Positions 1-53,223 of a stretch of 53,223 nucleotides of DNA are shown piece after piece (the first letter of the stretch is position 1; every line of letters begins with the position of its first letter). The DNA is taken from contig CACWPM010000033.1 in the NCBI GenBank assembly GCA_902762795.1, forward strand, positions 1 through 53,223, read 5' to 3'. A model generated the notes under the pieces. That model worked only from the letters and a program-made list of their open reading frames with translations. It was not told where the DNA came from and searched no databases. This DNA is from Fibrobacter succinogenes. Its GTDB lineage: Bacteria; Fibrobacterota; Fibrobacteria; Fibrobacterales; Fibrobacteraceae. Position numbers and translations under genes: made by a program.

Positions 1-1364
1 CCGCCTTGGTTGCAGAATTTCATTGGCTCTGGATCGTTGTCGCCCTGACCACTAGATTTACCCAAGTTCGGCCAGCGTTTGAAGTTTCTGTCGGCAGCGC
101 TCTTCAAGTACGTTTTCATGGAATCCAGATACTTGTCCATGGTCTTGGTGTGCCACACGCCACTGCGGAGTTCTGCCCAGCGTTTTTTGAGTTCGCTTTG
201 GTAATGGCTGTCTTTCCACATGCCAAGGAGCCAGTTTGGAGCCTTCAGGGAGCTGCCCATCATGCCTTGGCCACTCTTCATGCTGTTTTCAATTTGCCAT
301 CCGTTGCCTGAGCTGGAGAAGCCTCCCATGCCTCCCATGCCGCCGAAGCCGCCGAAGCCGCCCATGCCGCCCATGCCGCCCCACATGCCGCCGCCTTGGT
401 TCCAACCACCCTGGCCACCTTGGCCGCCGCCGTTTTCGGGCTGGGAGCCGTTGCTCATGGCGAGGTTGAAGTCCCAAGCGGGGCCAAGCGTTACTTTGCC
501 TTCGGTCTTGACTCCGTTCGAGTCTATCTTGTCTTTGGGTTTGTGCAAGAAGAAACTGCACCAGTAGGAGTCTGCGTTGTTGGTCACTTCTTCGTGCAAC
601 ACGCCGTTCTTGAACAGGCCTTCAAGGTCGTTCAAGTACTTTTTCAGGTAGGCTTCCTGCTCTCTCTTGATGTTTTCTTTCTTGGGATAGTGCAAAATGA
701 CGTTCAAACCGTCAGAGGTGCTGAATCCTTCCTTGTCGATGGGGCCACTGCCTGCGCCACCTGTGTTGGTTCCCGTCTTGTCGAAAGCCCAAATATAACC
801 ACCAGTTACTTCGTCGCCGCTAATATCGGTTTCTTTGAGCTTGCTAACATTTACGCGGTATTTGTCACGTTTGATTTTTTCGAGAAGCACATAGACACCG
901 CGATAGACCCCGTTGATGTACAGGTCGAAATGCTTGCTGCGCGGGCTGTAATGGCCGGCTTGCCTAAAGAGCCAGTGTGCAAGTGCGTTACGTATCAAGC
1001 TCTTGTCAACATACGGACCGTGGAAAACCCAGTCGTCGGAAGGAGGCAACCCGAACAGGCTTACATCCTTGCCTTCACCCTTTTCGTCACGGACTTCCAC
1101 GCCGTACCCAGGCTTGGGGAACAAAGCCGAGGATTGTCCACGGACTTTGATACCAATATCGTAACGGGTTCCTTTGGCACTATCAGCCACATTGTTTGTC
1201 TTTCCGTCCAGTACTTTCATTGTGGCCGGAATTTTTTCTGTGACTTTGCTGTCTAGGCATTTGCCTTTAGTGTCAACGAAAACAATAGGCAAATCATATG
1301 TCTGTGCGTATGCCGAACCTATGATGCAACCCGCTAAGGTAGCTGCCTTAATCAACCTATTCAT
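1..1364 (-). CDS. CotH-family secreted protein (3' part cut by window edge)
   Basis: Open frame of 454 codons from ATG at 1364 to the left edge, so the C-terminus is missing. A GGAGG ribosome site precedes the ATG. A signal peptide of about 20 residues ends in AYA-QT. Features typical of the CotH kinase-like family follow: a KVRGQSS segment, DDWVFHGPYVDKSLIRNALA near residues 110-130, a GVYVLLEKIKRDKYRVN stretch, and GPAWDFNLAMS near 293-303, matching the family's acidic WDF/D active-site motif. Residues about 311-348 are a Gly/Met/Phe/Trp-rich insert built on GGMGG and GGFGG. CotH proteins are protein kinases in spore formers; in Fibrobacter the role is unknown and the protein is probably secreted or surface-bound. 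Family confidence is good, substrate unknown. Confidence 0.85.
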   Translation of the reverse strand, partial: MNRLIKAATLAGCIIGSAYAQTYDLPIVFVDTKGKCLDSKVTEKIPATMKVLDGKTNNVADSAKGTRYDIGIKVRGQSSALFPKPGYGVEVRDEKGEGKDVSLFGLPPSDDWVFHGPYVDKSLIRNALAHWLFRQAGHYSPRSKHFDLYINGVYRGVYVLLEKIKRDKYRVNVSKLKETDISGDEVTGGYIWAFDKTGTNTGGAGSGPIDKEGFSTSDGLNVILHYPKKENIKREQEAYLKKYLNDLEGLFKNGVLHEEVTNNADSYWCSFFLHKPKDKIDSNGVKTEGKVTLGPAWDFNLAMSNGSQPENGGGQGGQGGWNQGGGMWGGMGGMGGFGGFGGMGGMGGFSSSGNGWQIENSMKSGQGMMGSSLKAPNWLLGMWKDSHYQSELKKRWAELRSGVWHTKTMDKYLDSMKTYLKSAADRNFKRWPNLGKSSGQGDNDPEPMKFCNQG

Positions 1365-1504
1365 AAATGAATCCTCCAACAATCACGTTAAATCTATATG
1401 TATATGTGGAGAATGTTTTGTTAATTTTGCTTTATATGTTGTAAAGTGTTGTTATTTGTTCTACGCTTTTTTTTCGGGAAGAAAAGTTCCGCGAAACCAA
1501 ATGA

Positions 1505-1534
1505 TTGTTATATGCATCCAAAAAGATGTATTAT
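1505..1534 (+). promoter_or_regulatory. Candidate sigma70-type promoter for the DUF3300 gene
   Basis: TTGTTA at 1505-1510 and TATTAT at 1529-1534 are separated by 18 bases, and the DUF3300 start lies about 60 bases downstream. This is a sequence match only. Confidence 0.45.
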
Positions 1535-1594
1535 AAGGCAAAAAATGATGATTTTTTGTAGATTGAAAAAGACTTCTGGATAGAAGGAGGTTTT

Positions 1595-2626
1595 ATGAAA
1601 CGTTTAATTCCATTGCTCATTGCGGTAATCGCGTTCCCTCTGATGGCAAATGCCCAATCCCGCTACACGCCAGCGGAACTGGACACACTTGTGGCGACGA
1701 TTGCGCTTTACCCGGATCCGCTTTTGGTGCATGTTTTGAATGCGACGATGCATGGTGATGACATTCCGAGCGCATCCGCTTTTGCCAAGGCCCATCGGAA
1801 CTTGAAGGGGGATGACCTTGCGAAATCCATTGAAGATGCGGAATTGGGTTATGACGAATCGGTCATAGCGTTGATTGCGTTCCCCGATGTCTTGGAAAAG
1901 CTCGCGAAGTATGCTACGTGGTCGAATCAGCTTGGCGAAGCCGTCGAAATGCAGAAGGCTGACGTGATGGATGCGGTGCAGCGCATGCGCAAAGTTGCAC
2001 AAAAAAATGGTTATTTGAAGAGTGACGACAAGGTTTCTGTGACTGTTGGTGAAAATGTGGCCATAAAACCAGTTCGTGAAGAATATGTTTATGTCCCGGA
2101 ATATGACCCGCGTGTGGTTTATTATGTTGTTTCGGATGGCCGTTTTCATATTCGTTATGTGGACGGAGTTTGGACTGGGGCTGGTCTTGTTTATTGGGGC
2201 TGGGATCCGTTTGAATATGACTGGGTACATCGCCGTTTGCACTACCGCCATCCGCACCGTTATGCGCCTCCTCCGCGCCACCGTTTGAGGTCTCCGCATA
2301 GGCGCTATGGCAATCCGCCGCCCCCGCCGCCACGGAATATGAATAAACGTCCTGCTCCTCCGCCTCCGCAGTCTGGAGCTTGGCGGTCCTTGTCTCCATC
2401 GTCAATGCCTCCTTCTGACTCTTGGCGTAAATCGGAGCCCCCATCACCGAGGTCTTTGAACAAACGTCAGGATGTTGCGCCGCCACCTTCGAATTACAAG
2501 AGGCCGGCGCCACCTCCTCCGCAGGCTTCGAATTCAAGTGATGACGAAAACCGGGATTCGCGTAGAGCGGAACGCCATCATGGCTCGCACAATGCGCCAC
2601 CGCCGCCATCGCATCGGAGACACTGA
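1595..2626 (+). CDS. DUF3300 domain secreted protein with Pro-rich tail
   Basis: Begins with a strong GAAGGAGG ribosome site seven bases before the ATG. A 20-residue signal peptide ends in ANA-QS. Residues about 25-180 carry the DUF3300 pattern: LDTLVATIALYPDPLL near the start, and EYVYVPEYDPRVVYY near 165-180. Beyond residue 220 the chain is low-complexity, rich in Pro, Arg, His and Ser, with repeated runs of four to six prolines. The tail is probably disordered and may bind a polyanion or the cell wall; that is inference. The function of DUF3300 is not known. It converges with nth, leaving five bases between the two stop codons. Confidence 0.85.
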   Translation: MKRLIPLLIAVIAFPLMANAQSRYTPAELDTLVATIALYPDPLLVHVLNATMHGDDIPSASAFAKAHRNLKGDDLAKSIEDAELGYDESVIALIAFPDVLEKLAKYATWSNQLGEAVEMQKADVMDAVQRMRKVAQKNGYLKSDDKVSVTVGENVAIKPVREEYVYVPEYDPRVVYYVVSDGRFHIRYVDGVWTGAGLVYWGWDPFEYDWVHRRLHYRHPHRYAPPPRHRLRSPHRRYGNPPPPPPRNMNKRPAPPPPQSGAWRSLSPSSMPPSDSWRKSEPPSPRSLNKRQDVAPPPSNYKRPAPPPPQASNSSDDENRDSRRAERHHGSHNAPPPPSHRRH

Positions 2627-2631
2627 AATAT

Positions 2632-3258
2632 CTACCCGCGTTTCCTCACGACGCAGCATATCGGGCATTCTTCATCGCGGTGACCGCGGGCTTTGCAATA
2701 GTTGCGTCCAAAATAAATGATTTGCAAATGACGCTTTTCCCATTCGCTTTCGGGAAAAGCTTTTTTAATATCTGTTTCTGTTTTTTCAACGCTGCTGCCG
2801 TCGCTTATTCCCCAGCGTTCGGCTAATCGGTGGATGTGTGTGTCGACTGGAAATGCCGGGAGCTTGAAAATATGACTCATGATGACGCTTGCCGTTTTGT
2901 GGCCGACTCCGGGGAGGCTTTCTAGTTCTTCGAACGTGTGTGGAACCACGCCTTTAAACTTTTCGACAAGCGCTTGTGAAAGCTTGAATATGTTTATGCT
3001 TTTGGTGTTAAAAAATCCGCATGGCTTGATTATCTCGGCAATGCGGTCCACACCGAGCTTAATCATCTTGGTTGGAGTGTCGGCTTCTTTAAAGAGGACA
3101 GCGGTTACTTGATTGACGCGGATATCAGTGCATTGAGCGCTCAAAACGACTGCAATGAGGAGCGTAAAAGGGCTTGTGTAGTCGAGGGGAATAGGCGGAT
3201 TCGGGTAGAGTTCGTCCAGCTTATCGCCGATGAATTTGATTTTCGCAGCTCTGTTCAT
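2632..3258 (-). CDS. nth: Endonuclease III (DNA glycosylase/AP lyase)
   Basis: 208 residues, normal length for Nth. It excises oxidised pyrimidines and cuts abasic sites in base-excision repair. The helix-hairpin-helix motif LPGVGHKTAS lies at residues 115-124, with catalytic Lys121. Catalytic Asp139 lies in VDTHIHRL. Both align with E. coli K120 and D138. The C-terminus departs from the usual iron-sulphur loop: cysteines are at 188, 198, 201 and 202 (C-X9-C-X2-C-C) instead of C-X6-C-X2-C-X5-C, so the cluster may be altered or absent. It lies downstream of cysE in the same direction, separated by a heptamer repeat. Confidence 0.95.
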   Translation of the reverse strand: MNRAAKIKFIGDKLDELYPNPPIPLDYTSPFTLLIAVVLSAQCTDIRVNQVTAVLFKEADTPTKMIKLGVDRIAEIIKPCGFFNTKSINIFKLSQALVEKFKGVVPHTFEELESLPGVGHKTASVIMSHIFKLPAFPVDTHIHRLAERWGISDGSSVEKTETDIKKAFPESEWEKRHLQIIYFGRNYCKARGHRDEECPICCVVRKRG

Positions 3259-3338
3259 AATAGCTCACTGAAGGTTATAGGTTTTAGGATATTTTTACAC
3301 GATTTGTGAGCTTGAAAGGTGCGGCTTTGCCGCGATTT

Positions 3339-3376
3339 TATCCTACAACCTAATCCCTAAAACCTGTTACCTGCTA
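3339..3376 (-). repeat. 7-base degenerate tandem repeat anchored on the cysE stop
   Basis: Read on the minus strand, the cysE stop codon TAG is followed by five heptamers of the type YAGGNWN, for example CAGGTAA and TAGGATA. Period 7 holds over 35 bases. The flank just beyond reads AATCGCGGC, also found beyond the repeat at 19686. Confidence 0.75.
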
Positions 3377-4159
3377 GATATCGCGCGTGAAGTCCTGCTG
3401 CATGTTGAAGCTTGGCATGTCGTCGTGCGGGTGGCCTACTTGGACGGCCGGCACGCCTGCGTACGTCGTGTGTGCGGGTACATCGTGGAGTACCACGGCA
3501 CCAGCGCCAATCTTGGCTCCGTCGCCAATGTGGATGTTGCCAAGCAACTGCGCATGTGCTCCGAGCATAACGCCATTTCCGACTTTTGGGTGACGGTCAC
3601 CGATTTCGTTGCCGGTACCACCCAAAGTTACGCCGTGCAAAAAGCTCACGTTGTTCCCGACGGTCGCTGTTTCACCGATGACAATGTTCGTGGCATGGTC
3701 AATAAGGAGCCCGTGGCCGATTTTTGCCGCCGGATGAAAATCCATGCCGAACTTGCGGCTGATGATATTCTGGAGCATCTTGGCAGGAAAATGCCTGTTT
3801 TCTTCCCACAGGGCGTGGGCTACGCGGAAGGCCTGGAGTCCTTGATAGCCTTTAAAAAGCAGTAAAGGTTCCAAATAGCTTGTACAGGCTGGATCGCGGA
3901 GGACTGTGGCGCGTAAGTCCTTTGTTGCTGAAATGAGTAAGTTCGGGTACTTCTCATACATGGCGCTGAAGATTTTTTCGAGTTCCACGCGGTCGATGAC
4001 TTCCCCGGCAAGCTGGCATGCGAGTGTTACACAGAGCATATCCGCAAAGTTCTTGCGGTTGAGGACTTGCTCTTCGAGCATCAACTTGGAAAGGGGCTCG
4101 CTATCGACAAGCTCTTGGGCTTCCTTGCGGAGGATTTGTTCCATTTCTTCTGGTGCCAT
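3374..4159 (-). CDS. cysE: Serine O-acetyltransferase
   Basis: 261 residues. It transfers acetyl from acetyl-CoA to L-serine, giving O-acetylserine for cysteine synthesis. An alpha-helical N-terminal half precedes a left-handed beta-helix of hexapeptide repeats (about 140-235). The catalytic pair is Asp140 (MDFHPAAKIG) and His155 (IDHATNIVIGE), equivalent to E. coli D143 and H158. The CoA-binding GGTGNEIGDRHPK segment follows. The final residue is Ile261 (QDFTRDI). In characterised CysE proteins a C-terminal Ile enters the CysK active site to form the cysteine synthase complex, so that interaction is probably conserved. No cysK lies in the window. Confidence 0.96.
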   Translation of the reverse strand: MAPEEMEQILRKEAQELVDSEPLSKLMLEEQVLNRKNFADMLCVTLACQLAGEVIDRVELEKIFSAMYEKYPNLLISATKDLRATVLRDPACTSYLEPLLLFKGYQGLQAFRVAHALWEENRHFPAKMLQNIISRKFGMDFHPAAKIGHGLLIDHATNIVIGETATVGNNVSFLHGVTLGGTGNEIGDRHPKVGNGVMLGAHAQLLGNIHIGDGAKIGAGAVVLHDVPAHTTYAGVPAVQVGHPHDDMPSFNMQQDFTRDI

Positions 4160-4211
4160 GATGGCGCCAAATATAGTAAATATCGAAAGACTTGCTTTGG
4201 AGTTGTTTTTG

Positions 4212-4889
4212 TTATTCTACACTTAAAACTTCGAGTTCATTGCCTTGTACCTTGAATTTTACCTCGTATTTTGCAAAAGAAAGCCCGTAAACGCGTTCGG
4301 GGTCGTTCTGATAAGCAGGGCGCGGGTCCTGTTCCAAGACTTCGATAAGTGCGGTGCTTTTTTCTTTATTTAATTTGTTTAGTATGTCGGGATTTTTGAT
4401 GTGAAGTTTGTTTTGCCTAACCGCATCGGCAAATCCGCCGAAAGCTTCGGGATGTGCATCCGTGTAGGGAAGGTACGGCTTTATGTCGATAATCGGGGTG
4501 CCATTCATGAGATCGGCTCCGCTTACGATAATCTCGGGACCTTCGGGCGAGTCGAGGTTGATGTTTTCGATTTTCACGCAAGAAAGCGCTACTGGATTGG
4601 GACGGAAACTGGAGCGCGTTGCAAAGACTCCAAGACGTTTGTTCCCGCCGAGTCTTGGCGGACGGACGGTCGGACTCCATGTGCTGCGAATGTTCTCCGA
4701 GAAAATCCACATAATCCACAAATGACTAAAGCCCTCGAGACCGCGCAAAGCATCGGCATTGCGGAATTCCGGCTCAAAGCGAATGGTCGCACGCAGGTTC
4801 TGCACAAGCCCGCTCTGTCGCGGAATGCCAAACTTTTCGCGAAAGTCGCTCTTGATTCGTGCGATGATTTTAAACGTGATTTCTTGCAT
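4212..4889 (-). CDS. trmO: tRNA m6t6A37 methyltransferase TrmO (TsaA/YaeB family)
   Basis: TrmO adds the N6-methyl group to t6A37 of tRNA-Thr using S-adenosylmethionine. The family signatures are all present: REKFGIPRQSGLV, ALRGLEGFSHLWIMW, WSPTVRPPRLGGN, GVFATRSSFRPNPV, IDIKPYLPYTDAHPEA, and the C-terminal DPRPAYQ motif. The frame is open up to an ATG at 4982, but that start lies against the terminator of the upstream gene and overlaps an AT-rich possible -10. ATG 4889 (MQEITFKII) matches the N-terminus of E. coli TrmO exactly; ATG 4943 is an alternative. No start has a good ribosome site, so the start is uncertain while the family is not. Confidence 0.93.
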   Translation of the reverse strand: MQEITFKIIARIKSDFREKFGIPRQSGLVQNLRATIRFEPEFRNADALRGLEGFSHLWIMWIFSENIRSTWSPTVRPPRLGGNKRLGVFATRSSFRPNPVALSCVKIENINLDSPEGPEIIVSGADLMNGTPIIDIKPYLPYTDAHPEAFGGFADAVRQNKLHIKNPDILNKLNKEKSTALIEVLEQDPRPAYQNDPERVYGLSFAKYEVKFKVQGNELEVLSVE

Positions 4890-4987
4890 CGGGAATTGCC
4901 ATACTTTAAATTCTTTGTCACGCCCGCCCGTCATATTTTTCATTTCTAATATTTGACGTGCGTCACCTTTATAACATAGCAAAAATG

Positions 4988-5030
4988 AAAGGCTAGAGCT
5001 TTAAAGCGTTCGCTTTGGACTCTAGCCTTT
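4988..5030 (-). terminator. Terminator after the GH74 gene (probably bidirectional)
   Basis: An 11-base perfect stem (AAAGGCTAGAG / CTCTAGCCTTT) encloses a second stem, AAAGCG-TT-CGCTTT. It lies 37 bases past the GH74 stop on the minus strand and has T-rich flanks on both sides. Confidence 0.85.
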
Positions 5031-5066
5031 TTAAGTGTGGGGATTGATGATTTATTGAAACTTTGA

Positions 5067-7643
5067 TTACTTAATGGCGATAGCCTTTTTCAAGAGCAAC
5101 TTGCCGCTTGCGTCAACGACCTTGGCGATGTAATTGCCGACGGGGAGCTTTTTGAGGCTTACGCTTCTGTTGCCATTTACATTTGTGCTGAGGAGAGTCT
5201 TGCCGTTCACGGTTATAATTTCAAGTTTGCTTTCGCTTGTGACGTAGACTTGCAAATTCCTGTTCTGCAATGCAAGTGTTGCCTTGCCCGGGCCCATCGT
5301 GACGGTGCTCATGCCCAAGGTTGGGTCGGTCGGGATGACTATGTCAACGAACTTCGTACCTTCCGGTGCGCCCACGATGAGACCGCGACCGACCGTGCTC
5401 ATGTAGACAACGCCGAAGTTGTTCATGTCGCCCTGCACAAAGTTCCCGTTACCCGGACCGCCGTACTGGTGGGCGTCATCGTTCACGCGTTCGAAAGTCT
5501 TGCACTTGTCTGTACTGCGATAGATGCCAATCGGGTCGCCAGATTTTGCTGCACCCCAGATGAAAATCGTTTCGTAATCGGAGCCTTCTTTTGCCTTGCC
5601 AATACCGACGGAAATTGCGGTGCTTGCTCCTTCGCAGCGGTTCCATGACTTGCCACCGTCTTCAGTGTAGGCGAGGCCGTATTCGGTGAATCCCTTCGGC
5701 TGCCAGACTTGAGCTTGGTCCATTGGAACCCACACGTGGCCTTCCTTCTTCGGAACGGTGCGGATGAGGCCTGCGCCGTTGTAGTATTCGCCTGCCTGTT
5801 CGTTTTGCAAACGAGCTTCTTGTGCGGTGAATGTTTTTGCGGCGTCATTGGATTTGTAGAGCGTTCCCATGGCGTTCATCACGTAGAACGTCTTCGGGTC
5901 CATCGGGTCAGCGACAATGCGGGCGTACTGAGTCTGCGTGCCGGTTTCGACTGCTGTCCAGGTGGCGCCATTGTCATCGGAACGATAGACCGTTGCGCTT
6001 TGGTCGGGGCGATGGAGCATCACTTTGCCGTCTGCGGAGAGGACCACGAGTCCCTTGCCGCCCTTGAGTTCCGTTTTAACAGAATCCCAAGTTTGTCCCA
6101 AATCGTCGGAGCGGTACATGACGTTGAAGTTCTTGGATTCGTAGGTGTAGTACTTGGTGATAACGCCAGTGCGGAGGAGCGTGCCCGAAAGCGGAGCGTA
6201 AGCCATGCTTTCGGTGGTTCCGATAATCGGTGTGTGGCGCGGAGAACTCTTCTTGATGTCGGTATAGACGGCGCCGTCATAGTCGCCAATGGCTGTGACG
6301 AGCGGGCCGCTAGGAATGCTTACCACGTCGAGCGGGACCGTTTCTTCGATGCCCACGGACTGGAATTTCCAAACAGGAACCTTGGCAGTGATGTCGTCGG
6401 TCTGGAAAATGCCGTTGCCGCTTGTTACCCAGACTTTCTTGTTGTTGAACGGATCGAATTCGATGGAGCCAGCCCAGTGAATGGCGTTGCCGTGGATCCA
6501 CTTGTTGCCGTTTTCGTCCATGTTTACGCCATCGCCGTAGTGCTGACCGTGTGTCCAGTTTTCGCCGCCGTCGGTCGAAACGTAAATGCGGTCGCCGTAA
6601 TTGTCGGTGCTGTCTTTGAAGAAATGGCGTCCGGTATATTGACCGAGTGTGGAAACCACGATGTGCTTGGAATCCTTCGGGTCTATAGCGATGCCGCCGT
6701 AAGAACATTCGTTCTTTTCGTGGGCGATGGTGCCGTCTTCTTTTTCGTTGTCGTCAAACGGGGTGATGTCTGTCCAAGTGCCTGCGGCGATGTTGTACTT
6801 GAAAACGCCACCGCGGGAAATGTTGTGCGGGCCCGGGCCGTCTGCGAATGTCACGTACATGTTGCCATCTACAATCTTTGCGCGATGCGGCATGAGGCCG
6901 TTCGGTGCGCCCTGGATGACTTCCCAAGTGGCACCGCCGTCATGGCTGACCTGCAAGTTGTCCTTCGTTTCGGAAATGCCGATGTAAATCGTGGCAGTGC
7001 TGCCGTCCGCGAGCTTGCCCTGAGCCGGGTCGAACATCACGAAACTCACGCCGTTCACGCCGTTGAGGCTGCTTTCCGTTGCGCTGGACAGAGCGACTTT
7101 GTAAAGGCTTGTCCAGGTCTTGCCGGAGTCCGTGCTCTTGTAAACGCCCTTCGTGCGGCTGCCGCAAAGGACGATGTTAGGCTTGTTCGGGTCCACGGCG
7201 AGCTTTTCGCCGGTCTGTCGGCCCATGCCGTTGCCGTGGGCGAGCATTTCCACATAGCTCGTGTCCCAAGTGGCGCCCATGTCGGAGGATCGCAAAACAG
7301 CGGTGCGGCCCTTGCTAAAATAGCCTGTTCCGCCGAGCACGTAAATCTTTTTCGGGTCTTGCGGATCAAGCGCAAAAGCTTCGGTGCCGTAAAGGCCCAC
7401 ATCGTTTTGGCTGATCCAGTCCATCAACGGGATCCAGCGGCTGCTGGTTGCATTCCAGCGGTAAATGCCGCCCACGTCGGTACGCGCATAAATGAGCCCT
7501 TCTACAGTCGGGCTTGGCATAATGGCGCTCACGAATCCGCCTCCATCGAAGCGGACGTTGCCCCATTCGTACTTTTCTGCACTTACGCTCGTGGCGAGCG
7601 CAGTCAAGGCGGCAATGCCGATGATTGAAATTTTACCAAACAT
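5067..7643 (-). CDS. GH74 xyloglucanase, secreted, with C-terminal sorting tail
   Basis: 858 residues from ATG 7643, chosen because GGAGA lies seven bases upstream and a 22-residue signal peptide (ending VSA-EK) follows directly. The frame itself is open to 7685. GH74 enzymes are endo-beta-1,4-glucanases acting on xyloglucan; the fold is two seven-bladed beta-propellers. Visible signatures are FDGGGFVSAIMPSP, IYARTDVGGIYRW with candidate catalytic Asp56, and many Asp-box-like repeats (SxDxGxTW, e.g. STDSGKTW, SHDGGATW, STDGGENW). The second catalytic Asp may be in IGDYDG near residue 450. The last ~70 residues (LEIITVNGKTLLS ... LPVGNYIAKVVD) resemble a type IX secretion tail. The substrate is inferred from the family. 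Confidence 0.93.
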   Translation of the reverse strand: MFGKISIIGIAALTALATSVSAEKYEWGNVRFDGGGFVSAIMPSPTVEGLIYARTDVGGIYRWNATSSRWIPLMDWISQNDVGLYGTEAFALDPQDPKKIYVLGGTGYFSKGRTAVLRSSDMGATWDTSYVEMLAHGNGMGRQTGEKLAVDPNKPNIVLCGSRTKGVYKSTDSGKTWTSLYKVALSSATESSLNGVNGVSFVMFDPAQGKLADGSTATIYIGISETKDNLQVSHDGGATWEVIQGAPNGLMPHRAKIVDGNMYVTFADGPGPHNISRGGVFKYNIAAGTWTDITPFDDNEKEDGTIAHEKNECSYGGIAIDPKDSKHIVVSTLGQYTGRHFFKDSTDNYGDRIYVSTDGGENWTHGQHYGDGVNMDENGNKWIHGNAIHWAGSIEFDPFNNKKVWVTSGNGIFQTDDITAKVPVWKFQSVGIEETVPLDVVSIPSGPLVTAIGDYDGAVYTDIKKSSPRHTPIIGTTESMAYAPLSGTLLRTGVITKYYTYESKNFNVMYRSDDLGQTWDSVKTELKGGKGLVVLSADGKVMLHRPDQSATVYRSDDNGATWTAVETGTQTQYARIVADPMDPKTFYVMNAMGTLYKSNDAAKTFTAQEARLQNEQAGEYYNGAGLIRTVPKKEGHVWVPMDQAQVWQPKGFTEYGLAYTEDGGKSWNRCEGASTAISVGIGKAKEGSDYETIFIWGAAKSGDPIGIYRSTDKCKTFERVNDDAHQYGGPGNGNFVQGDMNNFGVVYMSTVGRGLIVGAPEGTKFVDIVIPTDPTLGMSTVTMGPGKATLALQNRNLQVYVTSESKLEIITVNGKTLLSTNVNGNRSVSLKKLPVGNYIAKVVDASGKLLLKKAIAIK

Positions 7644-7811
7644 ATTGTCTCCGTTAAATTTTTGAGAACAATTAAACCCATACATCTATAGTAAATATAT
7701 ATTATAATTCACAAAAAGTTTCTTAATTAAATCTTAAAAGTGATGATTTTTTTTGAGAACGTGTGAAGCCAGACTTTTTGATTTCTTTACTATTGGTTGT
7801 CGTCGATATTT

Positions 7812-7837
7812 AAAAAAGGCCCGCGCAGAGGCGGACC
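7812..7837 (-). terminator. Rho-independent terminator of the histidine-phosphatase gene
   Basis: On the minus strand GGTCCGC pairs with GCGGGCC (one G-T pair) across a six-base loop and is followed by six T. It lies about 50 bases past the stop at 7889. Confidence 0.8.
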
Positions 7838-7888
7838 GTTTGGTGAAAAATTTTTAAGCTGTAATCTCGTTGTGCTTGGTTCTTGCTT

Positions 7889-8944
7889 TTATTCGATGCC
7901 CCTTCCTAAACCTTTAAACGGAATGTATCGGATTTGGTTTTTGTCATCGATGATGATGGCGACACCGGTAAGGAAGTTTGGCCAATTTCTTGAGGCCGGG
8001 TCATGGAACCTGTAGTTCACTGTTCCGTTGGAAGCGAATACGGTGAAGGGGAGCACGAAATCGTCATGAGTGCAGACCATGCGGTACTTGTTCTTCATTG
8101 AAGCGTAACTTGGTGCGAAATCATTTTGGACGATTTCGATGGATTTTTCTTGAAGGTCATAGAATGCGTCAGCGTATTGTTTATCATAGGCCCATGCTGA
8201 AACGAGCGTACGGAAGTTCCCGCTGGAATCCTCGTAGGCCTTGAAGAGGTCTTTGTCCTTCTTGAACCAACTGATGGTGTAGATGCTGACGGTGTCGTGC
8301 TGGAAACTCTGCTGCCCACGGCCGATGGCGATGTTCTGGCAGGTCTGTTCCGTGCGGAGGTATGGTGTGTGCGTAAATACGAATTCTTCGGGGCTGATGA
8401 GCTTTTTGCCGACTGCTCGCGCTTGTCTCACTCCGTCAGAGGGTTGTCCTCCGACGGAATCGGGTTCATTTTCCCAATAGGTGATGGGCGCGCTTTTGGA
8501 ATCATCGTTCATGTCGCGTTCGGCATGGCGGATGATGAACACGGCTTTTTCGTTACAGCGAACGCTCTTGAAAGCATCTCCAATGTCGGCAAGCCCGACG
8601 GAATCAACGCTGACTGTCGCGACAGGCGTTTCGACGCAGTTCGGGTCGGATGGAGTGGCTGAAGAACTGGACAATGGCGGAGGCAATAAAGTTTCAGAAG
8701 AGCTGGACTGTTCCGGTGCGTTTTCTGAGCTGGAGCTTTGCTGCGACTGCTGCGAGTCGGACGAAGTTGTTGTCACTTCGGAACTTGAAGATTGACCTAG
8801 ATCGATAGGCTGTTCGCTAGATGAACTCGTTGCGGATGTATTGCTGAATGGGGTTGTCGCGTTGTCGTCACCGCAGGCTCCTAAAAGAGTGGCTGAAAGG
8901 AGCGCGCTGGCAAAAGCTAAAGAAAAACGTGAAATTTTATGCAT
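7889..8944 (-). CDS. Lipoprotein with histidine-phosphatase domain
   Basis: 351 residues. A lipoprotein signal peptide ends in LLGAC, with the lipidated Cys at 24 and Gly-Asp-Asp after it. Residues 30-100 are a Ser-rich linker with several SSSSE runs, typical of Fibrobacter surface lipoproteins. The catalytic domain covers about 125-345: the IIRHAERD motif with Arg139 and His140, Arg197 in YLRTEQT, and His293 in CTHDDFVLP. This is the phosphoglycerate-mutase/acid-phosphatase (histidine phosphatase) fold. It is probably an outer-membrane-tethered phosphatase; the substrate is unknown. Upstream, 8945-9231 holds AT-rich sequence with no gene that I can support. Confidence 0.88.
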   Translation of the reverse strand: MHKISRFSLAFASALLSATLLGACGDDNATTPFSNTSATSSSSEQPIDLGQSSSSEVTTTSSDSQQSQQSSSSENAPEQSSSSETLLPPPLSSSSATPSDPNCVETPVATVSVDSVGLADIGDAFKSVRCNEKAVFIIRHAERDMNDDSKSAPITYWENEPDSVGGQPSDGVRQARAVGKKLISPEEFVFTHTPYLRTEQTCQNIAIGRGQQSFQHDTVSIYTISWFKKDKDLFKAYEDSSGNFRTLVSAWAYDKQYADAFYDLQEKSIEIVQNDFAPSYASMKNKYRMVCTHDDFVLPFTVFASNGTVNYRFHDPASRNWPNFLTGVAIIIDDKNQIRYIPFKGLGRGIE

Positions 8945-9231
8945 TTCGAAAAGATCCTTGTTTAATCTCTCTAAATTTATTTTCGTAGTCCTTTTTCTTC
9001 AAGTAAATTTTTCAAAAACGCTTTAAAAAGCCTTTTGGGGGAAGTTCTGGGGACCAAATTGCGTTCAAAAATGTGGGGGCGGCATATAAGATGTGTATTT
9101 GTTTATTTTTTATATGTCTCCTAAATAAAGTATTTATATGTAAATGCTTTTGGTGCATATAAAAAGAACACTATGGCTGCTTTTATATGCTAGAAGGACA
9201 ATTTTTTTTATGGCTAGTTGGTGAAGGTATT

Positions 9232-10020
9232 TTAGGCCCTCGCTTCGACGGGTGAACTTGAATTGTAGTTGATTTCGTTCCGGCGTTTGAGTTCCTTGTT
9301 GAGTGGCCAGTAAATCAGTGCAAAAACGATGTACCCGATGAAAAGAACGATCCAGTGGTTAAGTCCAAAGCCAATCTCTACATAGCGCATCGTTATGAAC
9401 ATGAACGGGGCTGCAATCAAAAATAAAGGGAGCTGCCTGCATTGGTCCCCGAGCGAGTAGCGGCTCTCGTAGCTCACGATGGAGTTCATCATCGGGAAGC
9501 TGGTGCAAAAACCGCCCATAAGTCGCTTGATGAACATGAGCCCGGAAACGACGCCTGCGATGGCGGGCGCCTTGATGTAAACTGGGAGCGGTGTTTTGTA
9601 ACGCACGCCGGACTTGTATTTTTGCTTTTGGAAAAATAGGACGCCAATGATGAAGTCAAAAACGCAAGCCCCGATAAAGTAAGCTTCGCCTTGGGGAATG
9701 CGCGTGTGCAAAAACGTGCCGAGGCAAACAAAAAAAGTGAGTCCCGCGATGATGGAGAGTACGATGGGTACCTTTACCTTGTAATGGAGAATCCTGACTA
9801 TATGTACATATAACATGCACATGAATCCGGAAACGGCGTTTTCGGTTCCCATCGGGAGTCCGACTGCGATGTAGGCGAATCCGCAAGGGATGGGAATTGT
9901 GGCCGTGACCGCCTTGAGCTGGGGATCCTTCAAATAGGCGCTCAAAGTTCCGAGGGTGGTGACCATAAATATGAGCAACCAGTCGTAACCCGAGAAATGA
10001 AAATTTAAAGTTTCAAACAT
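9232..10020 (-). CDS. Polytopic membrane protein of unknown function
   Basis: 262 residues from ATG 10020. The frame is open to an ATG at 10065, but that codon sits inside a TATAAT box, so the downstream start is preferred. About seven hydrophobic segments are visible (e.g. WLLIFMVTTLGTLSAYL, IVLSIIAGLTFFVCLGTFL, IVLFIGYIVFALIYWPL). The polar tail is short and ends SSPVEARA. Conserved-looking polar clusters include GMCSFP-type loop residues MGGFCTSFPMMNS near the middle. I do not recognise a family. It is transcribed divergently from the membrane pyrophosphatase. Confidence 0.75.
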   Translation of the reverse strand: MFETLNFHFSGYDWLLIFMVTTLGTLSAYLKDPQLKAVTATIPIPCGFAYIAVGLPMGTENAVSGFMCMLYVHIVRILHYKVKVPIVLSIIAGLTFFVCLGTFLHTRIPQGEAYFIGACVFDFIIGVLFFQKQKYKSGVRYKTPLPVYIKAPAIAGVVSGLMFIKRLMGGFCTSFPMMNSIVSYESRYSLGDQCRQLPLFLIAAPFMFITMRYVEIGFGLNHWIVLFIGYIVFALIYWPLNKELKRRNEINYNSSSPVEARA

Positions 10021-10063
10021 TGTGAAAAAAAATAGAAAAGTAAGTGCGCATCTTGCCGTTTGC

Positions 10064-10093
10064 ATTATAAATTTATCATGGGGATTTATCCAA
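10064..10093 (-). promoter_or_regulatory. Candidate promoter of the polytopic membrane protein gene
   Basis: TTGGAT (10088-10093) and a consensus TATAAT (10064-10069) are separated by 18 bases on the minus strand. The box overlaps the ATG at 10065 and so supports the start at 10020. Confidence 0.55.
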
Positions 10094-10121
10094 GCGGATA
10101 AAGCCTAATAAGCGAGGTAGT

Positions 10122-12491
10122 ATGCTCTCGATTCCATCTTATTGGTATTTTATCCCGGTTGCGTCGTTGTTTGCTCTGGGAATGGCTCTGTTTTTCTATC
10201 GCTTCATGAAGCGCATGCCGGAAGGCAATGATAAGATGAAGGCGATTGCGCATTATGTACGCGTGGGGGCGTATGCTTACCTCAAACGGCAGTACAGGAC
10301 AATTTCAGTGGTGTTTGCCGTCCTTTTCCTCATATTCGTTATTCTTGCCGTTCTTGGAATCCAAAATCCGTTTGTGCCGATTGCGTTTTTGACGGGTGGC
10401 TTCTTTAGTGGACTTTGCGGTTTCCTCGGCATGAAAACCGCGACGTATGCAAGCTCGCGCACTGCAAACGGGGCTATTTCAAGTTTGAACCGCGGTCTGG
10501 TCATCGCTTTTAGGAGCGGGGCCGTGATGGGGCTTATTGTCGTTGGCTTTGGCCTGCTCGATATATCCGCATGGTTCTTGTTGCTCAATTACATTTACGA
10601 CAACAATGTGTGGAATTTTGGTGCGGATATTGCCTCGAAACTTTCCCTTGGTTCGTGGAGTACGGACTTGGTGAATAACGCCGAATGGGCTCATGCGAAG
10701 ATGGTGGAAATTACGACGACCATGCTCACGTTCGGGATGGGTGCGTCCTTGCAGGCGCTTTTTGCCCGCGTGGGTGGTGGCATTTATACGAAAGCTGCCG
10801 ATGTCGGTGCTGATCTTGTGGGTAAAGTCGAGGCGGGAATCCCTGAAGATGATCCGCGTAATCCAGCGACGATTGCCGATAACGTTGGCGACAATGTAGG
10901 TGACGTGGCCGGCATGGGTGCTGACCTTTATGAATCTTATTGCGGATCGATCCTTTCGACGGCGGCTCTTGGGGCGGCACTCCCGTTTGGCGGGATGAAG
11001 CTCGTGATTGCGCCTATGGTTGTTGCTGCTATCGGAATTATCCTTTCTGTTGTTGGAATTTTTGCGGTACGTACACGTGAAGATGCTTCGACGAAATCGC
11101 TTTTGCGTACGCTGTTGGCGGGTACGTTGGGTTCGTCTGTACTAATTCTTGTTGCGCTCCTTGTACTTGTCAAGTTGGACTTTATCTCGATGGGAATTTT
11201 CGGTTCAGTGCTTTCGGGACTTGCTGCGGGGATTCTTATCGGGCAGTTTACGGAATACTATACCTCCGATGCATACAAGCCGACTCGAGGGATTGCGGGG
11301 CAGGCTAAGCTCGGGGCGGCAACGACGATTATTGACGGAATCTCTGTGGGAATGTTCTCGACGGGACTTCCTGTGGTGACGATTGTCATTGGCATCGTGG
11401 CTGCTTTTGGCTGTGCAGGTGGTTTTGAAAATATGGCAATGGGGCTTTATGGAGTTGGTTTTGCTGCTGTGGGCATGTTGAGCACGCTCGGTATCACGCT
11501 TGCAACGGACGCTTTTGGACCGATTGCAGACAACGCGGGCGGTAACGCCGAAATGGCGGGCCTTGCTCCTGAAGTGCGCCAACGCACCGATGAACTCGAT
11601 ATGCTCGGGAATACAACGGCTGCGACAGGCAAGGGCTTTGCGATTGGTTCTGCCGCACTTACGGCGATGGCGCTTCTCGCTTCTTATGTTGAAGAAGTGA
11701 AAATTTGGCTTGGACATTTGGCGGCGTCTGCCGAAGGCGTGTGGAAGGTTGGCTCTGTCGCTTTCGCGAACGGAGCGAATGATTTGATGACTGCTCTTTC
11801 GGGCGTTGCAGGTGTGAAGTTCCTCGATGGAGGAACGCGTGCGATTGCTGAAAATGGCGACCTCATCGGTATGGTTGCAAATAAGGTAAATTATGCAGAC
11901 TTTATGCATATCTATAGTCTCAACTTGATGAACCCCATGCTTTTAGGAGGGCTCTTTATCGGGGCGATGATGACGTTCGTGTTCTGTGCGCTGACCATCA
12001 AGGCGGTGGGGCGTGCTGCAAGTGCGATGGTTGAAGAAGTCCGTCGCCAGTTCCATGAGATTCCTGGAATCATGGATGGCACGGGAGAACCGGATTACGC
12101 TCGTTGCGTGGAAATCTCGACGACGGGAGCTCAGCATGAGATGATTTTGCCATCGGTTCTTGCTGTTGTCGTGCCTGTGGTTGTGGGGCTTACGATGGGT
12201 GTCGCTGGCGTGTTCGGGCTTTTGGCGGGCGGGCTTGCATGCGGGTTTGCGCTTGCGACGATGCTTAACAATGCGGGGGGCGCCTGGGATAATGCAAAGA
12301 AGTTTGTTGAAAAAGGAAATTACGGTGGCAAGGGGTCGGATACGCACAAGTCTGCCGTCGTGGGCGATACTGTGGGCGATCCGTTTAAGGATACTGCTGG
12401 ACCTTCGCTTAATATCTTGATTAAACTCATGACCATGGTAAGTGTTGTTTTTGCAGGTGTTATTGTTCGTTTTGGGAATATGTTCTTCTAA
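10122..12491 (+). CDS. hppA: K+-dependent membrane pyrophosphatase (ion pump)
   Basis: 789 residues, with about 16 membrane segments expected for this family. It couples hydrolysis of pyrophosphate to export of H+ and/or Na+. The catalytic loop KAADVGADLVGKVEAGIPED, then DPRNPATIADNVGDNVGD, sits near residues 225-265. The second site, DAFGPIADNAGGNAEM, lies near 465-480, and DTVGDPFKDTAGPSLN near the C-terminus. At the cation-dependence site the sequence is GNTTAATGKG with Ala500 and Gly503, where K+-independent enzymes have Lys and Thr, so this is the K+-stimulated type. H+ versus Na+ cannot be decided by eye; Na+ is plausible. The ribosome site is GCGAGG. No clear terminator follows. Confidence 0.95.
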   Translation: MLSIPSYWYFIPVASLFALGMALFFYRFMKRMPEGNDKMKAIAHYVRVGAYAYLKRQYRTISVVFAVLFLIFVILAVLGIQNPFVPIAFLTGGFFSGLCGFLGMKTATYASSRTANGAISSLNRGLVIAFRSGAVMGLIVVGFGLLDISAWFLLLNYIYDNNVWNFGADIASKLSLGSWSTDLVNNAEWAHAKMVEITTTMLTFGMGASLQALFARVGGGIYTKAADVGADLVGKVEAGIPEDDPRNPATIADNVGDNVGDVAGMGADLYESYCGSILSTAALGAALPFGGMKLVIAPMVVAAIGIILSVVGIFAVRTREDASTKSLLRTLLAGTLGSSVLILVALLVLVKLDFISMGIFGSVLSGLAAGILIGQFTEYYTSDAYKPTRGIAGQAKLGAATTIIDGISVGMFSTGLPVVTIVIGIVAAFGCAGGFENMAMGLYGVGFAAVGMLSTLGITLATDAFGPIADNAGGNAEMAGLAPEVRQRTDELDMLGNTTAATGKGFAIGSAALTAMALLASYVEEVKIWLGHLAASAEGVWKVGSVAFANGANDLMTALSGVAGVKFLDGGTRAIAENGDLIGMVANKVNYADFMHIYSLNLMNPMLLGGLFIGAMMTFVFCALTIKAVGRAASAMVEEVRRQFHEIPGIMDGTGEPDYARCVEISTTGAQHEMILPSVLAVVVPVVVGLTMGVAGVFGLLAGGLACGFALATMLNNAGGAWDNAKKFVEKGNYGGKGSDTHKSAVVGDTVGDPFKDTAGPSLNILIKLMTMVSVVFAGVIVRFGNMFF

Positions 12492-12564
12492 TGGTCGTTG
12501 ACCGTAAATTTCCCGTTATTATATTTGAAATATAAAAGGAAAGGGCTTGGCAAATTTTCGGTGT

Positions 12565-12630
12565 CATCCTGAGCACTTCGATTCCGCTCAGGGTAAACTC
12601 CGCAACGTAGTTGCGAAGTCGAAGGATTTA
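12565..12630. repeat. REP-like double-hairpin intergenic element
   Basis: Two perfect hairpins lie side by side: CCTGAGC (12568-12574) with GCTCAGG (12586-12592), and CGCAAC (12601-12606) with GTTGCG (12610-12615). The element is bounded by TCATCC and GAAGGAT. Related fragments (TTCGAGGATGAC, CTTCGCTACGCTCAG) occur near 34375 and 19920. It directly abuts the broken FISUMP gene. Confidence 0.6.
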
Positions 12631-12631
12631 G

Positions 12632-13456
12632 TCCAGTTTTTTTATAAGTCTATTTCTTTGCTCGGCGGAGCTTGTCGCCTGTGGCGACGACGGCAGCGAT
12701 TTCGCGACAAAGCCTTCGGGTGATTCGTCTTCTTCGGTCAAGTCCAGCAGTTCGGCGAAGTTGTCTGGTTCTGAAGATAAAAAGAATCAGTGTAATGTCG
12801 AAAAAGACAAGAACTGCATTAAGGATGACCGTGACGGTCAGAGCTACAGGACGGTGAAGATTGGCAATCAAGTATGGATGGCGGAGAACCTGAACTATGC
12901 ATACACAGGCGTTCCCTATAGCTCTTACTTTGGTGTCTGCAACTCCGATTCAACAAGCTGGTGCTACGATGATGCTTCAAAAAATTGCTCCGAGTATGGT
13001 CGCTTATATACTTGGGCGGCAGCCATGGACAGCGTAGGCTCCTGGAGTACGAGCGGCAAGGGTTGTGGTTATGGCTTGAAATGCTCGCCGACTGGCCCTG
13101 TGCGTGGTCTATGTCCCGCGGGATGGCACTTGCCTAGCAAAGCTGAATGGGAAACGCTGTTCGCTGCTGTCGGGGGCGTATCGACAGCGAGCATAAAGCT
13201 CAAGTCTACGTCCGGATGGAATAATAGTTTCAACGGCTCGGATGAATTCGGCTTCACGGCTCTTCCTGCAGGAGCTCGTTCCTACAAGACTGGGTATTAT
13301 TACGAAATGGGTGAGGGGGTGTACTATTGGAGTTTTACGGAGGATTATACTGAAAAACATGCGTACACGATTTTCTTGGGCTATGATTACGAGGATGCGT
13401 CTTCGAATTACTACTATAAGAATTTCGCCTTCTCCGTCCGTTGCGTGAAGGACTAA
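12632..13456 (+). pseudogene. FISUMP-domain lipoprotein lacking a start codon
   Basis: The reading frame runs from just after an in-frame TAG (12629) to 13456. It begins with a hydrophobic stretch leading to a good lipobox (LVACGDD, Cys near 12680) and a short SSSSVKSSSS linker. The signal peptide has no ATG, GTG or TTG; the only TTG (12761) lies after the lipobox and has no ribosome site. The FISUMP domain itself is complete: DGQSYRTVKIGNQVWMAENL, CYDDASKNCSEYGRLYTW, GLCPAGWHLPSKAEW, FGFTALPAGARS, and C-terminal SVRCVKD. The N-terminal coding end appears to have been replaced by, or eroded next to, the REP-like element. Initiation at ATA (12644) cannot be excluded. Confidence 0.7.
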
Positions 13457-13605
13457 TTCCATATTTGCCCTCGATGAAAATCTTATTCACAGACCTTGAC
13501 TACGTGACGGTTAGTGGCAACAACCCATTCGTGAATTACCGAGGTGATAGAGACGTTCGTGCTGGGCTAGGGATAGATTTTCTATATTCTCCCAAGAGGT
13601 TTTCT

Positions 13606-14526
13606 ATGAAAGTTTTAGTAACGGGTGTCGGTGGCCAGCTGGGCCACGATGTGATGAATGAACTTGCAAAGCGCGGTTACGAAGGTGTCGGTAGCGATAT
13701 CGCTCCTGCATATTCTGGTGTTGCCGATGGCAGTGCTGTGACCACGATGCCTTATGTTTCGATGGATATTACGAATGCCGCTGCGGTTGCGGAAACCATC
13801 AAGAGCGTGAATCCGGATGTGATTGTGCATTGTGCCGCCTGGACGGCAGTGGACCTGGCCGAAGACGAAGACAAGAAGGCGAAGGTCTTTGCGATCAACG
13901 CCGAGGGTACCGAAAACATCGCCCGTGTTGCCAAGGAAATCGATGCGAAGATGGTCTACATCAGCACGGACTACGTGTTTAATGGTCGTGGCACTTCTCC
14001 GTGGAAACCGGACTGCAAGGATTATGAACCGCTCAACGTCTATGGCGAATCCAAGCTCAAGGGCGAACTTGCCGTAAGCGGAACGCTTGAAAAATATTTC
14101 ATTGTACGTATCGCTTGGGTGTTCGGTCTCAATGGCAAGAACTTTATCAAGACGATGCTGAACGTGGGGCAGTCGCACGATACGGTCCGCGTGGTTTACG
14201 ACCAAATTGGTACGCCGACTTACACGCTCGACTTGAGCCGTCTCCTCGTTGATATGATCGAAACGGAAAAGTACGGTTACTATCACGCTACGAACGAAGG
14301 CGGATTTATCAGCTGGTACGAATTTACCAAGGAAATCTACAAGCAGGCCGGGCTCCCGACAAAGGTGTTGCCGGTGACGACTGCGGAATACGGACTTTCG
14401 AAGGCCGCACGTCCGTTCAATAGCCGTTTGGACAAGAGCAAGCTCGTGGAAGCTGGTTTTAAACCGCTCCCCACATGGCAAGATGCACTTGGCCGTTACC
14501 TCAAGGAAATCGGCGTAATCGCTTAA
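13606..14526 (+). CDS. rfbD: dTDP-4-dehydrorhamnose reductase (RfbD-like SDR)
   Basis: 306 residues from ATG 13606, which has AAGAGG nine bases upstream; the frame extends further upstream without similarity. An extended short-chain dehydrogenase: nucleotide-binding GVGGQLGHDV near the N-terminus, then VIVHCAAWTAVDLAEDE, the catalytic region VYISTDYVFNG, and YGESKLKGE with Tyr-X3-Lys. GTPTYTLDL and the C-terminal RPFNSRLDKSKL are typical of RfbD/RmlD, which makes dTDP-L-rhamnose for surface polysaccharide. The other rml genes are not here, so a related sugar-nucleotide reductase remains possible. It converges on mqnE. Confidence 0.88.
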   Translation: MKVLVTGVGGQLGHDVMNELAKRGYEGVGSDIAPAYSGVADGSAVTTMPYVSMDITNAAAVAETIKSVNPDVIVHCAAWTAVDLAEDEDKKAKVFAINAEGTENIARVAKEIDAKMVYISTDYVFNGRGTSPWKPDCKDYEPLNVYGESKLKGELAVSGTLEKYFIVRIAWVFGLNGKNFIKTMLNVGQSHDTVRVVYDQIGTPTYTLDLSRLLVDMIETEKYGYYHATNEGGFISWYEFTKEIYKQAGLPTKVLPVTTAEYGLSKAARPFNSRLDKSKLVEAGFKPLPTWQDALGRYLKEIGVIA

Positions 14527-14551
14527 AAGGCGGCGCACTTATCGAGTGCGC
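14525..14551 (-). terminator. Probable terminator between convergent mqnE and rfbD
   Basis: GCGCACT and AGTGCGC form a seven-base perfect stem with a five-base loop. On the minus strand it is followed by CGCC and four T, about ten bases past the mqnE stop. Confidence 0.5.
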
Positions 14552-14559
14552 GCATTCTC

Positions 14560-15600
14560 TTAAGAGAATCTTTCGTACAAGGCGTCTCGTTCTACCGGAA
14601 CGAGGCCTTCTTTTATTATAAGGCTTTGCATGCGTTCCGGGCTCATGCCTACGGGAACCGTGGCGCCTGCGGCATGCGTAATTTTCTCTTCGATGATCGT
14701 GCCGTCCAAATCCGAAGCGCCTGCGTGGAGAGCCTTCATGGCGGTCTCTATGCCCATCTGGATCCAGTATGCCTTGATGTGCGGGAAGTTGTCCAGGAAC
14801 AAACGAGAAACGGCGACTGTGCGCAGGATGTCTTCTTCGCTGGTGATGTTCGGGACGATTTGATGGAGCGCGTTGTGTTCCGGGTGATACACGAGTGGGA
14901 TGAACGCGAAGAAGCCGGGCGCCTCGTCTTGCAAGTCGCGGAGCATTTTCATGTGCGCGATGCGGTCTTCAATCTTTTCGATGTGCCCGAAGAGCATTGT
15001 GGCGTTCGTCGGGATGCCGAGTTTGTGCGCGGCACGATGGACATCGAGCCATTCTTCGCCAGTTTCTTTGCCCGGGCAAATCTTGTCGCGTACACTTTGT
15101 ACTAAAATCTCGGCGCCGCCGCCGGGGAGAGCGTCAAGGCCTGCGTCCTTGAGCGTTGCCATAATCTGTTCTGGAGTCTGCTTGGAAATCTTTGCGAAGT
15201 GGCAAATTTCGACAGCTGTAAAAGCTTTCAGGTTTGCCGATGGAAATTCCTTGCGGAGCTTGCGCAACATCTCGATGTAGTAATCGAAAGGATGGTCGGG
15301 ATGGAGCCCGCCAACAATATGCAATTCGCGGGCGCCTTTGCTAATCGCTTCAGCGGCCTTGTCGCGGATGGTTTCGTAATTCCAGTCGTAAGCGGTCGGG
15401 CTATCTTTTTTGATGCGGCTGAACGCGCAGAATTTGCAGTGCAGCACGCACACGTTCGTGTAATTGATTTGGCGGTTGTTCACCCAGTAAACGGACTTGC
15501 CGTGGCGTGCTTCTTTTTCGGCGTTGGCGCATGCGCAAAGTTCATCGAGCGGTGCGTTCAAAAATAAATCGAGAGCTTCTTGTTCTGAAATTCGAGACAT
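14560..15600 (-). CDS. mqnE: Aminofutalosine synthase (radical SAM)
   Basis: 346 residues from ATG 15600 (MSRISEQEA). The frame is open to 15699, but the extra residues are translated heptamer repeat. The radical-SAM cluster motif C-X3-C-X2-C is at Cys51, 55 and 58 (NVCVLHCKFCAF). ELHIVGGLHPDHPFDYY, FTAVEICHFAK, LPGGGAEI and PTNATMLFGHIE are characteristic of MqnE rather than MqnC. MqnE joins SAM to a chorismate-derived enol ether to give aminofutalosine in the futalosine route to menaquinone. Menaquinone would serve the complex I encoded at 39-49 kb. No other mqn gene is in the window. Confidence 0.93.
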   Translation of the reverse strand: MSRISEQEALDLFLNAPLDELCACANAEKEARHGKSVYWVNNRQINYTNVCVLHCKFCAFSRIKKDSPTAYDWNYETIRDKAAEAISKGARELHIVGGLHPDHPFDYYIEMLRKLRKEFPSANLKAFTAVEICHFAKISKQTPEQIMATLKDAGLDALPGGGAEILVQSVRDKICPGKETGEEWLDVHRAAHKLGIPTNATMLFGHIEKIEDRIAHMKMLRDLQDEAPGFFAFIPLVYHPEHNALHQIVPNITSEEDILRTVAVSRLFLDNFPHIKAYWIQMGIETAMKALHAGASDLDGTIIEEKITHAAGATVPVGMSPERMQSLIIKEGLVPVERDALYERFS

Positions 15601-15621
15601 GCTACAAATATATTTATTTAA

Positions 15622-15649
15622 GACGAGAGACGAAAGACGAGGGACGAGA
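15622..15649 (+). repeat. Four tandem heptamers of GACGARR
   Basis: Four consecutive 7-base units (two GACGAGA, one GACGAAA, one GACGAGG) lie just upstream of mqnE, purine-rich on the plus strand. The same heptamer recurs at 45510-45539 on the opposite strand. Confidence 0.75.
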
Positions 15650-15740
15650 GAAAATGATTGTGATTGGTTGAGCGTTGCCTCGTCCATACAGTTTAACAAC
15701 GTTTGCTATGTCCGCTTGTTTTTCGGAATCGTCGCAAAAC

Positions 15741-15772
15741 AAAAAAAACGCAGATTTAAATCTGCGTTTTTT
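15741..15772 (-). terminator. Terminator of the initiator tRNA gene
   Basis: A perfect 20-base palindrome (15748-15767), CGCAGATTT mirrored by AAATCTGCG, is flanked by runs of A and T on both sides. It begins two bases after the tRNA 3' end on the minus strand. Confidence 0.9.
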
Positions 15773-15774
15773 AG

Positions 15775-15848
<74 letters not shown>

Positions 15849-15862
15849 TCGAGGTTGTCCCA

Positions 15863-15891
15863 TATATAGAAAAAAATAATGGTTTTGGCAA
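15863..15891 (-). promoter_or_regulatory. Promoter of the tRNA-fMet gene
   Basis: TTGCCA (15886-15891) and TATATA (15863-15868) on the minus strand are separated by exactly 17 bases. Transcription would begin about seven bases before the tRNA 5' end. Confidence 0.75.
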
Positions 15892-15963
15892 GACTAGGGT
15901 ACAGAGTAAATTGCAGAATAAGCTTTTTTTATACTTTTTTCGCCTTTTTTTCAAGGAATTTCG

Positions 15964-17124
15964 CTAGACAAATTTTTTCAGAATATGCTTGCTCGCGTAA
16001 AAATAATCAATTCCGCTGATGATTGTAATTGTGGTAATGATGCCCATCACAACAACCGGGAACTGCTGCCAAATATTTTCAAAACCTGGAATCAACGCTC
16101 GGACCGGATCTATGGCGCCGAGCAAAATGGCGACAATGCCGATTCCTTGCAATGCCGTTTTCCATTTGCCACTGCGACGTGCGGGCATCACGAGGCCTTC
16201 GCTTGCGGCGAGCGTTCGGAGCGTTTCCACGCTGGACTCGCGGAAATAAATTAGAGCGACCATCCATACGGGGGCGTAACCAGTCGCGATAAAGCACATG
16301 AAAATCGTCATGTTCGAAATCTTGTCGCTGAACGGATCGAGATATTTGCCGAGCGTGCTGACTTCGCCCATGGCGCGGGCTAGTTTGCCGTCCAAGAAGT
16401 CTGTCAGCATGAAGCCAAGCACCATCACAAGCGCAAGCACTTTAAAGACGATGTTGTTGTTGCTGTAATCCAAATCGTTATCGTAGAAGAATACCCAGAG
16501 GAAAAACGGAGTGAGCACGATGCGGCTCATGGTGAGCTGGCTTGCAATCGAAAGCGGCTTGCGATGCGCTGGATCGCGGTAGTACCAGTAGGCGTATGCG
16601 GCGGTCGAAGCTGCAATGAGCAATATGGAAATGACCATCATAATTTGTTGGAAATTTTCCAAGTTTAGCAAGTAGACGCCCATCGTTATTGTCACGGAAA
16701 GATTAGCGAGTTTGCTCCAACGGCGTTTGCGGGGGAGCTGCTTGCCTTCGCGGAGAACACCTAGCGAGAATAGCGTGTGTGCGATGAGTCGTGCGAGAAG
16801 GACTGCACAACCGACGCCCAATATTTTTTCGGCACTTTCGTTCTGGATCAAGTCTCGGAAGAAGATGCTTGTCATCACGATGAACTGTAAAAATCCATCG
16901 ATAGTGTTGAGCCAAAGTCTGTAGTACGGTTTTTCGATTTCTTGGCTCCGAAGCTGGTAGAGATTAACCCAGCCCATGATAAGAGCTATGCCGACAAAGG
17001 AGCATGCCATCGTGGTCCAGTCTTCCCAAATGAATATTATGACGCAAACAAAGACGAGTGCTCGTAAGACACTCCATATGCGCGAACGTAAGCGAACATC
17101 AGATGTGTTTTCTGGTTCTGTCAT
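15964..17124 (-). CDS. pgsA: CDP-alcohol phosphatidyltransferase with extra N-terminal membrane domain
   Basis: 386 residues, about twice the length of ordinary PgsA. The C-terminal half (about 190-386) has the full CDP-alcohol phosphotransferase motif DG-X2-AR-X8-G-X3-D-X3-D: Asp242, Asp245-Gly246, Ala249-Arg250, Gly259, Asp263, Asp267. Such enzymes join CDP-diacylglycerol to an alcohol such as glycerol-3-phosphate. The N-terminal ~185 residues add about six hydrophobic segments without the motif and a basic loop KQLPRKRRWSK. I do not recognise that part. The start overlaps the recN stop by four bases (ATGA), so the two are co-translated. PgsA is the most likely role but not certain. Confidence 0.8.
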   Translation of the reverse strand: MTEPENTSDVRLRSRIWSVLRALVFVCVIIFIWEDWTTMACSFVGIALIMGWVNLYQLRSQEIEKPYYRLWLNTIDGFLQFIVMTSIFFRDLIQNESAEKILGVGCAVLLARLIAHTLFSLGVLREGKQLPRKRRWSKLANLSVTITMGVYLLNLENFQQIMMVISILLIAASTAAYAYWYYRDPAHRKPLSIASQLTMSRIVLTPFFLWVFFYDNDLDYSNNNIVFKVLALVMVLGFMLTDFLDGKLARAMGEVSTLGKYLDPFSDKISNMTIFMCFIATGYAPVWMVALIYFRESSVETLRTLAASEGLVMPARRSGKWKTALQGIGIVAILLGAIDPVRALIPGFENIWQQFPVVVMGIITTITIISGIDYFYASKHILKKFV

Positions 17125-18770
17125 AAATTATTCTCCAACAATTGCATTGCGTGGGTTCGGACCGTTTCGGAAGACCCGCCTAACATTCTAGCAATTTCTT
17201 CAATACGTCCGTTCTTGTCGAGGTCGATAATAGACGTAAAAGTCCTACCATCAACCTCTTTCTTGCTCACGGCGAGTTGATTTTCGGCACGGCTTGCCAC
17301 TTGATGCAAGTGGGTGATGGTGAGTACCTGGTGGTGCTTGCCCAAATTGCGCAAGGCTTCTCCGATGCTGTTGCCTGTTTCGCCCGAAATGCCGGAATCG
17401 ACTTCATCAAAAATGAGCAATGGGACTTTGTCGAGATCTGCCATGACGCTCTTGATGGCGAGCAGCACACGGCTGAGTTCACCACCGGAAACTGCCTTCT
17501 GCAAAGATTTTTCGCCTTCGCCCGGGTTCGGGGCTAGTAAAAATTCGATGCGGTCGGCGCCGTTTGGCGTTGGTTCTTGTTCGGTGATGCTTGTAAAGAA
17601 CCTGGCTTTGGGCATACCGAGGTTATGCAAAATTTCTTGTACGGCCGAATCAAAACGAAGTGCGGCTTCACGCCGCTTTTCGGTGAGGCTTGCGGCGATG
17701 CTGTATGTTTCTGCTTTGTAATTGTCGGCTTTGCGTTTGAGGTCTTCAAGGTCCGCATCGAGATTTTCGAGGCTGTCGAGTTCTTGCTTACGTTGTTCGT
17801 TCAATGCTATGAGTCCGGTGACATCGGTGCGGTACTTGCGCTTTAGCTTTTGGATAAGTGCGATTCTTGCGTTCGCGCGGTCTATTTCAACAGGACTCAT
17901 GGCTTTTGAAGGACGTAACCTTTGCAAGTCTTTGCATATTCCTTCGAATGGGTCGGCGACCTCGAGAAGCGCATTCAAGTCTTCTTCGTAGTGAGGAATT
18001 TTTTGTGCGAGACTACGTAATTTGTACTGAAGATTTTGAACTTGTTCGAGAATGCCGTTGTCGCAACCAATCAGTCCTTGAATTTCGTTCAGCAGATTAT
18101 GCTCCGCTTCGCTCTTGCTTGCAATATTAACTTTTTCTTCAAGTTCTTCTTCTTCTCCATCGCGAAGAGCTGCTTTTGAAAGTTCATCGTACTGGAACTT
18201 CAAAAACTCTTTTTGCTGTGCAAGGTCTTTGGCGTGCGCTTCTGTCTTTTGAATTTCGGCGAGAACGTTGTTCCAAGCGTTGTAACTTTTTGAATAGTTT
18301 GTCAGTAGCTCGCTGTTGTCCGCGTATTCGTCGAGCATCTTTGCATGCGTGCGGATGTCGCGCAATAACAGTTGTTCGCTCTGTCCGTGCATCTGGATAA
18401 GCGCTTCTCCAAGTTCCTGCAAATCCGAGAGACTTACGACGGCTCCGTTCACGCGGGCGCGTCCTTTCCCGTTTTCGAGAATTTCGCGGCGGATGATGAG
18501 TTCGTCATCGTCGTCGAGTTCCAGCTTTGCAAGAATTTGTTTGACTTCGGGTTTGTCCTTGATATCGAATGTTCCTTCGATAACGGCTTTTTCTTCGCCG
18601 GTGCGGACCATCGAGGCTTGCGATTTGTCGCCGCAGACCATGCGTAGCGCTTTCATAAGAACGGATTTGCCGGCACCTGTTTCACCCGTAATAGCTGTAA
18701 ACCCCCCGTGGAAGGGGACCTGAGCTTCGGCAATGAGAGTGAAGTTGTTTATTGTAAGCTGCTTTAACAT
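17121..18770 (-). CDS. recN: DNA repair protein RecN
   Basis: 549 residues, normal length. An SMC-like ATPase acting early in double-strand-break repair by recombination. Walker A is GETGAGKS at residues 29-36. A coiled-coil middle runs from about 150 to 370, with many Lys/Glu heptads such as KRKADNYKAETYS. Then come the ABC signature KAVSGGELSRVLLAIKS and Walker B LLIFDEVDSGISGE, followed by the HHQVLTITHLHQVAS switch region typical of RecN. It is the first gene of a two-gene unit with the pgsA-like gene. Upstream lies the ~110-base repeat element at 18799-18922. Confidence 0.96.
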   Translation of the reverse strand: MLKQLTINNFTLIAEAQVPFHGGFTAITGETGAGKSVLMKALRMVCGDKSQASMVRTGEEKAVIEGTFDIKDKPEVKQILAKLELDDDDELIIRREILENGKGRARVNGAVVSLSDLQELGEALIQMHGQSEQLLLRDIRTHAKMLDEYADNSELLTNYSKSYNAWNNVLAEIQKTEAHAKDLAQQKEFLKFQYDELSKAALRDGEEEELEEKVNIASKSEAEHNLLNEIQGLIGCDNGILEQVQNLQYKLRSLAQKIPHYEEDLNALLEVADPFEGICKDLQRLRPSKAMSPVEIDRANARIALIQKLKRKYRTDVTGLIALNEQRKQELDSLENLDADLEDLKRKADNYKAETYSIAASLTEKRREAALRFDSAVQEILHNLGMPKARFFTSITEQEPTPNGADRIEFLLAPNPGEGEKSLQKAVSGGELSRVLLAIKSVMADLDKVPLLIFDEVDSGISGETGNSIGEALRNLGKHHQVLTITHLHQVASRAENQLAVSKKEVDGRTFTSIIDLDKNGRIEEIARMLGGSSETVRTHAMQLLENNL

Positions 18771-18798
18771 GTTGTATAAGTTAAAAATAAATAATATC

Positions 18799-18922
18799 AG
18801 CTATGGGGTATGGGGTCGCTCGTAAACTCGCTTTGAGGTCGCTTCGCTTTGGGGTATGCTTTTGCCCATAGCCCAAAGGGAGCCGAAGGCGACCGAGCCC
18901 ATACCTGAAAACCTAATACCTA
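18799..18922 (+). repeat. ~110-base dispersed element, copy 1, ending in 7-base repeats
   Basis: It starts GTATGGGGTCGCTCG and ends CGACCGAGCCCATACC; the ends are imperfect inverted repeats (GGTATGGG...GTCGC). Copy 2 is at 49492-49612 in the opposite orientation; shared blocks include CTCGTAAACTCGCTTT, AGGTCGCTTCGCTTTG, TTTTGCCCATAGCCCA and CGAGCCCATACCT. On the minus strand 18901-18922 is made of heptamers TAGGTAT and TAGGTTT, the first of which is the trmB stop codon. Confidence 0.75.
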
Positions 18923-19672
18923 CTTCTCAAATTCAATAATACTTCTATATATCGGACGGCCTTCTTTCTTGTACTTGCGTTCGAACCCGGTCATGATTCC
19001 TTCGGTGGGTTCTGCTGTGTTGCGGATGAGGACCTTGCAAGTCGGGAATGCATCGAATGTTTCGAGCGCAATTTCGTTATATTCCTTGTGGTCGGTGCCC
19101 CAGTAGAAAATACGCTTGCCCGGTTTTAAGCATCGTGCGACTTCTGCAAGAAAATCTGGACGGAGCAAGCGGTTCTTGTGATGGCGTTCCTTGGGCCACG
19201 GGTCCGGGAAGTACATGTGGAATGCGTCCACGGTGTTGTCTTTCACGGCATCGCGCAAGAAGTAGAACACATCCCCGCGTAACATGGCTGCGTTGCCTTG
19301 CGCCACGATTCCGCGTTTTTCCATGCGTTCGTGTGCAAATGCGGCCCACGTGTAATCCCATTCGCTACCCATGATAAAGTAATCCGGGTGCTTCTCGGCG
19401 TAATCGGTCATGAAGTTGCCCTTGCCACTTCCGATTTCCACTTCGATGTGTCCGTTTTCGTTCGGGAACATGTCTTTCCAGGTGAAGTCGAGCTTGTGCG
19501 GCAAACCGTCCGGCGTCTTGATGGGCTTGCGGTTGCCATTTGTGCGGAACACGTAATGCCACAACGCTTTCATTTGCGGGTCTTGGCTCAAGTCTCGATA
19601 AAACTCAGGAATAACGACTTCCTTCGGAGCCTTTTCTTCTTCTAATACTTCGTTATTGATTTCTTCTGCCAT
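18920..19672 (-). CDS. trmB: tRNA (guanine-N7-)-methyltransferase
   Basis: 250 residues; methylates G46 in the variable loop of tRNA with S-adenosylmethionine. The SAM site is VEIGSGKGNFMTDYA, followed by GSEWDYTWAAFA. The family signature DAFHMYFPDPWPKERHHKNRLL, given here in part as FPDPWPKERHHKNR, is intact, as is the C-terminal TEPTEGIMTGFERKY. The first ~40 residues are acidic and Lys-rich and extend beyond short TrmB proteins. The gene is bracketed by two heptamer repeats of opposite orientation, one starting on its stop codon and one 14 bases upstream of its ATG. Confidence 0.95.
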   Translation of the reverse strand: MAEEINNEVLEEEKAPKEVVIPEFYRDLSQDPQMKALWHYVFRTNGNRKPIKTPDGLPHKLDFTWKDMFPNENGHIEVEIGSGKGNFMTDYAEKHPDYFIMGSEWDYTWAAFAHERMEKRGIVAQGNAAMLRGDVFYFLRDAVKDNTVDAFHMYFPDPWPKERHHKNRLLRPDFLAEVARCLKPGKRIFYWGTDHKEYNEIALETFDAFPTCKVLIRNTAEPTEGIMTGFERKYKKEGRPIYRSIIEFEK

Positions 19673-20015
19673 GTTGTTGTTTCCAAGGTATCAGGTAATA
19701 GGAGTTAGGTATTAGGTTTTTATAATCGCGGCTAAGGTTGGTGTGCGTGTCGAACCATGCTGCCTGACTGACCTGAATTCTATAGCCTATTTAAAGTTCA
19801 ACTGTTTTTTGTTTTTAAACTCTTTCCTCTTTGTACTATTGCCTTGCGTTTATTCTTCTTTTGTTTTACTTTACTGGATCCATACAATTCAAATTTTGCA
19901 ATGTATGGATTCCCTCCTTCGCTACGCTCAGTCGAGAATGACTCTCATTTCTAGAATCTCTAGTAACTAAGCTCTAAGTTCTGCCAACTTCCTACTTTCT
20001 ACCGCCTACTGTCTA
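19673..20015. other. Intergenic region without a gene
   Basis: 343 bases between trmB and the RNase Z-like gene. It holds the heptamer repeats at 19686-19720 and 19981-20018 and, near 19905-19940, a REP-like piece with CTTCGCTACGCTCAGTCGAG. No open frame with a ribosome site was seen. Confidence 0.6.
19686..19720 (+). repeat. Five tandem heptamers of AGGNNNY type upstream of trmB
   Basis: Units AGGTATC, AGGTAAT and three more follow each other at exactly 7 bases. The flank beyond (AATCGCGGC) is shared with the repeat behind cysE at 3339. Confidence 0.75.
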
Positions 20016-20018
20016 CTA
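19981..20018 (-). repeat. Heptamer repeat anchored on the stop of the RNase Z-like gene
   Basis: On the minus strand the stop codon TAG is followed by five 7-base units of TAGRNRG (TAGACAG, TAGGCGG and so on). The phase is exact over 35 bases. It places TAG in all three frames within 21 bases. Confidence 0.8.
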
Positions 20019-20903
20019 AATAAACGCTACAACTTTCTCCTTAAACTTGTCTGGTATGCCCTTGTCCAACGCTTCGCGGATATGTCTATCGGAATACTTC
20101 ATCGAAAAATGGCTCAAGATGATTTTTTCGCACTTGATTTCATCGTCAAGCTCATTGAGTGCGTTGACGATATCTTTCAAATGGCTGTGGCCCTTCTTCT
20201 TGCTCATGGCTTCCTCGCCATCGTCGAGGAATGTGCATTCCGTAATCAGCACTTTCGATTGGAAAACGCGGCTGTTGTCGAGCAAACTTTCGCCAAGGCA
20301 ATCGCCCATAAAGCTCACGAGCGGCTCGTAAACTTCACGTGTGATTTCGACCCCGTTCTTGCGGAGTTCGATAATTTCGGCGGGCGTCTTTCCGAGGAAT
20401 TCGTCCTTGAGTTTTTTCTTGTAAAAGTATAGCGTGCCGCCCATCGCAGGGATGGAATGCTTGACTTCGAACGCTTCGAGCGCAAGATCCTTGCGGTATC
20501 TTAAAAATTGCAATTCACCCGCGGAGACGGGTTCAATATCCGGGTAGCGGAATTTTGCTTCTCCAACGCCTTCGAATAAAGCTTCTGCCTTGATCCATGC
20601 TTTCGCATTTTCGCTTGCGCATTCGGGCATGTAATAAACGCTGTCGCGTTCGACCCCCATCATCTTGCGCAGACTGTGGTGACGCATCAAGCAGCGTGCG
20701 TGGTCTCCATGCGCATGCGTCAGGAATACGTGGTTCAGGGGAATTGCCGAAAGCGGGCATTCACCCATGTCTATGCAGAAATCTAGCTCTGGAATTTGAA
20801 TGTACGTCGCGAGCCCGGATATCGAAAATCCGGAAATGGGCGAACAAGGCGTATCGACGTGGATTTGCCGCAGAGCGTTGTGTATGTACTTGTTTTCGTT
20901 CAC
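20016..20903 (-). CDS. RNase Z-like metallo-beta-lactamase hydrolase
   Basis: 295 residues from GTG 20903, preceded by GGCGGT. The frame is open to 21020, but that part crosses the terminator of the upstream gene. The metal-binding motif HAHGDH is at residues 63-68 (VFLTHAHGDHARC). Later come FMGDCLGE, LITECTFLDDGEEA, GHSHLKD and ILSHFSMKYSDRHI, in the order and style of tRNase Z proteins (HxHxDH, then a GD motif, a T/HS motif and an H-F-S motif). tRNase Z trims tRNA 3' ends, needed here since the tRNA gene lacks CCA. A different MBL hydrolase is possible. Confidence 0.8.
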   Translation of the reverse strand: MNENKYIHNALRQIHVDTPCSPISGFSISGLATYIQIPELDFCIDMGECPLSAIPLNHVFLTHAHGDHARCLMRHHSLRKMMGVERDSVYYMPECASENAKAWIKAEALFEGVGEAKFRYPDIEPVSAGELQFLRYRKDLALEAFEVKHSIPAMGGTLYFYKKKLKDEFLGKTPAEIIELRKNGVEITREVYEPLVSFMGDCLGESLLDNSRVFQSKVLITECTFLDDGEEAMSKKKGHSHLKDIVNALNELDDEIKCEKIILSHFSMKYSDRHIREALDKGIPDKFKEKVVAFI

Positions 20904-20953
20904 TTTTTTACCGCCGATAAATTTAGCAAAAAAGAAAATCGAAAAAATGACAT

Positions 20954-20988
20954 TAAAAAAAGCAGCCCATTGCGAGCTGCTCAAAAAA
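20954..20988 (-). terminator. Terminator of the small lipoprotein gene
   Basis: On the minus strand AGCAGC pairs with GCTGCT around a nine-base loop and is followed by seven T. It lies 16-50 bases past the stop at 21004 and also rules out long upstream starts for the RNase Z-like gene. Confidence 0.85.
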
Positions 20989-21003
20989 ATGTATGTCTCG
21001 TTC

Positions 21004-21588
21004 TTACTTGCTCGAAACAATCCTGTCGAATTCCGTGCACGACATGGTTTCGATGTTTACGCCCATAGCCTTGCTGCGGGTTCTATCGTTACCCTTTTTT
21101 TCGGGAATGCGGAAACAAAAGTCGTACTTGTTTCCTTTGTCTGTCGGAATTCCCATCTTGAAAATGCGGAGGCGTTCGTAACCGGCCTTTGTGATTTCGT
21201 GATAATCGTAAGAGTTCTTGATGCGTTCGAGGCGCTTTTCCTGGCTGAATTCTAGCTCGTTTGTAATTGGCCCGTTGAGGTTGATTGGCAAGGAGTTCTG
21301 GAAACGGAGCTCAAGTTTACCGTTCGTCTTGACGATCGATGTTTCTGCCGGCTTGATCAAGTAGCGCTGTTGAGGTATGTTTTTATAGGCGATGTTGTGA
21401 CGGCTTGCCTTGCGGACTCCGCAGACTTCGCGCATGTCAGGGTTTGCGACAAAGTCGATATCGCGGCAAATTGGCGGAAGGTCGGTTGGAATCTCGAGAT
21501 CTTCACCGTTTTGGGCGGACGAACCGGCACAACCGGCTAAGAATGAAAACGCAAGGAGGCAGGATGACAACAAAAATTTATTCTTCAT
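21004..21588 (-). CDS. Small lipoprotein of unknown function
   Basis: 194 residues from ATG 21588 (MKNKFLLSS). An upstream ATG at 21618 would overlap the TATAAT at 21607-21612. The signal peptide ends in the lipobox LAGC with Cys20. The mature part (about 175 residues) has four Cys, in PPICRD, REVCGV, YDFCFRI and TMSCTEF, which could form two disulphides. I do not recognise a domain. It stands alone between a terminator and a divergent xthA. Confidence 0.75.
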   Translation of the reverse strand: MKNKFLLSSCLLAFSFLAGCAGSSAQNGEDLEIPTDLPPICRDIDFVANPDMREVCGVRKASRHNIAYKNIPQQRYLIKPAETSIVKTNGKLELRFQNSLPINLNGPITNELEFSQEKRLERIKNSYDYHEITKAGYERLRIFKMGIPTDKGNKYDFCFRIPEKKGNDRTRSKAMGVNIETMSCTEFDRIVSSK

Positions 21589-21606
21589 GTCATCAAATAT
21601 AAGATT

Positions 21607-21612
21607 ATTATA
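21607..21612 (-). promoter_or_regulatory. Candidate -10 box (TATAAT) of the small lipoprotein gene
   Basis: A consensus TATAAT lies 18 bases upstream of ATG 21588 on the minus strand. No convincing -35 is present at 16-18 bases. Confidence 0.4.
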
Positions 21613-21780
21613 CATCAAAGAGAAGTTTTTTTTGTACTTTAATTAGTTTAGCGTAATTTTCTGCACAAATTGACATTTTTGTAAAAATCTGTTAACTATT
21701 TTGCCCGATAGAGGCCTTTTACCCTTTGGACTTTGAAAAAATATTCTATCTTTGGCGTTGAAAATGAGATTGGGGTCAAA

Positions 21781-22587
21781 ATGAAAATCTACAGCTGGAA
21801 CGTCAACGGTATTCGTTCCGTACTGAAAAAAGGCTTTGAAGATTGGTTCACTGCGACCGATCCCGATGTGCTTTGCCTTCAGGAAGTCCGTGCCGAAAAA
21901 AGCCAGGTTGCTGAAGTCGCAAGCCGCGAAGGCTACTATACTTACTGGAATGCGTGCAAGCGCAAGAAGGGTTATAGTGGTGTAGCCGTCTATTCCAAGA
22001 TTGAACCCGATGCGGTCAATTACGGTTTTGATATTGAAGAATTTGATGTGGAAGGGCGCGTGTTGCAGCTCGTGTTTCCGGATTGGGTGCTTAACAGTAT
22101 TTATTTCCCGAACGGTGGCCAGGGGGATGACCGCCTGGATTATAAGCTCCGCTTTTACGATGCGTTTCTTGAAAATTCCAAGCAGTGGTTGCGCGATGGC
22201 AAGCATGTGGTGACCGTAGGCGACTACAATACCTGCCATAAGGAAATTGACATTGCCCGTCCCAAGGAAAACGAGAACGTAAGTGGCTTTTTGCCGATTG
22301 AACGTGCCTGGATGGACAAGTATGTCGAGGATGGCTTTGTCGATACGTTCCGCAAGTTGCACCCCGATACCCGTGATGCTTATTCCTGGTGGTCGAACCG
22401 CTTTGGCGCCCGTGAACGGAATGTCGGCTGGCGCCTGGATTACGGCTTTGTCGATGCGGCTCTCGTGCCGAACGTGGTCAGTTCCGAAATTTTGAGCGAT
22501 GTAAAAGGATCGGACCATTGTCCGATTTGTCTGGAACTTGAACCTCCGTTTGCTCCACTCCCTATTAAAAAATCGGACGACATTTAG
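21781..22587 (+). CDS. xthA: Exodeoxyribonuclease III
   Basis: 268 residues from ATG 21781, where the family N-terminus MKIYSWNVNGIRS begins; GGGG lies ten bases upstream. It cuts abasic sites and removes blocked 3' ends in base-excision repair, the same pathway as nth at 2632. The active-site residues are visible: Asn8 in WNVNGIR, Glu35 in LCLQEVRAEK, the GDYNTCHKEIDIA segment with the catalytic Asp and Asn, and the terminal SDHCPI with the catalytic His. YSWWSNR and WRLDYGF are typical. A terminator follows 21 bases after the stop. Confidence 0.96.
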   Translation: MKIYSWNVNGIRSVLKKGFEDWFTATDPDVLCLQEVRAEKSQVAEVASREGYYTYWNACKRKKGYSGVAVYSKIEPDAVNYGFDIEEFDVEGRVLQLVFPDWVLNSIYFPNGGQGDDRLDYKLRFYDAFLENSKQWLRDGKHVVTVGDYNTCHKEIDIARPKENENVSGFLPIERAWMDKYVEDGFVDTFRKLHPDTRDAYSWWSNRFGARERNVGWRLDYGFVDAALVPNVVSSEILSDVKGSDHCPICLELEPPFAPLPIKKSDDI

Positions 22588-22607
22588 CGGATTCGCTAAC
22601 GATTTTG

Positions 22608-22637
22608 AGGAGTTTCGCTTCGGCGAGGCTCCTTTTT
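22608..22637 (+). terminator. Terminator of xthA
   Basis: An 11-base stem (with two G-T pairs) is closed by a TTCG tetraloop and followed by TTTT. Confidence 0.9.
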
Positions 22638-22718
22638 GCGATTTTAGGGCTATTTGTTTCTAAAAATTAATGATAATAATTGTCAACTGAAAAATTTTGG
22701 ATAATTTCGTGAAAAAAC

Positions 22719-22747
22719 TTGTCAAAAAAATTTTTTTATGTTATATT
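22719..22747 (+). promoter_or_regulatory. Promoter of outer-membrane barrel gene 1
   Basis: TTGTCA (22719-22724) and TATATT (22742-22747) are 17 bases apart. The spacer is a run of A then T. The same layout recurs at 23531-23559. Confidence 0.75.
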
Positions 22748-22779
22748 GCGCATATCATTAGATTAAAAAGGAGATATCT

Positions 22780-23373
22780 ATGTTTAAGAAAATTATTTTG
22801 GCTGCTCTTGTTGTAGCAAGTGCTGTCTATGCCCAAATTAATGTCGGTGGCCGTGCCGCTGTCAACTTTGGAACTCTTTGGGGAGAAAAAAACGAAATCG
22901 ATTGGGGCTTAGGCTTCAATGCTGGTGTTAATGCCAAGATTGGCATCAATGAAAAGTTGTCTTTTATTCCGGGATTGGAAATCGATCTTCGCAGAGTTTC
23001 TGGTGAAGGATACGATTATGATTCCTATACGCCGATCAAGGTTGATATAACCATGGCTATGTGGTATTTGGATGTCCCTCTCGCTCTTCGTTATAGCGTC
23101 AATCCGCAATTCTTTGTCGATGCCGGTCTTTATTTGGGCGTGCTGTTGAGTGGTGAAGAAACTGATGAAGCTATGGGCATGTCGGTCAGCCATGATATGG
23201 GTGATTATATGGAATCTATTGACCTCGGTCTTCTTGTTGGCGTAGGCTACAACGTTATGCCGAATCTTGACGTGAACTTCCGCTTTGCTCTTGGTCTTAC
23301 CGAAACATTCGATGGTGGTAAGGGAACCAAGAACATGCGTCTCCAGCTCGGTGCCACCTACTGGTTCATGTAA
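22780..23373 (+). CDS. Outer-membrane beta-barrel protein (paralogue 1)
   Basis: 197 residues with a 19-residue signal peptide (MFKKIILAALVVASAVYA-Q) and AAGGAGA before the ATG. The mature part alternates polar and hydrophobic residues in about eight strands and ends with the aromatic signature GATYWFM, as outer-membrane barrels do. It resembles the PorT-like small barrel family (OMP_b-brl_2). It shares signal peptide, promoter, terminator and the motifs FFVDAGLYLG/FFIDAGIDVG and NMRLQLGATYWFM/NMRFHLGVTYWFM with the next gene. Confidence 0.85.
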   Translation: MFKKIILAALVVASAVYAQINVGGRAAVNFGTLWGEKNEIDWGLGFNAGVNAKIGINEKLSFIPGLEIDLRRVSGEGYDYDSYTPIKVDITMAMWYLDVPLALRYSVNPQFFVDAGLYLGVLLSGEETDEAMGMSVSHDMGDYMESIDLGLLVGVGYNVMPNLDVNFRFALGLTETFDGGKGTKNMRLQLGATYWFM

Positions 23374-23396
23374 TTTAAAATTTAATAATAAAGGAA

Positions 23397-23424
23397 GCCC
23401 GACACGTTATGTGCCGGGTTTTTT
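23397..23424 (+). terminator. Terminator of barrel gene 1
   Basis: CCCGACAC pairs with GTGCCGGG (one mismatch) and is followed by six T. The copy after barrel gene 2 (24367) is nearly identical. Confidence 0.9.
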
Positions 23425-23530
23425 ACATATTCTAGCGTCAATTTGTGTTCGTTTGTAATCGATTGCTTACCGTGGAATGTTGAAAGTAAAAAATACTAAA
23501 CGAAAAATTTTAGATACTTTGAAAAAGTAC

Positions 23531-23559
23531 TTGTCAAAAAAAATTTTATATGTTATATT
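23531..23559 (+). promoter_or_regulatory. Promoter of outer-membrane barrel gene 2
   Basis: TTGTCA (23531-23536) and TATATT (23554-23559), 17-base A/T spacer, near-identical to the promoter of the preceding paralogue. Confidence 0.75.
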
Positions 23560-23590
23560 GCCCTTACCGATATTAAAAAAGGAGAAACGT

Positions 23591-24346
23591 ATGTTTAAAA
23601 AAGTTCTTTTGGCTGCTCTTGTTGTAGCAAGTGCTGTCTTCGCACAAAACTTCAAAGTGGGTGCTCATGCTGCAGGAAGTTATGGTACTGCGAGTGGCTC
23701 GAATACGGATCTGATTGAGATTGGTTGGGGACCAGGCTTCAATGTTGGTGTAGATGCCAAGTATTCTGTTAATCCGTCTTTTTCGTTAATTGCTGGACTC
23801 GGTGTCGATTATCGTCGAATTTTTTGGGATTATGGCGCTTTTATGAAGAAAATGTTAACTCCCTTCATGACAAGTGACTATGGCTATAGTTCTCAATATG
23901 ATGCTTTGGTGAGTGCGCTTTTTAACGGAACGGCTACATTCTCGTTCCTTTATGTTGATATTCCGGTTGTTGCCCGTTTTGCTCCTGCCCCGAATTTCTT
24001 TATCGATGCCGGTATTGATGTGGGTATCAATGTGCTCGCTGAAGTGACTTCGGAAATGATGGGTATGGAAAATACGGAAGATATTGATAGTGATATGAAG
24101 AATACGGTTGACTTTGCTATTGTTGCTGGTCTTGGCTATTCCGTTACTGACAAGATAGATGTCAACTTCCGTGCTGTATTTGGTCTTACAAATATGATTG
24201 ATTTTGAAAAGGCCGCATCTTCTGCAACGCCAAGTACTTCTGGTTATTCTGAAGATGACGATGAAGATGATGATGACGGTTACTCCGCGAAGTTTGATTT
24301 CAAGAACATGCGCTTCCATCTTGGCGTAACTTACTGGTTCATGTAA
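23591..24346 (+). CDS. Outer-membrane beta-barrel protein (paralogue 2) with acidic loop
   Basis: 251 residues from ATG 23591 with AAGGAGA upstream; the longer frame from 23477 would run through the promoter. The signal peptide MFKKVLLAALVVASAVFA-Q is nearly that of the preceding gene. It is about 54 residues longer, owing to larger loops, one of them with a run of Asp and Glu (EDDDEDDDDG) just before the last strand. Such loops may bind Ca2+; that is inference. It ends in VTYWFM. The pair arose by tandem duplication of a whole transcription unit. Confidence 0.85.
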   Translation: MFKKVLLAALVVASAVFAQNFKVGAHAAGSYGTASGSNTDLIEIGWGPGFNVGVDAKYSVNPSFSLIAGLGVDYRRIFWDYGAFMKKMLTPFMTSDYGYSSQYDALVSALFNGTATFSFLYVDIPVVARFAPAPNFFIDAGIDVGINVLAEVTSEMMGMENTEDIDSDMKNTVDFAIVAGLGYSVTDKIDVNFRAVFGLTNMIDFEKAASSATPSTSGYSEDDDEDDDDGYSAKFDFKNMRFHLGVTYWFM

Positions 24347-24366
24347 TCGAAGCTTTAAAAAAATTA

Positions 24367-24396
24367 GCCCGACACGTTTATGTGCCGGGCTTTTTT
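24367..24396. terminator. Bidirectional terminator between convergent barrel genes
   Basis: GCCCGACAC pairs with GTGCCGGGC (one mismatch), with T6 on the plus side and T-rich sequence on the minus side. It serves the genes ending at 24346 and 24411. Confidence 0.9.
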
Positions 24397-24410
24397 GTCG
24401 TTTATTTTTA

Positions 24411-25184
24411 TTAGAAATTATAAAGTAAGGTTATTCCGATTTCATAGGGCTCACCTAAGCCGTTTCTTTCGAAGTAGCTCCCAGATGATATTTCGACATC
24501 GGTGTCCAAAGTCACATTGTCTGTCAAATCTAGCTTGACGCCCAAGGTGATAACGTATCCGTTGCCGCCGCTAGATTCTGAGCAATGGTAGTTGTAGCTA
24601 TTGTAACCAGAACAGATAGATGGACTATCCCCTCCCATAATCATGTTCAAATCGGCGTAAATGGTGAATACGTTCAATAAAAATTGGAGCTCTGTCCCAA
24701 AACTGAGATGGCTAATGGCACTGTTGTCACTTGCGACATAGCCTATGTATTTTGCCCATGTCACATGACTGAAAAGATTTGAATGTTGTAGACCGAAGCC
24801 AACGCTGAAATCACTAGAAGATGCTATGTTATCACCTCCGGGGAGAGATCCGTCTAGATATAAACTAAAACCTTTTGAAATTTGGAAACGGACTCCCAAC
24901 CGTGAATTTAAAAGTCCGTATAGTTCGTCTTCGTCAAATTTCGAGCTAAATTGGGATTCCACGCTGAAAATTCCAAAAGGGATAATAGCAGAAAGTTCTA
25001 GCCAGCTTAACGGGGAATACCGGATTCCTGCGCCAAACGTTACGCCCGATACAGGATCCTGTGAATAATAGCCTATTTTCCCGGCAACTTGACCTGAACC
25101 TTGTTTGAGTATGGGAACGTTGTCCCAAGCTGCAAATGACAATGTTGCCAGTAATCCCAAACTCGTAATAAATTTTTTTAGCAT
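24411..25184 (-). CDS. Outer-membrane beta-barrel protein of unknown function
   Basis: 257 residues. AAGGAAGG lies a few bases before the ATG. A 17-residue signal peptide ends in SFA-AW. The mature chain is rich in Gly, Ser and aromatic residues in alternating strands (VAGKIGYYSQDP, VTFGAGIRYSPLSWLELSAIIPFG) and ends in Phe (GITLLYNF), the usual barrel C-terminus. It contains one Cys pair in a loop (SICSGYNSYNYHCSES). It is not closely similar to the two barrels next to it. Confidence 0.8.
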   Translation of the reverse strand: MLKKFITSLGLLATLSFAAWDNVPILKQGSGQVAGKIGYYSQDPVSGVTFGAGIRYSPLSWLELSAIIPFGIFSVESQFSSKFDEDELYGLLNSRLGVRFQISKGFSLYLDGSLPGGDNIASSSDFSVGFGLQHSNLFSHVTWAKYIGYVASDNSAISHLSFGTELQFLLNVFTIYADLNMIMGGDSPSICSGYNSYNYHCSESSGGNGYVITLGVKLDLTDNVTLDTDVEISSGSYFERNGLGEPYEIGITLLYNF

Positions 25185-25294
25185 ATGTACCTTCCTTTGT
25201 TTGAAAAAAGATAAAAAAATAACGGCATCCTTTGATGAAACCCCCGAGAGTTATGTCCAACTTTTGGGGGCAGTTCTCTTGCGCCGAATTGTTT

Positions 25295-25960
25295 TTATTC
25301 TTTCAGTTCAATTTTATATTTTTCAGGATAAATAATTTTTTGCAGGAATGATTTTTGAGCGGCATCCGAGGAATCCTCTATTTCTAGCATGGCGCTGAGG
25401 TAGAGGACGATAATTCTTTGGGCTTGTTCCTTGGCGCGTTTCTTCAGTTCGTTGTAATTTTCCTGTTCGTATTTTTTTTGCTCGTGAATGAAAAATTTTT
25501 TAAAGTCCTCGAATTTTATGTCATTGAACCATCCTGCTTTTTCCATGACGACATCGATACTTTCAAAATCGATGCTATGACTTAGAATTTTAGGTTCGGG
25601 CAGAGTGATGGTAATGGTCTTTGTGATTTTATCGACAAAAATTTGTATGTCCTTCATGTCGTATCCGAGCTTGACATCGCCTTTGTATATAAGGACAAAC
25701 TCCTTGACGGACTTGTTGAATCTCCAGGCGGGGAGCGATTCTATCAGCTTTGCGGCGTCCTGGTAAGTGGCTACTTTTTTGTACTGGTGGTGAAGCGTGC
25801 CTAGTTCCGATATTTCGTGTATTTGATGCTCGATAAATTCACTCGAAATGTCTTTTTTCGCAGTTCCGAATAAATTGAACTTGTTAATCAGGAAAAGGCT
25901 CAAAATGAGGCAGAAACAAATCGCTGCGCATAGCAGAATTATTTTAACGGGCTTTTTCAT
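25295..25960 (-). CDS. DUF4230 domain protein, membrane-anchored
   Basis: 221 residues with one N-terminal membrane anchor (about residues 7-25). The DUF4230 pattern is visible: IHEISELGTLHHQYKKVATY, then VLIYKGDVKLGYDMKDIQIFVD and ITITLPEPKILSHSID. The C-terminal half is a long charged helix (EQKKYEQENYNELKKRAKEQAQRI). Function of the family is unknown; members are usually exported and membrane-bound. It lies 20 bases downstream of the double-FISUMP lipoprotein gene and may share its transcript. Confidence 0.85.
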   Translation of the reverse strand: MKKPVKIILLCAAICFCLILSLFLINKFNLFGTAKKDISSEFIEHQIHEISELGTLHHQYKKVATYQDAAKLIESLPAWRFNKSVKEFVLIYKGDVKLGYDMKDIQIFVDKITKTITITLPEPKILSHSIDFESIDVVMEKAGWFNDIKFEDFKKFFIHEQKKYEQENYNELKKRAKEQAQRIIVLYLSAMLEIEDSSDAAQKSFLQKIIYPEKYKIELKE

Positions 25961-25980
25961 TTTTCTCCTTCTTTTGTTGC

Positions 25981-27309
25981 TTATTCGTTGTTGTTCTTGA
26001 TGCAGCGAATTCGAGCTGGTCCATCGCTTAAATAAGTAAATGCGTATTCTTCACGTATGTTTATGATATATGGGAGAGTACGATCTTGGTCTTTGGCAGG
26101 CCATTCGGTCCAATAACTTGTAACATTCCCGTTCTCTTCGTATGGCGTTATATCTAGACCCAGTTTGTTTGATCCGTAAAGCTTTTTATCCCATACATCC
26201 ACGGCCTTGACTGCTTCTGGAAATTCATCGACTGATTTTACATAATTGATTAAGTCCTTCCAGTCGTAAAGGGAGGCTACATGCCAACCAACAGGACACA
26301 AGGTGTCGCTGCCCCGGAGTTGTTCTTTGGTGAATCTTCCATATGGATCGGTTTTTGCCTTGAAGCGCAAATCGTCTGCAATCCATGTCTGATCCCCGAT
26401 GACGACAGTGCGGTATTCATTTCCGTCCCGCTCATCGACCAGTTTTCCGTATTCTCCGGTGTATCCAAAGTATTGGACCGTATCGTTTATGCAACGGACT
26501 GCACTTTTCCTGTCATTTTTATCGTCCCAGAAAAAAGTTCCATAACAGTCATCTAAACTTAATTCGAAGCAGAATTGACCTCCGCGATCTTTATCTTCGT
26601 TAAATAATGAATCCTCGGATGTCCACAAGTATGCGGATTTGTTGACTTGCTTGAATTCGTTTTCGTATGCATAACCGGAGGGGGTCGGCGAAAAACCTAT
26701 ATGGGTTAAGTCGTATCGCTGTTTGTCATAAAAATGGGCCATGACCATTAAGTCGCGGTACTCTTGCTTGTTTGGAATGTGCCAACCTTCGGGGCAGATT
26801 ACTTGGGCATCATGCCATGTGTAAAGCCTTCCCTGAGCTTTGCAAGCTGCAGGATCGTTATCGTAGCATAGGCTTGATTCTGTGGCGAAATTCATATTTT
26901 GGGCCAACCATTTTGTATGCCCTATGTTGGCTGTTCTATACTTTTGTCCGTCACGAGGGTCTGTGTATTCGCCATAAGAAAAATCATCATTTATGCCGCT
27001 TCTATAGTTGAAAGAGCTTGAGCTTTTGATACGGCTGCTGGACGAAGAGAGTTTATGCGAGGAGGAACTGATGCTTGACGATGATTTGACTTGAGAAGAA
27101 GAGCTTTTCTCTTTTACAGAAGACGATGACTTGTTAGAGGAGGAACTTGTCCTGGCTTTATCCGAGGAACTTGATGATTTTTGAGTGCTGCTGGAAATTG
27201 CGTTTTCTGCATCGTTATCCGGTTTTGCAACAGATGCTCCGTCATCGCTACAAGCAATAAACAACATAACAGCTATCGAAACGATGAGCTTGTTACTCCA
27301 AAAACTCAT
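25981..27309 (-). CDS. Lipoprotein with two FISUMP domains
   Basis: 442 residues. The signal peptide ends in FIAC with Cys20. Residues about 38-102 form a Ser-rich linker with nine runs of three or more Ser. Two FISUMP domains follow: about 110-275 (DPRDGQKYRTANIGHTKWLA, GRLYTWHDAQ, CPEGWHIPNKQEYRD, SAVRCIND) and about 290-440 (DERDGNEYRTVVIGDQTWIA, CPVGWHVASLYDWKD, ARIRCIKN). In the second, the middle Tyr-Thr-Trp segment is reduced. The domain is a large Fibrobacter family of unknown function, thought to act on the cell surface, possibly in adhesion to plant fibre. Confidence 0.92.
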   Translation of the reverse strand: MSFWSNKLIVSIAVMLFIACSDDGASVAKPDNDAENAISSSTQKSSSSSDKARTSSSSNKSSSSVKEKSSSSQVKSSSSISSSSHKLSSSSSRIKSSSSFNYRSGINDDFSYGEYTDPRDGQKYRTANIGHTKWLAQNMNFATESSLCYDNDPAACKAQGRLYTWHDAQVICPEGWHIPNKQEYRDLMVMAHFYDKQRYDLTHIGFSPTPSGYAYENEFKQVNKSAYLWTSEDSLFNEDKDRGGQFCFELSLDDCYGTFFWDDKNDRKSAVRCINDTVQYFGYTGEYGKLVDERDGNEYRTVVIGDQTWIADDLRFKAKTDPYGRFTKEQLRGSDTLCPVGWHVASLYDWKDLINYVKSVDEFPEAVKAVDVWDKKLYGSNKLGLDITPYEENGNVTSYWTEWPAKDQDRTLPYIINIREEYAFTYLSDGPARIRCIKNNNE

Positions 27310-27351
27310 TCATTACTCCTTTACAGTAAAAGATCCTTAAATCAATATAAA

Positions 27352-27388
27352 AAAAGACAAAAAAACACTCCCGCTTTTTTCGAGAGTG
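27352..27388 (-). terminator. Terminator of the aminotransferase gene
   Basis: On the minus strand CACTCTCG pairs with CGGGAGTG (one G-T pair), followed by seven T. It lies 25 bases past the stop at 27413. Confidence 0.9.
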
Positions 27389-27412
27389 CTATGCTTTTTC
27401 TGAAATCCGCTC

Positions 27413-28714
27413 TTACGAATGCAAGTACTCCACAATCGCATCGTGGATCGTGGTGAACACGCTGCGCAGTTCGTCTTCGTCTTCTTCGAGGAGCGTCACG
27501 CGGAAGCCTTTCAAGTCCGTGCAGAAACTTGTGCTCGGCACGACGCATATGCCCTTCGCGCCCAGCAGGTAGTACACGAAGCGGTAGTCGAGGTTCGTTG
27601 TCTTGCTGCACCATTCCTCCACCTTCTTCTTGATGATCGGGTTGTCGATTTTCAAGGTCTGGTGGCTGTTGAGCGTACCTTCGCGGAAAATGATGGTGTT
27701 GTAGAACGCACCGTAGGTCGGGTTGAAATACAACTCTGGAATGTCGGAGAGGATTTCGTTGATGATGGCGCTACGGCGGCCAATCTTTTCGTTCAATGCC
27801 GTGCGGTGTTCCATGAAACGCGGATCGCCAAGAACGCGCGGAATGGTCATTTGCGGGAGCGTGGTCGAGCAGACTTCCACCATCTTCGCATTGTCGAGTG
27901 CGCGGCAGAAGGCATCGAACTGTTCGTCCTTGTCGCGGTTATAGTATTCCGCCCAGCCGCAGCGAGCGCCCGGCCACGGGTATTCCTTGGAAATGCCCTT
28001 GAGCGCAATACCCGGGACATCGCCGATGTATTCGGCGAGCGCGTAAGCGTGGGCGCCGTTGTACGTAATCTTGTTGTAGATTTCGTCGCAGATGATGAAC
28101 AGGTTGTAGCGCTTCGCGATATCCACAATTTTCTGGAGGATGTCGAGCGGGTAGACCATGCCGGTCGGGTTGTCCGGGTTCAAAATGAGGATGCCCGCGA
28201 TGCTCGGGTTGTACTTCACTTTGTTCTCGAGTTCTTCCAAGTCCGGGTACCAGTGGTTTTCCGGCTGCAAGCTGTACGTAATCGGGGAAGTGTGTGCATG
28301 CGAAGCTTCTGCGGAACTGTGAGTCGAGTAAGCGGGGGACGGTCCGATAATGCGGGTCGTCATCGACAAGAGACCGTAAATGGTTGCGATCGCGTCACCG
28401 AGACCGTTGAAGAACAGAATGTCATCGACGTTGATCTGGGCGCCGCCGAGCTTGTTGTTCTCTTTCACCAGAAATTCGCGGGTCTCGAGCATGCCCTTGG
28501 AGGGGCAGTAACCGTAGCTGCGGTTCGTCTTGGCGAGGTCCACGACGATATCCTTGATCCAGTCGGGAATCTGGCACTTCTTTTCAATCGGGTCGCCGAT
28601 GTTTTCCCAGTGGATGGGGAGGCCGAGTGCCTTGAGCTGGTTCGCCTTCTTAACGATTTCGCGGATTTCGTAAGAAAGTTCTTTAGCACCTTCGCTCAGC
28701 AATCTTCTGCGCAT
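27413..28714 (-). CDS. PLP-dependent aminotransferase, class I/II
   Basis: 433 residues; AGGAG lies nine bases before the ATG. Fold-type I aminotransferase: the aromatic stacking region FFNGLGDAIATIYG, then ILILNPDNPTG with the conserved Asn, FIICDEIYNKI with the PLP-ring Asp, and KGISKEYPWPGARCGW with the Schiff-base Lys. The C-terminal Arg is in KGFRVTLLEE. The chain is longer than AspC or AlaA, and the PWPG after the Lys resembles a subgroup of predicted aspartate/alanine aminotransferases. Substrate unclear. It has its own ribosome site and terminator, so it is probably monocistronic. Confidence 0.9.
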   Translation of the reverse strand: MRRRLLSEGAKELSYEIREIVKKANQLKALGLPIHWENIGDPIEKKCQIPDWIKDIVVDLAKTNRSYGYCPSKGMLETREFLVKENNKLGGAQINVDDILFFNGLGDAIATIYGLLSMTTRIIGPSPAYSTHSSAEASHAHTSPITYSLQPENHWYPDLEELENKVKYNPSIAGILILNPDNPTGMVYPLDILQKIVDIAKRYNLFIICDEIYNKITYNGAHAYALAEYIGDVPGIALKGISKEYPWPGARCGWAEYYNRDKDEQFDAFCRALDNAKMVEVCSTTLPQMTIPRVLGDPRFMEHRTALNEKIGRRSAIINEILSDIPELYFNPTYGAFYNTIIFREGTLNSHQTLKIDNPIIKKKVEEWCSKTTNLDYRFVYYLLGAKGICVVPSTSFCTDLKGFRVTLLEEDEDELRSVFTTIHDAIVEYLHS

Positions 28715-28824
28715 TTTATACTCCTATGGAGGTTTCGAAAATTCACAATTTTTACTGCGTAATTATAGAATAATATTTTGGTGAATTTCCGCTTTCCTTT
28801 TGGTTTGTGGTTAAAGTTTTGGGT

Positions 28825-28856
28825 TAAAAATAAGGCAGCCTGTGAGAGGCTGCCCT
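28825..28856 (-). terminator. Strong terminator after the 41-residue reading frame
   Basis: GGCAGCC (28834-28840) and GGCTGCC (28848-28854) form a perfect seven-base stem with a seven-base loop; on the minus strand TTATTTTT follows. It implies a minus-strand transcript from the gap between the GGDEF and aminotransferase genes. Confidence 0.85.
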
Positions 28857-28882
28857 TGAAACTTTTAATCTGGATTTTAGCG

Positions 28883-29008
28883 CTATGCTTTACAGATCTT
28901 GGTTTCTCTGGACAGCCCCATAATAGCTCGGGCTGCTGCCTTTGCTGCGTTAGCTGCAAATCTTGCATCTGCTGCTGTGATGGAGGTCTGTCCAAAGAAC
29001 TTGTTCAT
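28883..29008 (-). CDS. Possible 41-residue Ala-rich small protein (or small RNA)
   Basis: ATG 29008 to TAG 28883 encodes 41 residues. The central part, TAADARFAANAAKAAARA, is an Ala-rich helix with Arg/Lys spaced three to four apart, so it could form an amphipathic helix; the chain ends in RETKICKA. No good ribosome site was found, but the frame ends 27 bases before a strong terminator and no other gene explains that terminator. It may instead be a leader or a small RNA. No family is recognised. Confidence 0.45.
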   Translation of the reverse strand: MNKFFGQTSITAADARFAANAAKAAARAIMGLSRETKICKA

Positions 29009-29050
29009 GCGCGTAAATATAGTTCCGGTTAAGTCACATGTCAAGAGACG

Positions 29051-30463
29051 CTACGCCCTTTTTCTATTGGCTGGGAATCGAGCGTAGAATTTTTTCTTGT
29101 CTTCGTACATGCGAACATCGGCTTCGTGCATGGCGGTGCGGATATCGCCTCCGCTTTCGTCATAATAGAAACCTATTGCGAAACTTACATTGCCAGGAAT
29201 CATTGATTTATCATGCAATTTTTTGATTTTGGCTTCGAGAGCGTCCTTGGGTTCATCTATGATGATGACGAGGAACTCGTCGCCACCGGCTCGATAGACT
29301 TCGCCTTCGTCAAAGGCGTCTCTTAATACAAGCGAAGCTTCTTTCAACAAATTATCGCCAGCATCGTGACCCTGGTTATCGTTCACCGGTTTTAATCCGT
29401 TCAAGTCGGCAAATACGACTGCAAGGGACTTGTGTGGAACGGAACCGTTTACAAACTGCGAAACCCTGTTGTTCATGGAATTGCGGTTTTGAACGCCCGT
29501 CAAGAGATCCATGTTGCTGAGCTGTTCCAGCTTACCCAAAAGCAGGAAGTTGGAAATTTCCGAGGCGATAAAGAAAGACGATAATTCTAGTGTTTCTTTT
29601 ATATGTATCGTATTCGTCGTATTGAAATTCGTAACCCAGATAAAGCCCAAAAACAGGTTGTTGTATTCCAAGGGCAATAGTACTAGGCTATCTACGTTGG
29701 CTCCAGTCAGTGAATCGAACCAATGCGAATCTTGCTGCCTGATGAGGTCAAAATCTTCTTTGTTCCTGAGCATGAGGCAGTTGGTTTTAGCTATGATTTT
29801 TAGCCAAGTCCTTGCATAGTCGATAAAATCGTCTGTCAAAAATTCACGGAGAGAACGCTGGTTTGAACCTTCCTTGACGGAATCGCTGAATACGGAGCAC
29901 TTGTGCTCGTTAAAGTCGGTCAGCAAAATGCAGCAGTAGCTTGCCCCGCAAATTTCACGGATGTCTTCGATGACGTCGTCCATGGCCTTTTGCAAATTTT
30001 TTGCACTGCGAAGCTTGACGCATGTCTTCAATATATTCGACGATGTTTCTGCCGAAAGCTTGGACATCTCCTCGGGAGAGACTTCTTGAGCCATTTCAGG
30101 GGTGTATGTGCAATAAGCTTTTTGGGGATCGTCGCTGTCCAAAGGCAGCATGAATTGGTTGATGCAAAAATCGAAACGTTCCGGACGGATGTAAGCGTGA
30201 ATGGGTTTTTTGTTTATCGCGCATTCGTAGCAAAAGTTCTCGAAGTTCAGTTCCTTTTGCATGTAGTTTTCGTATCGGCTACCAGGAACAAACTTTCGTG
30301 AAAGAATGGTTTCTCCAACGTCAATAGTTTCCATGGACTGGATATACCGTGGATTTGCCGCTTCGATGCAAATTTTGCCAATTTTTCCATCGGCTTTTTT
30401 TTCGACCGAGAGAATGCATGTCATCGTTTCAAATGAATCAACAATTTTTTGTAAGTCCATCAT
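29051..30463 (-). CDS. Diguanylate cyclase (GGDEF) with N-terminal sensor region, copy 2
   Basis: 470 residues. The C-terminal GGDEF domain (about 310-470) is complete: LLTGVQNRN, VVFADLNGLKPVND, GHDAGDNLL and YRAGGDEFLVI with GGDEF near residue 393. It should make cyclic di-GMP. The RxxD inhibitory site expected nine residues before GGDEF is replaced (Phe and Gly instead of Arg and Asp). The first ~130 residues include FEHF/FENFCYEC-type motifs with Cys, and about 145-300 look GAF-like. It starts directly after the stop of its paralogue (TAA-ATG), so they are co-transcribed. No membrane segment was seen, so it is cytoplasmic. Confidence 0.92.
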   Translation of the reverse strand: MMDLQKIVDSFETMTCILSVEKKADGKIGKICIEAANPRYIQSMETIDVGETILSRKFVPGSRYENYMQKELNFENFCYECAINKKPIHAYIRPERFDFCINQFMLPLDSDDPQKAYCTYTPEMAQEVSPEEMSKLSAETSSNILKTCVKLRSAKNLQKAMDDVIEDIREICGASYCCILLTDFNEHKCSVFSDSVKEGSNQRSLREFLTDDFIDYARTWLKIIAKTNCLMLRNKEDFDLIRQQDSHWFDSLTGANVDSLVLLPLEYNNLFLGFIWVTNFNTTNTIHIKETLELSSFFIASEISNFLLLGKLEQLSNMDLLTGVQNRNSMNNRVSQFVNGSVPHKSLAVVFADLNGLKPVNDNQGHDAGDNLLKEASLVLRDAFDEGEVYRAGGDEFLVIIIDEPKDALEAKIKKLHDKSMIPGNVSFAIGFYYDESGGDIRTAMHEADVRMYEDKKKFYARFPANRKRA

Positions 30464-31867
30464 TTAACGCTTCCTGCATTCGGGGTGTAACTCGTAGTAT
30501 AATTTTTTGTCTTCGTACATGCGGGAATCTGCTTCGCGCATGGCGGCTCGGATGTCGCCGCCATTTTCTTCGAAATAGAAACCAAGAGCAAAACTGACGG
30601 GAGTTGGATCGTCCGCTTTCCTGCGTAATGCTTCGATTTGCGTTTCGATTTCTTCTTTGGTTTTGCCCATGGAGATAATCAAGAATTCGTCTCCTCCGGC
30701 GCGATAAATTTCACTGCCTTCAAAGCATGTCTTTAGCGCAGCGGCTGCGTTCTTCAAGAGTGTGTCGCCTGCGTTATGACCGTCGTCGTCGTTAATCGTC
30801 TTTAGACCGTTCAAGTCTGCAAAGACGATTCCGTAATTGTCAGGCACTCTTTCGCGACCGGACACAATCTTCAACACGCGGTTGTTCATGGCGTTACGGT
30901 TTTTTACACCGGTCAGGAGGTCCGTGGAACTCAACATTTCTAGCTTCTGTAAAAGCTGGTAGTTTGCAATTTCCGAAGCGATAAAGAATGTTGTCAGTTC
31001 AAGAGTTTCTTTGATGTGAAGTGTTTCTTTTGTATCAAAGTTTGTTGCCCAGATAAAGCCTATGTTTTCGTTGTTATATTGGAGCGGGAAAAGGACAAGG
31101 CTGTTGATTTTGGCTTCCTGCATGGATGCGTGCCAACGCGGGTTGCGAAGCTTCACTTCATCCATGTCCTTTTTATCCTTGATGATGAGGCAGTTGCTGC
31201 CGGCAATCGTATCTGTCCAGGACTTCACGAGGTCCACGAACGAATCGTTCAAAAAGTCCATTAAGGAGTGATGACCGATGTCGGGAGCGGTGCTTTCGCT
31301 GAGTAGCGAACAAGTGTTAGCCTTGAAATCCGTAAGCATGATGCAGCAGAAATGTGCTCCGCAGATGGTACGGATATCTGCGATGACTTCGTCCATTGTC
31401 TTGAGAAAGTTTTTCGTGCCGCGGAGTTTAATACAAGTTTTCAACACATCCGAAGTTGTTTTGGCTGAAAGCTTGCTCATTTCATCGGCATTGGCTTCGG
31501 TCGACAGTTCCTGCGTATAGGTACAGTAACATTTGTTGGGGTCGCCAAAGTCCAGTGGCAGGCTAAAAATGTTGAACCACACATCGAATCGCTCGGGGTG
31601 GATGTAGGCATGCATCGGCTTTTTAAGGACGGCACTGTTATAAATAAAGTGCTCAAAATTCAAGTCCTTGGTCACGTAACGGGTGTATTCCTGACCGGGG
31701 ATGAACTTGTTGCCCATGTTGATAACATCGTTTTGCTCAAAAGTTGAAGTATATGCCTTGTTACCGACTTCTATGCGCATCGTTCCATAAGTTCCGTCGG
31801 GATTTTTCTCGATGGACATGATGCAGGTCATTGAATCGAACTGATCAACATATTCCTGTAAATCCAT
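30464..31867 (-). CDS. Diguanylate cyclase (GGDEF) with N-terminal sensor region, copy 1
   Basis: 467 residues, collinear over its full length with the next gene: the two share the MDLQ start, PERFD, YCTYT, EEMSKLSA/DEMSKLSA, HIKETLEL and the whole GGDEF domain. The active-site YRAGGDEFLII lies near 387-397. As in copy 2, the RxxD product-inhibition site is absent. The N-terminal region (about 1-130) is unlike known sensor domains I can name; 145-300 is GAF-like. AAGGAG lies shortly before the ATG. The tandem arrangement suggests a recent duplication followed by divergence in ligand sensing or in dimer pairing. Confidence 0.92.
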   Translation of the reverse strand: MDLQEYVDQFDSMTCIMSIEKNPDGTYGTMRIEVGNKAYTSTFEQNDVINMGNKFIPGQEYTRYVTKDLNFEHFIYNSAVLKKPMHAYIHPERFDVWFNIFSLPLDFGDPNKCYCTYTQELSTEANADEMSKLSAKTTSDVLKTCIKLRGTKNFLKTMDEVIADIRTICGAHFCCIMLTDFKANTCSLLSESTAPDIGHHSLMDFLNDSFVDLVKSWTDTIAGSNCLIIKDKKDMDEVKLRNPRWHASMQEAKINSLVLFPLQYNNENIGFIWATNFDTKETLHIKETLELTTFFIASEIANYQLLQKLEMLSSTDLLTGVKNRNAMNNRVLKIVSGRERVPDNYGIVFADLNGLKTINDDDGHNAGDTLLKNAAAALKTCFEGSEIYRAGGDEFLIISMGKTKEEIETQIEALRRKADDPTPVSFALGFYFEENGGDIRAAMREADSRMYEDKKLYYELHPECRKR

Positions 31868-32023
31868 ATATACTCCTTCATTGGCTTTTTTCGCAAAAGC
31901 ATAAGCCTTTGTAAAAATAATATGAAACGAACGGACCGTGTGAATTGAAATACCTTTTTTTTATAATTTTGCGTAAAAAGGGGTGATTTCCCTCACTATT
32001 TTAGAGTTTTTTTAGCCTTGCCT

Positions 32024-32440
32024 ATGATTTACGATACGTTTTTTGACCCGATTCGCAAAAAAGAGGTTCCTGCGACTCCCGAGGAGCATGTTCGTCAGGC
32101 TACGGTCCGTTACCTGCTGGACGTGGTGAAGGTGCCGGAACATCTGGTTGCGGTGGAGTTCCCGCTCGCATCGGTTGATTCGAATACGCAGGATCGGGTG
32201 GATATCGTGGTGCATAATTTTCGTGCGGGGGCGCCTTTGAACAAGCCGTGGCTCTTGGTGGAATGTAAAGCTCCGGGGGAATATACGTGGCCGGTCTTGC
32301 AGCAGCAGTTGAACAAGTATTTGAGGGTCTTGACGCCGAATTATGTAATGCTTGCTCTTGGGGATGCGGTACGCTATTTCGAGTTGGATGCGGAGACACG
32401 CCGGTTTAAGAAAATTGATAGCCTGCCGGTGTTTGGCTAA
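32024..32440 (+). CDS. Stand-alone HsdR N-terminal-like nuclease domain protein
   Basis: 138 residues from ATG 32024 (a TTG six bases earlier is in frame). It matches the type I restriction R-subunit N-terminal domain (HSDR_N_2): FDPIRKKEVPATPEEHVRQ, then the PD-(D/E)xK core DRVDIVVHN and PWLLVECKAP with the Glu-Cys-Lys triad, then QLNKYLRVLTPNYVMLALGD. Only this domain is present; no helicase, HsdM or HsdS is nearby. Such short proteins are common in the FCB group and their role is unknown. It is followed by the inverted-repeat array at 32495-32715. No clear ribosome site. Confidence 0.88.
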   Translation: MIYDTFFDPIRKKEVPATPEEHVRQATVRYLLDVVKVPEHLVAVEFPLASVDSNTQDRVDIVVHNFRAGAPLNKPWLLVECKAPGEYTWPVLQQQLNKYLRVLTPNYVMLALGDAVRYFELDAETRRFKKIDSLPVFG

Positions 32441-32494
32441 GTGCTGCTGCTGAATGCGGAATTTCAGTGTTTGAGGAGTGCTTTTTTGTGAAAA

Positions 32495-32715
32495 TGTGCT
32501 ACTAAACTTTCAAAAAATGCATTTTTGGTAACACAATTTTTATGTAAATTAACTCATTTTGAACGAAAAAATGTTTTTGAGGGGTGTTTTGTGTTACCAA
32601 AATGAAATAAATGTCAAGTTTGGTAGCATGACTTCGCTACATGTAAATGAAAATATGACGTATAAAGTAAAAAATATGCTACCAGATTTAGAAAAAATTG
32701 CTATTTGGTAGCATA
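32495..32715. repeat. Array of three 12-17-12 inverted repeats
   Basis: Six copies of a 12-base motif close to TTTGGTAGCATA occur in strictly alternating orientation: 32495-32506 (-), 32524-32535 (+), 32590-32601 (-), 32619-32630 (+), 32675-32686 (-) and 32704-32715 (+). Within each pair the gap is exactly 17 bases, but the gap sequences differ. Pair spacing is 95 then 85 bases. The third pair is perfect over ten bases per arm (TATGCTACCA/TGGTAGCATA). ATGTAAAT also recurs after the first two pairs. The region lies between two convergent gene ends and has no open frame of note. Confidence 0.85.
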
Positions 32716-32781
32716 AAATCGTAAAAATGCCCCGAGATTGTACTTGAATAGTGTTTGGTTAGATCGAAATTGCGCGAACCG

Positions 32782-34080
32782 CTATTTCACTACTGACAGA
32801 ACTTCCCCGTCGGCGAGGCGTGTCTTGATGGTGTCGCCGCTCTTGAGTTGGCTTGCCTTGCGGATGAATTTTCCGTTTTCGTCTAGCGTGAGCGAGTAGC
32901 CCTTGGCAAGAGTCGTCTTGGGGTCTGCGTTTTTGACTTTCTCGTTTACAAGCTCGAACTGCGATTTTGCAAGGTCGAGAATTTTGCGGGAACCTTGCTT
33001 TAAACCTTCGCGGTTGCGGTCGAGGCGTTCGTGTTCGGACTTTATGTAAAAAGCGGTGTCTTTTTTGATCGAGGCGGCAATGAGCACGTGCTTGGATTTT
33101 TCGTTCTGGATGAGTCCGAAAACTTTTTGCTGGAACTGGTTTCCTATCGTGCCGAGTTGCTTGTTGTTTTCGGTGAGGAGGTCGCGGGCGCCATCGGCAA
33201 TGCTTGCCATCGCTTCAGTCATTCGGTTCCAGCTGTCCGTGACGCGTTCCACGAGACGCTTCGCGCAGTCCGTGGGCGTGATGCACGAGAGGTAAGCGAC
33301 TTCGTCCAAAAGGCAGCGGTCGATTTCGTGACCGATTCCCGTAAAGACGGGGGTGGGGTAGTTCGCGACCGCGCGGCAAAGTGCTTCGCTATCGAAAAAG
33401 TTCAAGTCCGTCTTGGCGCCGCCACCGCGTACAATGCAGACAACATCTAAATTGGGGTCGCCTTGGAGCTCTTCCAGCGCTGCGATGATGCTTCCTTCTG
33501 TTTCGTTCCCTTGCATCCGCGCATAGACCGTCGTGACTTCGAATGCGAACGGAGACGCTTCAAGTCGCGTGGTGAAATCCTTGTACGCGGCCGTATTTTC
33601 GCCGGTAATGAGCCCCACGCGGAGCGGAACGTCGGCAAGTTCTAGCTGCTTGTTCTTTTCGAGCAGGCCTTCCATCGCAAGGCGCTTCAAGATGGCGCTT
33701 TTGGTGAGTGCGAGTTCGCCAATCGTGTAAACCGGATCGATGTCCAAGATTTGCGCTTGCAACTTTCCATACGGGATGTACAGTTCCGCGCGTACGAGAA
33801 AGTTGACCTTCAAGTCGTGCTTGAGCGTAAATGGCTGCGAAAGGCTGGAAATTTTTGCAAGAATCGCATCGTATTTGGCTGTGTAGCAATAAAGGGCAAG
33901 CGTTGCTTTCGGTTTCACGTCGCCATCGGCGAAGTCTGCAATGCTCAGGTAAACGCCCGACGGCTTTTCCGCAATTTGCGAAATCACCCCATGCACCCAA
34001 ACCGCAGGTGTTGCCTCCACGGTGTTCTTGAGCGAACGCATGTACTGCGTGACCGAAAATGTGCGAACTTCTTGATCCAT
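32782..34080 (-). CDS. xseA: Exodeoxyribonuclease VII large subunit
   Basis: 432 residues. With the small subunit XseB it degrades single-stranded DNA in both directions. An N-terminal OB fold (about 5-105) is followed by the catalytic region: VGLITGENTAAYKDF, VVCIVRGGGAKTDLNFFDSEAL, PVFTGIGHEID and SCITPTDCAKRLVE. These contain the conserved Asp, Arg, His and Asp residues of the family. A long coiled coil follows and the end DPKTTLAKGYSLTLDENGK is typical. The family's usual T-(S/T)-P-T-AA stretch reads ITPTDCAK here. xseB is not adjacent. Confidence 0.95.
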   Translation of the reverse strand: MDQEVRTFSVTQYMRSLKNTVEATPAVWVHGVISQIAEKPSGVYLSIADFADGDVKPKATLALYCYTAKYDAILAKISSLSQPFTLKHDLKVNFLVRAELYIPYGKLQAQILDIDPVYTIGELALTKSAILKRLAMEGLLEKNKQLELADVPLRVGLITGENTAAYKDFTTRLEASPFAFEVTTVYARMQGNETEGSIIAALEELQGDPNLDVVCIVRGGGAKTDLNFFDSEALCRAVANYPTPVFTGIGHEIDRCLLDEVAYLSCITPTDCAKRLVERVTDSWNRMTEAMASIADGARDLLTENNKQLGTIGNQFQQKVFGLIQNEKSKHVLIAASIKKDTAFYIKSEHERLDRNREGLKQGSRKILDLAKSQFELVNEKVKNADPKTTLAKGYSLTLDENGKFIRKASQLKSGDTIKTRLADGEVLSVVK

Positions 34081-34469
34081 TTTATGAGGCTGCCGCCTTT
34101 ACCTGTCATGCCCGCCTCCGAGCTCTTTGATCACTTAGTGGTTGACGCTTCGCGTCAGCAGTTTCGGCTCGATCATGACAGTCTGCATGCAGCCTGTCGC
34201 GACACTCGCCTTGAATGCTATTTAGCACTACTTATGTGAGCATGATCCGCGTATGGGGAGGGAATTTCCTTTCAAACATTTTGACGTTAATTATAATAAT
34301 AATTAAATTCTGTATGAAAAATTATGGATCCCCTCCCAAACGTAGATACGAGAAATTATGGTTCCCCTACGCTTCGCTTCGAGGATGACGGGGTCGAGGA
34401 TGACTGTGGCTGCGACGCTCACCTTTCATGGTTGTCCCTCCAAAGGTAAATGCGAAAAAAGGACTCGCC
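34081..34469. other. Intergenic region with degenerate inverted and direct repeats
   Basis: 389 bases without a supported gene. AAATTATGG followed by a TCCCCT-type string occurs twice (about 34318 and 34354), and a relative of its reverse complement (GCGTATGGGGAGGG) lies at 34250. A REP-like piece, CTTCGCTTCGAGGATGAC, follows at 34373-34391. At 34107-34190, TCATGCCCGCC and GCTCGATCATGACA suggest a further imperfect inverted repeat. Confidence 0.5.
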
Positions 34470-34670
34470 GTGTCGAAAGTTGTTTCTGCAATGGATATGC
34501 GTCAGAATTTTGGGACGCTCTTGAACCAGGTCGCCATCAAGGACGAAGAAATCGTCATTGAACGCGCTGGTAAGCCTTTGGCGCGCCTTGTGAGCATGAA
34601 TTCCGCTACAAGCGGCAAACTCGACTTTCGCGATATCGGAAAACTCCCGAACGACATCTGGAACGAATAG
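34470..34670 (+). CDS. Phd/YefM-family antitoxin (orphan)
   Basis: 66 residues from GTG 34470, chosen because AAGGA lies eight bases upstream; an ATG at 34428 in the same frame has no ribosome site. The N-terminal DNA-binding fold of Phd/YefM is clear: VVSAMDMRQNFGTLLNQV, then EIVIERAGKPLARLV. The C-terminal tail, which neutralises the toxin, is FRDIGKLPNDIWNE. In these modules the toxin (RelE, Doc or PIN) usually follows at once. Here the next gene begins 105 bases on and is a lipoprotein, so the antitoxin has no visible partner. Confidence 0.85.
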   Translation: MSKVVSAMDMRQNFGTLLNQVAIKDEEIVIERAGKPLARLVSMNSATSGKLDFRDIGKLPNDIWNE

Positions 34671-34775
34671 TTATAAACACAATTTTATTTTACACACTAA
34701 TTCATTCCGAACGCCGCTTCTCTTGAATTTGATTTTGTAGGTTGCTTTTATAAAATCAATTTGGGAGGTGTTTAT

Positions 34776-35309
34776 ATGAATATCTTGAAAACTGTAGTAT
34801 TGTCTTTATATGTTTTCTTCTGCGTTGCATGCTCGGATAAAAATTCTGGTGAAAAAGTTTTGCTGACAGAATCCGTTCCCGTGACATTCTCCGGTATTGT
34901 GTATGGTGAACTTCGCGAAAATGGATCTGTTAAACCCATGTATCCTAAAATACCATTGATGGATTCTATTCCCTCTGCTACGGAAAGATCAACGCTTATA
35001 AATAGCCGATTGTCGAGAGTCATCAAGGCCTATGTGATTAAAAGTTCCATGACCGAGTACGACTCGTTGAAAATTCGCTTGTCCATGCGAAAAGAAGACA
35101 AGACTCCATACGACTTTAAACCGGTGAATCTTGTGCTTTATAGAAACGGTGAAGAAGATGGTTTTTATGTATTCCAGACGATGACAAATTCAAAGGGCAA
35201 GCCGTTGCTGTTTTCGAAAAACGAAAATGATATCGGAAATTTCGATGATGCAGTTGTCTTGTGCATTAAAAAGTTTACGGATAGATTTTATTATGACTTG
35301 CTAGAATAA
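34776..35309 (+). CDS. Lipoprotein of unknown function
   Basis: 177 residues from ATG 34776, with GGGAGG seven bases before; a start at 34761 is in frame but lies upstream of that site. The signal peptide ends in FCVACSDK, as in the two lipoprotein genes that follow. The mature part holds LLTESVPVTFSGIVYGELREN and a region with YDSLKIRLSMRKED. I do not recognise a fold. The shared CSDK start suggests it belongs with the two downstream SUMF1-like lipoproteins; only 14 bases separate it from the next start. Confidence 0.78.
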   Translation: MNILKTVVLSLYVFFCVACSDKNSGEKVLLTESVPVTFSGIVYGELRENGSVKPMYPKIPLMDSIPSATERSTLINSRLSRVIKAYVIKSSMTEYDSLKIRLSMRKEDKTPYDFKPVNLVLYRNGEEDGFYVFQTMTNSKGKPLLFSKNENDIGNFDDAVVLCIKKFTDRFYYDLLE

Positions 35310-35323
35310 CTGATGGTTTGACT

Positions 35324-36575
35324 ATGGTGAATGTTTTGAAAATAACAATATCGACTTTAGGTATATTCCTCTGCATGGCTTGTTCGGACAAAGGACCGAG
35401 TGCAGAAGAATTGTTGAACAATCCTCAAAGAAATGTTGTCTTAAATCGGGACTCCTTGGGTGCAGAATATTGGCTTGAAGTCGAGAAAAACGAGACCGTT
35501 CAAATTTGTTTAGACAGCCGCGTTCGCGAATGGAAAACTTCGTTGACATCACGACAGTTCACACCGCATTAACCTAGCTATAGGCATGAAGTATCTGAAT
35601 TTCAAGGATGAAAAAGTGCTATTGGGATATAGCACGATGCTTGGTTCAGGGAACGTGTTGAGGATTACAACTATAGAAGGATCTTTTTTTGCAAGGGATG
35701 AAGATCCTGAAAGGTTAGAATCAGTTACGGGAACATTCCTAGTCGATAAATATCCCGTAACAAATTGTGAAATTGTGCAACTCATGTGGGACTGCATTCC
35801 CATGAAACCTTCATTTTCCGATTTTGTACAAAAAAAACTTGCAGAAGAATGGGCGCTTAGGAAAAAGAATAGTTCACGTGGTGAACAATGTATAGCACAC
35901 GATGCCGCCGCATCATCAATTTTTTTATTCCAAGCCATAAAATATGCAAATGCACGCAGTATTCGAGAAGGGTTAAAGCCGTATTATATTATCACAAATA
36001 CAACTGAAACAAAACAAAAAATCAAACACAAAGGTCACTATATCATAAGGTATTTGGATTTTAAACAAAATAATGATGACTATAATATTGATGTGTCTGT
36101 TGACAATAGTTCTGATGGATACAGGCTTCCATATTACGACGAATGGATGATGCTAGCTCGCGGTGGAGAAAAAAGACATATTGAAGCCCCTTGGGGAAAT
36201 GACACTACATTTGAAGAAGCTTCGAAATATGCAAAATTTGCAGCTCCCTTAGGAGAACCCGTAGGCCAATTGCAACCTAATGGATATGGGTTATATGATA
36301 TGTTTGGCTTAGTTGAAGAACATGTCCTTTTTGAAAAAATTTTCCAAAAAAGAAACCCTTTTGAGTATCAGAACAACACTCCTTCTTGTTTAAAAGGAGG
36401 AAGTAATAAAACGAGAAAAGAAGATGAAGAAATGCCAGCAGAACCTCATTGGACTCAAATCAGTTATGGTTACAGAAAAAGTAATTATAACGGTGAAGCC
36501 TATGCCGGTTTCCGTCTAATCCGCAACATCGGCAACAATGCCAAATGGACCGAAGTCAAGTCCGAATCAAAGTGA
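35324..36575 (+). pseudogene. SUMF1/FGE-like lipoprotein broken by an 8-base deletion
   Basis: Two open pieces: a signal peptide plus linker (35324-35572) and the FGE-sulfatase-like domain (35586-36575). Compared with the intact paralogue at 36657, eight bases are missing directly after TTGACATCAC (about 35552), shifting the frame to a stop; beyond it the frames match again at GGCATGAAGTA. The domain part keeps YPVTNCEIVQLMW, GYRLPYYDEWMMLARGGE, PNGYGLYDMFGLVEEHV, CLKGGS and YAGFRLIRNIGN. The second piece has its own ATG (35586) but no signal peptide or ribosome site, so the gene is probably dead. Confidence 0.85.
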
Positions 36576-36656
36576 AAAAATGTATAATTATTCTTCTGAC
36601 AAAAAATGAGCCCTTTATAATCAAGAAAAAATTGCCTTTTTTGTATATTCCGTCAT

Positions 36657-37991
36657 ATGAATTACCATGTTGGAATGAAAATAGCTTTTCTTGCCGCAAT
36701 AATCCTCTGCATGGCTTGTTCGGACAAAGGACCGAGTGCCGAAGAATTGTTGAACAATCCTCAAAGAAATGTTGTCTTAAATCGGGATTCCTTGGGTGCA
36801 GAATATTGGCTTGAAGTCGAGAAAAACGAGACCGTTCAAATTTGTTTAGACAGCCGCGTTCGCGAATGGAAAACTTCGTTGACATCACCAGATTCTGACA
36901 GCACCTATAAAATCAATCTGGCCATCGGCATGAAGTATTTGGACTTCAAAAATGAAGAAACTTTATACGGAAATGATCAGTTTCAAATGTATGAGTCAAA
37001 GATGGTGTCCGTTACGGGAACTTATCTAGTAGATGAATATCCAGTAACCAATTGTGAAATAACACTGTTGATGTGGGATGAAATTCCCTTAAATCCAAAG
37101 GATCATCAGATTGAAAAAGAATGGTCAGAAAGAAAAAAGTCCAGCTTGCGTAACGAAAAATGCGATGCCCATGATTCTGCGGCAAATATGATTTCTTTGT
37201 ATATGGCAATGAAGTACGCCAATGCCCGCAGCATTCGAGAAGGACTAAAACCATATTATAAATTTTCTGCGACAAAGTATAGAAATATAAAAATGATTGA
37301 ACCTGAATCAGGTGAATATGACGATTCAATAATCAATCCGCGATATCAATATGTCGCAATTCACTATCGTGACTATAATAAACAACGCAAAGGACCGATG
37401 CATCAATATATCATTATGTCTTATGATTTTTCCAATCATGAAGAAAAAGCAATTCATGTTAGCGCTGATTCAACTTCTGATGGTTATCGGTTACCGTATT
37501 ATGACGAATGGATGATGCTTGCTCGCGGTGGAGAAAAAAAGGCCATGACGCCTTGGTGCAATAATTCCGCTAAAATAAAAGACGTTACAAAATATGCAAG
37601 ATTTGCCAAATATAAGGAACATGTAAAAACAGAACCTGTAGGTCAATTGTTGTCTAATGGTTATGGTCTATATGATGTTTTGGGCTTGGTAGAAGAACAC
37701 GTTCTTTTAGAAGATCACAATTGGTTAAGACCTAATCCCTATATAATGATTAATCCAGGTGGACCAGAGAGAGCGGAAATATGCCGTCCAGGAGATTGTC
37801 CATATTGTTTAAAAGAAGGCGAAAATTGTCCGTCTTGTTTGAAGGGTGGAGGCCTTTTTCACGATTGGAAAAGGATAAACTATAGTTATCGTTCTGAGGA
37901 TCGATATACAGGTTATTCAGGCGGTTTCCGCCTAATCCGCAACATCGGCAACAATGCCAAATGGACCGAAGTCAAGTCAGACAAGGAATAG
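36657..37991 (+). CDS. SUMF1/FGE-sulfatase-like lipoprotein
   Basis: 444 residues; start ATG 36657 or 36675, neither with a strong ribosome site. The signal peptide ends ILCMAC-SDK. The domain from about residue 100 follows the formylglycine-generating-enzyme fold: YPVTNCEITLLMW, RLPYYDEWMMLARGGEKK, TPWCNN, GQLLSNGYGLYDVLGLVEEHV, CLKGG and GGFRLIRNIGN. The paired Cys that bind copper in true FGE are not at their usual place near the C-terminus, so it is probably not a sulfatase activator. An insert near 365-400 has four Cys (CRPGDCPYC, CPSC), a possible metal site. A surface role is inferred. Confidence 0.85.
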   Translation: MNYHVGMKIAFLAAIILCMACSDKGPSAEELLNNPQRNVVLNRDSLGAEYWLEVEKNETVQICLDSRVREWKTSLTSPDSDSTYKINLAIGMKYLDFKNEETLYGNDQFQMYESKMVSVTGTYLVDEYPVTNCEITLLMWDEIPLNPKDHQIEKEWSERKKSSLRNEKCDAHDSAANMISLYMAMKYANARSIREGLKPYYKFSATKYRNIKMIEPESGEYDDSIINPRYQYVAIHYRDYNKQRKGPMHQYIIMSYDFSNHEEKAIHVSADSTSDGYRLPYYDEWMMLARGGEKKAMTPWCNNSAKIKDVTKYARFAKYKEHVKTEPVGQLLSNGYGLYDVLGLVEEHVLLEDHNWLRPNPYIMINPGGPERAEICRPGDCPYCLKEGENCPSCLKGGGLFHDWKRINYSYRSEDRYTGYSGGFRLIRNIGNNAKWTEVKSDKE

Positions 37992-38135
37992 CCTTTAAAC
38001 GATTGCGTTATTGAACTAAAAATTATTTTACGCAAAAATACTTAGACAAAATCATCGTTCGTGCGTGTTTATATAGTAGGTAGAGAAATCTTTGCTTGCT
38101 TTGCGGGGGCGTTCCCGAAAAATAAACATGCCTAA

Positions 38136-39113
38136 ATGAACAGGAAAAATACAAAACGAAAGCATGATCCTTTTTTTCGTTATATTTATGCGATTCCTGA
38201 TAATACGAGAACTTTATTGCGATTGGCCCAGCGCAGGAATCCTGAGCTACGTCAAATGCTCTTTTTTGTTGATATGCATAGCCTTGAACTGATTCCTGGC
38301 AGTTTTAGTTCTGTCAAGGAATGGGGGTATTCAGATCTTGCTTTTAAGGCTTGCTTTAAGAATGGCTCCGAGTTTTTTGTAGGTCTTTTGCTAGAACACA
38401 AGTCTTATCGCGAGAGTGATGTGCTTTCTCAAATTTATGAATACACGTTTGAAGTTATGGTCAACAAGAATGCAACGGACTTTCGTTGGCTTCAGACCAA
38501 GGCAATCATTATTTATAATGGTCAGAAAAAATGGAACCCATTAGCAGAATTTCGAAAAAAGTATGGAAAATTGCTTAATGGCAGAGAACTGCCTTTTGAA
38601 TGTGTTCTTGTCAATTTATCGGATATCTCTGATAGGGCGTGTTATGTAGAGCCTAATGTTGAAGCTGCTATCGGAGTGCTGGTGATGAAACATGCTTTTG
38701 ATGCAGATGGTTTGAGAAATGTTGGGGATATGCTTGTGGAAATGCTCTCAAGATTGGATGGAAGAGCAAGAGCTACCCTTGCAGAGAAAATTGAACTATA
38801 TTTAGGAGAGTATCTTGACGAGGAAGTTGTAGAGGAGTTGCGTATGCGTATGAGTATCGGACAAGCTTTAGGTATTAAGACGGCGGGAGACCGTCGCCGT
38901 GCTGCAGAACGCGCAGGACTTCGTCGAGGAATGAAGCGGGGTATTGAAAAAGGCATTGAAAAAGGCATTGAAAGAGGCATCGAGAAGGGTATCGAAAAAG
39001 GCATCGAACAAGAACGTAAAAGGGTTGAAGCTCGAGACAAGAAAATAGCCAAGTTTCTTCAGTCGAAAAATGTTTCTGAAAAAGACATTGCTGCCGCTTT
39101 TGCTATCAAGTAA
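38136..39113 (+). CDS. Rpn-family PD-(D/E)xK nuclease
   Basis: 325 residues. The Rpn/YhgA-like transposase-nuclease family (Transposase_31). N-terminal HDPFFRYIYAIPDNTRTLL, then the nuclease core with Asp67 (GYSDLAFKA), Glu87 and Lys89 (GLLLEHKSY), and Gln99 (LSQIYEY). RWLQTKAIIIYNGQKKWNP is typical. The C-terminal part has six consecutive four-residue repeats of the GIEK type, encoded by 12-base units at about 38938-39009. In E. coli, Rpn proteins act in phage defence as DNA nucleases and are held in check by a short protein made from inside the same gene. It ends at the terminator shared with the nuo operon. Confidence 0.9.
   Translation: MNRKNTKRKHDPFFRYIYAIPDNTRTLLRLAQRRNPELRQMLFFVDMHSLELIPGSFSSVKEWGYSDLAFKACFKNGSEFFVGLLLEHKSYRESDVLSQIYEYTFEVMVNKNATDFRWLQTKAIIIYNGQKKWNPLAEFRKKYGKLLNGRELPFECVLVNLSDISDRACYVEPNVEAAIGVLVMKHAFDADGLRNVGDMLVEMLSRLDGRARATLAEKIELYLGEYLDEEVVEELRMRMSIGQALGIKTAGDRRRAAERAGLRRGMKRGIEKGIEKGIERGIEKGIEKGIEQERKRVEARDKKIAKFLQSKNVSEKDIAAAFAIK
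38844..39113 (+). CDS. Possible internal in-frame gene (RpnS-like antitoxin)
   Basis: ATG 38844 is in frame with the rpn gene and has GAGGAG six bases upstream, a better ribosome site than the full-length start has. It would encode the last 89 residues, MRMSIGQALG onward, holding all the GIEK repeats and none of the nuclease core. This layout matches known RpnS intragenic antitoxins. Expression is inferred, not shown. Confidence 0.45.
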   Translation: MRMSIGQALGIKTAGDRRRAAERAGLRRGMKRGIEKGIEKGIERGIEKGIEKGIEQERKRVEARDKKIAKFLQSKNVSEKDIAAAFAIK

Positions 39114-39154
39114 TATGGGCTTTTTGTTCCACAAAAATAGATGTTACGTTTAAT

Positions 39155-39192
39155 GAAAAATGCCCCCGACAAAATCGGGGGCAAAAATTTTT
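39155..39192. terminator. Bidirectional terminator between rpn and the nuo operon
   Basis: TGCCCCCGA and TCGGGGGCA form a nine-base perfect stem with a five-base loop. On the minus strand TTTTT follows; on the plus strand AAAAATTTTT. Confidence 0.9.
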
Positions 39193-39231
39193 GTCATTCT
39201 CCGTTAGGAGAATCCATGCATTTCCACTAGC

Positions 39232-40674
39232 TTAATTCATAAACCCGGCAAAGATGTTGTTGCTCAGGAACGGAACAAAGCCGAGGAGGATTACCGCAAT
39301 GCTCAACAAAATGATGACTTCGCGTTGGCGCTTGGTGAGGCGGAGCGGAGTAAGGTGACCGTCGGGTTCATCGACCCAGGCAGCCTTGATGAGCTGCAAG
39401 TAGTAGAACAATGCTATGACGTTATTCAAGACTGCGAATGCAACGAGTGCGTAATGGCCTGTCGAAGCGCCGCTGAAGAACAGGTGGAACTTGCCAAAGA
39501 AACCGGCGAGAGGCGGAATGCCGGCCAAGCTGAACATCGAAATCGCAAGGGCGATGGCGAGGCTCGGGTTCTGTTTTGAAAGCCCGCGGAGCGACTGGAA
39601 TGTTTCTTCTCGGTGATGCCCGATGATGCCGAACACGAAGAAGGCGAGGTAGTTCGAAACGGCATAGACAAAGAGGTAATAGATGATTGCCGTCTTTGCT
39701 GTTGTTGCTGGGCCGAGCAAGGCGACCATGATGTAGCCTGCCTGAGCGATAGAGCTGTAAGCCATGAAACGGCGGAGGCGGCTTTGCTTGAGTGCACCGA
39801 GGTTTCCGACAAAGAGCGTGACGCCTGCGAGGAGCGCAATGAGCGGAGCCATCTTGTCTTGGATTGGAGAGAGTGGGCCATAGACGAGTACGACGAGGAA
39901 TGCTATAGCGGTTGCTTTCGAGGTCACGGAAAGCACGGCGGTTACCGGCGTTGGTGCACCTTCGTAAACGTCCGGAGCCCAGGTGTAGAACGGGAACAGC
40001 GTAAGCTTGAAGCCTATTCCGCAGAAGAGGAACAGCACGGCAATCCACAAGAGTGGGCTAGAACCGCTTGCGACAGCGGCCTGGATTTCGTTGAAGTGGA
40101 GGCTCCCGGAGAAACCGTAGAGGTAGCTGAAACCGAACAGTTCAAATGCCGTCGCGACAGAGCCCATCAAGATGTACTTGGTGGCGGCTTCGGAACCGTA
40201 CTGGTCGCGTTTGTTCCAGGCGGCGAGTGCGTACATCGGGATGGTCGCAATTTCAAGGCCGAGGAAAAACGTGAGCAAGTCGCAAGCGCTCACGACCGTG
40301 AAGCCGCCGAACGTCGCAAAAGCAATGGCGCCGATGAATTCGGCAATCTGGTGCATGGGCGGTTTCTTGTCGGCGCCGTGTTCGAAGTAATCTTTGGAAA
40401 GCCACATGCCAAGCAGAGCGCTCACCATGAGCACTTCGCGCATGAGCACGCCGAAGTCGTCCACTTTCCAGTTGCAGATAAAGAACTTGCCGTTGCCGCT
40501 TGCGAGCGGGATGAAGTTCAGCAAGAAGAAGATGGCAATAAAGCCGATGTTTGCCATGCGCCAAGGGACCTTGGATTGTGTAGTCACGAAAAGGCGTATC
40601 CCAATCACGACGAACGGGAAAATCAGCAGCAAGACGTCAGGTAGAATGAAGTTTGGAATTGCAAAATTTGTCAT
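39232..40674 (-). CDS. nuoN: NADH-quinone oxidoreductase subunit N
   Basis: 480 residues, an antiporter-like membrane subunit of complex I that forms one proton channel. About 14 membrane segments. The key residues of this family are visible: a Glu in FLGLEIATIPMYAL (TM5) and a Lys in GIGFKLTLFPFYTWAPDVYEGAPTPV (TM7-8). LRRFMAYSSIAQAGYIMVAL is the usual TM9-10 segment. It is the last gene of the operon, nine bases after nuoM, and is followed by a terminator. Confidence 0.95.
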   Translation of the reverse strand: MTNFAIPNFILPDVLLLIFPFVVIGIRLFVTTQSKVPWRMANIGFIAIFFLLNFIPLASGNGKFFICNWKVDDFGVLMREVLMVSALLGMWLSKDYFEHGADKKPPMHQIAEFIGAIAFATFGGFTVVSACDLLTFFLGLEIATIPMYALAAWNKRDQYGSEAATKYILMGSVATAFELFGFSYLYGFSGSLHFNEIQAAVASGSSPLLWIAVLFLFCGIGFKLTLFPFYTWAPDVYEGAPTPVTAVLSVTSKATAIAFLVVLVYGPLSPIQDKMAPLIALLAGVTLFVGNLGALKQSRLRRFMAYSSIAQAGYIMVALLGPATTAKTAIIYYLFVYAVSNYLAFFVFGIIGHHREETFQSLRGLSKQNPSLAIALAISMFSLAGIPPLAGFFGKFHLFFSGASTGHYALVAFAVLNNVIALFYYLQLIKAAWVDEPDGHLTPLRLTKRQREVIILLSIAVILLGFVPFLSNNIFAGFMN

Positions 40675-40682
40675 AATTAAAC

Positions 40683-42200
40683 CTACTGTAAACCTGCCGA
40701 TGAAATCTTTTCAAAAATCGGAGCTATGCTCTGGTCCAGGAGTTCCGAAATCCAGCCGGGGCAAACACCGATGAACAACAAGCAGGCAACGAGAACGACA
40801 ATGACCAACTTTTCACGGAAGCATCCATCGGTGAGGCTTTCGTACTTTTGTGGAAGCGGGCCGTGAAGCATACGGTTCGCGGTTTGCAGGATGTAGACGG
40901 CGGTCGTCGTGATGGAAAGAATCGCGAGAATCGTCACGATGCGTGTGAGCGTGGAATCTTGCTGGAATGCGCCAATGAAAATGGTGCTTTCGGCGATGAA
41001 TCCGCTAAAGCCCGGGAGGCCAAGACCTGCAAAACCGGCAAGCACAAAGCCAACGCCGAGGAACGGCATCTTGCGCATGATACCGCCCATTTCCGTGATG
41101 TCGCGGGTGTGGGTGCGTTCGTAAATCATGCCGATAGTCGCGAAGAAGAGACCTGTCAAGAAACCGTGAGAAATCATCTGGAGGCTTGCGCCGCGAAGTC
41201 CAATCGGCGTCATGGCTGCAAGTCCGAGGAAGATGAGACCCAAGTGGCTGATGGAACTGTAAGCGGTAATGTACTTGAGGTCTTTGTGGCGGATGGCGAT
41301 GAACGGGCCAAGGACCACATTAAAGATGAGGAGCGCCACAACGTACGGGAGCCAAATCTTGGCTGCATCGGGCATGAGGAACATCGCAACGCGGAGGCAT
41401 CCGTAGGCGCCCATTTTCATCATCACACCGGCGGCGAGCATCGAAACGGCGGTCGGGGCTGCGGAGTGGCCGTCCGGGCTCCAGAAGTGGAACGGAAAGA
41501 GCGAACTCGAAACGGCAAAGCCCATGAACATGAGCGGGAATGCCCACATCTGGAAATCCATCGGGAGTGTCGTCTTTGAAATTTCAATGAGGTTCCAGCT
41601 TGTCGCGCCACTTTCGAAGTAAAGTCCGAAGAGCGTTGCTAGTATCATCGAGGAACCAAACGCGAGCGTCAAGGTGAGCTTTTTACCACCGTAATCGCGC
41701 TTGCCGCTACCGTAGCAGGCAATCATCAAGTACATGCAAAGTGCTTCCATTTCGTAGAACACGAAGAACAGCACCAGGTCAAAGCTCATGTACACGCCGT
41801 AAACGCTTGTTGCCAAAAGCTGGATGAGCGCAAAGAAAATCTTCTGGTTTCCTTTGATGTTGAGGCTTACGAGTACGCCCGCCCAGACGATAAACGCCGT
41901 GAGCGCGAGTAATAGCATGTTGAGACCGTCGGCTCCGACGATGTAGTTTGCATTGAACATCGAGAGCCACGGAATGTCTGTAAAGAAGCGGAGTGCAAGC
42001 GGTGCGGCGGCCGGATCTGCAGGAGTCCCCGAAAGGGCATATACAACATAAGTCAAGTAGCAGACAATCGCAAGGACAATCGTTGCTGACGTGACGTGAA
42101 TGGTTCGAATCGCCTTGGCGTAAGTTGCGGGAATCAGTACGCAGGCGAGAACTGTTAAGAGGGGGAGAACCCAAATGGAGTTAAAAAGTATTGTATTCAT
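40683..42200 (-). CDS. nuoM: NADH-quinone oxidoreductase subunit M
   Basis: 505 residues, the second antiporter-like subunit. The family marks are ADGLNMLLLALTAF near the N-terminus, FYEMEALCMYLMI with the conserved Glu, LFPFHFWSPDGHSAAPTAVSMLAAGVMMKMGAYG with His and Lys residues, and LKYITAYSSISHLGLIFLGL. The start is nine bases after the nuoL stop. E. coli NuoM has IPEW-type motifs at the first Glu; here it is FYEMEAL. Confidence 0.95.
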   Translation of the reverse strand: MNTILFNSIWVLPLLTVLACVLIPATYAKAIRTIHVTSATIVLAIVCYLTYVVYALSGTPADPAAAPLALRFFTDIPWLSMFNANYIVGADGLNMLLLALTAFIVWAGVLVSLNIKGNQKIFFALIQLLATSVYGVYMSFDLVLFFVFYEMEALCMYLMIACYGSGKRDYGGKKLTLTLAFGSSMILATLFGLYFESGATSWNLIEISKTTLPMDFQMWAFPLMFMGFAVSSSLFPFHFWSPDGHSAAPTAVSMLAAGVMMKMGAYGCLRVAMFLMPDAAKIWLPYVVALLIFNVVLGPFIAIRHKDLKYITAYSSISHLGLIFLGLAAMTPIGLRGASLQMISHGFLTGLFFATIGMIYERTHTRDITEMGGIMRKMPFLGVGFVLAGFAGLGLPGFSGFIAESTIFIGAFQQDSTLTRIVTILAILSITTTAVYILQTANRMLHGPLPQKYESLTDGCFREKLVIVVLVACLLFIGVCPGWISELLDQSIAPIFEKISSAGLQ

Positions 42201-42209
42201 GGAAGCGCC

Positions 42210-44165
42210 TTACAGGGGAAGCTGGCCGAAGAATCGCCAAAGGAGAACGCCGACAATCAAAGTGCCCAAATAGAACGGCAAGTAGCCGGCTTGGGCAAAA
42301 CGGACTAAGTCACCGAGCTTGTGGACAAACCAGACCGTAAAGGCTAGGAGTCCTTCAATCACGTAATCGTTGAATGCGCGGGCAACACGTGCGATACCGC
42401 CAAAGATGAACTGGCGGACGACGGCGTAGTACATTTCATCGAAGTAGAACTTGTGATATATGACTTTGTAAATGCCGCTGCGGTTGGTTTCGTCGAGGGC
42501 GCGTCCAACTTTTGCCCATGGGCTTGCGTAAAGCACCCAGGCAATCACGAGTGCGACAACGGCAATGCCTACGGCGACAAACGGGAGCCATTCTGCATGG
42601 TCAAGCCTGACAAGCTGCGGAATGTTCATCTGGCCCGGAACAAAGAACTTTTCGAAAATAGGTTGGGCGGCGAAACCGCTTGCAAGTGCGGGAATCGCAA
42701 GAATTGCAATCGGGAGAGTCATCGCGAAATCTTCGTGCACATGGCCTGCCTTGACGCCTTCGTGACGCGGAGCGCCATGGAACGCCAGGAAGAACAGACG
42801 GAACATGTAGAACGTCGTGAGACCGCTCGTGAAGAGAGCAAGCCCGAAGACGACATAATGTTGCCCCTGGAAGGCGGCGAGAATGATTTCGTCCTTGGAG
42901 AAGAATCCGGAGAACGGCGGAATGCCCGAAATTGCGAGAATCGAAATGAGCGTGCAAGCGTAAGTGAGCTTCATCTTCTTGCCGAGACCGCCCATTGCAT
43001 CGAGATCGTTCGTGCCGACCTGATGGATTAAGCTACCGGCGATGAGGAACAAGCTGCACTTGAAGAAAGCGTGCGTGAAGATGTGGAATGTCGAAGCGGT
43101 CCAACCAGTAACTGCAACGACTTGCCCAATTTTGCAAGCGCCAAGCGCAAACATCATGTAACCCAGCTGCGAGAGCGTGGAGTAGGCGAGGATGCGCTTG
43201 ATGTCTTTTTGCGTGCAAGCGATGACGGCTGCAAAGACCATCGTGAATGCGCCGACCCACATGATGAGCGTGAGCGCGTTATCGCAAATGGCAAAGAACG
43301 GGAACAGACGAGCGACAAGGTAAACGCCTGCGACGACCATCGTTGCGCTGTGAATGATGGACGAAACGGGGGTCGGGCCTTCCATGGCGTTCGGAAGCCA
43401 GATATGCATCGGGAACATGGCGGACTTGCCCCAGCCACCGGTGAAAATCAAGATGGAACCGAGAACGAGAGCTTCGGACTTCGGGATTGTCACAAGGCCG
43501 AGGTTGATGAACTGCTTCTGGAAATCAATGAGGCTGAGCGAATTGAGCGTCGAAAAATCGAAGTTTCCGACAACGTAGCTCACGAGCACAATGCCTAGCA
43601 AGAAGAAGCTATCGGCAAAGCGGGTGAGGATGAACGCCTGCTTGGATGCGCTTACGGCACTTGGCTTGTGGTACCAGAAACCGATGAGCAGGTAACTCGA
43701 AACGCCGACGAGTTCCCAGAAGATGAACATCTGGAAAAGATTTGTGGCGACAACGAGTCCGAGCATACTAAAACTGAACAGCGAAAGCAGTGCAAAGAAA
43801 CGCCCGGCGGCGCGGTCTTCGCGCATGTAGCCGATGCTGTAGATGTTCACCATGAAGCTGATGAACGTGACGACCACGAGCATCATCACGGAGAGCGGAT
43901 CCACGAGCATACCGATTCTTGCGACCAGGTCCCCGATGAACGGGATAAACGTATGGTCGAACAGAATTGCCTTTTGCGGTGCAAAGTCCGAGCTGAAGTA
44001 GTGGAATGCGAGTGTGCCTGCGGCGGCAAAGGCAAGGCCGTTGCAAATGACAGCGAAAATCGCTGCGGCTTTTGCGCACTTGTTTCCGAGGAAAAGCCCG
44101 TTCACGACGAACGTGATGAGCGGGAATAATAGAATCAAATAGCCGAGAGTGATATCATCAATCAT
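42210..44165 (-). CDS. nuoL: NADH-quinone oxidoreductase subunit L
   Basis: 651 residues, the largest antiporter-like subunit, at the far end of the membrane arm. IFWELVGVSSYLLIGFWY carries the TM5 Glu; GGWGKSAMFPMHIWLPNAMEGPTPVSSIIHSATMVVAG has the Lys and His of the central channel; IKRILAYSTLSQLGYMMFALG follows. The C-terminal part (about 550-651) forms the amphipathic lateral helix and last membrane segment of NuoL. It overlaps nuoK by eight bases. Confidence 0.96.
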   Translation of the reverse strand: MIDDITLGYLILLFPLITFVVNGLFLGNKCAKAAAIFAVICNGLAFAAAGTLAFHYFSSDFAPQKAILFDHTFIPFIGDLVARIGMLVDPLSVMMLVVVTFISFMVNIYSIGYMREDRAAGRFFALLSLFSFSMLGLVVATNLFQMFIFWELVGVSSYLLIGFWYHKPSAVSASKQAFILTRFADSFFLLGIVLVSYVVGNFDFSTLNSLSLIDFQKQFINLGLVTIPKSEALVLGSILIFTGGWGKSAMFPMHIWLPNAMEGPTPVSSIIHSATMVVAGVYLVARLFPFFAICDNALTLIMWVGAFTMVFAAVIACTQKDIKRILAYSTLSQLGYMMFALGACKIGQVVAVTGWTASTFHIFTHAFFKCSLFLIAGSLIHQVGTNDLDAMGGLGKKMKLTYACTLISILAISGIPPFSGFFSKDEIILAAFQGQHYVVFGLALFTSGLTTFYMFRLFFLAFHGAPRHEGVKAGHVHEDFAMTLPIAILAIPALASGFAAQPIFEKFFVPGQMNIPQLVRLDHAEWLPFVAVGIAVVALVIAWVLYASPWAKVGRALDETNRSGIYKVIYHKFYFDEMYYAVVRQFIFGGIARVARAFNDYVIEGLLAFTVWFVHKLGDLVRFAQAGYLPFYLGTLIVGVLLWRFFGQLPL

Positions 44166-44463
44166 GGAGGTCCCTCAACTGGTCTACGTCAAGACTCTTA
44201 TGGCGGCGGTACATGGTCACGATAATCGCAAGGGCGATGGCCATTTCGCAAGCCGTCACGGCAATGACAAAGATACTGAACAGAGCGCCTGCAGTCGCAT
44301 CGTGTGCGGTGAAGTAGGCGAAACTGATAAAGTTGATGTTTGCGGCATTCAGCATGAGCTCAATGGAAATGAGCATGCCAATGAGATGGCGGCGGCGCAT
44401 CAGGCCCCAAACGCCAATCCCGAACAGCAAAAATGCGAGAATCAAGCAATTCAAAAGGTTCAT
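44158..44463 (-). CDS. nuoK: NADH-quinone oxidoreductase subunit K
   Basis: 101 residues with three membrane segments, normal length. The conserved acidic residues are in IGMLISIELMLNAANINF (TM2) and VTACEMAIALAIIV (TM3), which help carry protons through the membrane arm. It overlaps nuoJ by four bases at its start and nuoL by eight at its end, indicating translational coupling. Confidence 0.95.
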   Translation of the reverse strand: MNLLNCLILAFLLFGIGVWGLMRRRHLIGMLISIELMLNAANINFISFAYFTAHDATAGALFSIFVIAVTACEMAIALAIIVTMYRRHKSLDVDQLRDLHD

Positions 44464-45032
44464 TTGCTAGCCTCCTCTTCGATATCTTCTTTACTGCGGC
44501 GGGCGACCGTGATAGCGCAAATGAGCGTCATCAAGAGGAGCACGCTCACGATTTCAAACGGGATGATGAATCCGTTCGGATCGTTACCGAGCAAGCGCAA
44601 GGCGAAGTTCTGGAGTGAAGAATAGTCGGCGGGGGAGTTCACGATGCCGCTTGCCAAGTCCGGCGTCGGCAGCACACATTTGACCATCACGAACACAAAC
44701 GCAATGGATAGCGCAAACGCGGTGAAAATTCGCGGCATCTTTGTCGAGAAGGCGTCTTCGCCCAAATGGCTCGTAAGAAGAATCGTAAACACCACGAAGA
44801 TCACGACACCGCCCACGTAAACCATCACCTGGGCAAGCGCAATGAATTCTGCGTGCATGAGCATGTAGAGAATTGCGGTCGTGACAAAGCTAAAAATAAG
44901 GAAAACGGCGCTTTGCAAGATGTTTTTCACGGCAACGCAACAAACCGCCGTCATTAAAATCACGAATGCGACGACATAGAACGCTATGTCCATGCCACCC
45001 ATCGGGAATGATAAAGGCAAATCCGGGAACAT
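44460..45032 (-). CDS. nuoJ: NADH-quinone oxidoreductase subunit J
   Basis: 190 residues from ATG 45032, which shares one base with the nuoI stop (TAATG) and has AAGGAGGG upstream. The frame is open further to 45272, but that part is antisense-frame sequence of nuoI. Five membrane segments; the typical TM3 motif is ALAQVMVYVGGVVIFVVF, with the pi-bulge Gly-Gly region that couples quinone reduction to proton movement. The tail is charged (RRSKEDIEEEASK). Confidence 0.94.
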   Translation of the reverse strand: MFPDLPLSFPMGGMDIAFYVVAFVILMTAVCCVAVKNILQSAVFLIFSFVTTAILYMLMHAEFIALAQVMVYVGGVVIFVVFTILLTSHLGEDAFSTKMPRIFTAFALSIAFVFVMVKCVLPTPDLASGIVNSPADYSSLQNFALRLLGNDPNGFIIPFEIVSVLLLMTLICAITVARRSKEDIEEEASK

Positions 45033-45505
45033 TAACCTTGTCCCTCCTTCTTGTTTAAAATCATTTCGAGATCGTTCGGGTCGGTTGTCGCGACTTCGAA
45101 AGCGGGGCTCATCTGGATGGCTCCAAACGGGCAGGCTTCCACGCAGAGGCCGCACTGGGTGCAGCTTGCAAAGTGGTACACGTAACGTCCGAGAACTTTC
45201 TTGCCCGCAATGTTCTTTGTGGCAAGAACGTTGATGGAGGCGTTCGGGCAGGCGCGTTCGCACATGCCGCAAGCGGTGCAGCGGTTGTTGCCGTCTGCAT
45301 CTTCGATCATCTCGAGGCGGCCGCGGTAGCGGTCGTGCATTTTAAGCGTCTTGCGATTTTCGGGGTACTGTTCCGTAACGATGCGCTTAGGATTGAAAAA
45401 ATACTTGAGCGTTACGGACAATCCGCAAATAAGACTCCACGGACCCGTAATGCAACGCTTGAGGTAGCGCTTGATGTATTGAATTGTTGAAAGTTGCTTT
45501 TGCAT
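45032..45505 (-). CDS. nuoI: NADH-quinone oxidoreductase subunit I (two 4Fe-4S)
   Basis: 157 residues from ATG 45505; codons upstream of it (to 45565) only translate the heptamer repeat and the nuoH end. Two ferredoxin motifs bind clusters N6a and N6b: CTACGMCERACPNA and CTQCGLCVEACPFGA. An N-terminal amphipathic region RYLKRCITGPWSLICG anchors it to the membrane arm. It passes electrons towards cluster N2 in NuoB. Confidence 0.95.
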   Translation of the reverse strand: MQKQLSTIQYIKRYLKRCITGPWSLICGLSVTLKYFFNPKRIVTEQYPENRKTLKMHDRYRGRLEMIEDADGNNRCTACGMCERACPNASINVLATKNIAGKKVLGRYVYHFASCTQCGLCVEACPFGAIQMSPAFEVATTDPNDLEMILNKKEGQG

Positions 45506-45509
45506 AATC

Positions 45510-45539
45510 TCTCGTCTTTCGTCTTTCGTCTCTTGTCTA
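45510..45539 (-). repeat. Heptamer repeat between nuoH and nuoI
   Basis: On the minus strand four 7-base units (GACAAGA, two GACGAAA, GACGAGA) start on the last base of the nuoH stop codon and end five bases before the nuoI ATG. It is the only array inside an operon. The unit is the one seen at 15622. Confidence 0.75.
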
Positions 45540-46658
45540 GAGCCCGAGGGCGATAAATGCTGCACCGGCCACTAGCAAAACCAGGTTGACAGGCAGTAAA
45601 AACTTCCATTCAAAGTCCATGAGCTGGTCCACGCGCGGGCGCACGAACGTCCAGCGGACCATCATGTAGCACCAGACCATAAAGTAAATCTTTGCGAAGA
45701 ACCATACGACGCCGGGTACCATGTTCAAGACGTTGTCCACCGCGGCGATGCCAATGCACGGCGGGAAGAATCCACCGAGGAAGCACGTGGTTGCGAGTGC
45801 GGAGTTCGTGATGAGGGCGATGTATTCGGCGAGGTAGAACATGGCAAACGGAGTGCCATTGTATTCCGTATGGTAACCGCCTGTGAGTTCCTGTTCCGCT
45901 TCGGCAATGTCGAACGGAGCGCGGTTCATTTCGGCGGTACTGGAAATAAAGAACAAGATGAAAGCGATGAAACCGAGGACCGGGATCTTGAAAATCCACC
46001 AGTCAAAAATGGTTCCTTCCTGGCCCATCGTAATGCTCATGAGGTTCGTAGAACCCGAAATCATGACGACGAACAAAAGAATCATCGCAAAAGAGATTTC
46101 GTAGCTGATCATCTGGGCGCCACTGCGGAGTGCACCGAGCAAGGAATACTTGTTGTTACTGCTCCAGCCGCCAAGCAAAATGCCGAGCACGCCAAAGCCG
46201 TTCACCGCGATAATCAAGGGAATGCCCATCGAAACGTCGGCCACGACGAGATTCTTGTCGAACGGAATCAACGCACAGACGATGAATGGCGCTATCAAAA
46301 CGATAAGCGGAGCCAAGTAGAACATGAGCTTGTCTGCGCCACTTGGAGCATAGACTTCCTTGAATAGCATCTTGATCACGTCTGCAATGGTCTGGAGGGT
46401 GCCATGCCAACCGAGGCGCATCGGACCCAAACGGCATTGCACGTGCGCACAGACCTTGCGTTCCATGTAAATGAGGATCGGAGCAGAGCCGATGTTCACG
46501 ATGCAGACCGCGACAATGCAAATCACGGCGTTGATGAGGAAGGCTACGACGCTGTTGAGGTCTTCGGACTGGATGCTTGCCGGCAGATATTCTGCAACGC
46601 GCGGCACCAAGTCGCGGATAAAGTCGCCTATAGGGTGTGTTACTGAAGGTACAAACAT
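45537..46658 (-). CDS. nuoH: NADH-quinone oxidoreductase subunit H
   Basis: 373 residues with eight or nine membrane segments; it forms much of the quinone chamber. Family motifs: YMERKVCAHVQCRLGPMRLG, with the usual R-G-P segment, LQTIADVIKMLFKE, NNKYSLLGALRSGAQMISYEIS and STAEMNRAPFDIAEAEQELTGGYHTEYNG. Conserved Glu and Asp residues lie in the last of these. It begins four bases after the nuoD stop. Confidence 0.96.
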   Translation of the reverse strand: MFVPSVTHPIGDFIRDLVPRVAEYLPASIQSEDLNSVVAFLINAVICIVAVCIVNIGSAPILIYMERKVCAHVQCRLGPMRLGWHGTLQTIADVIKMLFKEVYAPSGADKLMFYLAPLIVLIAPFIVCALIPFDKNLVVADVSMGIPLIIAVNGFGVLGILLGGWSSNNKYSLLGALRSGAQMISYEISFAMILLFVVMISGSTNLMSITMGQEGTIFDWWIFKIPVLGFIAFILFFISSTAEMNRAPFDIAEAEQELTGGYHTEYNGTPFAMFYLAEYIALITNSALATTCFLGGFFPPCIGIAAVDNVLNMVPGVVWFFAKIYFMVWCYMMVRWTFVRPRVDQLMDFEWKFLLPVNLVLLVAGAAFIALGL

Positions 46659-46661
46659 AAA

Positions 46662-47801
46662 CTACCTGTCAATTTCCGGAATCACGGGGTCAAGAGTTGC
46701 CATGATGGTCACGAGGTCCGAAATCTTGTGACCTTGAGCCATTTTGTTGATTGCTGCAATATGCGGGAAGCTTGGACCGCGAGTGTGGATGCGGTACGGC
46801 TTTTCACCGGTCGTTGCGGCGACAACGTATGTGGCGTAAAGACCCTTTGCGGTTTCAATTTCGCTGTAGTAGCGGCCCACGGGGAGTCGCACCGGCTTTT
46901 CTTTGGAACGCCACGGACCTTCGGTCGGGAACTTTTCGACGCACTGGCGCAGAATCTTGAGCGATTGATGAATTTCAGCAATGCGAATCTGGTAGCGGTC
47001 GTAGCAGTCGCCGTTATGGAACACGGGCACGTCAAAGTCAAGCTGGTCGTAAATGCTATACGGGTTTGCACGGCGCACGTCAAAGTTCACGCCGCTTGCA
47101 CGGAGCACGGGGCCCGAGCAACCGTAAGCAATGGCATCTTCTTTGCTCAAAACGCCAATGCCGATGCTGCGTTCCAACACGATGATGTTTTTCGAAAGGA
47201 ACCTTTCGTAGTCCTTCATCGTATCTTCCATGTGGTCGAGGAACGCTTTTACGCGAGGGATAAACGTATCCGGCACGTCGTAACGGCTTCCGCCCGGTCT
47301 AAAGAAGTTCGTCGTGAGGCGGGAGCCTGTCACTTCTTCGAGCATGTCGTGAATCATTTCACGTTCCTTGAAGCCGAACAAGAGGCAAGTCTGTCCGCCA
47401 AGGTCACCGCCAAAGCAACCGTAGAACACCAAGTGCGAGGCAATACGGCCCAGTTCCTGGAGCATCACGCGGATGTATTCGCCACGGAGCGGAACGCCCA
47501 CGTTCATGCCCTTTTCAAGAGCGATGACAACGCCCAAGTTGTTCTGGATAGCGGTCAAATAGTCCTGACGGTCCGACATCGCGATGTACTGCAAGTAGCT
47601 CATCGATTCCGCTTGCTTTTCCATACCGCGGTGGATATAGCCAAAGTGCGGGACAACTTCTACAATGGTCTCACCGTCCATGCGGAGTGTGAGTCGCAAA
47701 GCACCATGCGTACTCGGGTGCTGCGGACCCATGTTGATAAAAAATTCTTCAGTATTCGATTTGCGTTCGAGGCGAAATCCCGGAGGTAACTGATGACTCA
47801 T
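46662..47801 (-). CDS. nuoD: NADH-quinone oxidoreductase subunit D (49 kDa)
   Basis: 379 residues, not fused to NuoC as it is in E. coli. The quinone-site loop [14 protein letters not shown] near residue 24 has the conserved His. Then [33 protein letters not shown] and the C-terminal [18 protein letters not shown] typical of the family. The start overlaps the nuoBC stop by four bases. Confidence 0.96.
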
Positions 47802-49057
47802 ATAGGCCTCCTGATCATTTCCGGGTGAGTAAAGTCTTTACGGAGCGGGAAACCCACAAAATCCTTGTCGAGGAATATGCGGCGCAGATCGGGGTGATTT
47901 TCAAACTTGATGCCGAACATGTCGTAAACTTCGCGTTCCTTGATTTCTGCACCGGGATAGAGATGCGAAATGGTCGGGACGCTGGCCAAAAGCGATGTCG
48001 GACGCTGTTCTTCGTCAATGGAAAAGTTTTTCTTGAGTTGTACGCAAAGGAAAATCTTGTGGCCGATTTCAAGGCTTCGGAGCATCGTCACCATGTCGAA
48101 GTGATCATCGTAGTCAATCGCGGTCACATCGATCAGGTAATCCATCTTGAATTCGGGATCGTTCTTGACAAATTCAACGACGTTCAGGTAGTCTTCCTTT
48201 TCGAGCATGACTTCGAGCGGGCAGTCTGCGGGTAACTTGGCAACGACATCTTCAGGCGTGTCTTCACCGCGCGTATGCACGGTCACGTTCGGGAACTTTG
48301 CGTGGAGCTTTGCAAAAAGCTCTTGCTGCGTGAGGCCCAAGCGCTTGAACGGCACGCGTTCCACTTCCGGGAAATCCGGCTTCTTGACGCGGATAGGCTT
48401 GAATGCACTCTTGTAGTCCGGATTTTCTTCCTTGAACTTTGCGCGGGCTTCGGCCATCTGCTCGTCTTTCATTTCTTCGAGCGCAGCCCATGTCTTTGCG
48501 GCTTCGCGATAGCGGTCCATCGTCGAAACGTCCTTCGGTTCACCTTCGTGCCACGGGTTGCGGCAAGTTTCCTTGAGGATCTTTTCGCGGAGCGTCAAAA
48601 GCCCGTGGAACAAGGCTTCGGGGCGTGGCGGGCAACCGGGAACGAACACGTCGACCGGGATCAAGTTCTGTGCACCACGGACAACAGAATAGTTGTCGTA
48701 GATGAACGGGCCGCCGCTAATCGTGCAGGCTCCCATTGCAATTACGTACTTGGGTCCTGGAATTTGTTCCCAAAGCATCTGGATGGCGGGGGCCATGCGA
48801 CGGGTAATCGTTCCTGCCAAAATAAACAAGTCTGCCTGTCTCGGGGACGAGCGGAACACTTCAGAGCCGAATCGGGCAATGTCGTAACGAGCCATAGAAC
48901 TCGACATCATTTCGATAGCGCAACAGCTTGTGCCGTACGTCAGAGGCCAAATAGAATTTGCACGAGCCCAGTTGACTACGTAGTCAATCGCGTTGACTAC
49001 ATATTTTCCACCGGGGATAGGGTCCAAGATCTTTGGAGCTAAATTGATTATTCCCAT
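47798..49057 (-). CDS. nuoBC: Fused NADH-quinone oxidoreductase subunits B and C
   Basis: 419 residues in one uninterrupted frame. Residues 1-160 are Nuo[12 protein letters not shown] with Cys45 and Cys46, [11 protein letters not shown] with Cys111 and [11 protein letters not shown] with Cys142, the four ligands of cluster N2. Residues about 165-250 are a charged linker with Lys, Glu and Ala ([19 protein letters not shown]). Residues about 255-415 are Nuo[30 protein letters not shown] and [15 protein letters not shown]. NuoC-NuoD fusion is well known; NuoB-NuoC fusion is much less common. It overlaps nuoA by ten bases and nuoD by four. Confidence 0.95.
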
Positions 49058-49428
49058 TTGAGAATTCCTTTTTTCCAGGCATAAGCAAGGCCCGAAACGA
49101 GAATCGCAATGAAGATGATAAGGTCGATAACGACGACTGATGGCGGGAGTGCCGTGTGGCCAGCCATGATTTCCTTGAAGTTCATCATGACGGGGAAGAG
49201 GAACAGCGCTTCGATATCAAACACGAGGAAGAGCAAGGCGAACAGGTAGTAGCCCACCTTGAACTGAATTCTTGCGTTGCCGATGGTTTCCATACCGCAT
49301 TCGTACGGAGCCATCTTGTTCTTTGTCTTTTTGGTGCGGTACCCGAGCAAAAGCCCGGTGACGGTCGCCGCTGCTGCGATGAACGCACCCAGAAAAAGGA
49401 AGATTGATAGAATGATGTATTCAGACAT
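49048..49428 (-). CDS. nuoA: NADH-quinone oxidoreductase subunit A
   Basis: 126 residues from ATG 49428 ([10 protein letters not shown]); earlier in-frame codons translate heptamer repeat. Three membrane segments. Family marks: [25 protein letters not shown], given in part as [10 protein letters not shown], with the conserved Glu-Cys-Gly loop, and [16 protein letters not shown]. It is the first gene of the operon, so its promoter should lie in 49429-49609, which is filled by repeats. Confidence 0.94.
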
Positions 49429-49431
49429 TAG

Positions 49432-49501
49432 CAGTAAACAGTGGTTAGTGATTAGTGGTTTGTTAAAAGTCAATAGTTGTTCGATAGTAGCTATGAGGTA
49501 T
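49432..49501 (+). repeat. Ten-unit degenerate heptamer array upstream of nuoA
   Basis: Ten consecutive 7-base units in constant phase, mostly of NAGTNNN type (CAGTGGT, TAGTGAT and so on), decaying into GAGGTAT. It is the longest array in the window and merges into the dispersed element at 49492. Confidence 0.8.
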
Positions 49502-49612
49502 GGGCTCGGGCCTATGGCCCTCTGGGCTATGGGCAAAATGCTTTATTTTGTACCTCAAAGCGAAGCGACCTGAAAGCGAGTTTACGAGCGACCTCATACC
49601 TCATACCTCTTA
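49492..49612 (-). repeat. ~110-base dispersed element, copy 2, ending in 7-base repeats
   Basis: Inverted relative to the copy at 18799 (see its shared blocks). Here, too, one end passes into heptamers (two GAGGTAT, one GAGGTCG on the minus strand) that start on the stop codon TAA of the gene ending at 49610. Confidence 0.75.
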
Positions 49613-50203
49613 ATAGAAATTCTGCAAGTCCTGGACGGTTCCGAAGAGCGTGTTCGCAATTTGAAAGCGGTCCAAAACGTGTTTTAACAAGTCCTTAAAT
49701 TCGTCAATGGTTCCGGCATTCATGGTGTTCAATTTGCCTTGAATGTCGCTCACAAAACCGTAAACCACAGGGCTCGATTTCATGCCCTGCATTTCCCCAC
49801 TCCATTGCTGTAACACTTTGTCTGTATCGATTCTTGCAATAACATAGCGCGTCGTCGAAAGCAGCTCTTGCAAAAAATGCACAAGGAAAATTTCTTCTTG
49901 CAAAATACCCCAGCGTTTGTCCTTGGAGTATAGTGAAGAATTTTCGGCCTTGCCGTAGAAAATTGCGGCCTGAGCGTATTCGAGACATGTCATCAAAAGT
50001 CTTTCGTAGCGCTTGATGTCATTGCTCAAATGCTGGTACCATGCACTGTTTTCTTCGGGAGACGAGTCCTTCGCTTCTGCAATCTCGTTCGGGAACAGCG
50101 CACGGAAAGCGTAATAAACTTCCTCGTAATAGCGGTTCCTCATGCGGCAGTTGAACGCGCGATTTTTTTGTGTGTAGTCGCAATGGTGTAAGGACGATAT
50201 CAT
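49610..50203 (-). CDS. Unknown protein co-translated with rel
   Basis: 197 residues; its ATG overlaps the rel stop by four bases (ATGA), so it is almost surely made from the same transcript. No signal peptide or membrane segment; largely helical by composition, with FRALFPNEIAEAKDSS, ENSAWYQHLSNDIKRYERLLMTCLEYAQAAIFYGK and a C-terminal helix DEFKDLLKHVLDRFQIA. No motif is recognised. The coupling suggests a job linked to (p)ppGpp, but this is only from position. Confidence 0.8.
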   Translation of the reverse strand: MISSLHHCDYTQKNRAFNCRMRNRYYEEVYYAFRALFPNEIAEAKDSSPEENSAWYQHLSNDIKRYERLLMTCLEYAQAAIFYGKAENSSLYSKDKRWGILQEEIFLVHFLQELLSTTRYVIARIDTDKVLQQWSGEMQGMKSSPVVYGFVSDIQGKLNTMNAGTIDEFKDLLKHVLDRFQIANTLFGTVQDLQNFY

Positions 50204-52344
50204 GCTTTTTCAACCCCTCTGACGCCCTCGACCTGTCTGATTTTTGTCACGATGGCATCGACTTGGGCTTTGCGGAAAGCCTTGAATTCCATGCGGATAC
50301 GTCCCGTGTATTGGGCACTTGCGATGCTTAATCGGTCTAGCGCCAAGTTCTCGTCTTTTAAAACCATTAGAATGCTTAACGGCAGGTTCTTGCGGTTGTC
50401 CGTTTCTATGGTGAGGTGCGTCGTGAATGGCTTTGTGACATCGGCACTCCAGTCTACTGGGAGGCGTTGGTCGGTCGGCAAATCCTTGAGGCACGGGCAA
50501 TCGCTTTTGTGCACTTCGATACCGATTTGAGGACGCATGACACCGACAATCTTATCGCCTGGTACAGGTCCGCAGCAGCTGGCAAAGTGGATGAGGAGGC
50601 TTGTTTCTTGCCCGATCATCAACGGCATTTCATCGGTGAGCGTATTGTCCATGTCTTTCCCGAATTTCGGGTAGAATCGGAGTGCTGCTGTTTCCTTGGA
50701 AATATCGTTTCCGCCGTTCAAGAAACGGTGGATGTCCTGGAGAGGGAGTTCGCCTTGACCGATGCGTTCGAAAAATTCATTGAGGCTCGTCATGCTGAAG
50801 TATTTGAGGATGTCCTCTTCCTTCGGCCTCTTGTCCTTTTCGATTTTAAGGAGCCTAAGTTCGCGAGTCCAGATTTCTTTACCGAGGCTGCGGGACTGGA
50901 TGGTGATGCTCGTCTTCATCCACTTGCGGAGTTCCTGCTTCGCTTTGATCGTCTTTACCATTTTGAGCCATTCAGGGCTCGGCTCCTGGTTCGGGCTTTT
51001 TAAAACCTGGATTGTAGCGCCGTGCGGCACAGGTTCATCAAGGCTCACGACCTTGTCGTTAATGCGGGCACCGATGCAGTGCAGGCCGAGTTCCGAGTGC
51101 ACTGCGAATGCAAAGTCCAAAACGATGGCGCCTTCAGGGAGTTCAATGGAAGCCCCCTTCGGGGTAAAAACCGTCATGCCTTCGGGCTTCAGGTCAACCT
51201 TCAAGAAATCGAGGTATTCCTTGGAGTCCGAAATTTCGGATTGCAGCTTGACCATGTGGTCGAGCCAGGCGAGTTCTTCGCCTTCGTGCTGCGTTTCCAT
51301 CTTGTACGCCCAGTGTGCGGCAAAACCCTTTTCGGCGGTTAAGTCCATGTCCTTTGTTCGAATCTGGACTTCGACCATCTTGTTCTCGGGACCGATGACG
51401 GTTGTATGGATACTTTGGTAAAGGTTTGGCTTCGGGGTCGCGATGTAGTCCTTGAAGCGGCTTTGAAGCGGCGTCCAAAGGTTGTGCACGTAACCTAGCG
51501 CGAGGTAGCATTCGGGGATGGTCTCGACGATAATGCGGATGGCGAAAATGTCGAAGATGTCTTCGAACCCGCAACCGCGTGCGAGCATCTTGTTGTAGAT
51601 GCTGTAGATGTTTTTTGTGCGACCTTGGATGGTGCAATCGAAATCTTCGAGGGCCATCTTGATTTGAAGCGGACCAATCACGGATTGCACGTAGTTTTCG
51701 CGTTTTTCCTTGTTTTCGATAAGCGCATCGACGAGCTTCTGGTATTCGTCCGGGTTCACGTACTTGAAGCTCAAGTCTTCGAGTTCTGTTTTAAGTTTGT
51801 AGAGACCGAATCTGTGCGTGAGCGGTACGTAAATGTCGAGTGTTTCCTGGGCAATGGCCTTTCGCTTTTCGGGTTTCATGTATCGCATGGTGCGCATGTT
51901 GTGGATGCGGTCTGCGATTTTGATCATGATGACGCGGGGGTCTTTTGCCATGGCCGTAATGAGTTTACGGTAGGTGCTTGCCTTTTGCGCCGTCTTGCTT
52001 GCTTCCTGGACGGCGGTAATCTTTGTCACCGCATCGACCATGAACGCCGTGTCTTCGCCAAAAAGTTCTGAAATTTCACTGAGGGTGTGCGGGGTGTCTT
52101 CCACCACGTCGTGCAATAAGCCTGCGAGTACCGTTGCCTGGTCTTGCTTTAGGTCGGCAAGAATCTTGGCCACTTCGTAAGGGTGTTCTGTGTAAGGCAT
52201 GCCGCTCTTGCGGTATTGACCATCGTGGGCATCGGCGATAAAGGCTATAGCTTTTCTGAGAATCCCTTCATCCAGTTTTGGATTCTTCTTGAGGAGCACA
52301 CTTACAATGTGCTCTTGATTAGTTGTAAAATTAGCCTGATCCAT
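50200..52344 (-). CDS. rel: Bifunctional (p)ppGpp synthetase/hydrolase
   Basis: 714 residues from ATG 52344 (MDQANFTT); a TTG nine bases upstream is also in frame. The HD hydrolase domain (about 25-175) is intact: HDGQYRKSGMPYTEHP, LAGLLHDVVEDT, KIADRIHNMRTM. The synthetase domain (about 235-345) has GRTKNIYSIYNKM, DIFAIRIIVE and the RFKD motif in SRFKDYIATPKPNLYQSIHT, which marks bifunctional Rel/SpoT rather than RelA (EFDD there). Then come a TGS domain (about 390-450, VFTPKGASIELPEGA), a zinc-finger/helical region with CCGPVPGDKI, and a C-terminal ACT domain. It controls the stringent response. Confidence 0.96.
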   Translation of the reverse strand: MDQANFTTNQEHIVSVLLKKNPKLDEGILRKAIAFIADAHDGQYRKSGMPYTEHPYEVAKILADLKQDQATVLAGLLHDVVEDTPHTLSEISELFGEDTAFMVDAVTKITAVQEASKTAQKASTYRKLITAMAKDPRVIMIKIADRIHNMRTMRYMKPEKRKAIAQETLDIYVPLTHRFGLYKLKTELEDLSFKYVNPDEYQKLVDALIENKEKRENYVQSVIGPLQIKMALEDFDCTIQGRTKNIYSIYNKMLARGCGFEDIFDIFAIRIIVETIPECYLALGYVHNLWTPLQSRFKDYIATPKPNLYQSIHTTVIGPENKMVEVQIRTKDMDLTAEKGFAAHWAYKMETQHEGEELAWLDHMVKLQSEISDSKEYLDFLKVDLKPEGMTVFTPKGASIELPEGAIVLDFAFAVHSELGLHCIGARINDKVVSLDEPVPHGATIQVLKSPNQEPSPEWLKMVKTIKAKQELRKWMKTSITIQSRSLGKEIWTRELRLLKIEKDKRPKEEDILKYFSMTSLNEFFERIGQGELPLQDIHRFLNGGNDISKETAALRFYPKFGKDMDNTLTDEMPLMIGQETSLLIHFASCCGPVPGDKIVGVMRPQIGIEVHKSDCPCLKDLPTDQRLPVDWSADVTKPFTTHLTIETDNRKNLPLSILMVLKDENLALDRLSIASAQYTGRIRMEFKAFRKAQVDAIVTKIRQVEGVRGVEKA

Positions 52345-52501
52345 CAGTCTCAATTTATCTAATATTTTGATACTTATGCGTCCTTTTTTCGTAAATATGC
52401 CAAAAATAAGACGAAAAACGCATTGCCTATTTTTACTGTGTAAAAAATATTAAACGTTTGTACGTTTTTTTCTGTTGTTTCGTTTTACAATGAAAAAATT
52501 A

Positions 52502-52531
52502 TTACAGCGACATTTGCCGTTTTTATATATA
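52502..52531 (+). promoter_or_regulatory. Weak candidate promoter of the CE15-like lipoprotein gene
   Basis: TTACAG (52502-52507) and TATATA (52526-52531), 18 bases apart, about 60 bases before the ATG in an AT-rich gap of 246 bases shared with the divergent rel gene. Confidence 0.35.
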
Positions 52532-52590
52532 TTAACTTTAAAGACAACAATTTTGCCGAATCCACGGCTGTTGTTGGGGTTGGTTAAATA

Positions 52591-53223
52591 ATGAACAAAA
52601 TCAAATATCTAGTGCCAGTGGCAGTAGTGTCTCTTGGCTTGTGGGCCTGCGGCGATGATAAAACATCCTCTCCCGCGGAATGTTTAACTGCAGAATGCTT
52701 GGAAAATGGTGGGTCATCTTCTGGGGGAAGTGAACCTGCAGATGACTTGAGTTCTAGTTCGTTCGAAAATCAATCGGGCGAATCGAGTTCGGCTACGGGG
52801 AGCGAGGGTAATCCCAATTCTTCGGGTGATGGTCAATCTCAGTCAAGCAGTTCCGGCAATGCCGTATCGAGCAGTGGCGATGCGCCTGTAGTATCGTCGA
52901 GCAGCGCTTTGAAACCGGAAAGCAGCGGTACCGTCTCCAGTTCCAGTCGCGAACATCGCCCTCGTTCCAGTTCGTCTGTGACAAAAACTAGCAGTGCCGC
53001 TGAATCAAGCTCCAGTGCTACGGAACCGCCTCCGTCTCCTTCGAAGGATTTCGTTGAAGACCACCGCAGCGAATGCCAGATAGGCAATATTCCGTCGAGC
53101 GTGAACAACGCGAAACTTCCGGACCCGTTCATGGGCCTCGACGGCAAGCGTATTTCTTCGAAGGCGGAATGGAAGTGCCGCCGTGAAGAAATCGGTGCGA
53201 TGCTTGAAAAACTCATGTTCGGC
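52591..53223 (+). CDS. Ser-linker lipoprotein, probable CE15 glucuronoyl esterase (cut by window edge)
   Basis: 211 codons to the right edge. The signal peptide ends LWAC with Cys20, then Gly-Asp-Asp. Residues about 25-150 form a long linker with many SSSS and SSG runs. From about 175 the sequence LPDPFMGLDGKRISSK, then AEWKCRREEIGAMLEKLMFG, matches the N-terminal start of CE15 4-O-methyl-glucuronoyl methylesterases (LPDPF, then W-x2-RR-x-EI). CE15 enzymes cut ester links between lignin and xylan glucuronic acid. The catalytic Ser, Glu and His lie beyond the window, so the call rests on the N-terminal motif alone. Confidence 0.7.
   Translation, partial: MNKIKYLVPVAVVSLGLWACGDDKTSSPAECLTAECLENGGSSSGGSEPADDLSSSSFENQSGESSSATGSEGNPNSSGDGQSQSSSSGNAVSSSGDAPVVSSSSALKPESSGTVSSSSREHRPRSSSSVTKTSSAAESSSSATEPPPSPSKDFVEDHRSECQIGNIPSSVNNAKLPDPFMGLDGKRISSKAEWKCRREEIGAMLEKLMFG

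Follow-up and report, generated by a model that had tools for sequence, protein, structure and literature searches.

A phased array of gapped palindromes in Fibrobacter succinogenes, probably a dispersed copy of the recognition array of a nuclease-like DNA-binding protein

The window analysed here, a stretch of 53,223 nucleotides of Fibrobacter succinogenes DNA (assembly GCA_902762795.1, contig CACWPM010000033.1, positions 1 to 53,223), carries an array of inverted repeats between an HSDR_N_2 open reading frame and xseA (32782-34080, minus strand), which raises the question of what the array is and which molecule recognizes it. All six half-sites described in a previous, sequence-only reading of this DNA were found in the window, where they form three gapped palindromes (modules) of the form TGNTACCAAA-N17-TTTGGTANCA, with starts 95 and 85 bp apart. 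The alternating 12-17-12 pairs which that reading had placed at 32495-32715 are correct once two flanking bases are added to the 10-bp arms. Its 85-95 bases between pairs hold as numbers, but they are start-to-start distances, the intervening DNA measuring 58 and 48 bp with 10-bp arms. The features of the locus are as follows.

32018-32440, plus strand: HSDR_N_2 open reading frame of 140 aa (Pfam PF13588, E 2.5e-17), not the partner of the array
32488-32496, plus strand: left outer end, GTGAAAATG (family consensus TGCGAAAAn)
32497-32533, plus strand: module 1, TGCTACTAAA-N17-TTTGGTAACA, one arm base differing from the consensus
32542-32552, plus strand: linker-1 box, ATGTAAATTAA, following module 1 (family consensus RAYAAATTAA, from column conservation in 30 in-register arrays)
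32592-32628, plus strand: module 2, TGTTACCAAA-N17-TTTGGTAGCA, 95 bp (nine DNA turns) past module 1
32662-32670, plus strand: linker-2 box, ATAAAGTAA, directly ahead of module 3 (family consensus AYAAAGTAA, from column conservation)
32677-32713, plus strand: module 3, TGCTACCAGA-N17-TTTGGTAGCA, one arm base differing from the consensus, 85 bp (eight turns) past module 2
32714-32733, plus strand: right outer end, TAAAATCGTAAAAATGCCCC, mirroring the left end (consensus TCGCAAAAATnGCCC)

Two adjoining open reading frames of a single GGDEF-domain family (470 and 467 aa, minus strand, 29051-31867 of the window) lie beside the array locus both here and in genome G069.

The array was shown to belong to a family. 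With up to three mismatches allowed, 52 matches to TGNTACCAAA-N17-TTTGGTANCA were obtained in the window's own genome (Fibrobacter, F. succinogenes group), compared with two for a reversed-pattern control, which excludes a chance origin of the window palindromes. Approximately 19 array places were located in this genome, all of them intergenic and of the same architecture, with nearly all triplets spaced at 95/85. Similarly, nearly all of 43 arrays from five genomes consist of three modules with start spacings within about one base of 95 and 85 (in one array, L058, the middle module is not recognizable), and the inequality of the two spacings gives the array a direction. The central A-run of the spacer lies on the strand set by this direction (39:4, 39:4 and 32:10), and spacer positions 9 and 10 hold neither C nor G in any of 124 modules, although position 10 is C in a few later modules from other arm families; the inner sequence is thus not unconserved, as had been claimed. 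The outer ends of the array family are mirror images of each other, TGCGAAAA and TTTTCGCA, and constitute terminal inverted repeats.

Other arm families share this organization, including TGCTACTAAA-N16 and TTACATACTA-N20, the latter also carrying the linker-2 box between its palindromes, while a core TACYAAA-N16/17-TTTRGTA occurs with GGG-, GGT-, ACC- and TCA- prefixes. The spacings in other arm families take values of 53, 63/64, 74, 84-86, 94-96, 105-107, 127, 134-136, 179/180 and 210 bp. Across 73 non-redundant arrays, 131 module spacings peak at multiples of 10.4-10.5 bp (R 0.92; for unique values R 0.78, p ~1e-6). Because the spacings are whole multiples of this period, the modules would lie on one face of the helix, with changes in spacing occurring by whole turns. 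A shortened array was observed at L023 (G005:C1:803238), where the usual end of module 3 comes immediately after modules 1 and 2; recombination between modules would be expected to give such an arrangement.

With respect to distribution, 55 stretches were obtained from 84,980 scanned species genomes, those outside Fibrobacter being isolated single modules. No arrays were found in 200 kb each of G144 (another genus of the family) and G077 (a distant Fibrobacter), and among viral sequences only three and one lone matches were obtained, none with a second module. The pattern TACYAAA-N16/17-TTTRGTA was matched eight times in genome G150, from another genus of the family, and never in the control, and on these sequence matches the arrays may reach beyond the genus Fibrobacter. 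Of the two outcomes that the sequence-only reading had named as speaking against it, absence of the paired motif from other genomes is not what was observed, the motif being widespread across the genus, whereas arm changes that lack compensation were indeed observed and refute its RNA version only.

This RNA version, in which the array is a structured RNA with three hairpins or a set of bidirectional terminators, draws on the palindromes themselves and on the convergent gene ends at the window locus. Among 116 distinct modules, however, approximately 60 one-sided changes at fixed arm positions were counted against a single two-sided change, which is non-matching; the variable third arm base is weakly matched between arms (54 of 116 versus 41 expected). 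A conserved hairpin is excluded because the arm changes are one-sided and uncompensated. An Rfam search at E 1 returned no match for the array, the spacings follow the DNA helix at 10.5 bp, and the convergent setting, correctly described for the window, is not the rule: a hand count in this genome gave about five convergent, five divergent and nine tandem contexts. The probability of an RNA or terminator function is therefore regarded as negligible. A role as terminator or operator of the neighbouring genes was likewise rejected, since the contexts are mixed and the flanking genes unrelated. Judged by the uncompensated arms, the A/T-only spacer centre and the 10.5-bp phasing, the arrays are putative protein sites on double-stranded DNA, in agreement with the previous suggestion of a constrained array of candidate binding sites, for which no named counterpart was found.

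To what extent the arrays are maintained is indicated by 15 array pairs of the window's genome (G000) and G069, treated as orthologous and found via their arms, which introduces some bias though up to four mismatches per module were allowed: fixed arm positions were 2.1% divergent, compared with 16.3% for linkers and 14.9% for spacers outside the centre. In the same pairs, the variable arm base diverged by 32%, the boxes by 7.3%, the outer ends by 8.3% and the flanks by 21%. By this measure, the arms of the dispersed arrays are evidently under selection in place. Furthermore, orthologous loci may carry different arms. At one locus, G000, G069 and G058 possess CCAAA/N17 arms, whereas G071, G047, G046, G005 and G072 possess CTAAA/N16-type arms in all three modules. 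Several more loci differ in arm type between genomes, including the FAD locus, where spacers of type A show visible homology to those of type B. By these comparisons, the arms of an array have switched jointly in place.

Copying of the array is also apparent. Some array pairs within one genome are 75-81% alike inside with flanks at background, which suggests that a unit of approximately 260-280 bp has also been copied. Neither a target-site duplication at array ends nor a clean insertion or empty-site junction was found. Genomes G001, G043 and G067 lack both array and gene at the first arm-switch locus, with a junction at a short shared AAAATC that reads as a deletion.

The HSDR_N_2 gene adjacent to the window array was considered as its partner and rejected: in most relatives it adjoins xseA, separated by a short spacer without an array. 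The idea that the array travels with this gene therefore fails, the xseA-HSDR_N order being kept in relatives that lack the array. Palindromes of the TTACATACTA family occupy the HSDR_N_2/xseA site in G055, G018 (a genome with 8% contamination) and G023. Another repeat, AGATCCTTCGACTTCGTGCTGCGCACTCCGCTCAGGATGACA, was observed in the xseA-HSDR_N spacer, downstream of xseA, in G047, G008, G043, G071 and G046 (L081 and L084-L087), and has the appearance of a further dispersed element in the group. In the window's own genome, apart from lineage duplicates, the abundant Fib_succ_major group alone recurs beside arrays. The broader proposal that a nuclease-domain protein is involved holds in spirit but not for the adjacent gene, as the candidate partner belongs to a different family and is encoded on another contig of the same genome (G000:C13:10222-11034, locus L066), where it is preceded by an array with the window's arms.

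Using this 271-aa protein (L066:10222-11034) as query, relatives were identified in 50 of 80 genus genomes, with up to eight per genome. The association of this gene family with arrays is near-universal: at least two palindromic modules with the same arms were present within 650 bp upstream of 75 of 90 members, at least three modules in 51 of 90, and an array was found beside 82 of the 90 when downstream arrays were included. No two-module hit arose among 450 dinucleotide-shuffled controls, and the upstream regions of 926 ordinary open reading frames gave 0-1.3% (6/464 in G047, 0/230 in G077 and 1/232 in G144), three of the six G047 hits being at least partly genuine arrays, which that genome carries. 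The median distance from array to open reading frame is 161 bp, and 134 spacings in gene-linked arrays were again phased at 10.5 bp (R 0.91; unique values p ~7e-11). Arrays with the same arms flank the gene on both sides at L316, L323, L372 and L378; at L372, the spacings run 63, then 74 in both, an order that long direct repeats would also show. The family was present in 40 of 44 core-positive genomes and in 10 of 36 core-negative ones (p 5e-9, kinship ignored).

Arms were shown to be specific to paralogues. This single gene family adjoins arrays whose arm type varies from species to species, and at least 26 distinct arm sequences (arm clusters) are in use among its paralogues. A second dispersed arm type, GTACCTATA, occurs at L059:4965 and L059:17080 (G000:C4) and at L043:13646 and L057:884 (G069), and an array of this type is also present at a resident second family member in the window's genome (L336). 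The dispersed arms ranked 1-4 of 45 against gene-linked arms of their own genome in 12 of 19 genomes. Dispersed arms in G030, G011, G039, G023 and G028 were unmatched to the fetched gene arms, perhaps because the cognate gene lies outside the fetched set or has been lost, and arrays are kept without an intact cognate gene in G043, G067, G075 and G053 (72% complete). No close viral relatives of the partner protein were found; a human-gut contig labelled as phage (MT839528.1) encodes a full-length, distant relative with 35% identity (L381:3201-3794) without an upstream array.

Pfam and NCBIfam searches with the partner protein gave no credible match and no HUH/Y1 domain, and a sequence search of the PDB gave none. 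A structure model based on 62 sequences (mean pLDDT 95.4) comprises a helix (residues 12-35), three strands (41-47, 50-57 and 60-63), a second helix (69-103) and a PD-(D/E)XK-like domain from approximately residue 160 (nuclease fold 164-270). In this model, the N-terminal part is predicted to be a helical hairpin with a three-stranded beta tip. Foldseek comparison of the model with the PDB yielded no hit below E 0.001. Structural comparison of the nuclease part gave as neighbours Bax1 and the EDxHD homing endonuclease I-Bth0305I (both Z 8.0; PDB 3r3p for I-Bth0305I, rmsd 3.0 over 92 residues), TnsA (7.5), VRR_NUC (6.7) and Vsr (6.4); such middling values support, at the level of modelled structure, placement in the PD-(D/E)XK/Vsr-like superfamily but not closer kinship. 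Residues E166, D198, E213 and H214 do not vary among 62 members, a catalytic role being inferred for E166, D198 and H214. All 62 members scanned matched the PADLOC candidate PDC-S68 (best E 7.2e-30) through the C-terminal nuclease domain only, the match covering the last 120 residues against a 1221-position profile and thus not the full length.

Arm and protein sequences covary. Mantel correlations between arm and protein similarity, computed without phylogenetic correction, amounted to 0.50 for the N-terminal half and 0.39 for the C-terminal half, with the strongest segment (0.48) at residues 31-60, corresponding to the beta-tip region. Conditioning on the C-terminus left a partial correlation of 0.32 for residues 36-68, and the reverse gave 0.20, both likewise uncorrected for phylogeny.

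Collectively, the window array is probably a dispersed copy of the recognition array of the nuclease-like DNA binder encoded at G000:C13:10222-11034, which would bind as dimers and assemble into a phased complex. Each palindromic module would be bound by one dimer, with the A/T centre covered by the C-terminal PD-(D/E)XK/Vsr-like domains and both helical hairpins reaching outward, such that the beta tips read ten-base arms approximately 27 bp apart. The homing endonuclease I-Bth0305I, which binds a target of just under 60 bp as a dimer with an extended DNA-binding region (PMC3943268), provides a precedent for such a geometry. Three or four dimers on one helix face would form a single nucleoprotein complex that regulates the gene of the protein itself and also sits on the dispersed arrays; its position beside the gene suggests autoregulation, and its occupancy of remote arrays would account for the arms kept there. 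More speculatively, protein and array may constitute a self-propagating pair, cleavage and spreading by the nuclease being hypothetical, and the dispersed arrays may be solitary copies, either copied or left behind after gene loss, comparable to RAYTs and REPINs. Since the dispersed arms are constrained, these arrays are unlikely to be dead copies, and the solitary-copy idea would have to explain why each site is selected. The wider version, in which genus-wide self-propagating protein-array pairs read DNA through the beta tip, have their own arm code per paralogue, seed and maintain solitary arrays, and co-change arms and protein in place, is advanced tentatively and is somewhat less probable than its negation.

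Several other explanations were weighed against this reading. The arrays could be chromosome-organizing or regulatory sites of the host, bound by a separate, unlinked host factor family, with the nuclease genes merely among those regulated. Selection of the arms in place, persistence of arrays at orthologous intergenic sites despite changed arms, and their occurrence in convergent, divergent and tandem contexts beside unrelated housekeeping genes would all fit such a role; yet the arms differ between paralogues in one genome and covary with the protein, and no neighbour besides the abundant Fib_succ_major group recurs in the way that the partner genes, 82 of 90 with an array, do. Host sites of this kind are accordingly considered unlikely. 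Somewhat less likely again is a phage-defence or anti-plasmid device, in which chromosomal arrays would keep the nuclease bound until an invader releases or activates it. The patchy, fast-diversifying and multi-copy nature of the family, together with the PDC-S68 match in every scanned member, is in keeping with defence, but that match is confined to the nuclease domain of far larger proteins, defence genes do not recur beside arrays in the sample from the window's genome, and the arrays are placed among core genes.

If the arrays were passive, MITE-like elements mobilized by an unrelated transposase, and the nuclease genes bystanders, the copied ~260-280-bp unit with background flanks and the mirrored outer ends would be explained. 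Against this, no target-site duplication was seen, the linkers drift but arms, boxes and ends stay conserved in place, helical phase is kept through many spacing changes, and the tie to one gene family is strong, making this explanation improbable. The reading of the window array as a recognition array of the nuclease-like protein is thus preferred.

The closest known parallel is the RAYT-REP/REPIN system, in which a protein gene is flanked by palindromes with many dispersed intergenic copies and paralogues have different cognate sequences. RAYTs belong to the HUH-type (Y1) transposases, and their substrates are single-stranded hairpins. Here, too, the dispersed palindromes match those beside a resident protein gene; however, the nuclease domain of the protein is PD-(D/E)XK/Vsr-like rather than HUH/Y1, hairpin arm pairing is not conserved, and the gapped palindromes are arranged as three to four modules in DNA helical phase. 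Compared with I-Bth0305I, whose nuclease fold resembles the modelled one, the partner gene is not located in an intron, its cognate site is intact beside the gene and elsewhere rather than destroyed by insertion of the gene, and the sites form arrays of three to four. PDC-S68 shares the C-terminal nuclease domain family, but the PADLOC proteins are ~1200 aa long, whereas the partner, of ~270 aa, has a different N-terminus and a cognate array. MITEs resemble the arrays as short non-coding units with mirror-image ends and dispersed copies, although the internal modules of the arrays are fixed and selected in place and no target-site duplication was seen at the array ends. Looping operators, such as LacI O1-O3, are palindromic sites whole DNA turns apart, a spacing principle shared by the arrays, which by contrast occur at ~19 places beside unrelated genes and often between gene ends.

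We are aware of no named element that is laid out in this way. Open-licence papers on Fibrobacter repeats and phased sites contained nothing relevant, and palindromes are not mentioned in the main text of the S85 genome paper; neither the array nor the partner protein appears to have been described previously. The pair, whose function is predicted, resembles RAYT-REPIN in organization but differs from it in the class of protein, the nature of the site and the phasing.

If this reading is correct, a DNA-recognition family without a Pfam or NCBIfam model, with at least 26 natural specificities each written beside its own gene, would provide a ready protein-DNA code, and the in-place switches of arms across all modules would constitute a natural record of protein and site changing together. 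The system would also represent a convergent counterpart of RAYT-REPIN, built from a nuclease and double-stranded DNA arrays. The host is a major rumen cellulose degrader with largely unannotated intergenic DNA, and the persistence of dispersed bacterial palindromes would become testable in a cultivable group.

Follow-up and report, generated by a model that had tools for sequence, protein, structure and literature searches.

Fibrobacter is a genus of fibre-digesting gut bacteria. In its genomes the gaps between genes are often taken up by short palindromic cassettes with degenerate heptamer arrays as arms. The starting point was a set of heptamer runs in a window of 53,223 nucleotides from Fibrobacter succinogenes (contig CACWPM010000033.1; the window is the whole stretch of DNA analysed). 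With a probability that I put at about 0.6, these runs are pieces of short palindromic intergenic elements, ~30-130 bp long, which form a superfamily and have spread as cassettes. Heptamer repeats have been noticed in unrelated bacteria, with no function or origin established for them, and the Fibrobacter case ties heptamer arrays to palindromic elements. Heptamers were already known to outnumber other long simple repeats in many bacteria, and in Xanthomonas and Nostoc to follow a position rule and to be depleted between divergent genes. The multiplicity of unit classes, the palindromic architecture with covarying hairpins and the turnover of cassettes are new here, and no earlier description of such repeats in Fibrobacter was found in the open-licence literature.

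The seven-base period and its unit classes

The preliminary description listed eight intergenic runs with a fixed period of 7 and a changing unit. All eight are present when the sites are read directly. Seven have a lag-7 score that was reached by 0/1000 dinucleotide shuffles, while the run at 18901-18922 is weak when taken alone (31/1000). Their intergenic placement needs a qualification, since the runs at 15622-15649 and 45510-45539 lie inside mechanically over-long ORFs, yet at gene junctions. The former is a four-unit AGACGAR array at a gene edge (15621-15651, + strand; lag-7 score 16, 0/1000 shuffles) and the latter an AGACGAR array at the junction of two nuo genes (45508-45538, - strand; 0/1000). 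A third array, of CTTCCTA/CTGTCTA units on the CTA strand (19967-20017, +; score 16, 0/1000), is a C-rich arm adjoining the edge of the following gene.

In 453 kb of this genome (the window plus 400 kb sampled in stretches), period 7 and its multiples were the sole strongly enriched intergenic periods. Using genes called by a simple method of my own and arbitrary thresholds for the lag-7 score, 58 intergenic segments were obtained at the stricter threshold, against 0-2 in shuffles, and 80 at the looser one, against 3-9. At the stricter threshold, lags 14, 21 and 28 were echoes of lag 7 and all other intergenic lags gave 0-7 segments; coding DNA, in the same scan, was enriched mainly at multiples of 3. 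The excess over shuffled intergenic DNA, for which a test had been set beforehand, was thus found, other periods are not equally common, and the period-7 observation is confirmed as real. Genome-wide, TAGTGGTTAGTGGTTAGTGG gave 87 matches with at most 3 mismatches, against 3 for the reversed control, and four tandem copies of CCTANNN gave 152, against 2 in the control.

The unit does vary under its fixed period, as first proposed, but "drifting" does not describe it well: clustering resolves the variation into several discrete classes, each found at many places per genome, and variation within a class is confined to fixed positions of the unit. The classes of this genome are TAGGNNN, AGACGAR, TAGTGRT, TAGTCAW, TTAGARC and AGTAGRM. 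Some classes reach most species, as AGACGAR does (69/80 genomes), and others are confined to part of the genus, such as AATGTGN, a class of other species (38/80 genomes, none in this one). CCTANNN arrays range from 0 to ~400 matches per genome inside the genus and are sparse outside it. Dispersed classes, together with class sets that differ between species, support the earlier proposal of spread by some common process. One array of 21 AGTAGG units (locus L014, ~17581-17726) fills the gap between two genes and is built of alternating 14- and 28-base higher-order repeats.

Palindromic elements with heptamer arms

For 46 of 117 arrays (39%), a clear same-class partner stands in inverted orientation on the other side of a spacer, and over all classes the inverted partner is favoured over reversed, complemented and direct controls (p ~1e-9 or below). 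In this genome alone, 17/67 arrays have a clear inverted partner; a first, stricter arm-pairing test on this genome gave no excess over shuffled partners, the later scan, with its reversed and complemented controls, being more sensitive. Each arm is a tandem row of heptamers in which a core is conserved and the other positions vary, TAGG followed by NNN being the best case. Hairpins of the type GYGGC-GCCRC occur at 1.26 per kb near arrays and at 0.05 per kb elsewhere in intergenic DNA, a ~25-fold difference in density.

Class A is the best-defined class, with a length of ~117 bp and tens of copies per genome (up to ~50 DNA matches), paralogs being at most ~81% identical; the best genomic relatives of a copy are up to 78-81% identical to it along almost its whole length. 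An alignment of 24 copies, taken from different loci, has the order TAGG arm, hairpin, hairpin, CCTA arm. The two internal hairpins keep pairing through compensatory base changes: pairing stands at 96.2%, and 30 cells are doubly changed where shuffles give 8.7 (0/500). A covarying stem formed by the arms themselves was rejected. The arm cores are almost invariant and the arm spacers pair less than shuffled ones (39.6% versus 46.4%, alignment A1), so that the arms look like sequence sites. The low pairing between spacers of opposite arms in this alignment looks as if a long perfect palindrome were avoided. A covariance model of class A matches at least 63 of the 111 family genomes, nearly all of them in the genus Fibrobacter; these counts are lower bounds, as no more than 33 candidates were scored in each genome.

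Several runs of the window are pieces of such elements. A class-A element at 3262-3372 (+ strand; covariance model R1, E=1.4e-12; 74% DNA match to another copy) consists of a TAGG arm, a GCGGCTTTGCCGC hairpin (3321-3333) and a CCTA arm, and the run described at 3339-3376 is its right arm. A weak class-A element occupies 19686-19788 (+; covariance model E=0.001), with a TAGG arm at 19686-19720 whose lag-7 score was reached by 0/1000 shuffles. Class F has two copies in the window, 18801-18907 (+) and 49496-49605 (-), which are 82% identical on opposite strands. The first is composed of a GGGGTAT/GAGGTCG arm, hairpins and a GCCCATAGCCC...CCCATACCT arm, and its end plus CCTA units makes up the weak run at 18901-18922. 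The likening of these runs to the STRR of filamentous cyanobacteria is incomplete: many arrays are inverted arms of hairpin-bearing palindromic elements that appear to turn over as whole cassettes.

Position and turnover at gene junctions

The G-rich strand runs outward from the nearest gene edge in 89/94 cases (47:2 in this genome, 42:3 in relatives), a skew that is absent from non-array intergenic DNA. Inverted arms placed between two genes would produce this outward rule automatically. Arrays are sparsest where the two neighbouring genes diverge, at 0.58 per kb versus 1.2-1.4 in other gaps.

The main site, between an ORF of 197 aa and nuoA, had been described as one run (49432-49501) and proves to be a mosaic. 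A TAGTGRT array running into TAGTCAA-type units (49440-49489, +; read directly and compared with relatives) adjoins the nuoA start and is partly common to genomes G077, G114 and G128. The separate class-F element at 49496-49605 fills the remainder of the junction, takes in the run at 49589-49612, and is replaced by a different insert in relatives. The proposed comparison of the same gaps between relatives shows junctions that are bare in some and occupied by different classes in others. At the nuoA junction, 37/54 Fibrobacter genomes have an array above threshold, of many classes, and bare junctions measure 2-9 bp. At the junction of the two nuo genes, G130 carries an AGACGAR array, G067 a TAGTCAW array, and six relatives are nearly bare. 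Two related nuoA alleles (L157 and L158) are set apart by 26 bp, a unit that combines one heptamer stretch with a GGGC-GCCC hairpin, as if hairpin modules were added inside AGACGAR arrays.

Overall substitution rates of arrays and flanks were abandoned as a measure, being muddied by the alignment of different classes, and junctions were therefore split into alignable and not alignable. At junctions with arrays, 106/129 species pairs were not alignable (82%), against 195/580 (34%) at junctions without arrays. Where array pairs could be aligned, their median identity was 0.956, versus 0.917 for flanks. Array junctions often reach ~99% identity in species that differ more in their flanks (80-93% identical), or else show no relationship; some non-array junctions (13/385 alignable pairs) are also more conserved than their flanks. 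In junction group 104, G000, G112 and G130 have 125-126 of 126 bases in common, and their flanks are 84-96% identical over the first 50 bp; G105, which of the sampled genomes is closest to G130, is without the insert. I read the arrays as turning over as whole cassettes, from comparisons that cover few junctions, non-independent species pairs and relatives that are mostly metagenome assemblies. At a single gap the cassette differs from species to species, apparently through swaps that leave the adjoining genes in place, and this suggests that intergenic DNA can be exchanged between species at a given junction independently of what flanks it.

Two other explanations have to be weighed against this evidence. 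One is that the arrays are ordinary heptanucleotide simple repeats, arising from local seeds, expanding by slippage that favours 7-base steps and decaying, with nothing mobile. Among long repeat units in bacteria, that of seven bases is the most frequent, and slippage has been put forward for it (cited in PMC4692102 and PMC4679880); several near-identical pairs of same-class nuoA alleles show differences of 7 or 14 bases, and the 21-unit array with its higher-order repeats also fits. However, copy-number change in 7-base steps is clear at that one junction only, gap lengths inside arrays over all junctions being weakly multiples of 7 (11/50 versus 64/516 elsewhere). Moreover, the same few units recur at many unlinked places, variation is held to fixed unit positions, and neither inverted partners nor covarying hairpins would be expected. 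I regard this explanation as unlikely.

The second, likewise improbable, is that the arrays are selected regulatory elements, binding arrays or structured UTRs acting on translation, mRNA stability or termination of their neighbours. Closeness to start and stop codons, strict orientation, covarying hairpins and the identity of some elements, far above that of their flanks, are in keeping with it, and translational control has been proposed for TAACTGA repeats (PMC4679880). Against it, in close relatives one junction may be empty or hold other classes, arrays are sparsest between divergent genes, array junctions fold no better than other junctions, and a search of Rfam at the gathering score matched the elements to no family, finding only tRNA. 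Regulation of neighbours is possible, but folding and conservation of occupancy do not support it.

Relation to known repeats and possible mobility

Xanthomonas (GGGAATC, GGGANTN) and Nostoc (GGGGAYT) have G-rich degenerate tandem heptamers, under-represented between divergent genes, for which the outward G-strand rule has been published: within 50 bp, the G-rich strand is the coding one after stops and the non-coding one before starts (PMC4692102). Fibrobacter resembles them in its intergenic tandem heptamers with fixed and variable positions, in the position rule and in the depletion between divergent genes. Unlike those lineages, each of which has one unit type, a link to G-quadruplexes and stable positions (PMC4692102), Fibrobacter has many classes, several of which lack GG runs, inverted arms together with hairpins that covary, and rapid replacement at the same junction. 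The TAACTGA heptamers of marine Beggiatoaceae and others are intergenic direct repeats, often abutting start codons, and heptamer repeats of Cyanothece differ in copy number in 7-nt steps (both in PMC4679880). TAACTGA repeats have one exact unit, and in the sections of PMC4679880 consulted no palindromic element is described, whereas Fibrobacter has such elements. In phase-variation repeats a gene is switched by changes of copy number from strain to strain; the 7- and 14-base differences seen in Fibrobacter are between related genomes. G-tracts capable of forming G-quadruplexes occur in some Fibrobacter classes at most, units such as AGACGAR, TTAGARC and TAGTCAW having no GG run. Since a single period and a single orientation rule hold for many classes, a general explanation by G-quadruplex formation is excluded.

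MITEs and other non-autonomous relatives of insertion sequences have inverted ends, dispersed copies, and sites that are either occupied or empty. The Fibrobacter elements are MITE-like in their inverted partners, dispersed copies and bare versus occupied junctions, and differ in their tandem heptamer arms, in the lack of a consistent target duplication and in having no linked transposase that could be found. Sixteen comparisons gave no target-site duplication of constant length; the element ends are ragged, with end overlaps that vary from 2 bp to losses. Like REP, BIME and REPIN sequences, the elements are short non-coding palindromes present in many copies between genes, with several families per genome (PMC3733652, PMC2817692, PMC3116915), and the maintenance of class-A hairpins by compensatory changes is a further REP-like trait. 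REPs are 20-40 bp long and bear a GTAG or CGTC tag, the GTAG type being tied to RAYT (PMC3733652, PMC2817692, PMC3116915); the Fibrobacter elements are longer, their arms are heptamer arrays, and their abundance is not tracked by the Y1 transposase domain, nor was any mobilising enzyme linked to them. That they are REP elements mobilised by an IS200/RAYT-type (Y1) transposase is very improbable, for although they are palindromic, intergenic and in many copies, and one intact Y1_Tnp match, with a fragment besides, is found in this genome, array-rich G132, G077, G067, G107, G108 and G115 (several of them incomplete assemblies) have no such match, and class A measures ~117 bp against 20-40 bp for REPs (PMC3733652).

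If the elements are indeed palindromic cassettes, they would spread as non-autonomous REP/MITE-like units that enter gene junctions, selection removing insertions inside genes, and would be exchanged between species with almost no flank. An enzyme, or recombination that needs very little flank, could account for the spread. A putative sequence-specific protein probably contacts the heptamer cores, the hairpins would be read as single-stranded DNA or RNA, and slippage in 7-base steps would probably alter copy number secondarily. More tentatively, and as something possible rather than probable, the elements may represent a hitherto undescribed class of mobile non-coding cassettes, with heptamer arms on a hairpin core, interchangeable arm classes and flank-free exchange at junctions, moved by a putative enzyme. 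If so, this inverted architecture would also give rise, as a by-product, to the outward G-strand rule of Xanthomonas and Nostoc.

Three further features were observed in the course of this work. The 197-aa protein (49610-50203, - strand), whose gene lies between nuoA and a RelA/SpoT gene, matches no Pfam family and has relatives throughout Fibrobacter and in a few other Fibrobacterota. The ORF at 47798-49057 (-) combines NuoB (Oxidored_q6) and NuoC (Complex1_30kDa) domains and is thus a NuoB-NuoC fusion. Finally, another dispersed palindromic repeat, GGATCC...CGTTCAGGATGAC / GTCATCCTGA, often lies beside heptamer arrays, as at locus L042 upstream of nuoA and at ~19880-19950 of the window.
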